Assembly: GCA_947384955.1 (NCBI GenBank)
Contig: CANDJC010000044.1
Location: forward strand, 1-36,290
Origin: an uncultured Eubacterium sp.
Lineage (GTDB): Bacteria; Bacillota; Clostridia; Lachnospirales; Lachnospiraceae
Direction: 5' to 3'
Length of the DNA: 36,290 nt
Below the pieces are notes generated by a model. That model was given only the letters and a program-made list of their open reading frames with translations, made no database searches and had not been told where the DNA came from. The translations under genes and the position numbers were made by a program. This document shows, piece after piece, positions 1 to 36,290 of this stretch (position 1 is its first letter; the number at the start of each line of letters is the position of its first letter).

Positions 1-56
1 TATCAACCACCCTTCTTGGAATTCCTTATATATGAATTATACAGGAAGCTCCTTAA

Positions 57-869
57 TTAATGAATATTTATTTTAAATAAATAATTTTTGAACAAATGGT
101 ATCCATGATTCAGCGGACCGTTTCCATGTCCCAGATTCAGCCCGTCTGTAATAGCACCCGTCACATACTCTTTTGCTTTTCTGACAGCATCCGGCATCTG
201 CATTCCATTCGCCAGATTGCAGGCAATGGCCGAAGACAGCGTACAGCCTGTCCCATGGGTGTTCGGATTGTCTATCTGACGCTGCCTGAACCAGTAAAAC
301 TGACCGCCGTCATATAACAGGTCATCCGCCGTATCAGAAAGATGCCCGCCCTTTAGGAGCACACTGCATCCAAACTTCTGCTCTAAAGCCTTCGCCGCCT
401 GCTGCATCGAATCCTTTCCCGTTATCAAAATTCCTGATAAGACCTCTGCTTCCGGAATATTGGGCGTTAAAAGCCGGGCCAGCACAAACAGCTCCTCCTC
501 TGCCTGTTTTAATGCCTCCCCTTTTAAAAACGCTGTACCGCTTGTCGATGCTAAGACCGTATCCGTCACAATATTTTCTGCCCGATAAAAACGTAATTTT
601 TCACAAATCACATGCACTGCCTGCGCACTCGCTATCATCCCGGTTTTCACTGCATCCGGCATGATATCCGTAAATACTGCATCCAGCTGTGCGCCTATAA
701 ACTCCGGCTCCGTTTCCCGTATTCCAAAAACACCAGTCGTATTCTGGGCGGTCAGCGCTGTAATCACACTCATGCCATACGTGCCATGCGCCATCATTGT
801 TTTTAAATCTGCCTGAATCCCGGCTCCTGCACTACAGTCGCTGCCGGCTATGCTTAACACTGTTTTCAT
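57..869 (-). CDS. thiD: Hydroxymethylpyrimidine/phosphomethylpyrimidine kinase (ThiD)
   Basis: This 270-residue kinase would phosphorylate HMP and HMP-phosphate in the cytoplasmic synthesis of the thiamin pyrimidine half. The N-terminus carries the ThiD signature SIAGSDCSAGAGIQADLKT (residues 5-23), and the C-terminal third has the ribokinase-fold anion hole NTHGTGCTLSSAIA. The length matches the family. I chose the ATG at 869 because the family starts at MKTVLSIAGSD; the extra upstream codons in the open frame overlap the promoter. No other thiamin gene and no TPP riboswitch is visible nearby, so it appears to be a single-gene unit. The alternative is a pyridoxal kinase of the ThiD2/PdxK type, which the sequence alone cannot fully exclude. 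Confidence 0.9.
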   Translation of the reverse strand: MKTVLSIAGSDCSAGAGIQADLKTMMAHGTYGMSVITALTAQNTTGVFGIRETEPEFIGAQLDAVFTDIMPDAVKTGMIASAQAVHVICEKLRFYRAENIVTDTVLASTSGTAFLKGEALKQAEEELFVLARLLTPNIPEAEVLSGILITGKDSMQQAAKALEQKFGCSVLLKGGHLSDTADDLLYDGGQFYWFRQRQIDNPNTHGTGCTLSSAIACNLANGMQMPDAVRKAKEYVTGAITDGLNLGHGNGPLNHGYHLFKNYLFKINIH

Positions 870-902
870 AAGTCTTCTGCTTTCTTTTTTCAATTCAGAA
901 GT

Positions 903-932
903 ATTATAGCATAACGCGGCGGCCTGCTGCAA
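903..932 (-). promoter_or_regulatory. Probable thiD promoter
   Basis: Reading the minus strand there is TTGCAG, an 18-nt spacer and a consensus TATAAT, ending 34 nt before the thiD ATG. The -10 is perfect and the -35 matches four of six bases. The rest of the 870-1134 gap holds nothing I can recognise. Confidence 0.6.
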
Positions 933-1134
933 TCAAATTAAAAAGAATCGGCATTTATACAGAAAACATGGCAAAATGCTGTAAAATCTGACTGATTTCG
1001 GGTTTCATTGATTAGGATTTAATAAGGGCAATGGTGCTTGTGATAATCTATATTTTATATTTACAAATAATGCAGCTTAGTGCAGGTATTGGGGAAGGGG
1101 AGAAAAACTGATAGTTATCTTTCTATATTCACAC

Positions 1135-1176
1135 AAAAAAGAAAAGCAAGGCATAAATGCCCTGCTTTTCTTTTTT
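1135..1176. terminator. Bidirectional intrinsic terminator downstream of hsp20
   Basis: A long dyad made of an A6-GAAAAGC... arm and its complement ...GCTTTTC-T6 closes over a short loop containing GCATAAATGC. It has T runs on both strands, and it sits 27 nt after the hsp20 stop. Confidence 0.85.
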
Positions 1177-1202
1177 ATACTGCTGCTTTTTAATTCCTCA
1201 TA

Positions 1203-1646
1203 CTAACCTTCAATTGCAATATACTTGCTTTCCTCTACTTCCGGCTTTACTTCCTTTTTCGGCACAGACACTTTCAAAATGCCGTCTTCAAACCTTGCCC
1301 GGATATCATCCTGTGTCACTGCTTCGCCGACGTAAAAGCTTCTGCTGCACGCTCCGTAATATCTTTCCCGGCGGATATACTGTCCGTCTTTGTTCTTTTC
1401 TCCGTCATCTTTGCTTGTAGAAGCGCTGATTGTCAGATAGCCGTCCTTCAGTTCTGCCTGAACATCGGATTTCTTATAGCCAGGCAGGTCAATGTCGAGT
1501 TCATAGCCAGATGCAGTTTCTTTGATGTCTGTCTTCATTACGCTGCTTGCCGGTGTGTTATATCTCATCAGCGATTTTGATGGGCGGGCAAAGTCATTAA
1601 AAAAGTCATCAAATAAATTTTCTCCAAAAATACTAGGCATTAACAT
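1203..1646 (-). CDS. hsp20: Small heat shock protein, Hsp20/alpha-crystallin family
   Basis: This 147-residue ATP-independent holdase has the family layout: a short N-terminal arm (MLMPSIFGENLFDDFF), an alpha-crystallin domain from about residue 40 (TDIKETASGYELDIDLPG, then the DGYLTISA strand) and a C-terminal tail with the domain-closing DGILKVSVPKK. The start has GGAGG eight bases upstream. It is monocistronic, with a promoter and a perfect CIRCE upstream and a strong terminator downstream, so HrcA repression with heat induction is expected. A 9.7-kb integrative element lies immediately upstream of this promoter and leaves the gene and its control region whole. Confidence 0.95.
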   Translation of the reverse strand: MLMPSIFGENLFDDFFNDFARPSKSLMRYNTPASSVMKTDIKETASGYELDIDLPGYKKSDVQAELKDGYLTISASTSKDDGEKNKDGQYIRRERYYGACSRSFYVGEAVTQDDIRARFEDGILKVSVPKKEVKPEVEESKYIAIEG

Positions 1647-1713
1647 AGGTCATTCCTCCATTCTTATTCTATACACTTTAAATGTTTTCAGTTCATATCT
1701 TTGCTACACTTAT

Positions 1714-1742
1714 GTTATAGCACTTTTATTAGCACTCGTCAA
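1714..1742 (-). promoter_or_regulatory. hsp20 sigma-A promoter
   Basis: On the minus strand TTGACG, a 17-nt spacer and TATAAC form a good vegetative promoter. The -35 hexamer lies inside the CIRCE (partly in its 9-nt spacer), so bound HrcA would directly block RNA polymerase. Confidence 0.75.
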
Positions 1743-1755
1743 TAGAGAGTGCTAA
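1729..1755. promoter_or_regulatory. CIRCE operator (HrcA site)
   Basis: TTAGCACTC, nine bases, then GAGTGCTAA: a perfect CIRCE inverted repeat. It sits upstream of hsp20 and overlaps its -35 box. HrcA itself is not encoded in the window. Confidence 0.95.
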
Positions 1756-1761
1756 TAATTT

Positions 1762-1793
1762 TTGTGAACTTTTTGTGAAGTCTTATTTTATGC
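1762..1793 (+). repeat. Left attachment repeat (attL core)
   Basis: This 32-bp sequence recurs perfectly at 11463-11494. The similarity continues without gaps at a constant offset of 9701 bp from about 1741 to 1860. Confidence 0.8.
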
Positions 1794-1839
1794 CGGATAC
1801 AGCATTTTTATTCTGACAGATTTGGGCTGTTTTTGTGTT

Positions 1840-1859
1840 TTGACTAATTTTTGACTAAC
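1840..1859 (+). promoter_or_regulatory. Left-end integrase arm-type sites
   Basis: Two copies of TTGACTAA(C/T), 11 bp apart, lie about 46 bp inside the left core repeat. The same pair occurs at 11290-11309 near the right end. Paired direct repeats near both ends fit the arm sites bound by the N-terminal domain of Tn916-type integrases; the role is inferred. Confidence 0.5.
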
Positions 1860-1874
1860 TTTTCAAATCTGACA

Positions 1875-1902
1875 AAAGCCGCCGCCTGATGACAGCGGCT
1901 TT
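1875..1902 (-). terminator. Terminator after the integrase gene
   Basis: An 8-bp perfect stem AAAGCCGC/GCGGCTTT with a 12-nt loop lies just beyond the integrase stop. On the minus strand it is followed by TTTTGTC. Confidence 0.65.
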
Positions 1903-1907
1903 ACTTC

Positions 1908-3092
1908 TCAGAAATTCATTGCATTATCCAGTCTCCGCATTTCTTTCTCTGTACGCTCAAAACTGCTGTGGTTATAAACATTCATGGTAACGCCCGCATC
2001 TGAATGCCCCATGATATTCTGCAGCGTCTTTACGTCCATTCCAGAAGCTGCAAACCGGGTGCACCCTGTATGTCTCAGGATATGGGCTGATAAATGGGGC
2101 AGCATGCTGTCCTGATGTTCTTTGTTATAGGCATTTCGAATATTCCGCAAAAAACTGTTGACTGCATTATCCGCAAACGGCCAGCCGCTTTTTGTGACAA
2201 ACACAAAATCCCTGTATCCGTCTATTTCAGCTGAACTCCGTTTTCCAGTCATCATATTCTGCTCTTTTATGCTGATGAATGCCTGGTATACAGCTTCTGT
2301 CATTGGAATAATCCTTTTCCCGGCTTCTGTTTTGGGTTCGGATATGTAAAATCTGCACCCTTCCCCGTAATTTTTATAAATCAGCTGATGATTAATGCTG
2401 ATAGTACGGCGTTTCATGTCAATGTCGCTCCATGTCAGCCCGGTTAATTCCCCGCACCTGAGACATGTCCCAACTGCCACTGTAAGAAACGGTACATATA
2501 CAGAATATGTCCGGCTCTGCATGCAGAAATCCATTACATTCCGGATATCGTCCTCTGTTAAAGGCACCTTTTCTGCAGCATCCCTTTTGATTTGCAGCAT
2601 TGCTCCTTTTGCGGGATTTTTCCTGATAAAGTCACTGTCAGCTGCCAGTTCCAGGGATGAAAAGATAAGATTATGCAGCAGTCTGACTGTATTTCTCTTT
2701 TTTCCAGACTTTATGCAGTCCTGATAAAAGCCCATAATATGCACCTTTTTTAAATCCGATATCTTCTTTCTGCCTATGGCAGATTTCTCTACGCAGCTTT
2801 TCCACATCCGGCTGTAGTTATCTGCTGTGGACTGTTTTAAATCGTTCTTTAACTCCATGTGAATCTTAAAAAGCTGGTTCAGCGTCATCTTGCTGTTTGC
2901 GCTGCAGATTCCGTCTGCCAAATCGCGTTCTGCTTCCTGTTTCAGCTTGCGCAGCTCTTTTAAATCTTTTGCGTAAATGTACGCTCTTTTTCCTGCAGCG
3001 TCTGTATATACATAGTAGTAACGTCCGTCTGTCCGTTCATATTCACCCGTGCGCAAAACACGGCCCTTGCTGTCTTTTCTGTTCTCTGCCAT
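1908..3092 (-). CDS. int: Tyrosine site-specific integrase, Tn916 type
   Basis: This 394-residue recombinase is close to Tn916 Int in length and layout. It has an N-terminal arm-binding domain (about 1-60, with DGRYYYVYTDAAGKRAYIYA), a core-binding SAM-like domain (about 65-160) and the catalytic domain. The visible catalytic residues are R212 (LRCGELTG), K254 (EPKTEAGKR), H337 and R340 (SAHILRH), H363 (MGHSD) and Y373 (NVYNH), so the enzyme looks intact. AGGAGG lies eight bases before the ATG. It starts 10 nt after the 63-aa gene and is probably the last gene of the helicase-xis-int run. It should integrate and, with the excisionase, excise the 9.7-kb element at the 32-bp repeat. Confidence 0.95.
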   Translation of the reverse strand: MAENRKDSKGRVLRTGEYERTDGRYYYVYTDAAGKRAYIYAKDLKELRKLKQEAERDLADGICSANSKMTLNQLFKIHMELKNDLKQSTADNYSRMWKSCVEKSAIGRKKISDLKKVHIMGFYQDCIKSGKKRNTVRLLHNLIFSSLELAADSDFIRKNPAKGAMLQIKRDAAEKVPLTEDDIRNVMDFCMQSRTYSVYVPFLTVAVGTCLRCGELTGLTWSDIDMKRRTISINHQLIYKNYGEGCRFYISEPKTEAGKRIIPMTEAVYQAFISIKEQNMMTGKRSSAEIDGYRDFVFVTKSGWPFADNAVNSFLRNIRNAYNKEHQDSMLPHLSAHILRHTGCTRFAASGMDVKTLQNIMGHSDAGVTMNVYNHSSFERTEKEMRRLDNAMNF

Positions 3093-3102
3093 AATAAACC
3101 TC

Positions 3103-3294
3103 CTAAACTGCTGTGCCGGTTACCAGCATATAATCTTGCAGGTGCTCCAGAATAATTTTTGAAACACACTGCAGCGCAGCATCCGTATCATAAGAAAAAT
3201 TGCCTAATTCCAGTAATTCTTCTTCTAACAGCTGCTGTGCTATCTGCATTACAATTTCATTTCTTTTTCTGCCTGCTGTTCTGTCTGCATTCAT
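3103..3294 (-). CDS. Small conserved-looking protein between xis and int
   Basis: A 63-residue protein beginning MNADRTAGRKRNEIVMQ, with a predicted helical, acidic-leucine rich middle (QQLLEEELLELG). The frame stays open upstream to 3486, but the ATG at 3294 has AAGGGAG seven bases before it and is the better start. It lies 10 nt before int and is presumably cotranscribed. I do not recognise a family; a small regulator or recombination accessory factor is only a guess from position. Confidence 0.6.
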   Translation of the reverse strand: MNADRTAGRKRNEIVMQIAQQLLEEELLELGNFSYDTDAALQCVSKIILEHLQDYMLVTGTAV

Positions 3295-3445
3295 ACTTTT
3301 CTCCCTTGCATAATTATGATTTACAGCTTGATTTTTACTGCATGAAAACATCCGGCCTGAATACCATATGGGTGTTTCCATGTGTAACAGACATTCCGCT
3401 GCATTGTATAAAAACTGGGGAATGCCTGTTTTTGATACAGTTTCT

Positions 3446-3652
3446 TTAATGAGAATTCTCCGATATATAAAGTTTGATTTTTTCAACGTTGAATCTTCTC
3501 AGCTTCGTAAACGGCAGTTCCACACGGGCTTCTGCCCGTTCAGCAATCATTAAAGCCGTCTGTTTTCCCACTGACAGCATTCTGCACAGCCCCTCTGTAT
3601 CTGTAATCAGAATTTCATTTTTGTCAGATTCCCTGTATTTCCGCTGGTTCAT
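3446..3652 (-). CDS. xis: Putative excisionase / winged-helix DNA-binding protein
   Basis: A 68-residue basic protein with a MerR/Xis-like helix-turn-helix (GLCRMLSVGKQTALMIAERA, about residues 21-40) followed by a wing-like segment (VELPFTKLRRFNVEKIKLYI). Its size and topology resemble Tn916 Xis, which directs excision by bending arm DNA. The ATG overlaps the helicase stop as ATGA, indicating translational coupling. A plain HTH regulator is the alternative. Confidence 0.65.
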   Translation of the reverse strand: MNQRKYRESDKNEILITDTEGLCRMLSVGKQTALMIAERAEARVELPFTKLRRFNVEKIKLYISENSH

Positions 3653-5295
3653 GACTGTCCGTCCCCGCTTTCTGATATTTTCAGAATTTCATACCGCCTG
3701 TCACAGTTTTTAGATTTCGGATACATTTTAACTGCAAACGGCAACTGATTCTTTTCAAAAAAGCTGTTGATTTTCTGCCATTTGGCTAATTCTGTAGTTT
3801 TCGGAAATGTCACTCTGTCTGCTGCATGCAGAATCGGCATTAATTGTTTACGAAACTCGTTGAATTGTTCTACTTTCAAAGTAACACCCTCGTAGGTGGA
3901 CATAAATGCAGCAATATTATCAATGTATGTAGAAGGCACTGTGAAATACGCATGGTTTTCGGGCAGACCCAGCCAGTGACCCTGGTGGAGTATGTATGCG
4001 TCCGGCCCATTAGTATCAAATTCTTCTAAAATAGCTTCGTACTCAGCAGCCAGTTCTCCCATGCGCCGTAAGGAAAGCCAGTTACAAAAATAACGACTGT
4101 TAGCATATAAGTTACGCCATACACCAATGAATTTCCGCAATACAGCAGCCTTTTTCTCATCATAAAATTCTGTGGCAATGAAAATATCAGCATACGGCTG
4201 TGACATCTGGTACATTACATAATTCACATACCGAAGCTGAAATTTCAGCTGCGATAAGCGTCTGCTAAAAAAGAGCCTGTCACGTGCATGCAGATAAACA
4301 TTTGTGGTTTCACCCGCCTGAATACGTCTTCTGCCTAACATTTGAACCATCGATTCCATATTGTCCAGCAAAATGAAAATATGGTTTACATTACTGTCAA
4401 AAATGTTAACACCGGCATCGAGCTTCGCTGTTGCCAGAAGCACCCGGTGTGAAAATTTCTGCTCCGTCACAAGTTCTGTTTCCAATTCCTGTCCATGTTC
4501 TGAATCAGCGGATTCAGATGAATATAGGAAAACATCCCCTCCCGGCATTATTTTCTTTAATAAGGATTTGATTTCTTTTCCTTCTGCAATGCTTGAAACA
4601 AAAACGAGCACTTTTTCATCGCCGGGCAATTCCGAAATTATCTGAACCATTTCCTGATGATGGTAAAACCACAGAAAATTATATCCGCTATAGTCCGGTT
4701 CCACGCGCTTGTATATGTAGGGCTCATACATTCCCTCTTTTGCCAGAAAACTCTGTGCAGCAGTCTGATTCAGGTAAACCGCCAGAATCGGGTATAAATT
4801 CTGCATTGTTGCGCTCATGAAAATCAGCTGGCGGTTGCGGTAATTCTGCACCAGAAACTCGAACGAATGTACGGTATTTGGGTTGAAAAGTGAATCAGCC
4901 AAGAAATAGTGCGCTTCATCTGCAACAACAATATCAAAACTATTAAAATAGTTAATATCAGGCACATTATTCGTTACAAGCGCCATTTCAAGTGTTTGAT
5001 ATGTCGTTATAACAAAATTTCCCGGTTCCTTTTTTAGGTCATGCATCCAGAACGACTGTGTTTCGAGATGCTGTTCCCATTCAATTACACGTTTTTTTTG
5101 CCTTTCCAGCATCTGTTCCCGTAAAGTAATGCGGTTTACCAGATAGAGGATGCGCTTACCCTGTGAAAAGGCATATTTTCTGAAGGTCGTTTCACAAAAC
5201 ATTGTTTTTCCGCTTCCCGTGGGCACATCCAGAATAATAACTTGTCCTTTCTGCCATTCTTCATACCCGTCCCCAATGAAATCTGCAAAATACAT
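3649..5295 (-). CDS. DEAD/DEAH-box superfamily 2 helicase of the integrative element
   Basis: A 548-residue protein with a full set of SF2 motifs: Walker A VPTGSGKT (24-31), motif Ia YLVNRITLREQ, motif II DEAH (126-129), motif III SAT (161-163) and motif VI QMLGRRRI (318-325). Residues 350-548 are a C-terminal region that I cannot assign. AAGGAG lies eight bases before the ATG, and the stop overlaps the xis start. Being coupled to excisionase and integrase suggests a role in the element's replication or transfer rather than in chromosomal repair. A defence function is possible, because DEAH helicases are common there, but no nuclease domain is visible. Confidence 0.85.
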   Translation of the reverse strand: MYFADFIGDGYEEWQKGQVIILDVPTGSGKTMFCETTFRKYAFSQGKRILYLVNRITLREQMLERQKKRVIEWEQHLETQSFWMHDLKKEPGNFVITTYQTLEMALVTNNVPDINYFNSFDIVVADEAHYFLADSLFNPNTVHSFEFLVQNYRNRQLIFMSATMQNLYPILAVYLNQTAAQSFLAKEGMYEPYIYKRVEPDYSGYNFLWFYHHQEMVQIISELPGDEKVLVFVSSIAEGKEIKSLLKKIMPGGDVFLYSSESADSEHGQELETELVTEQKFSHRVLLATAKLDAGVNIFDSNVNHIFILLDNMESMVQMLGRRRIQAGETTNVYLHARDRLFFSRRLSQLKFQLRYVNYVMYQMSQPYADIFIATEFYDEKKAAVLRKFIGVWRNLYANSRYFCNWLSLRRMGELAAEYEAILEEFDTNGPDAYILHQGHWLGLPENHAYFTVPSTYIDNIAAFMSTYEGVTLKVEQFNEFRKQLMPILHAADRVTFPKTTELAKWQKINSFFEKNQLPFAVKMYPKSKNCDRRYEILKISESGDGQS

Positions 5296-5384
5296 CTTTT
5301 TCTCCTTTCCTAATCGGCTTCACTCCAGTAACAAATCAGAATTAAAATTATCCAGAAATTTTTCCTCCTTTTTTCACCCGTCAA

Positions 5385-5546
5385 CTATGTTATCCCGGAG
5401 CCTCCTTCCCTGTTTTTCTCAGGCTGTGATTTTATTTTAGCCCCGATACGATTTTTTTCATCTTCCATCTTTCGAAGCAATGCTCTAAAAAATTTCAGCT
5501 TCAAAACATGGAGAATGTCCGTAATTTCAACTTTTCTTTCTTCCAC
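5385..5546 (-). CDS. Possible small helical protein upstream of the helicase
   Basis: A GTG-initiated frame of 53 codons reading VEERKVEITDILHV, a basic-hydrophobic helix and then a charged tail (MEDEKNRIGAKIK). The composition looks coding and it would head the helicase operon. Against it, no clear ribosome site precedes the GTG and it nearly fills the divergent intergenic region in which the promoters should lie. A second frame at about 5316-5390 (TTG start, hydrophobic, roughly 24 aa) is even weaker. Confidence 0.25.
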   Translation of the reverse strand: MEERKVEITDILHVLKLKFFRALLRKMEDEKNRIGAKIKSQPEKNREGGSGIT

Positions 5547-5592
5547 TTTTTGCCGATATCTTTATAAAGGAGATTAATAAAATAATAAAAAT

Positions 5593-7005
5593 ATGGGAAA
5601 AATGAGAAAATCTGAGAAAATACAGTTTGAACAGTTATTTAAAATCAAAAATACAGCGGACAGCCATTTCAATCTGTACAGCGAATGGACAGACCATACT
5701 GCATCAGCATGCAAAAATATGCCTGTCAAAATACTGATTTCTACTGATATAACAGAACTGGCTTTTCCAGAATGCATCTTTCATTCTTATTTGAAATCGC
5801 TTATTTCTTACGATGCTTCTATGAAGCGGATGTATTCTAATGAAGGCTTGCGGGATATCTATTATGAATACATTGGAGCCCCTTCATTTTTTTCTAAGCA
5901 TGTCAAAGCCTTGAAAAACTCTTACAGAATTTACTGCCGCGGATTAAAACACGGATTCGGCCATCGCATAGCTTTTACAGGTTTCCAGAGAAGGTTTTAT
6001 GACTTCCTGCTGGAAAACGGTATTTTTAGTAACAGTGCGGAGCGGATACAGTATGCAGTGCCAGGACACCTTGTGCCTGTCATTATCAGCATCATTATGG
6101 CCTGGAATTATTCACCCGCTGCTTTTCCGGATGATACTGGAAATGAAAATGTATCATTTTCTAATTTCCAGAAAGAAGTATTCCGGAAATTAGAAAAATT
6201 CAAATTCCTTTCCAGTGAATACTGGCTGTTTACACTGTATTTTCTGCATTATTATTTTAATGACGAATGCTTTGCCTGTTTTCAGATACCTGTTTTCCAG
6301 AGAAATAAAAAGGTTATGCTGTTTTTAGAAAATGAATATAAAAACTATACAAATGCACTTTATGAAATAACATCTGCTGTACCATACCTGTTTTTAAAAA
6401 AAGCATCACTGGGTTTTGCATACAGTATTTTAGAAAACAATATAAGAGCAATACTGACACCAGAAACAGAATACAGGCCATGCCCGGAAACAGAATCTTT
6501 TTTAAAAGATTTTTATAAAGAATTAAAAAGCCTGACAAATGCGAATCTGACAGAATCAGCCGGTATTATGGATAAAAACCTCCTGAAATATCCATATACA
6601 TGTGACCAGTACATTATCCATATACAGCCGGAAAAACTGCAGCAGTACATAAAAATCCTGACTTCCCGTAACGATGCCTACGCTGCTGCCATGCACGGGC
6701 TGTGCAGACAGCTGGAAAGAGATATCGGAGCCTGTCAGAAAACTTTAGAATCCGGTACCTATAAAGCAGCCAATATGGTACGGATGCAAAAAACTTTAAA
6801 TGAATTTCTTTCAGAATCAAATACACTCTTAGCCGGTGCAGTCGAAAAACATAGCAAATTGCTAGAACAAGGCATAACAGCTGTAGAGAAATATAAGTCA
6901 GGCAGGTCTTATAAAATACCTGAACGCCTGTTTACTGCAAATCTGTTATATGAAGACTCCTTTCGGATAATTTTGGACAGCATTTCTAAAAGAAGAATGC
7001 TTTAA
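5593..7005 (+). CDS. Unrecognised 470-aa protein, divergent from the helicase
   Basis: I recognise no family. The protein is soluble-looking, rich in aromatic residues and lysine, with no signal peptide. A His/Arg/Gly-rich stretch lies around residues 120-132 (CRGLKHGFGHRIAF), and helical, coiled-coil-like segments at about 350-440 (QLERDIGACQKTLESG; KHSKLLEQGITAVEKYK). The first ATG is used; the only ribosome-site-like sequence (AAAGGAG) lies about 20 nt upstream, which is long, so the second methionine (residue 4) is also possible. The 91-aa gene follows after 4 nt and a strong terminator closes the pair. Its opposed arrangement with the helicase suggests one functional module of the element. 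Confidence 0.7.
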   Translation: MGKMRKSEKIQFEQLFKIKNTADSHFNLYSEWTDHTASACKNMPVKILISTDITELAFPECIFHSYLKSLISYDASMKRMYSNEGLRDIYYEYIGAPSFFSKHVKALKNSYRIYCRGLKHGFGHRIAFTGFQRRFYDFLLENGIFSNSAERIQYAVPGHLVPVIISIIMAWNYSPAAFPDDTGNENVSFSNFQKEVFRKLEKFKFLSSEYWLFTLYFLHYYFNDECFACFQIPVFQRNKKVMLFLENEYKNYTNALYEITSAVPYLFLKKASLGFAYSILENNIRAILTPETEYRPCPETESFLKDFYKELKSLTNANLTESAGIMDKNLLKYPYTCDQYIIHIQPEKLQQYIKILTSRNDAYAAAMHGLCRQLERDIGACQKTLESGTYKAANMVRMQKTLNEFLSESNTLLAGAVEKHSKLLEQGITAVEKYKSGRSYKIPERLFTANLLYEDSFRIILDSISKRRML

Positions 7006-7009
7006 AAAA

Positions 7010-7285
7010 ATGCCGCCCATAGAACTAAAAATATCCAAGAATACGGAAATCTGCTATGAAAGTTTTACAGCCGGATTATCTGATACCGTGGAATTTTACA
7101 GCAAATTATTTTTGTCGTACGAAAGCAGAATACAGACGAAGCTAAATTCTCCTGATTTGTTTTGCCATGCTTTTCAAGCCTGTATTAAAAAACATGGCAA
7201 CACTATTTTATCTTCACTTATACCAGTCAGAGAAATAGAAGAAATCATGAAACAGCATGCAGACATGAAAAAGTCGATTCCATAA
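7010..7285 (+). CDS. Unrecognised 91-aa protein, second gene of the pair
   Basis: A small, mostly helical protein (MPPIELKISKNTEICYESF ... REIEEIMKQHADMKKSIP) starting 4 nt after the 470-aa gene, with AGAAG as a weak ribosome site inside that gene's 3' end. The tight spacing suggests translational coupling and joint function. No motif is recognised. The last codons form the left arm of the terminator. Confidence 0.6.
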   Translation: MPPIELKISKNTEICYESFTAGLSDTVEFYSKLFLSYESRIQTKLNSPDLFCHAFQACIKKHGNTILSSLIPVREIEEIMKQHADMKKSIP

Positions 7286-7304
7286 TATAAGATTTCGACT
7301 TTTT
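7268..7304 (+). terminator. Terminator of the 470-aa/91-aa operon
   Basis: A 10-bp perfect dyad AAAAAGTCGA/TCGACTTTTT with a 17-nt loop. The left arm overlaps the 91-aa stop codon region, and the right arm ends in five T. Because the left arm starts with A5 it can also serve the convergent recombinase gene. Confidence 0.8.
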
Positions 7305-7319
7305 CAGCGCTGTTTTTCC

Positions 7320-7943
7320 TTAATCTGCCTTCACCAGCCTGTAAAATGTCCCTTTCTTAATCCCTGTCCGCTTCATTGCTTCTACAGCCGTAATCTTTCC
7401 TTCTCTCCATTTCCTGATTACCTCTTCCCAGTTATCCGGTTTTGGAATTCTCGGCCTCCCGTAATCGGCCCATTCACCGCGCCTCTTTTTCGCTTCGATT
7501 CCCTCCCTCTGCCTTTTCTCCTTTTTCCGGATTTCAGCTTCTGCCATGGCAGCGTACAGTTCAGTCAGCATGCTGTTGACTGTTTCCAGTATCATCCGCG
7601 CCATGCCGTTATCCAGCCTGCTCAAATCCTGTAACGTGGTCGGGATTTCCAGAATCATGACCCGTATTCCCTTATCCTGATAATAGCGCAGTTCGCCCAG
7701 CGTATCTTTCTTGCTCCGCCCCAGACGGTCTACTTCCGTGATAATCAGTGTGTCACCCTTGCGGAGTATATCGTCCCGTAACACTGTATACCTCGGACGG
7801 TTAAAATTCTTTCCCGTCTGCTGGTCTGTGTATATCCTTTCCAGTTCCAGCCCGTTATCCCGGCAGAACTTTTCAATCTCGCTGATTCCCCGGTCTAAAT
7901 GCTGCTCCCTTGTGCTTGTCCTGTGATAGCCGTAATATGCCAT
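7320..7943 (-). CDS. Small serine recombinase (resolvase/invertase type)
   Basis: A 207-residue serine recombinase. The N-terminal catalytic domain shows R8-x-S10 in GYHRTSTREQ (S10 the nucleophile) and the downstream EVDRLGRSKKD active-site arginine motif. A long helix E follows (MILETVNSMLTELYAAMAEA), then a C-terminal helix-turn-helix (ITAVEAMKRTGIKKGTFYRL). The size is typical of Tn3-like resolvases or invertases, not of large transposon recombinases. I chose the ATG at 7943, which has GGGAGG upstream; the longer open frame lacks one. A 120-bp nested palindrome starts 45 nt upstream of the start codon, the usual place for a res site. It probably resolves multimers or cointegrates of the excised element. 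Confidence 0.92.
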   Translation of the reverse strand: MAYYGYHRTSTREQHLDRGISEIEKFCRDNGLELERIYTDQQTGKNFNRPRYTVLRDDILRKGDTLIITEVDRLGRSKKDTLGELRYYQDKGIRVMILEIPTTLQDLSRLDNGMARMILETVNSMLTELYAAMAEAEIRKKEKRQREGIEAKKRRGEWADYGRPRIPKPDNWEEVIRKWREGKITAVEAMKRTGIKKGTFYRLVKAD

Positions 7944-7987
7944 AATATCTTTCCCTCCCAAAAAGCATACATTCTGAAACACGCAAA

Positions 7988-8107
7988 AAATATATCCGGA
8001 GCCGTCCAAAAATGCATGCATGCGGATTAACGGACGTTTCAATCCGCATGCGCACTTTTCTGAACGCTTCCGTCTGCATGCATTTTTATCCTTCCCCGGA
8101 TATATTT
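7988..8107. promoter_or_regulatory. Nested palindromic recombination site (putative res)
   Basis: Three perfect inverted repeats are nested on nearly one centre. The outer is 12 bp (7988-7999 with 8096-8107), the middle 13 bp (8008-8020 with 8075-8087) and the inner 11 bp, GCATGCGGATT N12 AATCCGCATGC (8018-8028 with 8041-8051). No coding frame explains them. The position directly upstream of the serine recombinase gene fits a resolvase accessory/crossover site. An origin of transfer or replication is the alternative. Confidence 0.6.
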
Positions 8108-8134
8108 CTGCTTTCCATCAGACAGCAGCATTCT

Positions 8135-9019
8135 TTATGCTGCTATGGTAAAGCTGTGTTCCTTCCTATTATAAAAGTAGACACTGTCCGACAGAATATC
8201 ACATTCCGGCAGTTCCGTGCCGTTCACGGATGTGACAATCATTTTTAATTCCTGTGCTGTTTCCGGCCTGCATTTATCAGCCGGTACTATAATGACCTCA
8301 TGGACGGAGCTTGGAAGCACATAGAACCCGAAACCGATTCTTTCCGCCACCTGTTCCAGCATCCCCTTATACAGGATGCATGCGGCTCCGTACAGTTTCA
8401 TGGGATTTGTCAGCACATAAAAAGAGATTCCTCTTTCAGGGGATGCAGCGCCGTCCAGAATGTCATCCATTCCGGCCAGCTTCCCCGGCAGTCTTTCCGC
8501 CGTATTCCTCTCTGCATTCAGCAGAATTTCATCCATTCCGGCTTTCCACGCTTCCATCAGCATGACCGTTACCGGAACTGTCCGGCATCCGTCCCCGTCT
8601 GTTTCAAACAGAAGGTAAAACACCTGTGACAAATCACAGAAATCAATATGCGGCATGTCCTGCAGCAGCTCCCTGTTTGCTTCTGTGCTGACAAGACGGA
8701 ACATCAGCCTTTTTCTTGCCAGATTCCAGTCAAGCAGTTCATCTTCCCGAACAGCCTGCTTTTCTTTCCCTGCTTTCCAGTATGTCATCAGCATGTCTGA
8801 CATAATCATGTCCATGTCTTCCTTATTCATATACAGTCTGTAGTAGAATTCCAGAGGTATGCATTCAGACAGATTCTCTCCCTCTGATGATATGACAAGG
8901 TAATCAGACTTAATGCCGTTAACCCGCGACAGCTTCTCTGCATGCAGACGGAAACCGCTTCCCAGTAACTGCTGCATCCTGTTCCTGACTTCATTCACAA
9001 AACTGCTGTATTCCTTCAT
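8135..9019 (-). CDS. DUF5688 family protein
   Basis: A 294-residue soluble protein of the DUF5688 type, which I associate with mobile elements of Lachnospiraceae. The opening (EVRNRMQQLLGSGFRLHAEK, residues 10-29), the early IPLEFYYRLYMNKEDMD segment and the closing VNGTELPECDILSDSVYFYN fit that family. No catalytic motif is evident and the function is unknown. The ATG overlaps the stop of the upstream 60-aa frame as ATGA, and GGGAGGG lies upstream. It is the third gene of an operon led by two tiny proteins, and its stop codon lies in an 8-bp hairpin (8124-8144). Confidence 0.75.
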   Translation of the reverse strand: MKEYSSFVNEVRNRMQQLLGSGFRLHAEKLSRVNGIKSDYLVISSEGENLSECIPLEFYYRLYMNKEDMDMIMSDMLMTYWKAGKEKQAVREDELLDWNLARKRLMFRLVSTEANRELLQDMPHIDFCDLSQVFYLLFETDGDGCRTVPVTVMLMEAWKAGMDEILLNAERNTAERLPGKLAGMDDILDGAASPERGISFYVLTNPMKLYGAACILYKGMLEQVAERIGFGFYVLPSSVHEVIIVPADKCRPETAQELKMIVTSVNGTELPECDILSDSVYFYNRKEHSFTIAA

Positions 9020-9198
9020 GCCTTACGCCCTCCCTGATTCCTTTCTGCAGTCCGGCTGCTTCTGCAGCTGCCAGAATTTCTTCTGCTGCCTGTTTTCCCG
9101 TCTGCTCCTTTGCAGATTCCGTAAATGGTTACAGCTGCTGCAAAGCCCTCCGCAAAAGCGCACAGCACTGCAGAGCCTGTTAAAACGGTACCTACCAC
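9016..9198 (-). CDS. Small hydrophobic protein coupled to DUF5688
   Basis: A GTG-started frame of 60 residues: a hydrophobic N-terminal half (GTVLTGSAVLCAFAEGFAAA) and a hydrophilic, Arg/Ser-rich tail. GGGGG lies eight bases upstream of the GTG. The GTG overlaps the stop of the 33-aa gene, and the TGA overlaps the DUF5688 start, so three overlapping genes would be translationally coupled. The function is unknown and the short length makes the call moderate. Confidence 0.45.
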   Translation of the reverse strand: MVGTVLTGSAVLCAFAEGFAAAVTIYGICKGADGKTGSRRNSGSCRSSRTAERNQGGRKA

Positions 9199-9293
9199 TG
9201 CAGTCCACCCCCTGTCTGCTCATTCAGCATTTCTACTGAAATAATTACGGCCAGACCAGCTGCCAGTCCCAGAATAAAAGCACATACTTCCAT
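9192..9293 (-). CDS. 33-aa membrane microprotein
   Basis: This short ORF reads MEVCAFILGLAAGLAVIISV followed by EMLNEQTGGGLQW. It is one transmembrane helix with a small-residue face and a polar end. AGGAGG stands seven bases before the ATG. It heads the operon with the 60-aa and DUF5688 genes. The family is unknown; it resembles small single-pass proteins often found in mobile elements. Confidence 0.6.
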   Translation of the reverse strand: MEVCAFILGLAAGLAVIISVEMLNEQTGGGLQW

Positions 9294-9316
9294 TTCTTTT
9301 CCTCCTGTAAAATAAA

Positions 9317-9356
9317 ATATGACAGAAAATACTGAATTAAATATCTCCTGTCATAT
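9317..9356. promoter_or_regulatory. Inverted repeat upstream of the microprotein operon
   Basis: ATATGACAG and CTGTCATAT, 22 nt apart, form a perfect 9-bp inverted repeat, 24 nt before the 33-aa gene. A TATAAT-like sequence lies just upstream on the minus strand. An operator (perhaps for the element's XRE regulator) or the terminator of the 35-aa gene are both possible. Confidence 0.4.
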
Positions 9357-9430
9357 CTATTATATATAATTGTAATTATTAATTTTTACTTCATGCCTGT
9401 CTGCATCCGCCAGCTGCCTAAATATAGATT

Positions 9431-9538
9431 TTATTCTGTCTCAGCATTATGCTGTCTGATAATCCAGAATGTTCCCCAAAATACAGATAATACCAATATG
9501 CCTCCTATTATCATATTTTTACTGATTACCCTTTTCAT
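9431..9538 (-). CDS. 35-aa membrane microprotein
   Basis: This short ORF reads MKRVISKNMIIGGILVLSVF then WGTFWIIRQHNAETE: a positive N-terminus, one transmembrane helix and a polar tail, predicting N-in topology. AAAGGAGGG stands six bases upstream of the ATG. It is a separate gene between the TM2 protein and the 33-aa microprotein, all on the minus strand. The function is unknown. Confidence 0.6.
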   Translation of the reverse strand: MKRVISKNMIIGGILVLSVFWGTFWIIRQHNAETE

Positions 9539-9616
9539 AGTATCCCTCCTTTACCAGATTCCATTCCTGTATATTCCTGCTTTAAAAGCCATAAAGTAAT
9601 GCTGCACTTCTTTTCT

Positions 9617-9952
9617 TTAAATCATTGTCATAATCTTAGCAAAATTTTGGTCACGGGCCTTTTTATATGTAATAAATATATCTACAATCCACCATATCAA
9701 ACCGCCTCCGAATGTAATCAGTTTCAGAAATCCCAGTCCGACATCGCCAATCATAAACCGGTCAATACCAAGCCATCCAACCAAAATAGAAACAATAAGC
9801 ACTGCTGTTGGATTTTTAAATGTAATGCTGTCAACCATGCCAAAACGGCTTTCATCCATTGCCAGCATCTTCTCACGAATATACATAATCTTTTCATCTG
9901 GAAACATTTGTTTGTGTTCCAAAAAATAAGCATCAACTTTTTCTGTAGTCAA
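9617..9952 (-). CDS. TM2 domain membrane protein
   Basis: A 111-residue protein with a soluble N-terminus (about 1-44) and a TM2 domain. The domain has a first helix after NPTAVLIVSILVGWLG, the GIDRFMIGD loop and GLGFLKLITFGG, a second helix in WWIVDIFI, and a basic C-terminus. The start codon is TTG: GGAGG stands eight bases before it and there is no ATG in frame upstream. TM2 proteins are small inner-membrane proteins of unclear function. It is probably the first gene of the minus-strand run and is divergent from the XRE regulator. Confidence 0.85.
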   Translation of the reverse strand: MTTEKVDAYFLEHKQMFPDEKIMYIREKMLAMDESRFGMVDSITFKNPTAVLIVSILVGWLGIDRFMIGDVGLGFLKLITFGGGLIWWIVDIFITYKKARDQNFAKIMTMI

Positions 9953-9961
9953 TTCTATTTC

Positions 9962-10292
9962 CTCCTTTTAACTATCTGTGTATCAAATTAATTATTTGTG
10001 TATTTTTTGAACAGACTGAATTATACAGTTGCATTACTTTATAGCTTTTCAAACATTTCGTATCTTATGCCATATTAATTTGTGAAAATGAAGCAGCTGT
10101 TCACTAAAATTATAAATTTATTCGAACTATATGTCAATGAAAAATTAACAAATAGAAAATATTTTTATCGTTTTGAATATTATTATTAAAAATTCGAAAA
10201 TTAACAATACGAAAATAAGATTATCCATTTGAAAAACATAATCATTTACACTATTTGAATATATTATTTTCAAACAGAAAGGAAACAGTGCA
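9962..10292. other. AT-rich divergent intergenic region with repeated TTYGAA-type motifs
   Basis: About 330 bp lie between the TM2 and XRE genes without a convincing frame. From 10172 to 10275 there is a run of related motifs (TTTGAAT, TTCGAAAA, TACGAAAA, TTTGAAAA, TTTGAATA, TTTTCAAA) spaced about 15-26 bp. Operator sites for the adjacent XRE repressor are the simplest reading. I could not place a convincing promoter. Confidence 0.35.
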
Positions 10293-10607
10293 ATGGTTTT
10301 GATAGGTGAACGAATTAAAACTCTCCGTATATCCCGCAAACTCAGCCAGAAAGAACTTGCCCGGATACTGCAAGTATCTCCTGCTGCTGTATGCAATATA
10401 GAAACTGATACAAGACAGCCGTCACTGTCTATGCTGATAAAACTTTCAAATACATTCCACGTATCTGTGGATTACCTTCTGGGTAACCAGCCTTCTCTGG
10501 ATTATATATCTACCAGAGGGTTAACAGGTTCACAAATACAGATTGTCAATAATCTGATTCAGGCCATGCTCAGTGAAAATGCCAAATCAGAAAAAATAAA
10601 TGCATAG
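10293..10607 (+). CDS. XRE-family HTH transcriptional regulator of the element
   Basis: A 104-residue Cro/C1-type regulator. The five-helix HTH spans about residues 5-60 (GERIKTLRISRKLSQKELAR, then the recognition region QVSPAAVCNIETDTRQPS and FHVSVDYLLG), with a short C-terminal tail. AAAGGAAA stands ten bases before the ATG. It is transcribed away from the membrane-protein genes over an AT-rich spacer with repeated motifs, so it probably represses its own and the divergent promoters and keeps the element quiescent. Confidence 0.88.
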   Translation: MVLIGERIKTLRISRKLSQKELARILQVSPAAVCNIETDTRQPSLSMLIKLSNTFHVSVDYLLGNQPSLDYISTRGLTGSQIQIVNNLIQAMLSENAKSEKINA

Positions 10608-10631
10608 CTGTATATCTTTGTTTTTCGTATC

Positions 10632-10661
10632 AAAAGAGCCTGATTCTTTTCAGACTCTTTT
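10632..10661. terminator. Bidirectional terminator between XRE gene and J-domain gene
   Basis: AAAAGAGCCTGA and TCAGACTCTTTT pair with one mismatch over a 6-nt loop. T runs exist on both strands, serving the two convergent genes. Confidence 0.75.
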
Positions 10662-10676
10662 TTAATATACTTTCCG

Positions 10677-11150
10677 CTATTCCAGCGAATACTGATACTT
10701 CTGGCTCCTGATTTTCTGAGAACCGTATTTTGCACGGATACTGCTTAGCGGTATTTCTTTTCTGCCAAAGCGTCTGTATCCATCATCATGCCATACCCAT
10801 GCTTTTTTCTTAGATGCATAGTGAAAGCCAAGTTCTTTCAACTGGTTTCTGTAAGGATAAGAATCAAAGCACCATAACCACGAACCGATAATTTCAATGG
10901 TCATATTAAAACCTGTTATTTTATTCAGAATGGCCTTAAAATGCTCATTTTCCTCACAGGTATAGGTCTGCCCGACTGCATCCGTACTGCAGCTTAAATC
11001 ACGAAATAAAGCATCATATTCAGCATTTATTTCTTTCATGCTTTCAGCGTTTCCGCCGTTATCCGGGTGATGCTGTTTCAGAAGTTCATGGTAATGTTTG
11101 CGCAGTTCCGATACCGTATGCAGTTCATCCATGTGAAACCATTTGTACAT
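10677..11150 (-). CDS. J-domain (DnaJ-like) protein of the mobile element
   Basis: A 157-residue protein with an N-terminal J domain: helix II HYHELLKQHHPD with the HPD tripeptide at 28-30, then NAESMKEINAEYDALF. The C-terminal half (about 75-157; SWLWCFDSYPYRNQLKELGF then WVWHDDGYRR) is a separate domain also seen in mobile-element J-proteins. There is no Gly/Phe or zinc-finger region, so it is a class III J-protein, likely recruiting host DnaK to an element-specific client, possibly the replication or excision machinery. The start has GGGGAAG upstream; M7 is an alternative. Confidence 0.85.
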   Translation of the reverse strand: MYKWFHMDELHTVSELRKHYHELLKQHHPDNGGNAESMKEINAEYDALFRDLSCSTDAVGQTYTCEENEHFKAILNKITGFNMTIEIIGSWLWCFDSYPYRNQLKELGFHYASKKKAWVWHDDGYRRFGRKEIPLSSIRAKYGSQKIRSQKYQYSLE

Positions 11151-11289
11151 ATTCCGTCTTCCCCTTCCAGTTGTATATTTTTAGACAATAAAATAAGAGC
11201 AGCAGTGTGCTCTTAAAATTTTATTAGTCTCTATTGTGTCATATTTATAATATACAATTGTAATCTTCTGCTTTTACTTACCTTATCTC

Positions 11290-11309
11290 TGACTAACTTT
11301 TTGACTAAT
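11290..11309 (+). promoter_or_regulatory. Right-end integrase arm-type sites
   Basis: TGACTAAC and TTGACTAAT are spaced 11 bp apart, matching the left-end pair at 1840-1859, and lie about 155 bp inside the right core repeat. A third similar pair (TTGACTAAC, TTGACAATC) lies at 11541-11560, outside the core. Confidence 0.45.
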
Positions 11310-11462
11310 TTTTCAAAACCAAAGACGAAAAATGATGAAATATCACACACTCCCAAAATGGACATATATCTCAATATTCCCTTGATATTACTGCAATGAT
11401 AAGCAGAGACGGAGCAAGACATTTTGGAACTCTTGCTCATCAATAGCGAGTGCTAATAAATA

Positions 11463-11494
11463 TTGTGAACTTTTTGTGAAGTCTTATTTTATGC
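11463..11494 (+). repeat. Right attachment repeat (attR core)
   Basis: This is the perfect 32-bp copy of 1762-1793. Just inside the element, 11448-11456 reads GAGTGCTAA, half of a CIRCE, at the same offset as the CIRCE of hsp20. The element's own attachment site thus resembles the hsp20 control region. Confidence 0.8.
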
Positions 11495-11870
11495 TTGTTA
11501 GAGGATTTTTATTCTGACAAATTTTGAATGTTTTTTCCTTTTGACTAACTTTTGACAATCATTTTGCCCTCAAATATCAGACTTTTGCGTAAATCAAAAT
11601 CTGCCCGGCGCTGGCAGCATCATTTTTTATCGTTTTTGCTTCCATTTTCCAGCCGGAGCATAATGCCGCTGATGATGCCAAGACTGCCCGGCGCTGCACA
11701 CCACTTTGATGAAAAAACAGCACCCATCGCTGCCAGAGCTGTTCCGACAGCAAAATTACATACAAAAGCTGCCTTTCTCTTTTTCTTTCCAGGGCAGGAA
11801 AGCACTATGGATATCCACAGCTTTTCATTTAGTTTTCCAAAAGCTGTGGCGGCTCCATTTTCAAAAAATA
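11495..11870. other. attR flank; possible decayed small membrane protein on the minus strand
   Basis: No confident gene. A minus-strand frame ending at 11620 is open back to the terminator at 11902 and reads as a small membrane protein (KAAFVCNFAVGTALAAMGAV, then GSLGIISGIMLRLENG), but it has no start codon with a ribosome site. It could be a remnant cut by an earlier insertion. The first 65 bp repeat the left inner end of the element. Confidence 0.25.
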
Positions 11871-11902
11871 AAAAAAGCAGGACTGTAACACCCCGCTTTT
11901 TT
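11871..11902 (-). terminator. Terminator of the lepA-hemW operon
   Basis: AAAAAAGCAGG and CCCGCTTTTTT pair with one mismatch over a 10-nt loop. On the minus strand the right side ends in a T7 run, 50 nt after the hemW stop. Confidence 0.75.
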
Positions 11903-11953
11903 CATAATGCTGTATCTCAATTATATTTTTAAATCTGATAAATCTGTCAGCAC

Positions 11954-13123
11954 TCATTCCATCAGATACTGAGCCATAACATAATTACTAATATCGATTC
12001 CATAATCTGTCAGGCAATAGCCGTCCTTTGTCTTTCTAATTAAATCAGAATGTAACTGTTCTCTCAAAACTTCTCCATATACCTCCTCGATTGTCCTTGA
12101 AAACTGCAGATAAAACTGTTCCGAAGAAACCCCGCACATCATGCGCAGTCCCAGAAACATAAATTCCTCCATCTGTTCTTTAAGGCTCAGCTGTATTTTC
12201 CCGCCTCCGGCGCCTGGCCCGTGCACAAAATCTGCCCTGAGATATTCCTTCAAATCCGATGTATTAGAAAACCTGGCGTTTTCCACAAGCGAAGCAGCTC
12301 CAAGGCCGATTCCAAGGTAATTTCTGCGTACCCAGTATCCCGTATTATGCCTGCAGGCAAAACCGTCCAAAGCGTAATTCGAGATTTCATATCTGTCATA
12401 GCCCGCATTTTTCAGCAGCCTTTTGGTAAGGTCATACATCTCCCGCTCTTCTTCCTCCGCCGGCAGCAGATGCTGCTCTTTCCCTTTTTCCCTCAGATAC
12501 AGCGCCTGGCTGTAACGTTCAAAAAAGGGAGTTCCTTCTTCAATCATCAGACTGTAAGAAGAAATATGCTCCGGGCGCAGTGCTGCTATTTTTTGAACGG
12601 TCTGCTCATAAGTGCTTATTTTCTGGCCCGGAAGTGCAGATATCATATCAACATTTATATTTTGAAAACCTATGCTGCGTGCCAGCTCGTAATTAGACAC
12701 AAACTGCTCATACGTATGAATCCGCCCAAGCAGCTTCAATTCCTCTGCATCTGCCGACTGCAGACCGAAACTGAGCCTGTTGATGCCGGAATGCAGACAG
12801 GCGCGCATCTTATCCGCATCCACGGTACCCGGATTACATTCCATCGTAATCTCTGCATCCGGCAGTACGGCAAAGCATCTGTATATCTGTTCCATCAGAC
12901 GCTCTATCTGCTCCGGCAGAAGCAGCGATGGTGTCCCCCCTCCGATAAATACCGAAGATATCTGATAGTCTTTATAATTCTGCGAAAGCATGTCCATTTC
13001 TTTGTGCATCTGCTGCATATATGCACTGCGGACTTCTTCACTGGACGGAGCCGACAAAAAGTCACAGTACAGGCACTTGCGCACACAAAACGGAATATGC
13101 AGATACAGTTCCAATTCCTTCAT
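11954..13123 (-). CDS. hemW: HemW, radical SAM heme chaperone
   Basis: A 389-residue radical SAM protein of the HemW/HemN-like family. The [4Fe-4S] motif CVRKCLYC follows the opening ELELYLHIPF, then the SAM-binding segment FIGGGTPSLL, EITMECNPG and NRLSFGLQS; a C-terminal HemN_C-like region follows. HemW lacks coproporphyrinogen oxidase activity and instead delivers heme; older annotations call it HemN. The ATG at 13123 gives the family N-terminus, and ATGs at 13135 and 13156 are alternatives that overlap the lepA stop. It lies directly after lepA, an order common in Firmicutes, and is cotranscribed. Confidence 0.92.
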   Translation of the reverse strand: MKELELYLHIPFCVRKCLYCDFLSAPSSEEVRSAYMQQMHKEMDMLSQNYKDYQISSVFIGGGTPSLLLPEQIERLMEQIYRCFAVLPDAEITMECNPGTVDADKMRACLHSGINRLSFGLQSADAEELKLLGRIHTYEQFVSNYELARSIGFQNINVDMISALPGQKISTYEQTVQKIAALRPEHISSYSLMIEEGTPFFERYSQALYLREKGKEQHLLPAEEEEREMYDLTKRLLKNAGYDRYEISNYALDGFACRHNTGYWVRRNYLGIGLGAASLVENARFSNTSDLKEYLRADFVHGPGAGGGKIQLSLKEQMEEFMFLGLRMMCGVSSEQFYLQFSRTIEEVYGEVLREQLHSDLIRKTKDGYCLTDYGIDISNYVMAQYLME

Positions 13124-13145
13124 CCTCAGACCCATCCTAATACTG

Positions 13146-14957
13146 TCAGTCTTCATCTAACTTCAGCACACTCATAAAGGCTTCCTGCGGAATTTCTACA
13201 CTGCCAATCTGGCGCATGCGCTTCTTTCCTTCCTTCTGTTTTTCCAACAGCTTTTTCTTACGGGTAATATCGCCGCCGTAGCATTTTGCCAGCACATCCT
13301 TTCGCATAGCGCGTACCGTTTCCCTTGCAATCACTCTGCTGCCGACTGCTGCCTGAATAGGGATTTCAAATAAATGCCTGGGGATTTCTTCCTTGAGCCG
13401 TTCACACATCCTGCGGCCGCGCTCATAAGCCGTCCCGGAAAATACAATAAAGGAAAGCGCATCCACTTCTTCCTTATTAATAAGAATGTCCAGTTTTACT
13501 AAATCTGATTTTTGATAGCCTTTCATTTCATAATCAAATGAGGCATATCCCCTCGAACGCGATTTCAGCGCATCGAAAAAGTCATAAATAATTTCATTTA
13601 GCGGAATTGTATATTTTAACCGCGCCCTTGTTTCCTCCAGATATTCCATGCTGATATAAATTCCCCGGCGCTGCTGGCATAAATCCATAATCGGCCCGAT
13701 ATATTCGCTCGATACCATAATCTCAGCATCCACGACCGGCTCTTCCATATAATCTATTTCCGCCGGTTCTGGCAGATTGGACGGATTCGTCAGTTCAATC
13801 ATCGTTCCGTCTGTTTTATAAACCCGGTAAATAACGCCAGGCGCTGTTGTTACTAAATCCAGATTAAATTCTCTCTCTAACCGTTCCTGTATAATTTCCA
13901 AATGCAGAAGCCCTAAAAATCCGCAGCGGAATCCAAAGCCGAGCGCTACCGAAGTCTCAGCTTCAAACTGCAGCGCCGCGTCGTTTAACTGCAGCTTTTC
14001 CAAGGCATCCCGCAAATCCGGGTATTTTGTGCTGTCCGCCGGATACAGCCCGCAGTATACCATCGGATTGACCTTCTTGTAGCCTGGCAGCGGCTGCGCA
14101 CAGGGACGGTCTGCCTGCGTAACCGTATCGCCGACACGGGTATCTTTTACATTTTTCAGGCTGGCGGTCAGATAACCTACCATCCCGGCGCTTAATTCGT
14201 CACACGGAATAAACTGTCCCGCTCCAAAATAGCCGACCTCCACTACTTCCGCCGATGCACCGGTAGCCATCATTTTTATTTTAGTCCCGGCCTTCACCGT
14301 GCCTTCCCGGATACGGCAGAACACAATGACGCCTTTATAGGAATCATATTTCGAATCAAAAATCAGCGCCTGCAGCGGTGCGTCGGGATTTCCCCTGGGT
14401 GCAGGTACTTTTTCTACAATCGCTTCTAACACCTTTTCAATATTGACTCCGGTTTTAGCTGAAATAAGCGGCGCATCCGATGCATCCAGCCCGATAATAT
14501 CCTCGATTTCTTCCTTCACATGTTCCGGGTCCGCACTTGGCAGGTCAATTTTATTAATGACCGGAAATACCTCCAGGTCATGGTCAAGTGCCAGATATAC
14601 ATTCGCCAGCGTCTGCGCTTCAATTCCCTGGGCCGCATCCACAACCAGAATCGCTCCGTCACAGGCTGCAAGGCTCCTGGATACCTCATACGTAAAATCC
14701 ACATGTCCCGGCGTATCTATCAGATTAAATATATATTCTTCTCCGTCGTCTGCTTTATAAATAATGCGGACTGCCTGGGACTTAATGGTGATTCCGCGTT
14801 CACGCTCTAAATCCATATTATCCAGTACCTGGGCCTGCATCTCCCGTTCGGTTAAAAGTCCGGTCTTTTCAATGATGCGGTCTGCCAGTGTCGATTTCCC
14901 ATGGTCAATATGGGCTACTATACAAAAATTCCTGATTTTGCTCTGATCAGCTGACAT
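13146..14957 (-). CDS. lepA: Elongation factor 4 (LepA), back-translocating GTPase
   Basis: A 603-residue ribosome-associated GTPase of normal length. G1 [10 protein letters not shown] lies near residue 15, followed by the switch [12 protein letters not shown]3 DTPGHVD and G4 NKID, then the LepA-specific C-terminal domain ([27 protein letters not shown], and [20 protein letters not shown]). The ATG at 14957 has GGAGGG seven bases upstream; the longer open frame only extends into the leader. The stop lies 23 nt inside the longest hemW frame, so the two are an operon. It acts on stalled or mistranslocated ribosomes. Confidence 0.97.
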
Positions 14958-15009
14958 AAATCCCTCCGTTTGTTTCTGTTTGCATGATTCTTTGTCTTTT
15001 GCATTGTAC

Positions 15010-15038
15010 ATCTTAACATAATTTGGGTGGGAGTGCAA
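15010..15038 (-). promoter_or_regulatory. Probable lepA promoter
   Basis: On the minus strand TTGCAC, 17 nt, TAAGAT stands 53 nt before the lepA start. Both hexamers match four of six bases. Repeat copy A begins about 45 bp upstream of the -35. Confidence 0.45.
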
Positions 15039-15081
15039 TCATTGGGGGAAAATTCATTTAAGGGGGGATGTGTGACATTTT

Positions 15082-15341
15082 GGATACACGGACGCCGGGA
15101 GAGGGGATTTGCACGGGCTGCCGGCGGCCCTCCAGAATGTTAAGAAGCCCTAAGCATTCTGCATTCAGGCTGTGGCTGCGGACGGTCGCGGCACCTAGTT
15201 CGCCCTGGCCTTCTGCCAGCAGCTAAAGGTGCCGCTTCGGCTTCGCCGCCTGGTTATCGGGCAGAATGCTAAGGGCTTCTAAACATTCTTCCAAAGCCGC
15301 CGACAGCCCGTGCAAATCCCCTCTCCCGGCTGGTTTTGGTA
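15082..15341 (-). repeat. Structured dispersed repeat, copy A
   Basis: A ~260-bp element with a perfect 27-bp terminal inverted repeat (15094-15120 with 15304-15330). An inner 28-nt stem (15135-15162 with 15261-15288) is interrupted at two symmetric positions, and the core folds into GCGGCACCT/AGGTGCCGC and a small CTGGC/GCCAG hairpin. Relative to copies B and C it is inverted, and its outer stem has a different sequence. Its orientation matches lepA, just upstream of that gene's promoter. The remaining part of the 14958-15648 gap holds only the two promoters. Confidence 0.85.
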
Positions 15342-15579
15342 AAACTGTACGTGGAAATACCGGATACGGTGCTGATGTTTCGTGAATTGATGTATGGAGT
15401 GAATGTATAGATATTATTTTTTACAGTCCAAACAGGACTGGGTCGGATTTATTGGACATTTATTGTATAAGTCATTCAGATGAGCCGGGCTGAACCTGGT
15501 ATATTGGATATTTTCTATGCAAATCATCCGACTGGGCTGGAGAATAATTTGGAAATGAAAAAATTCCGGCATGAGGCTG

Positions 15580-15608
15580 TTTCCATAATCCCGGAATCGT
15601 GCTATAAT
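15580..15608 (+). promoter_or_regulatory. Promoter of the GNAT gene, with flanking inverted repeat
   Basis: TTTCCA, 17 nt, then a perfect TATAAT preceded by TG (extended -10). ATTCCGG (15563-15569) and CCGGAAT (15591-15597) bracket the -35 and could be an operator. Confidence 0.65.
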
Positions 15609-15648
15609 AGGAAAACTGAAAATCAAGCTGAAATTTACGGAGGAACAA

Positions 15649-16092
15649 ATGAAGATTTTAGAAGTCAAGGAAGTTACACCGTTACTGACAGAACAGTTAA
15701 TCATGATATGGGAAAAGTCCGTGAAAGCTACACACCTGTTTTTATCAGAAAATGAAGTGGAAGAAATCAAAAAGTATGTCCCGCAGGCCTTAAATGAAAT
15801 TTCACATCTGATAACAGCCACAGATAAGGACGGCCATCCCGTCGCGTTTATGGGGATTGAGGGACAAAAACTTGAAATGCTTTTTATCACGCCCGAAGAA
15901 CGCGGAAAGGGTCTCGGAAAAAAGCTTATCCGTTATGGAATTGAAAACTTCTCAGTCAATGAACTGGCCGTAAATGAACAGAACCCGCTTGCAAAAGGCT
16001 TCTATGAACACATGGGCTTTCATGTTTATAAACGCACAGACCATGACGAACAGGGCAGTCCCTATCCGCTTTTATACATGAAATTAAAATAA
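15649..16092 (+). CDS. GNAT family N-acetyltransferase
   Basis: A 147-residue acetyl-CoA-dependent acyltransferase. Motif A, EMLFITPEERGKGLGKKLI (about 81-99), carries the RGKGLG pyrophosphate loop, and motif B, FYEHMGFHVYKRTD, is near 124-137. The resemblance is to the YjaB/PhnO-like single-domain acetyltransferases; the substrate is not predictable. GGAGG stands seven bases before the ATG. It is a single gene with its own promoter, and the structured repeats A and B lie on either side. Confidence 0.9.
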   Translation: MKILEVKEVTPLLTEQLIMIWEKSVKATHLFLSENEVEEIKKYVPQALNEISHLITATDKDGHPVAFMGIEGQKLEMLFITPEERGKGLGKKLIRYGIENFSVNELAVNEQNPLAKGFYEHMGFHVYKRTDHDEQGSPYPLLYMKLK

Positions 16093-16217
16093 CGACTGCC
16101 GTTCTTCCCTCTGCACCAAGCATTATTTTGCTGTTTACATAGGTACAGTTCTCCATTTACACCATTCATATCTGTTTAACACCAGTTTACAAGTTTTTGA
16201 TTCTATACCATATATAG

Positions 16218-16281
16218 ATTATTTAAACATGACTAAATACAATATATAAATTATTTAAACATGACTAAATACAATATATAG
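16218..16281 (+). repeat. Two tandem 32-bp AT-rich repeats
   Basis: Two adjacent units beginning ATTATTTAAACATGACTAAA are identical at 31 of 32 positions. They lie in the intergenic space between the GNAT gene and repeat B, where I see no gene. The unit is too AT-rich to assign a function. Confidence 0.7.
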
Positions 16282-16430
16282 TATATGTTAACATAAACGC
16301 AGATTAAAATCAGAAAATCTGTAAACTGATGTCTGTTTAATTTAAGTCTTCCATTTTAAGCCAGGTACTTTTTCGCTCAGTCAGCCAAAAAAATCCGCCA
16401 CAGCCTTTCATATCTCACCTAAATCTTCCC

Positions 16431-16690
16431 AAAAACCAGCCGGATGACGGGGAGATGTCCTGGCTTCCAGCGACATTGGAGGAATGTTTAGAATCCCTTA
16501 GCCTTCTGCCCAATAACCAGGCGGCGAAGCCGCAGCGGCACCTTTAGCTTCTGGCTGCAAGCCAGGGCGAACCAGGTGCCGCACCCGTCCGCAGCCACAG
16601 CCTGAATGCAGAATGCTTAGGGATTCTTAACATTCCGGAGCCGGAGCCGGAAGCCAGGGCATCTCCCCGTCATCCGGCGTCCGCGAAGCC
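16431..16690 (+). repeat. Structured dispersed repeat, copy B
   Basis: A 260-bp element with terminal arms 16439-16468 and 16649-16678 pairing over 30 positions, one of them a T/G that would be a wobble pair only in plus-strand RNA. The inner 28-nt stem is at 16482-16509 with 16608-16635. The core is near-identical to copies A and C. It sits between the convergent GNAT and beta-galactosidase genes and could also act as their terminator. Confidence 0.85.
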
Positions 16691-16720
16691 ATTCCCCCCT
16701 CTCCTTACCAGAAAATCCTC

Positions 16721-19786
<3,066 letters not shown>

Positions 19787-19805
19787 TCATAGCGTTATAA
19801 GAGTC

Positions 19806-19834
19806 ATTATATCTGTATTTCTTCATATAGTAAA
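19806..19834 (-). promoter_or_regulatory. Probable lacZ promoter
   Basis: On the minus strand TTTACT, 17 nt, then a perfect TATAAT, ending 56 nt before the chosen ATG. I found no convincing catabolite (cre) site. Confidence 0.6.
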
Positions 19835-19886
19835 GGCAAAATATTCATGCACATATGAAAATTTTTCGGTATCCGGGACAATGACA

Positions 19887-20957
19887 TCATTCTATCAAAA
19901 TATCTCCCGACTCACATGTAATTTCTATCTGCTTCTGATTCTCTTCATCCAGGGAAGCATAAGACCGGCCCATATCCCTGCCGCCTATTTTCACGGTACC
20001 ATACTCGGTTATCAGCCTGTATGCATAATCTGTTACCGGCTGTTTCAGTGCAAGATGAACACTGCCGTATTCCGCATTAATTTTACAGCCGTCTGTCTGT
20101 ACCTGCTGCAGCTTGCATTCACCGTTTTCCAAAGACATCTGTACATTTCCCGCCTCCGACTCCTGGATATCCAGGTTCCCGTAAGCGCTTGTTACACTCA
20201 GGGTGCCAAAGGATGTATCGGAACATCTGATATCTCCGCTGTCCATTGCAATATTCATCCCGCCTGTAAAAGCAGCATGATAAAACGCCGCATCTCCGTA
20301 CTCAGACTGCACCGTGCACTGGCCGGCCTGTACGTTTTCCATCTTTAAATCCCCGCTGTCCAGCTTTATTTCCATAGTTTCTGAGCTGACGTTTAAAAAA
20401 TCCGCCCTTCCATAATCTGCTTCTATTTTTATCGTATCTGCCTGTATATTTTCACAGGCGGCGTCTCCGCTGTCTGTTTTGATTTCTGCAGATTTCAGCT
20501 TCGCCTCCTTCGGTACGCGTACGGTCACATATTCCTCTGCTCTGTCCGCACGGCTGTTTCCCACAGAAAACCATGTAAAATTTTTAATCCCCAGAACCTT
20601 ATTATTTTCATGTCTTAATATCAGTCTGCCGTCTTTGATTTCCCTGCTAAGCGGATTGTCTTTATTAAGACAGTAAGACAGCGAATATTCATCGGAACCG
20701 GATGCTTCTATGCGCACATTTTCGTATTCTCCGTCAATCATAACAGCATCAAACGCTTCTAATTTTTCCTCTTCCTGCTTACAGACAGTTTCTTCCTTCT
20801 TATTTTTATCTAAAAGCGGTGCCTGAACCTGAATGCCGTCTCCGCTGATAGAAAGCCCGTATACCGTTCCTCCGGCAAGAATCCCTACGGTAACAAGAAT
20901 CAGTCCGGCCCCGGTCAGAAGCAGACATGTTTTTATAAATTTTATATGTTTACCCAT
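19887..20957 (-). CDS. DUF4097 family beta-helix protein, membrane anchored
   Basis: A 356-residue protein with a basic N-terminus and one transmembrane segment (about residues 9-33). A linker and a DUF4097/putative-adhesin repeat region follow (about 65-356), in which short strands recur around DSGDAACENI, DSGDLKMENV and DSGDIRCSDT, predicting a right-handed beta helix outside the membrane. AAAAGGAG stands eight bases before the ATG, within the end of the preceding gene, and the two genes overlap by 8 bp. In PadR-DUF1700-DUF4097 operons this protein is thought to sense or respond to envelope stress; the ligand is unknown. Confidence 0.88.
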   Translation of the reverse strand: MGKHIKFIKTCLLLTGAGLILVTVGILAGGTVYGLSISGDGIQVQAPLLDKNKKEETVCKQEEEKLEAFDAVMIDGEYENVRIEASGSDEYSLSYCLNKDNPLSREIKDGRLILRHENNKVLGIKNFTWFSVGNSRADRAEEYVTVRVPKEAKLKSAEIKTDSGDAACENIQADTIKIEADYGRADFLNVSSETMEIKLDSGDLKMENVQAGQCTVQSEYGDAAFYHAAFTGGMNIAMDSGDIRCSDTSFGTLSVTSAYGNLDIQESEAGNVQMSLENGECKLQQVQTDGCKINAEYGSVHLALKQPVTDYAYRLITEYGTVKIGGRDMGRSYASLDEENQKQIEITCESGDILIE

Positions 20958-21540
20958 TCTTTTTATCTCCTTTTCGAATCAGTCCAGCCAGGGAACACAG
21001 CATCCATTTCAAAAAAGCCTTGGACAAAAGATAAATGCCGTAAGTAAGTGCCGCTCCGATTCCGGCTGACAAAAGTCCCATTCCCATACATGTTAAAAAT
21101 ACCGGAATACTTTTTGTCAGTACACTAAATCCGCAGATAATCGTAAGCGGCCCCGCAATCACGCCGCATACACCGGTTAACAGCAGCGCAAGCAGCAGCG
21201 CCCATACAACAATTCCCGCAGCAATGATAAGTACGGCTCCTGTCAATAGAAGCGGAAGCGCTACCGGAGCCGCACACAGTGCAAGCAGCGCTACCCAGAC
21301 AGCATTCATGCCGCTTTTGACATCTTTAACCGGCTCTTTCGAATAATCAAGCGCCATATCATGGATAATCTGCTCCGCCGCTTCCTGGGGACTGCCAAGG
21401 TCTTCAATTGCTTTTGCCTCGTTTTCTTCCCCCGCTTCCTGAAAATATTCCTCATAATACTCCACTGCACGTTCAAAATCTTCTCTGGGAAGGCGTTTTA
21501 GTTTTTCTTTCAGCTGTCTTAAATATTCTTCTTTATTCAT
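20950..21540 (-). CDS. DUF1700 (HAAS-signalling type) membrane protein
   Basis: A 196-residue protein. Residues 1-75 form the helical DUF1700 signalling head (MNKEEYLRQLKEKLKRLPRE, then YYEEYFQEAGEENEAKAIEDLGSP), followed by about three to four transmembrane helices (90-180) and a basic end. The ATG overlaps the PadR stop as ATGA, and it overlaps the DUF4097 gene by 8 bp, giving a translationally coupled three-gene operon. Such proteins are regarded as partners of PadR-like regulators and DUF4097 proteins in envelope responses. Confidence 0.88.
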   Translation of the reverse strand: MNKEEYLRQLKEKLKRLPREDFERAVEYYEEYFQEAGEENEAKAIEDLGSPQEAAEQIIHDMALDYSKEPVKDVKSGMNAVWVALLALCAAPVALPLLLTGAVLIIAAGIVVWALLLALLLTGVCGVIAGPLTIICGFSVLTKSIPVFLTCMGMGLLSAGIGAALTYGIYLLSKAFLKWMLCSLAGLIRKGDKKNG

Positions 21541-21878
21541 ACTTTTACGTCTGCCTCCTCTTTGTCCTGACTGCCTGGTTCTAAAATTTCGCTGACTGCC
21601 TGGATATACGCGTTCCATTCCTGTTCTAAAAATTCTTTCTGCTGTTTTCCGGTTTCTGTAATCCGATAGTATTTCCGGTTCCGGCCCTGGAACTGCTCGT
21701 CATAAATATCGACATAGTGACTGTCTGCAAGCCTTCGCAGTACCGGATACAGCGTGGAATCTTTCAGGTTTGAAACATGCTTTATCCGCTGGCTGATCTG
21801 ATATCCGTAACTGTCCTTCTGACAGATAAGCGCCAGAACAAGCAGCTCCATCAGGACAGGATTTAATGGGAATGTCAT
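21537..21878 (-). CDS. PadR-family transcriptional regulator
   Basis: A 113-residue winged-helix repressor, usual for the short PadR subfamily. The core runs LLVLALICQKDSYGYQISQR, then LKDSTLYPVLRRLADSHYVD (recognition helix and wing) and the YYRITETGKQQ wing, with a C-terminal dimerising helix. AAAGGAG stands seven bases before the ATG. It heads the DUF1700-DUF4097 operon and very likely represses its own promoter, which carries an AT-rich dyad between -35 and -10. Confidence 0.93.
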   Translation of the reverse strand: MTFPLNPVLMELLVLALICQKDSYGYQISQRIKHVSNLKDSTLYPVLRRLADSHYVDIYDEQFQGRNRKYYRITETGKQQKEFLEQEWNAYIQAVSEILEPGSQDKEEADVKV

Positions 21879-21928
21879 TTTGTGCTCCTTTCTTATGTTT
21901 TATTTGAATATATATTTCATTTTTCTAT

Positions 21929-21957
21929 ATTATATATTGTATAATATAAATTGTCAA
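21929..21957 (-). promoter_or_regulatory. padR operon promoter
   Basis: On the minus strand a perfect TTGACA, 17 nt and a perfect TATAAT. A TATTATA...TATAATA dyad covers the spacer and -10 and is a likely PadR operator. Confidence 0.85.
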
Positions 21958-21994
21958 GATATATATATTTTTTATTCTTATTCGGAATGAAATA

Positions 21995-22033
21995 AAAAAG
22001 AAGCGCATGCTTTTTTGCAGTACGCTTCTTTTT
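21995..22033. terminator. Terminator of the FRG cassette
   Basis: An 11-bp perfect dyad AAAAAGAAGCG/CGCTTCTTTTT with T runs on both strands, 23 nt after the stop of the last cassette gene. Confidence 0.85.
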
Positions 22034-22055
22034 CATATATCTTATTTTTATAGTC

Positions 22056-22223
22056 TTAAGGATGTTTTTCTATAATAACAATCCTGCCTTTTTCATTTTC
22101 TCTGTAATCAAATACTTCAATATTAGACCCTTGTACACGTCCCCAAAAAGTATTTCTTGTATCTCCACAGGTATTTCTCTTATAAAATGCGTTTCGTATA
22201 ACACCTTTTGGTCCGATTGGCAA
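22056..22223 (-). CDS. Small protein 2 of the FRG cassette (paralog of small protein 1)
   Basis: A 55-residue protein starting at TTG, with AGAGGGG eight bases upstream. It reads MPIGPKGVIRNAFYKRNTCG, then DTRNTFWGRVQGSNIEVFDY and a tail RENEKGRIVIIEKHP. About 70 percent of positions match the 54-aa protein at 26243-26407, including GV(I/V)RNAFYKRNT, NTFWGR and VFDYRENE. It follows the large FRG gene by 56 nt and precedes the terminator. I recognise no family. The basic, aromatic-rich middle could bind nucleic acid or the large protein; that is speculation. The duplication on both sides of one gene argues for a functional link. Confidence 0.7.
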   Translation of the reverse strand: MPIGPKGVIRNAFYKRNTCGDTRNTFWGRVQGSNIEVFDYRENEKGRIVIIEKHP

Positions 22224-22279
22224 TGTTATCACCCCTCTTTCATGTTTATCTTATCATATTAGGAATCTGTTTTCAAGGG

Positions 22280-25200
22280 TTATCTAACCCTCTGTCCAAT
22301 ATTTACAAGTTCTGGATATATTCTCTCCTTTGAAATCCCCATCCGGTACAGACATTCCGCAATCTCCTCTGCAGCACCTTTTTCGATTACAATTTTATAT
22401 AAAAACTGTTCTTTCCTGCTTTTTCTGCCGCAAACATTAAAATAATAGTCCTGTACACTTTGAAGGTCCATATAAGCATATGCATCATTGTCATTTTGGG
22501 AAGGTTCTGCATATAAGTTATATGCCAAAAAAATACCGCTTTGAGACCTGATTCTTGGATTGAGTCTGGATGTATATACAGCAAGCGGTAAATATGCTAT
22601 TTCTTCCTTTCCTATTAAGGACATTTCCCGGGTATATCCATAAGGATTTTCAGATTCATAATCTATATTTCCCATTAAAAACATATTATAAACATTCTCA
22701 TTATAACTGGCTGCAATATTTGGTATCAGCCCGTCACTTCGGTCTGCTGTCTTCTTCGATGCCAGAAACGCCAGCTCTGTACAGGCAGTAGCTTTAGCAG
22801 CTTCATTAATCATATAAGTTCTTGCCTCATTATACAGGTGCGGACTGAATACAAATATTGCAGCGTCTTTTTTTGCTGTCCGCTCTTCATGTGTAATCAG
22901 TTTTTCAAGCGCAAAGTACAGACTTGTAAAAGCATCCTCAGACCAGTCCATCAGATTTGTATTAACCCCATAGTGCTGCATCAGTGCCAGATAATCAGAT
23001 ATTCCGTAAAACGACTTATCCATAACCTCCGGTGCACCATCTGCCCTGAATTTAAACTCACCAAACAGGTTTCTCTGATACTGCGATAAATAATGAAAAT
23101 CCTTCCTGTTACTGATACACATACTCCTCATAATTCCTGGCAAAAGGCCATAGCTGCTGTCCGACTGGCCGCGATACCATAAAGGCCATGTTTTCACTCC
23201 AAAAACATGACGCATGCTTTCCTCCAGCATTTTGGTCACAGAATTCATTTCTCCAAGAAAGCTTTCCAGCCCGTATACAGTCGGCACCTCATTGATTTTT
23301 CTGCCGGAATCATATGTTCGCGATACTTTTTCGACTCCTTCAAATTCCATAGTAAATACAGGCTGACGATATGGCTCGCTGCTGTCAGCTTTTGCCTGAT
23401 TACGCTGTTTATTAATCTTATGAATATCTGTGAGCTTTTCCTGCTTTTGAAAATAATGAATCAGTTTAATATTTTCAGCAAAGGTCTCTTCATGCAGCTT
23501 AATAGAAGCTTCCTGGCAGAGCTTAACAGCCTGCTCTTCTTCTGCATGCTGACACAGCTGTTCTATTTTCTTAATATTTTCAGCATATTTACCGTAAGCT
23601 TTTCTGTATTTATAAAAGTAAAAATTGCATTTTTCTTCTATATTATACCCATTCAGACGCTGTCTGACACCAGACATTTCTGCCAGAATCCGACAGTGCT
23701 TTCTATACAGCCCAAATTCACTCTTATACTCTTCTCTGCATTTTAAAAAATATCCAAACCATTCTTCTGCCTGTCTTTTACGATTATTTATCTTGTCAGA
23801 TACAGCTGCCATTCCATATCCTGAATAATTGAAATATTTAGCCGCATATCTGTAAATAAATATATCCCTTACTGCTTCCAGGCTGCATCCGTGATACTCA
23901 TAAATATCCAGAATAACACCGACTCTGACCAGTTCTTTTAAGTCATCCATAAAACTGATGACATCCGGACTTCTAAGTTCATGCTTGAGTGACTGAGAAT
24001 ATAAAAGCATATACTCTTCTAACGGCATTTGAGCAAGTTCAATCATTGGAACATCAGCAGCCGCTTCTTCCAGACCGTCTGCTATCTTATCGATTACGTA
24101 TGTATATTCCTCTTTTCCAGATATAAAGCTCTTCACGCCGCCTGCTGTTTCCAGACATTCTTTCAGTTTTTCTGTAAATGGATGCTCAGCACCACCCCGT
24201 GCAAGACATACCTGCAGCTTCTCATAACATAATCCCTTAAAATCTCCATTACACAATTCTGCGTGCAGTTCATGAATCCAGTCTTCTATGCAGGTACTTC
24301 TGCCGCCAAGACAACTGATCAGTTCATTGATATACACCCGTTTTATCAGAACAACTGTATCCGTATCACTTTTTTTCCTGCATTCATGAAATCCTGTAAT
24401 CTCAGAATGCATCTTAGAATAATTACGAATCACAATATCATATATAAGGGGCTGAACATAATTGACAGCCTTTCTGGCCATTTCTTTGTGACTGCCTGCT
24501 AATTCTGAAAAAGCAGATAATAAGACACTCTGCATGTAAACAGCTGAGAGCATGATTCCCATAACATAATCGCGCTCTTCCCTGTCATAAGGTACTATAT
24601 AATGGTATATCTCATGATAAAGATACTGTATGTATACCGGAATATCATAAAACGTGACATGAGGCAGATTCAGTGATACAATTTTAAAATCCTGATCAGT
24701 CTCTTTCTTGCTGACAAACAGAGATTTATCAAAATAAAGCTCACTCTCAATGATTGGAACGATATCTACTGTAACTATGGGAATAATTTCAGTCTGTTTA
24801 TTGCAGTGTTTAAGCTGATAAGCAGTCTTTAATATTTCCTTGATGATTCCCATGTATGCAAATAGAATGCAGTCCTCCCGGCCTGTATACCTTAAATGGC
24901 ATTTTGGCAATTCAAAATTAAGGCTGTTTGCCTCTGAAATATGGAAAACCTGCTGTTTGAGGTTATTTAATATCAAACGCAGAACAGGCATAAATTCTAT
25001 ATCTGCATTTTCCATGCTGATAATCTCCTGAATACATTCCATATTTTTAAGAAAAATATAAGAAAAATCGTCTGCCCAGCTTTGGTTTACAGCTGAAGCA
25101 ACATTATACCGGTAATCACAATGCAGTGAATCCAGTGTATCTATAATTCCAGCTGTTTTATCAATTTTTCTGTCAATTAATAACCGGAGATTTTCATATA

Positions 25201-26218
25201 CCTTTTTTACATCCTTCAAATCATTCGGAAGATTTTCATCGTACAGTTTTCTTTTCTTATCTGCACTGCTGCTTTCATCTATCCTGTCTGAAACAAATAA
25301 CGGGGACTGACAATGAATATCCTCTGCCAGAGTTACCCGGGTCTGCAGTATCTGACGCTGATAGGTATCTTTATCGTGGTTAAAAATATTCCATTTTTCA
25401 AAATCAAGAAATGCCGCGCGGGATTCCATTTCCATTGCTATGTCATACTCCCCGGACGTATGCCGGATATTCTTAACCTTTTCCTGATTAAAAAAATCAA
25501 GACTCTGGTTTATGTATTTTTTCAAAGTAACTTGAACATATGCCCTGCCCTTTATTTCCTTTACAAGCTCATTTTCATCATTTGCCTGATCATATGCCGG
25601 ATTTCTTGAAAACATCGTATGAGCAGAAAAATACACCCTTTCCCCGTCATAGATACTGTCACGTTTGATGCTGTTCACTATCCTCAGAATATCGGTATAC
25701 TGATTGCAAAGCCAGAGAATCGATAATCCAAATATCCCAAATGTTCCAAGTACCATATACTGGCAGTCTCCCGTATTTCGCACTGATTCCTTTTGAATCA
25801 TTTCTTCTAATTCTGCCTTTGCATGCTGCAGGAATTCTCCATAATCTTTCATTTTTTCCCGCAGTATATTTTGAAACGGAAGCTCTGTTAATGCCCAGAA
25901 CAAATGTTTATCATACTGGCCTGATCTGCTCTCTTTAAATCCCCATTCATCCTTATCTTCGGAATATAAAAAGCGAGGAGTATTATCCAAATCATATAAC
26001 AGTATTGACTGGCGGTTTCCTACCCAGTCCTTCGCCAGAGCAGACAAGTCCCGAAACCTGTCAATCTTAGATATATTGTTAACTTTCAGCCTGTCATATT
26101 CACCAAATGTTAATATACTTTTTCTGGCTTCATCATATGCAAGACATGAACGAATATCTTCCATAGATTCCCTGGGATACTGCACATATTTATAGTATTC
26201 AAAAATATATCCTCCCAC
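22280..26218 (-). CDS. 1312-aa protein with HExxH motif and C-terminal FRG domain
   Basis: A very large soluble protein. Residues 1-400 show no family I know. At 531-545 QYLYHEIYHYIVPYD has HEIYH (535-539), an HExxH zinc-peptidase motif in a helical context; no third ligand is certain. Residues 860-940 are charged and helical. An FRG domain occupies about 980-1290: WYRGQSDSSYGLLPGIMRS (1014-1032) and LMQHYGVNTNLMDWSEDAF (1079-1097). The start is GTG with AGAGGAG eight bases upstream; no better ATG exists nearby. It is the middle gene of a three-gene operon whose outer members are paralogous ~55-aa proteins. FRG-domain proteins are poorly characterised and often sit in mobile or defence contexts, so a defence or toxin role is possible but unproven. 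Confidence 0.8.
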   Translation of the reverse strand: MGGYIFEYYKYVQYPRESMEDIRSCLAYDEARKSILTFGEYDRLKVNNISKIDRFRDLSALAKDWVGNRQSILLYDLDNTPRFLYSEDKDEWGFKESRSGQYDKHLFWALTELPFQNILREKMKDYGEFLQHAKAELEEMIQKESVRNTGDCQYMVLGTFGIFGLSILWLCNQYTDILRIVNSIKRDSIYDGERVYFSAHTMFSRNPAYDQANDENELVKEIKGRAYVQVTLKKYINQSLDFFNQEKVKNIRHTSGEYDIAMEMESRAAFLDFEKWNIFNHDKDTYQRQILQTRVTLAEDIHCQSPLFVSDRIDESSSADKKRKLYDENLPNDLKDVKKVYENLRLLIDRKIDKTAGIIDTLDSLHCDYRYNVASAVNQSWADDFSYIFLKNMECIQEIISMENADIEFMPVLRLILNNLKQQVFHISEANSLNFELPKCHLRYTGREDCILFAYMGIIKEILKTAYQLKHCNKQTEIIPIVTVDIVPIIESELYFDKSLFVSKKETDQDFKIVSLNLPHVTFYDIPVYIQYLYHEIYHYIVPYDREERDYVMGIMLSAVYMQSVLLSAFSELAGSHKEMARKAVNYVQPLIYDIVIRNYSKMHSEITGFHECRKKSDTDTVVLIKRVYINELISCLGGRSTCIEDWIHELHAELCNGDFKGLCYEKLQVCLARGGAEHPFTEKLKECLETAGGVKSFISGKEEYTYVIDKIADGLEEAAADVPMIELAQMPLEEYMLLYSQSLKHELRSPDVISFMDDLKELVRVGVILDIYEYHGCSLEAVRDIFIYRYAAKYFNYSGYGMAAVSDKINNRKRQAEEWFGYFLKCREEYKSEFGLYRKHCRILAEMSGVRQRLNGYNIEEKCNFYFYKYRKAYGKYAENIKKIEQLCQHAEEEQAVKLCQEASIKLHEETFAENIKLIHYFQKQEKLTDIHKINKQRNQAKADSSEPYRQPVFTMEFEGVEKVSRTYDSGRKINEVPTVYGLESFLGEMNSVTKMLEESMRHVFGVKTWPLWYRGQSDSSYGLLPGIMRSMCISNRKDFHYLSQYQRNLFGEFKFRADGAPEVMDKSFYGISDYLALMQHYGVNTNLMDWSEDAFTSLYFALEKLITHEERTAKKDAAIFVFSPHLYNEARTYMINEAAKATACTELAFLASKKTADRSDGLIPNIAASYNENVYNMFLMGNIDYESENPYGYTREMSLIGKEEIAYLPLAVYTSRLNPRIRSQSGIFLAYNLYAEPSQNDNDAYAYMDLQSVQDYYFNVCGRKSRKEQFLYKIVIEKGAAEEIAECLYRMGISKERIYPELVNIGQRVR

Positions 26219-26242
26219 TTCAGCCTCTCCTCTTTCGTCTAA

Positions 26243-26407
26243 TTATCTCTTTTCGGATATCACAATTTTCCCTTCTTCATTTTCTCTGTAATCAAATACC
26301 TTCATATTGGCTCCCTGTGTACGTCCCCAAAACGTATTTTTTGTATTTCCCCGGGTATTTCTCTTATAAAACGCATTACGTACAACGCCCTTTGTTTCAT
26401 ATTCCAT
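26243..26407 (-). CDS. Small protein 1 of the FRG cassette
   Basis: A 54-residue protein reading MEYETKGVVRNAFYKRNTRG, then NTKNTFWGRTQGANMKVFDY and RENEEGKIVISEKR. AAAAGGAG stands eight bases before the ATG. Its stop lies 24 nt before the GTG of the 1312-aa gene, so it is the first gene of the operon. It is a paralog of the protein at 22056-22223, with the same length, same order of conserved blocks and similar bases. Likely a partner, antitoxin or adaptor of the large protein; the evidence is only positional. Confidence 0.72.
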   Translation of the reverse strand: MEYETKGVVRNAFYKRNTRGNTKNTFWGRTQGANMKVFDYRENEEGKIVISEKR

Positions 26408-26494
26408 GCTTCTTTCTCCTTTTCTTCATGTATTTTTCTTTTCTGCATCTTATAACAATGATACTATTAACAGAGTACCATAAATCATCCGCTT

Positions 26495-26523
26495 TGTATA
26501 GTTGAATTTAATATTTAATTCAA
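26495..26523 (-). promoter_or_regulatory. Promoter and dyad of the FRG cassette
   Basis: On the minus strand TTGAAT, 17 nt, TATACA. TTGAATT (26502-26508) and AATTCAA (26517-26523) form an inverted repeat that fills the -35 and spacer, so repression by a DNA-binding protein is likely. An ~87-nt leader separates it from the first gene. Confidence 0.55.
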
Positions 26524-26536
26524 TAAAATTGTATTC

Positions 26537-26561
26537 CGGACAGCAGCCCCGCCGCTGTCCG
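26537..26561 (-). terminator. Hairpin after the LysM-GH18 gene
   Basis: CGGACAGC and GCTGTCCG pair perfectly over a 9-nt G+C-rich loop, 37 nt after the stop. The T run on the minus strand is weak and distal. Confidence 0.5.
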
Positions 26562-26597
26562 AACATGATGCAAAATGTTATACATACCCAGACATTT

Positions 26598-27740
26598 TTA
26601 CTGCACATGCCGTATCCAGAACTGGTCAGCAAGCAGCAGCCAGTTCGCACGAAACAGGCGCATTATCTGCCAGTACCCCATACCGCGCAAATCATATTCC
26701 TTCACAAGGTCAAATTTTGCCTGCATGCTGCGCACATCCTCAAACCAGACTTCATGCTCCCTGCCATCTTTAAAATAATGAAAATACGGCGACTGCGCTC
26801 TTTCGTCATACTGAATCACCGCATCATTTTCAATCGCAGTCCGTACAGCCTGCAGATTGCTTACCGTTCTGGCGCGGGATACACCCTGTTCAAAAGGAAG
26901 CGTCCAGTCATATCCGTAATTAGGTATTCCAAGATTAATCTTTTCCCTCGGAATACGCGTAACCGCATAGTCAACCACCTGGCGGACATTCGGAATCGGC
27001 GCTACTGCCATTGGCGGGCCGTACGTATAACCCCACTCATAAGTCATCAAAAGCACGTTATCCGCAGCTTCTCCAAGCAGACGGTAATCTTTGCCTTCAT
27101 ACAGTGTCCCTTTCTGGTTATCCGATGTCTTCGGCGCAAGCGCTACCGATACCGGATATCCAAGCGCATTGACAGCTGTGCGGACATTGCTTACAAACTG
27201 CGCAAACGGTTCTCTGTCACTTGCAAGAATATATTCAAAATCAATGTCCACACCCTGAAATCCCTTTTGCAGAACCGTATCCGTCAGCTGTTCAATCAGA
27301 TGACTTTGTACTTCCATATCATTTACAACCGCGCTAATCAGATAATTATTAAACCTTCCATCCGGCCCGAACGGCGTCAGAGTCAAAACCGGCGCTGTAT
27401 TATTTGCAATCGCCATCTCTATCATAAACGTATCATCGGTATTCGGAGGTATTAAATCCCCCTGCGTCGTAAATCCATAAGAAAATACAAACAGCTTGCT
27501 TAAGTACGGCAGCGTCTGGGCCAATGTATCGGCTGAAATATAAGGATAAGCATATCCTCCGGTTTCCACAGCCTTTCTTACCTGGGGACTTGCTCCCTTT
27601 GAAAGCAGCAGCGCCTGGCCGATTGCAAGCGGATATGGGTATTCCAGCTGATTGTTGTAAATAATCGTATCTACTGGCACGCCTTGTTTTATGGCGATTG
27701 AATCTACGGAATCGCCGGGTTTTACAACATAGATTTCCAT
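26598..27740 (-). CDS. LysM-GH18 spore-cortex type glycosidase (SleL/YaaH-like)
   Basis: A 380-residue protein. An N-terminal LysM repeat (about 1-47; MEIYVVKPGDSVDSIAIKQG, then IGQALLL) would bind peptidoglycan. A GH18 barrel (about 60-380) contains the catalytic DxDxE as GVDIDFEYI, LLMTYEWGYTYGPP and the C-terminal GMGYWQIMR. This is the layout of SleL/YaaH enzymes, which cut cortex fragments during spore germination, so it suggests a spore former. There is no signal peptide, as expected for proteins made in the mother cell or forespore. I chose the ATG because the family begins M-x-I-Y-x-V-K-P-G-D. The ribosome site is poor, and a GTG lies four codons upstream. Confidence 0.88.
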   Translation of the reverse strand: MEIYVVKPGDSVDSIAIKQGVPVDTIIYNNQLEYPYPLAIGQALLLSKGASPQVRKAVETGGYAYPYISADTLAQTLPYLSKLFVFSYGFTTQGDLIPPNTDDTFMIEMAIANNTAPVLTLTPFGPDGRFNNYLISAVVNDMEVQSHLIEQLTDTVLQKGFQGVDIDFEYILASDREPFAQFVSNVRTAVNALGYPVSVALAPKTSDNQKGTLYEGKDYRLLGEAADNVLLMTYEWGYTYGPPMAVAPIPNVRQVVDYAVTRIPREKINLGIPNYGYDWTLPFEQGVSRARTVSNLQAVRTAIENDAVIQYDERAQSPYFHYFKDGREHEVWFEDVRSMQAKFDLVKEYDLRGMGYWQIMRLFRANWLLLADQFWIRHVQ

Positions 27741-28304
27741 AAAAAGCCACACATTTTTTATGATATCATATGCTGGGATTTTGGTTTTGTTCCTTTAAAA
27801 ATGGGAGGGGAGTGAATGGAGGGACGCCGGGAGAGGAGATTATTGAAAAGTTTTACATGAGATGGTTTAAACGCAGTGTTTATATATACTTATTTTGAAT
27901 TTTCTCATTTATAGTTTTTATGAAACATAAACTTACAAACTGTTATTTATATTTTAAAATCTGCTGTCAGTTTAACGTATGTACTGCTGCTTTGCGGGAA
28001 AAACCATTTGAAAATTATCTTAATAGAAAAACTGAAATTCAAAATTTATGAAGCATCAATGATGTAACCGCAGAATTGTAGAAATATCCATAATAACTAT
28101 CAAAATAGTGCTGAAAGCACCATTTTACAGCTTTATCACTATTGATTTATTTTTGCGAAAATGATAACTATATTTTGTATTTAGTTATAACAGTATAATC
28201 TATATATAATATGAAATCAAATACTTGTATACTGAAAGCAGAAGAAACAAAATACATTCAAATGCATTTTCAAACAATTCAGAAAAAGAACCTAACGCCA
28301 GCAA
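27741..28304. other. AT-rich gap with a truncated repeat end
   Basis: No gene or promoter could be supported in this stretch. At 27821-27839 the sequence GGACGCCGGGAGAGGAGAT matches one end of structured repeat A (15090-15108) at 18 of 19 bases, and nothing else of that element follows. A TTG-started frame from 28225 runs into repeat C and stops inside it at 28419. Confidence 0.5.
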
Positions 28305-28562
28305 AAACCAGCCGGATGACGGGGAGATGCCCTGGATTCCGGTGACTTTGGAAGAATGTTTAGAATCCCTTAGTATTCTGCCCGAAAACCAGGCGGCGAA
28401 GCCGAAGCGGCACCTTTAGCTGCTGGCTGTAAGCCAGGGCGAACTAGGTGCCGCACCCATCCGCAGCCAAAGACTAAATGCAGAATACTTAGGGATTCTT
28501 AACATTCTGGAATCGGAGCCGGAATCCAGGGCATCTCCCCGTCATCCGGCGTCCGCGAAGCC
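28304..28562 (+). repeat. Structured dispersed repeat, copy C
   Basis: This is the best preserved copy. A perfect 32-bp terminal inverted repeat is at 28311-28342 with 28519-28550. The inner 28-nt stem is at 28354-28381 with 28480-28507, the core stem GCGGCACCT/AGGTGCCGC at 28407-28415 with 28446-28454, and a hairpin CTGGC/GCCAG at 28423-28437. It is followed by GTCCGCGAAGCC as in copy B. It lies between two minus-strand genes. Confidence 0.88.
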
Positions 28563-28607
28563 AAAATCTAACCTCCCCAATATTACACATCAGCCTCCCG
28601 CATTACA

Positions 28608-30449
28608 TCAGACTTCACTTAACAGCCAGCACACCCCGTACGGCGGCAGTTCCATCTGCTGCCCCTGTGTTTTATTTCCCGATATCAGCTCCGTATAACT
28701 CCTGCCGTCCTCATCCAGCCATACCCGCTTATCAAACTCACTAAAATTAAACAGCGCCGTCAGTTTTTCCTTTCCGTATCTGCGTACAATTCCAAGCACA
28801 GCATTATCTCCCGCATCAAACGTCCATACATCCGCCTGCGTATCAAATACCGCATGTCCCTTTCGGATATTTTCAAGCCTTTGAATACCCGTAAACAGTT
28901 TTTCCTGAACAGTGCCTTTTTCAGAACGCTTTTCTTCCAAATCCCAGCGGAATTTCCCACGGTGCAGATATCTGGAATCTTCCAGGCGGTCCGGGTCTTC
29001 GTGGTAAGAATAATCGTTTTCCTGTCCGATTTCATCTCCGCTGTAAATAACCGGGATTCCGGACTGTGTGAGCATATAGGCATGCAGCATCAGGTCTAAC
29101 TGTATCGCACGCGCAAGCGCGTCTTCGTTTCTTTCATAAGCGGCCTTTTCTATCCCGCACAAAGATGCCGTTGTACCGCACAGCCTCGCATCGCCGGATG
29201 ACGGGTCTGAATTATAAAGCTCGCCTCTGCCAAAGGAACCCGGATATTCGCCTGTCAGAAAATCATTCAGATATTTTTTGTGGCTGACTTCGCCGATTCC
29301 AAACTGCATCAGCCAGGTATAATCCAGCCCCCATCCAATATCGTCATGGCATCTTAAATAATTCAAAAATACATATTCTTTCGGAAGCCTGCTGACAATA
29401 TCCATCTGCAGCTTTAACAGACGCGCATCCCTTGAAGCAACTGTATGCCAGGTAGTTGCCATTGTCGTTACATTGTACAGCATGTGGCATTCCGGCTTTT
29501 CTACACTGCCAAAATACGGCACAACCTTCTCCGGCTCCATAACGACTTCACCGAGAAGCAAAACACCCGGGCACACAATCTCACAAATCATGCGCATCAT
29601 GCGCACAATTGTATGCACCTGTTTTAAGTTCCGGCATTTCGTGCCAAGCTCCTTCCATATGTACGGCACTGCGTCAATCCGCATAACATCAATGCCTTTA
29701 TTAGCCAGATATAAAAAGTTATAGACCATTTCATTAAATACCCTTGGATTTTTATAATTCAAATCCCACTGGTACGGATAAAAGGTCGTCATAACAAAAT
29801 GCCCTGCATCCTCAAGCCATGTGAAATTCCCTGGCGCCGTAGCTGGAAATACCTGCGGCACCGTCTTTTCATATTCTGACGGTATGGAATAATTATCATA
29901 GAAAAAATACCGGCTCATATATTCGCCTTCGCCCCGGCGCGCTCTTACGGCCCATTCATGGTCTTCCGATGTATGATTCATTACAAAATCCATGCACACA
30001 TTCATGCCCTTTTTATGACATGCATCCGTCAGACTCTCTAAATCTTCCATTGTGCCAAGCTGCGGCTGAACCCTGCGGAAATCAGCGACCGCATAGCCGC
30101 CGTCTGAACGTCCTTTCGGCGTATCTAAAAACGGCATCAGGTGAATATAATTGACCTGGCACTCTTTCAGATAATCCAGCTTTTCTTCCACGCCCTTTAA
30201 ATTGCCGGCAAAATTATCGATATACATCATCATGCCCAGAATGTCGTTTTTCTTATACCAGTCCGGCTCCTTTTCCCGCTGGGCATCCATCTTTTTCAAA
30301 GATTTATTACGCTGCGTAAAATACTCATACAGCTGGGAGCTTAATTCTGCAAACATATCGTCGTTTTCATAAAGCTCCATATACAGCCATCTTAACTCGT
30401 CGTGATGTCTTTCCAGTCTTTTTTGAAATACACTGTCTGCTTTCGCCAT
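28608..30449 (-). CDS. GH13 amylosucrase-type enzyme
   Basis: A 613-residue GH13 enzyme of the amylosucrase (GH13_4) type, which splits sucrose, releases fructose and builds alpha-1,4-glucan. A helical N-terminal region (1-65) precedes the barrel: LGMMMYIDNFAGNLKGVEEK, YIHLMPF, DGGYAVADFRRVQPQLGTME and DFVMNHTSEDH. The nucleophile is D259 (DVMRIDAVP), the acid/base E301 (LLLGEVVMEP), and the stabilising D369 or D370 lies in LRCHDDIGW, which resembles amylosucrase. No signal peptide is seen. GAAAGGA stands before the ATG. It follows fructokinase by 19 nt, consistent with joint sucrose use. Sucrose hydrolase or another GH13 glucosidase remains possible. Confidence 0.85.
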   Translation of the reverse strand: MAKADSVFQKRLERHHDELRWLYMELYENDDMFAELSSQLYEYFTQRNKSLKKMDAQREKEPDWYKKNDILGMMMYIDNFAGNLKGVEEKLDYLKECQVNYIHLMPFLDTPKGRSDGGYAVADFRRVQPQLGTMEDLESLTDACHKKGMNVCMDFVMNHTSEDHEWAVRARRGEGEYMSRYFFYDNYSIPSEYEKTVPQVFPATAPGNFTWLEDAGHFVMTTFYPYQWDLNYKNPRVFNEMVYNFLYLANKGIDVMRIDAVPYIWKELGTKCRNLKQVHTIVRMMRMICEIVCPGVLLLGEVVMEPEKVVPYFGSVEKPECHMLYNVTTMATTWHTVASRDARLLKLQMDIVSRLPKEYVFLNYLRCHDDIGWGLDYTWLMQFGIGEVSHKKYLNDFLTGEYPGSFGRGELYNSDPSSGDARLCGTTASLCGIEKAAYERNEDALARAIQLDLMLHAYMLTQSGIPVIYSGDEIGQENDYSYHEDPDRLEDSRYLHRGKFRWDLEEKRSEKGTVQEKLFTGIQRLENIRKGHAVFDTQADVWTFDAGDNAVLGIVRRYGKEKLTALFNFSEFDKRVWLDEDGRSYTELISGNKTQGQQMELPPYGVCWLLSEV

Positions 30450-30468
30450 AATATCTGTCCTTTCTTCA

Positions 30469-31437
30469 TCAATTTTTTGAATCTGCGATTAAGTGACGGA
30501 TTTCTTCTTCGGAAGGCATTACCCGCAGCGCGCCTCTTCTTGTCGTAATAATCGAAGCGCCCGCATTCGCAAATGTCAGCAGGTTTTTCAAATCCTCCTG
30601 TGTCAGGTCTTCTAAGCCATGCTCAAGCACATAATTCAGCGCGCAGGCTTCAAACGTATCGCCGGCTCCCGTCGTTTCAATCGTATTTTTCTGCAGAAAC
30701 GGTCTGACTTCCACTGCCATATCTTTATAATAAGCCCTGCTGCCTTCTCTGCCCAGCGTCACAAAAATAAGCGGTATCCCGTAGCTTTCCTGAATCATTG
30801 CGGCGCCCTTCGCATAATCAGAGGTTCCGGTCATAAATTCCACTTCATTATCAGAAATTTTCAAAATATCACATTTCGAAAGCCCGTACGCTATCTGTGC
30901 TTTTGCATCTTCTAATGACTCCCAGAGCGGCTCCCTTAAATTGGGGTCAAATGAAACAATGCATCCGCTGCGTTTTGCTGTTTCAATGGCATATCTGGTT
31001 GCTTCGCGCACGCCTTCATGCGTAGAGGAAAGTGTTCCGAAATGAAAAATCCTGCTGTTTTGAATGATTTCTTCCATAACCTCTTCTTTTTTCAGCATCA
31101 TATCTGCCCCAGGATTGCGGTAAAAGCTGAAATCTCTGTCGCCGTCCGGTTTTGTATGTACAAAAGCAAGCGTAGTGTGTACTTTATCATCAAATACAAG
31201 ATTTTTGATATCTGTACCGCTTTTTTCCACTTCTTCGGCCAGCATTTTTCCGAACATATCATTTCCCACTTTTCCTATAAAAGCAGTTTTCTTTCCCAGT
31301 CTGTTCAGCATTGCCAGTACATTGCACGGCGCCCCTCCCGGATTCGCCTCTAAAATCGGGTTGCCCTGTTCGCTTACCCCGTTTTCTGTAAAATCAATCA
31401 GCAGTTCTCCTAATGCCGTTACATCATACAATTTCAT
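30469..31437 (-). CDS. scrK: Fructokinase, PfkB/ribokinase family
   Basis: A 322-residue sugar kinase. PfkB signature 1 lies in NPGGAPCNVLAMLNRLGK (about 32-49), and signature 2 with the catalytic aspartate in TTGAGDTFEACAL (about 254-266), preceded by SFDPNLREPLW. The FDPNLR segment and the coupling to an amylosucrase-type gene favour fructose as the substrate, giving fructose-6-phosphate in the cytoplasm. AAGGAG stands about 12 bases before the ATG. It is the first gene of a two-gene operon whose promoter carries a 14-bp palindrome; no transporter or repressor gene is in the window. Confidence 0.88.
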   Translation of the reverse strand: MKLYDVTALGELLIDFTENGVSEQGNPILEANPGGAPCNVLAMLNRLGKKTAFIGKVGNDMFGKMLAEEVEKSGTDIKNLVFDDKVHTTLAFVHTKPDGDRDFSFYRNPGADMMLKKEEVMEEIIQNSRIFHFGTLSSTHEGVREATRYAIETAKRSGCIVSFDPNLREPLWESLEDAKAQIAYGLSKCDILKISDNEVEFMTGTSDYAKGAAMIQESYGIPLIFVTLGREGSRAYYKDMAVEVRPFLQKNTIETTGAGDTFEACALNYVLEHGLEDLTQEDLKNLLTFANAGASIITTRRGALRVMPSEEEIRHLIADSKN

Positions 31438-31507
31438 GATTCTTTCTGACTCCTTTCCGTACGCTTCGTCTTTGTCAATACGCCTGCCACTCTCTCGTAA
31501 TCGGTTA

Positions 31508-31521
31508 AGTAACCGGTTACT
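31508..31521. promoter_or_regulatory. Palindromic operator of the sucrose operon
   Basis: AGTAACCGGTTACT is a perfect 14-bp palindrome with a central CCGG. It begins 11 bases after the -10 box and covers the early transcribed region. The CpG-centred even palindrome is typical of LacI-family operators, such as those of sucrose repressors. Confidence 0.65.
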
Positions 31522-31531
31522 TTATGAATTT

Positions 31532-31560
31532 ATATTATCATTGCTGCTTTCATACGTCAA
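31532..31560 (-). promoter_or_regulatory. Promoter of the fructokinase-amylosucrase operon
   Basis: On the minus strand TTGACG, 17 nt, TAATAT, about 95 nt before the fructokinase ATG. The operator lies just downstream. Confidence 0.6.
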
Positions 31561-31680
31561 TATGGAAACTGAAATTTGTGAATACTGTACGATTTCAAAA
31601 AGATAGTTTTATGTATTTTTCACAGTCTGGCATGACCTCACTGGTCAGCCCGCCTCCTGGCACATTACTTCTTCAAAAAA

Positions 31681-32036
31681 TCAAACGGCTGGATTCAGGT
31701 GGATTGTGATGTGCTTTATGTCCGAAAAATGTTCCTCTGCATTATCATGGATATGTTCTGCGATTGCATGGGCATCCCTCAGTGATAAATTGCCATCCAC
31801 CTGAATTTCCAGATCAACATAGGTTTTATTTCCGAACATTCTGGAATGAAGGGAATCAATACAGATTACGTTTTCCTGTGCGGAAATGTAGTCTGCCATA
31901 AATACCGGGGAGTTTAGGATTCTGGCATAATGTCTGGTGTACCAGTACATTCCTTCCTTGGATAAAATAGAAACAATTGCTGCGGCCAGTGCAATCACAC
32001 CCGGACCGGCCAGCGCTTCGTAATTGCCCGCTATAA
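31681..32036 (-). pseudogene. Cation diffusion facilitator transporter remnant
   Basis: The longest frame (105 codons from a GTG at 31998, open further upstream into the GNAT gene) reads GPGVIALAAAIVSILSKE and YWYTRHYARILNSP, which is mid-protein sequence of a CDF efflux transporter. It then jumps at FMAD to SLHSRMFGNKTYVDLEIQVD and DAHAIAEHIHDNAEEHFSDI, the cytoplasmic C-terminal domain. The N-terminal helices are missing, and so is the part between the two blocks, where a CDF protein has the second metal-site helix. The inner deletion keeps the frame. No start with a ribosome site exists, so I call it dead. Confidence 0.75.
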
Positions 32037-32612
32037 TTCTATAAAATGCACAGCCGAGTTATCCCAATATTTTTTATAAACCCGGCTTTCATTCCCATCA
32101 AGATTAAGCTGGTAAGTCCGAAATGTAACCAAAATATTTTTGGGCTGCCACTGTTCTTCATAAGAATACTGGTATTTCATTCCTGCATTTTGCATTACGC
32201 CGCCGCTTCTGGGATTGTTCCTGTCATGCGTTGCTGTAATATACGGCAGGCCATCTTTTTTCACTTGTTCTATAACCGCTTTCGCTGCTTCTGTAACAAT
32301 TCCCTGATGCCAGAATTCCCTGCGAAGTCCATATCCGAAATCGTGATGTTCCTCCATATCCACTTTTATGTATCCGATAGGAAAATTATCCTCTTTAAGA
32401 CAAATCGCATAAGCATATGCCTGCGGCTGGGCATATTTTGAAGCGTATCTTTCCTCATAGAATTTTATGGTTTCTTCCATGCTTTTTACCGGATACCAGG
32501 GCAAAAACTGATTGACTTCCTCGTCCTGCAGTATAAGGAACAGCGCTTCCATATCCTGCTCTGTGAATTTTCTTAAAATCAGACGCTCTGTTTCTAATGC
32601 AGGTGTGTTCAT
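32031..32612 (-). CDS. GNAT acetyltransferase, RimJ/RimL type
   Basis: A 193-residue acetyltransferase with the RimJ/RimL-like opening ETERLILRKFTEQDMEALF. The mid strand FPIGYIKVDMEEHHDFGYGL and the CoA-site region EFWHQGIVTEAAKAVIEQ follow, then DRNNPRSGGVMQNAGMKYQY. It probably acetylates a protein N-terminus, an amine or a drug; the substrate is unknown. GGAGG stands eight bases before the ATG. The CDF remnant begins directly at its stop codon. Confidence 0.88.
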   Translation of the reverse strand: MNTPALETERLILRKFTEQDMEALFLILQDEEVNQFLPWYPVKSMEETIKFYEERYASKYAQPQAYAYAICLKEDNFPIGYIKVDMEEHHDFGYGLRREFWHQGIVTEAAKAVIEQVKKDGLPYITATHDRNNPRSGGVMQNAGMKYQYSYEEQWQPKNILVTFRTYQLNLDGNESRVYKKYWDNSAVHFIEL

Positions 32613-32729
32613 TTATTTTTCCTCCATAACCTGTAGATGATTAATTATACCACAATTCCGAAAGCATGGAAATAGTGCACAAGCAGTCTTCCGGTCCTGC
32701 CGTTTCCGTCTGGGAATGGTACGATGGGA

Positions 32730-32763
32730 AGTTCAAAAAGAAGCTGCCCTATAAAGGGCAGCT
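32730..32763 (-). terminator. Terminator after hicB
   Basis: AGCTGCCCT and AGGGCAGCT pair over a 4-nt loop (32742-32763). On the minus strand the stem is followed by TCTTTTTG, and it lies 13 nt after the hicB stop. Confidence 0.85.
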
Positions 32764-32775
32764 CCCTATATCTAT

Positions 32776-33177
32776 TTATTTTGCTTGTGCCATTGAGAAT
32801 AAAGCCTCTTGTAAAAGTTTAGAGAAATTGATATTATTTTTTTCAGCAAAAGTATTCAGCCACGCAGGAATCGTAAGGTTTTTTCTTACTGCCTTTTCAC
32901 CATACTTTTCTTCATAGGAATCAATGTCCAGTAATAGCATATTTACCATACACCCACTTTCAGCGGTTATTTCTGAATAATCAGAAGCACATGGTATTTG
33001 CTCTCCATCTTCCAATTCTCCCAATATCCAACCGCTAGCCGCGTCAATTCCCATTTCAATAGCTTGCTCTAAGTTTTTACCTTCTGTTACACAACCGGGC
33101 AAGTCTGGAAATTCTACTACGTATCCGCCGCTTTGATCTGTAAAAGGCTTAAATATAGCCGGATAGATTAATTTCAA
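32776..33177 (-). CDS. hicB: HicB-type antitoxin
   Basis: A 133-residue protein with the HicB fold at the N-terminus (IYPAIFKPFTDQSGGYVVEF, then PDLPGCVTEGKNLEQAIE) and a C-terminal DNA-binding helix pair (LTIPAWLNTFAEKNNINFSK). HicB neutralises the RNase HicA and represses its own promoter. The start is TTG, with AGGAGG eight bases upstream and no in-frame ATG. The hicA gene before it has lost its centre, so this antitoxin seems to be an orphan. The promoter with a dyad upstream of hicA is still present. Confidence 0.88.
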   Translation of the reverse strand: MKLIYPAIFKPFTDQSGGYVVEFPDLPGCVTEGKNLEQAIEMGIDAASGWILGELEDGEQIPCASDYSEITAESGCMVNMLLLDIDSYEEKYGEKAVRKNLTIPAWLNTFAEKNNINFSKLLQEALFSMAQAK

Positions 33178-33216
33178 TATATTCGCCTCCTTTTATAAAG
33201 ATTGAGCAAATGGAGC

Positions 33217-33333
33217 TTAAAGCCCCGCCTGCTTCATAATTGATTTAACTGTATCAGGGTTCAAATCCCCTCCATGTTCTGGTATTGTGATTTTTCCTGG
33301 TTTAGTCATCGCATTCAATACCTCCTTATTCAT
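33217..33333 (-). pseudogene. hicA: HicA toxin with an in-frame internal deletion
   Basis: A 38-codon frame with an intact start (ATG, AAAGGAG 11 bases upstream) beginning MNKEVLNAM and an intact HicA end, TKPGKITIPEHGGDL and VKSIMKQAGL. A usual HicA is about 60 residues; the middle with the catalytic GSH motif is missing. It lies 40 nt before hicB, the normal gene order. The product would keep the termini but not the RNase active site. Confidence 0.75.
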
Positions 33334-33363
33334 TCATGGTACCGCTCCTTTCCGTTTATTTGA

Positions 33364-33689
33364 CTATATTGTAATGCGTATTATGCGCATTGTCAATAAT
33401 TTTATTCTGATAAAATAAGAAATCAGGATAAACTGCACAATCAGCAGAATCGCTAAATATATCAATACGATGTGCCGCGGAAATGAATAAGAAAAGTATG
33501 GATTCATCGTTTTCACAACTGCCCGTACGGACAGGAAGCCGAGTCCGGTTCCCAAAGCCAGTGTTACAAGCGTGGCAAAAACGGAATAAATCAGCCCATT
33601 CTCCAAATTCTGCTGCTCATCCCGGCAAAAACCCTGAATCCCATTTCCAGAATTACCATTTACACGATACTCTGCGTCCGTGCAATACC
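33364..33689 (-). pseudogene. FtsX-type ABC permease C-terminal remnant
   Basis: A TTG-started frame of 80 codons (33364-33606) reads LENGLIYSVFATLVTLALGT, GLGFLSVRAV and IVLIYLAILLIVQFILISYF: two membrane segments like the end of an FtsX/MacB-type permease. Just upstream the matching protein seems to continue in another frame (MGFRVFAGMSSRI), so there is a frameshift. No start, ATPase gene or N-terminal half remains. In many Firmicutes such permeases follow a response regulator, kinase and ATPase, which is the order expected here. Confidence 0.6.
33368..33396 (-). promoter_or_regulatory. hicAB promoter with dyad
   Basis: On the minus strand a perfect TTGACA, 17 nt, TACAAT. The spacer carries AATGCG...CGCATT (dyad 33373-33391), a candidate HicB operator. 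The promoter overlaps the tail of the permease remnant. Confidence 0.7.
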
Positions 33690-33764
33690 AGCACCTGATT
33701 CCTGTAACGCCGTTGATGTTATTTTACGGTGCAGCAAGGAACTTTCTTTCATCTTCCAGCAAAA

Positions 33765-33814
33765 TGTTACAGGGACCAAAAAATTTTATTGAAAATCGGG
33801 GTTAATTGTTACAG
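33765..33814. promoter_or_regulatory. Repeated TGTTACAG boxes downstream of the kinase gene
   Basis: TGTTACAG occurs at 33765-33772 and 33807-33814, and again upstream of the response regulator at 35692-35699. The 33765 and 35692 copies are each followed, with similar spacing, by an A5-6/T2-4 block (ACCAAAAAATTTT and ACGAAAAATTTA). Probably binding sites of the adjacent response regulator at its own promoter and at the promoter of the lost transporter genes. Confidence 0.5.
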
Positions 33815-33916
33815 CGCCCGGACATTTCAGCCGAAAACCTGCCGCTGGCAGCTTTATCGGCACACTGCCGCGAAAAAACTTACGGCGCACAGCCGGGAAT
33901 GGCCGTCTGCCGCGTT

Positions 33917-34948
33917 CTATTTTACAGGCAGCATAATGGAAAATTCCGACCCTTTGCCCGGCTCCGAAACCACTTTGATATAGCCGCCCTGCCGCGTTAC
34001 AATCTCGCGGGCCAGATACAGTCCAATGCCCGCGCCCTGCTGTTCATGTACTTCTTCCTCACGATAGAAACGCCGGAAGATGGCAGCCTGACTGCTTTCG
34101 GAAATGCCCCTGCCGGTGTCGGCTGCTTTAATCTCCACATACATTTCCCATGGCACCACCGACACAGAGATTTTCCCGCCTGCCGGAGTGTACTTCACCG
34201 CATTGTCCAGCAGGTTAAAAAGAGCTTCGGATGTCCACCTGCTGTCATGGGAAACAGTCAAATCCTCCGGGCAGTCCACGGACACGGCGATTTCCTTTTT
34301 CTCCGCTGCATACACAATCCCACTCATAGCCTGCGCCACGGTATCAAAAAGGCGGCCCGGTTTCTTATCCAACTGGATCACGCCCGTTTCCAGCCGGGAG
34401 GTTTTCACAAGGGCCTGAAAGAGAAAGTCCAGCTTATCCGTCTGGCTGCGGATTCCCCGGATAAAATCGGTGCGCTCCGCCTCGGTCATGGGCTTTTCCA
34501 GCAGGGTGTCCGCCGCCATTTTCAGATTGCTTACCGGCGTTTTCACCTGATGGGAAATATCCGATACAAGGGTCTGTAACTCCTGCCGTTCCTCGTCCAC
34601 AAGACGGCGGTTCTCCTGCATGATCTGGTAAAGCCTTGCCAGCCGGTGTCCGATTCTGGCAAGCTGGGTTTCGCTGTCCTCCGGGCGCTGTGGCGCTTCA
34701 TTTCCGGCAGTCATGTGGTCTAAGGTCTGGCACAGGTCAGCGGTAAACTGCGACAGACGCTTTCCAAAGGCCTGCGTCAGTACAAAAATCCCCACAAGGG
34801 CGCACAGCAGCAGCACCCCGCCAGTCAGCAGCACCGCCGTCTGTTTTGTCATAAGAAACAGGGCTATGGTAATCCCGGACATGGAGAGGACAAGCCCCAT
34901 TGCCACCCATCCAGTCAGCCGCTTTACCGAAAGGTTCTTAAGCTTCAT
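33917..34948 (-). CDS. Sensor histidine kinase
   Basis: A 343-residue membrane kinase. Two transmembrane helices (about 12-33 and 38-60) are joined by a very short loop, then comes a linker, HisKA with the phospho-accepting H133 in VSDISHQVKTPVSNL and an HATPase domain with N box LLDNAVKYTPAGG, G1 DTGRGI and G2 GAGIGLYLAREIV. The short loop resembles intramembrane-sensing kinases of peptide-antibiotic (BceS/VanS-like) systems. The ATG at 34948 overlaps the response-regulator stop as ATGA. Codons are visibly G+C-richer than in the neighbours, which suggests acquisition. The transporter that would normally follow is only a remnant. Confidence 0.92.
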   Translation of the reverse strand: MKLKNLSVKRLTGWVAMGLVLSMSGITIALFLMTKQTAVLLTGGVLLLCALVGIFVLTQAFGKRLSQFTADLCQTLDHMTAGNEAPQRPEDSETQLARIGHRLARLYQIMQENRRLVDEERQELQTLVSDISHQVKTPVSNLKMAADTLLEKPMTEAERTDFIRGIRSQTDKLDFLFQALVKTSRLETGVIQLDKKPGRLFDTVAQAMSGIVYAAEKKEIAVSVDCPEDLTVSHDSRWTSEALFNLLDNAVKYTPAGGKISVSVVPWEMYVEIKAADTGRGISESSQAAIFRRFYREEEVHEQQGAGIGLYLAREIVTRQGGYIKVVSEPGKGSEFSIMLPVK

Positions 34949-35637
34949 TCTGCCTCGCCTCCCGTCCACTGATAGCCCATGCCGTAAACGGTCCTGATGC
35001 AGGGCGCGCCGCCGCCGGCTTCAATCTTGCTGCGAATCCGGCTGATGGCGGCTGTCAGGGTGTGTTCGTCCACAAACTTTTCTTCTATATCCCACAGCTT
35101 TTCTAAAAGCTGCCTGCGGGTCAGCACCTGCCGGGGATTTTTGCAAAACAGGTTCAGCATTTTGTACTCCATCGGAGTCAGGGCCAGGGGCCTGCCATTT
35201 AAGGAAGCCGTCTGCTCCGAGAAGTCCAGAAACAGCCGGCCGTCATCGTATAAATCCTTTGCGGGCTTGTGATGTTCCAGCATGGCGAACATGGCTTTGA
35301 TTTTCCGCTGCAGGACCCCGATTGCAAAGGGCTTTGTGATGTAGTCTGCCGCGCCCGCCTCATAGCCCCGTATCTGGTCGCTCTCCTGATCGTTAGCAGT
35401 CAGGAAAATTACGATGGTGTCCGGGTACTGGGGCTTTATCAGTCTGCACAGCTCAAAACCGCTGCCGTCCGGCAGGCTGATGTCCAGCAGCACTAAATCA
35501 AATTCCCGCTGGCGGATGGCTGCGGCTGCGGTTCTGGCATTCAGGGCAGAAGTCACGCCGTAGCCGTCTGCGGTCAGGTTATAGGCCAACATCTTATTCA
35601 AAAAACTGTCGTCCTCGACAATTAAAATCTGCTTCAT
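34945..35637 (-). CDS. OmpR/PhoB-family response regulator
   Basis: A 230-residue two-domain regulator. The receiver domain has the acidic D9 and D10 (ILIVEDD), phospho-acceptor D52 (LVLLDISLPDG), the T in FLTANDQ and the K in DYITKPFA. The C-terminal winged helix includes LTPMEYKMLNLFCKNPRQVL and HTLTAAISRIRSKIE. AAGGAAGTGAGG precedes the ATG at 35637; the longer open frame has no support. It is the first gene of the pair and probably autoregulated through a TGTTACAG box 55 nt upstream. Confidence 0.94.
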   Translation of the reverse strand: MKQILIVEDDSFLNKMLAYNLTADGYGVTSALNARTAAAAIRQREFDLVLLDISLPDGSGFELCRLIKPQYPDTIVIFLTANDQESDQIRGYEAGAADYITKPFAIGVLQRKIKAMFAMLEHHKPAKDLYDDGRLFLDFSEQTASLNGRPLALTPMEYKMLNLFCKNPRQVLTRRQLLEKLWDIEEKFVDEHTLTAAISRIRSKIEAGGGAPCIRTVYGMGYQWTGGEAE

Positions 35638-35766
35638 ATCCTCACTTCCTTTGCTTTTTGCAGATAGTATAACAGGCAAATGTCCGCGAAATGTTACAGC
35701 GGACGAAAAATTTATATTTTTTACATCCATTATTCTGCCATATTCTCTGCTGCTTTACAATAAAAT

Positions 35767-35797
35767 AGAGCGCATAGATTTGTTTTCTATACGCTCT
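35767..35797 (-). terminator. Hairpin after the AlkD-like remnant
   Basis: AGAGCG-ATAG and CTAT-CGCTCT pair with one internal mismatch. On the minus strand ATTTTATT follows. It would terminate transcription coming from the remnant before it reaches the two-component genes. Confidence 0.55.
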
Positions 35798-35847
35798 GAC
35801 ACTGTGCAGCTATTTATTATGATTGCGGCAATATTCTATTTATAAAA

Positions 35848-36169
35848 TCAGGTATACTTCCTGAGAAGGCATACACATTTCCTGCTTATATCCCGTATAG
35901 CATTGCCGATTGACTTTCGTACATATGCGCTCTCGTCAGATTTGCGGGCATCTGACAATTCAATGGCTGCCTGTGGATTGTCTTTGAAATATGGGCGGCT
36001 CGTCCATACTCTTAATCCTTCTGATACAGCTGCTGCACAGCACACTGGCTCAGTCACTGTCTAACCATTCCTGGATAACTGGCAGAGCTGCTGCCTGCCC
36101 TGCCTTGTTCGGATGTGGATTATTTTTTTGAGGTATGCGTTCACATTCTTCATAAATATCTATTTTCAC
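35848..36169 (-). pseudogene. AlkD-like DNA alkylation repair protein remnant
   Basis: Two frames carry one protein. The first (36050-36169) ends AALPVIQEWLDSD at a stop, and the second (35848 to about 36057) resumes AAVSEGLRVWTSRPYFKDNP and SDESAYVRKSIGNAIRDISR. The repeated YVRKS...RDIS pattern is typical of HEAT-repeat DNA-alkylation-repair (AlkD/AlkC-type) proteins. The frameshift lies near 36050, the C-terminus ends early in an unrelated tail, and the N-terminal half is missing. Confidence 0.6.
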
Positions 36170-36290
36170 ATACGCTGCTGATTATGTGATGAGTTTCCCG
36201 CATATGGAAACAGCGGGTCGGCCAGCCGGAAACAAAAACTCTCCCTGTCTGCCAGCCCCACCACTTTTTCACTGTCATACAGTTCAAGCA
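36166..36290 (-). CDS. 3' end of a gene running off the window
   Basis: Forty codons remain, reading LELYDSEKVVGLADRESFCF then RLADPLFPYAGNSSHNQQRM and a stop that overlaps the start region of the AlkD-like remnant. The composition is coding-like. I do not recognise the family, and without the rest neither function nor integrity can be judged. Confidence 0.4.
   Translation of the reverse strand, partial: LELYDSEKVVGLADRESFCFRLADPLFPYAGNSSHNQQRM

Follow-up and report, generated by a model that had tools for sequence, protein, structure and literature searches.

A rare Lachnospiraceae cassette pairs a small protein with a large protein joining a probable zinc metallopeptidase to an FRG domain

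Overview

The window analysed here, 36,290 nucleotides of DNA from an uncultured Eubacterium sp. (Lachnospiraceae), carries a cassette in which a 1312-aa protein with a conserved HExxH part and a C-terminal FRG domain is preceded by a gene for a small protein and followed by a second copy of that gene. We tentatively read it as a conflict cassette of two components, a regulated effector and a small inhibitory partner that holds it; its role would most likely be anti-phage, through abortive infection. The cassette had been proposed in a first-pass annotation, and its open reading frames, motifs and paralogous small proteins were found again in the sequence. No description of how FRG proteins are controlled was found in the searchable literature, and among open-licence PMC papers none was found on a protease–FRG protein or on such a protease accompanying RADAR. 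Here the FRG domain is accompanied by a probable protease of its own and by a dedicated small partner, so that two genes and a pair of point mutants would suffice to test its activation.

Organization of the cassette

The cassette is encoded on the minus strand; along the direction of transcription come the dyad, the 54-aa ORF, the 1312-aa ORF, the second small ORF and the hairpin (Table 1). The ATG of the upstream small gene is preceded by the ribosome-binding site AAAAGGAG, a gap of 24 bases separates this gene from the large gene, and the TTG start of the downstream small gene likewise sits behind a ribosome-binding site.

Table 1. Features of the cassette and of the large protein, in positions of the window
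Feature	Position	Strand	Remarks
AT-rich 22-bp dyad, possible operator	26502..26523		91% complementary arms (repeat search); upstream of the unit
Upstream small protein, 54 aa, ATG start, with NAFYKRN	26243..26407	-	copy whose position is conserved among relatives
Large protein, 1312 aa, GTG start	22280..26218	-	domain order: N-terminal region, metallopeptidase-like part with HExxH, helical linker, FRG at the C-terminus
N-terminal alpha/beta region, residues about 107-299, possible sensor	25322..25900	-	low-confidence model, weak
HEIYH, residues 535-539	24602..24616	-	opens the signature HExxHY[IV]x[PA]xxRxxR[ND]
E718-A-A-A-D722, candidate third zinc ligand	24053..24067	-	E and D aligned in 6/6 covering sequences
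FRG region, residues 1013-1312	22283..23182	-	Pfam, 23-sequence alignment, model pTM 0.72
Downstream small protein, 55 aa from TTG (58 aa from GTG at 22232)	22056..22223	-	second copy
Terminator-like hairpin, end of the unit	about 21992..22036	-	-22.9 kcal/mol, z -5.96

The unit had been described as having one promoter with a dyad and one strong terminator. The dyad stands, with 10 of 11 pairs formed, a number that Markov resampling of the flank reached 5 times in 2000, whereas the promoter does not: a consensus scan of the minus strand between 26407 and 27000 gave no sigma-70-like match. At the place of the terminator there is a terminator-like hairpin whose stability was equalled by none of 200 shuffles; this hairpin is absent from the four terminator-like sites of the consensus scan. 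A promoter-like match with an extended -10 lies at 22276-22248, directly before the downstream small gene, and might give the second copy its own expression, the promoter scan as a whole having yielded 24 matches versus 19.5 expected, which is not clearly above chance. Just past the cassette hairpin, in front of PadR, there is a perfect sigma-70 consensus, TTGACA-17-TATAAT (12/12), at 21957-21929.

The large protein

The FRG domain reported near the C-terminus is matched by Pfam PF08867 at residues 1013-1107 (E 1.2e-17, 65 bits versus a cut-off of 25). In an alignment of 23 FRG sequences, R1016, G1017, R1031, H1082, D1091, F1102, A1103, R1222 and Q1226 are invariant in every row, and the residue preceding the R of the F/Y-RG motif is Y or F. 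The C-terminal 300 residues also match the PADLOC candidate family PDC-S15, residues 1009-1310 match a single uncharacterised family in PHROGs, and NCBIfam gave no match. Foldseek against the PDB returned nothing at E<=0.001 for the FRG model, and the FRG profile gave five matches among PDB sequences, the best with an E of only 0.31. While the window protein is thus a significant FRG match that keeps the invariant residues, the other FRG matches in the same family are short ORFs of 241-434 aa, stop to stop (20 loci, one cut by the contig start); in the window, FRG forms the C-terminal end of a 1312-aa protein that also has an HExxH part and is encoded next to a small partner gene.

A model of residues 1-973, built on a three-row alignment, reached a mean pLDDT of 38.7 and was rejected as unfit for a fold search; the order of its secondary-structure elements, the one aspect used, weakly suggests two beta-alpha-beta-beta-alpha-beta units within residues about 107-299. 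The better of two matches of the N-terminal profile among PDB sequences was 1zd0_A (E 0.0065, over 154-257).

The HEIYH motif is present as described, and the H, E and H of HExxH are invariant in all eight aligned sequences. The sequence outside HEIYH and FRG had been called unrecognised, which has to be qualified now that an ExxxD motif and a kinship to proteases beside RdrB-like genes (see below) have been found. The E and D of ExxxD are kept in the six of eight rows that cover the region. The combination of HExxH with ExxxD characterises gluzincin metallopeptidases, and E718 and D722 would presumably correspond to their ExxxD. The conservation supports a candidate zinc site, to which ExxxD could give the third ligand. 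Although both gluzincin motifs are present and conserved in the large protein and its relatives, 178 residues separate them, and neither a known peptidase family nor a solved structure was matched by sequence: searches of Pfam and NCBIfam gave no peptidase family for the HExxH part, and the protease profile had no match among PDB sequences. The HExxH part is a probable zinc metallopeptidase of a family outside the searched libraries. Were it instead no peptidase at all, the motif would have a structural role, and the large protein would simply be an FRG effector equipped with a large sensor. The low-confidence model, the lack of a Pfam or NCBIfam peptidase match and the long gap from HEIYH to E718 all accord with this explanation; however, HE..HY and E...D are retained at 13-27% identity, even in relatives without FRG, and we regard it as unlikely.

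The small partner proteins

The two small ORFs are paralogous, as had been noted, and 70% identical in alignment (pN 0.18). Compared with their homolog in G225, a genome of the same family, the identity is 57% (upstream copy) and pN is 0.27 and 0.29. Because the window copies are closer to each other than to G225, the duplication probably came after the G225 split, yet it would be old, given a dS of 0.94 between the copies. The picture of a large gene bracketed by two small ones is correct for the window but does not extend beyond it: G225 and G349, whose 3' flanks are readable, each have one copy, upstream of the large gene, and one match in the whole genome. The second, downstream copy was seen in the window alone, the flanks of the related loci L033, L035 and G657 being unreadable or too short, and duplication is not a defining feature of the cassette.

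Both window copies are genes under purifying selection. Their pN/pS is 0.34 when they are compared with each other (95% bootstrap 0.19-0.58), 0.32 and 0.34 against the G225 homolog, and 0.56 and 0.62 against that of a Roseburia metagenome-assembled genome (L033). The large proteins gave 0.35 and 0.21, and the second-clade small proteins L028 and L035 gave 0.10.

The small proteins fall into two kinds, one comprising those of the window, G225 and L033 (35-70% identity to the window's) and the other those of L028, L035 and L031. Within the second kind, L028 and L031 share NSFYDVF, which was equalled by none of 1000 shuffles at widths 5-10 and by 2 of 1000 at width 4. No significant Pfam match was found for the small partner. 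The motif N[AS]F[YS] was considered as demonstrating that all small partners share an ancestor and was rejected in that role, as the five-lineage result (0/1000 shuffles) was driven by the homologous L028 and L031. With the window, L028, L040 and L041 the test gave 21/1000 at width 4 and 67/1000 at width 5, and with the window, L040 and L041 alone 136/1000 at width 4. As a lead, N[AS]F[YS] would be a candidate docking or cleavage site under the broader reading given below.

Distribution and linkage

The cassette is rare, with loci seen in Lachnospiraceae and one unplaced bacterium. When the large protein was compared with 397 same-family genomes, 22 matched at E<=1e-5, 19 of them around FRG only; the remaining three were the genome of the window itself, G225 (56% along the full length) and G349 (27%). 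When residues 1-973 were used as a profile, two of 392 order-level genomes matched, G657 and the window's own. Contig scans, which gave nothing in a first pass and in a second pass 4 of 495 pattern stretches (two of them already known as G225 and G349), added the Roseburia locus and 'Bacterium 1xD42-87' (L035). Six loci thus have a related large gene. FRG was seen in four of them, by Pfam in the window and L035 (69.9 bits) and by alignment in G225 and G349; L033 runs into an N stretch and G657 into the contig end. A short ORF lies upstream of the large gene in all six, within about 160 bases or overlapping it, the overlap in L033 being an ATGA.

Whether the small protein always neighbours such a large gene had been raised as a check. 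Three copies were found, in two of the 397 same-family genomes, and all stand beside the large gene; phages, plasmids and viral contigs yielded no homolog, so that homologs mostly away from the large gene, which would have spoken against the cassette, were not encountered in these collections. For small proteins of the second kind, 53 genomes were searched, again with no homolog away from the large gene. Among plasmids, no record covers 80% of the large protein (64 records match, and in the 20 listed the match is confined to the FRG end), and the N-terminal and RADAR-side protease queries had no match. Four phage records match the large protein, at the FRG end only. A viral origin was considered and rejected, as viral contigs yielded no relative to the large-protein profiles, the RADAR-side proteases, RdrB or the small-protein alignment, nor to a DNA pattern for HExxHY[FLIMV]xPxxRxxR[ND].

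Relatives beside RADAR genes

A profile of residues 1-590 built from the six loci matched 3 of 391 class-level genomes, namely the own one, G1061 (E 1.3e-4) and G941 (E 1.5e-4). The matched proteins of the latter two, of 706 and 694 aa, have no FRG match but carry the full HExxH signature and, in the aligned place, ExxxD. They score 18.2 and 17.3 bits with this profile, the best of 4000 local shuffles reaching 9.6; a full-length profile (A4) was much weaker, with best stretches of 7.1 and 12.4 versus 7.2 for the best shuffle. Aligning the two alignments with hhalign gave a probability of 88.5 and an E of 2.7e-6, over 431-558 only. On the shuffle and hhalign results, homology between the large protein and these proteases is therefore well supported around HExxH and plausible for the rest.

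Both proteases have RADAR-like neighbours. In G941 (L041:327-8649), the protease follows RdrB-like (E 2.3e-33) and RdrA-like (6.7e-15) genes and a small membrane protein that appears SLATT-like from its sequence and has no PADLOC match; a 103-aa ORF lies between the RdrB-like gene and the 694-aa protease. In G1061 (L040:5411-10665), the RdrB-like gene (4.6e-39) is convergent to the 706-aa protease, which is preceded by a 92-aa ORF. The two short ORFs could be chance ORFs, and possibly the 103-aa ORF and 694-aa protein of L041 are accessory genes of RADAR. While these two same-class loci resemble the cassette in joining a short ORF to a relative of about 700 aa of its HExxH part, the ten window ORFs scanned have no RdrA or RdrB match, and the window is not classed as RADAR. 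RADAR as a general partner was rejected, since at seven RdrB loci on plasmids the protease signature did not occur once within 12 kb. RdrB was found in one of 60 class genomes, namely G1061, around which that search was centred. The RADAR-side proteases likewise had few relatives: G941 and G814 among 28 genomes of the G941 order (G814 with a weak C-terminal match, E 3.2e-4, profile 605-670), and G1061 alone among 16 genomes of its family. Across the phylum, the protease profile matched one of 239 genomes, the own one. In Aureibacter, an RdrB-like gene and a SLATT gene neighbour an 810-aa HELGHF protein (L078:15427-17856), which is not among the profile matches for the HExxH family studied here.

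These relatives allow a broader and more doubtful reading, in which a short partner, a sensor and an HExxH...ExxxD metallopeptidase would form a portable immune control module wired to different effectors, to the FRG ART domain in cis here and to the RADAR deaminase complex in trans elsewhere. If this were true, proteolysis would be a common switch ahead of unrelated antiviral effectors, and a protease module that also serves RADAR would add a new regulatory layer to bacterial immunity.

Proposed mechanism

Passages of one paper (PMC9503650) place FRG in the ART superfamily as a potential antiviral effector, and describe RES as degrading NAD+ and as coupled to an HTH antitoxin. The cassette resembles RES-Xre and other ART NADase modules in combining a small gene with what is predicted to be an ART-type, NAD-using effector, and differs from them in a small partner that has no significant Pfam match and in a probable peptidase within the effector's own chain. 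The reports on FRG, the PDC-S15 match, the patchy spread at a variable site and the RdrB-like neighbours of two relatives all argue for the defence or conflict role suggested earlier, which we infer from them.

In the mechanism that we propose, the large protein would comprise an N-terminal sensing part, a zinc metallopeptidase using HExxH and the distant ExxxD, and, at its C-terminus, an FRG domain that would attack NAD+ or ADP-ribosylate a target. The small protein, produced immediately ahead of the large one, would bind it and keep it inactive. Infection, presumably by a phage, would disturb the complex, upon which the peptidase would cut the small protein or the linker before FRG; the freed FRG would then halt the cell. 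That the small protein is an obligate partner is suggested by its gene coming first, by the tight coupling and by selection on both genes, and that cutting of partner or linker is the switch is suggested by the protease-like part sharing a chain with the effector.

In an alternative version of this cassette, the small protein would serve as activator, adaptor or bait, and the large protein would be turned on when the small one is altered by a phage factor or docks substrates into the peptidase. This alternative would suit the short ORF found at all six loci, and a fast-evolving bait would fit a small protein that diverges beyond recognition between clades where the large protein keeps about 25% identity. 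However, the antitoxin-like placement (small gene first, with a short gap or, in L033, an overlap) suits an inhibitor at least equally, and we give the activator or bait version a rather low probability, favouring the inhibitor.

Genomic site

In the window, the PadR operon (19887-21878) and an amylase gene (28608-30449) flank an interval that holds a GH18 hydrolase gene and the cassette. In two genomes of the same genus, G1330 and G1334, the amylase gene is followed by the PadR operon within about 400 bases or less, with neither hydrolase nor cassette in between, and neither genome has a hydrolase match at E<=1e-30. The interval is therefore variable. It should be noted that these two were the only ones with amylase near PadR among the 11 PadR-side loci of relatives compared, each with about 1.5 kb of flank and some cut by the contig end. 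Of 13 genomes of the genus (own genome included), 10 have the GH18 hydrolase and all 13 the DUF1700-type gene; in the nine relatives with both, the two are on different contigs.

Such a site would also suit a stand-alone toxin–antitoxin or addiction module with no anti-phage role, serving to stabilise an accessory region, as would a small-first operon with a dyad and a terminator-like hairpin. However, the likeness to type II toxin–antitoxin systems lies in gene order only, and a multidomain toxin of 1312 aa is unusual for such modules. Together with the RdrB-like neighbours of the relatives and the plasmid searches described above, this makes an addiction module improbable.

Elsewhere in the window, a 470-aa plus-strand ORF (5593-7005) with no Pfam or PADLOC match at E<=0.001 lies within 1908-9019, a region whose Tn916-type integrase, helicase, resolvase and DUF5688 genes suggest a portion of an integrative element distinct from the cassette.
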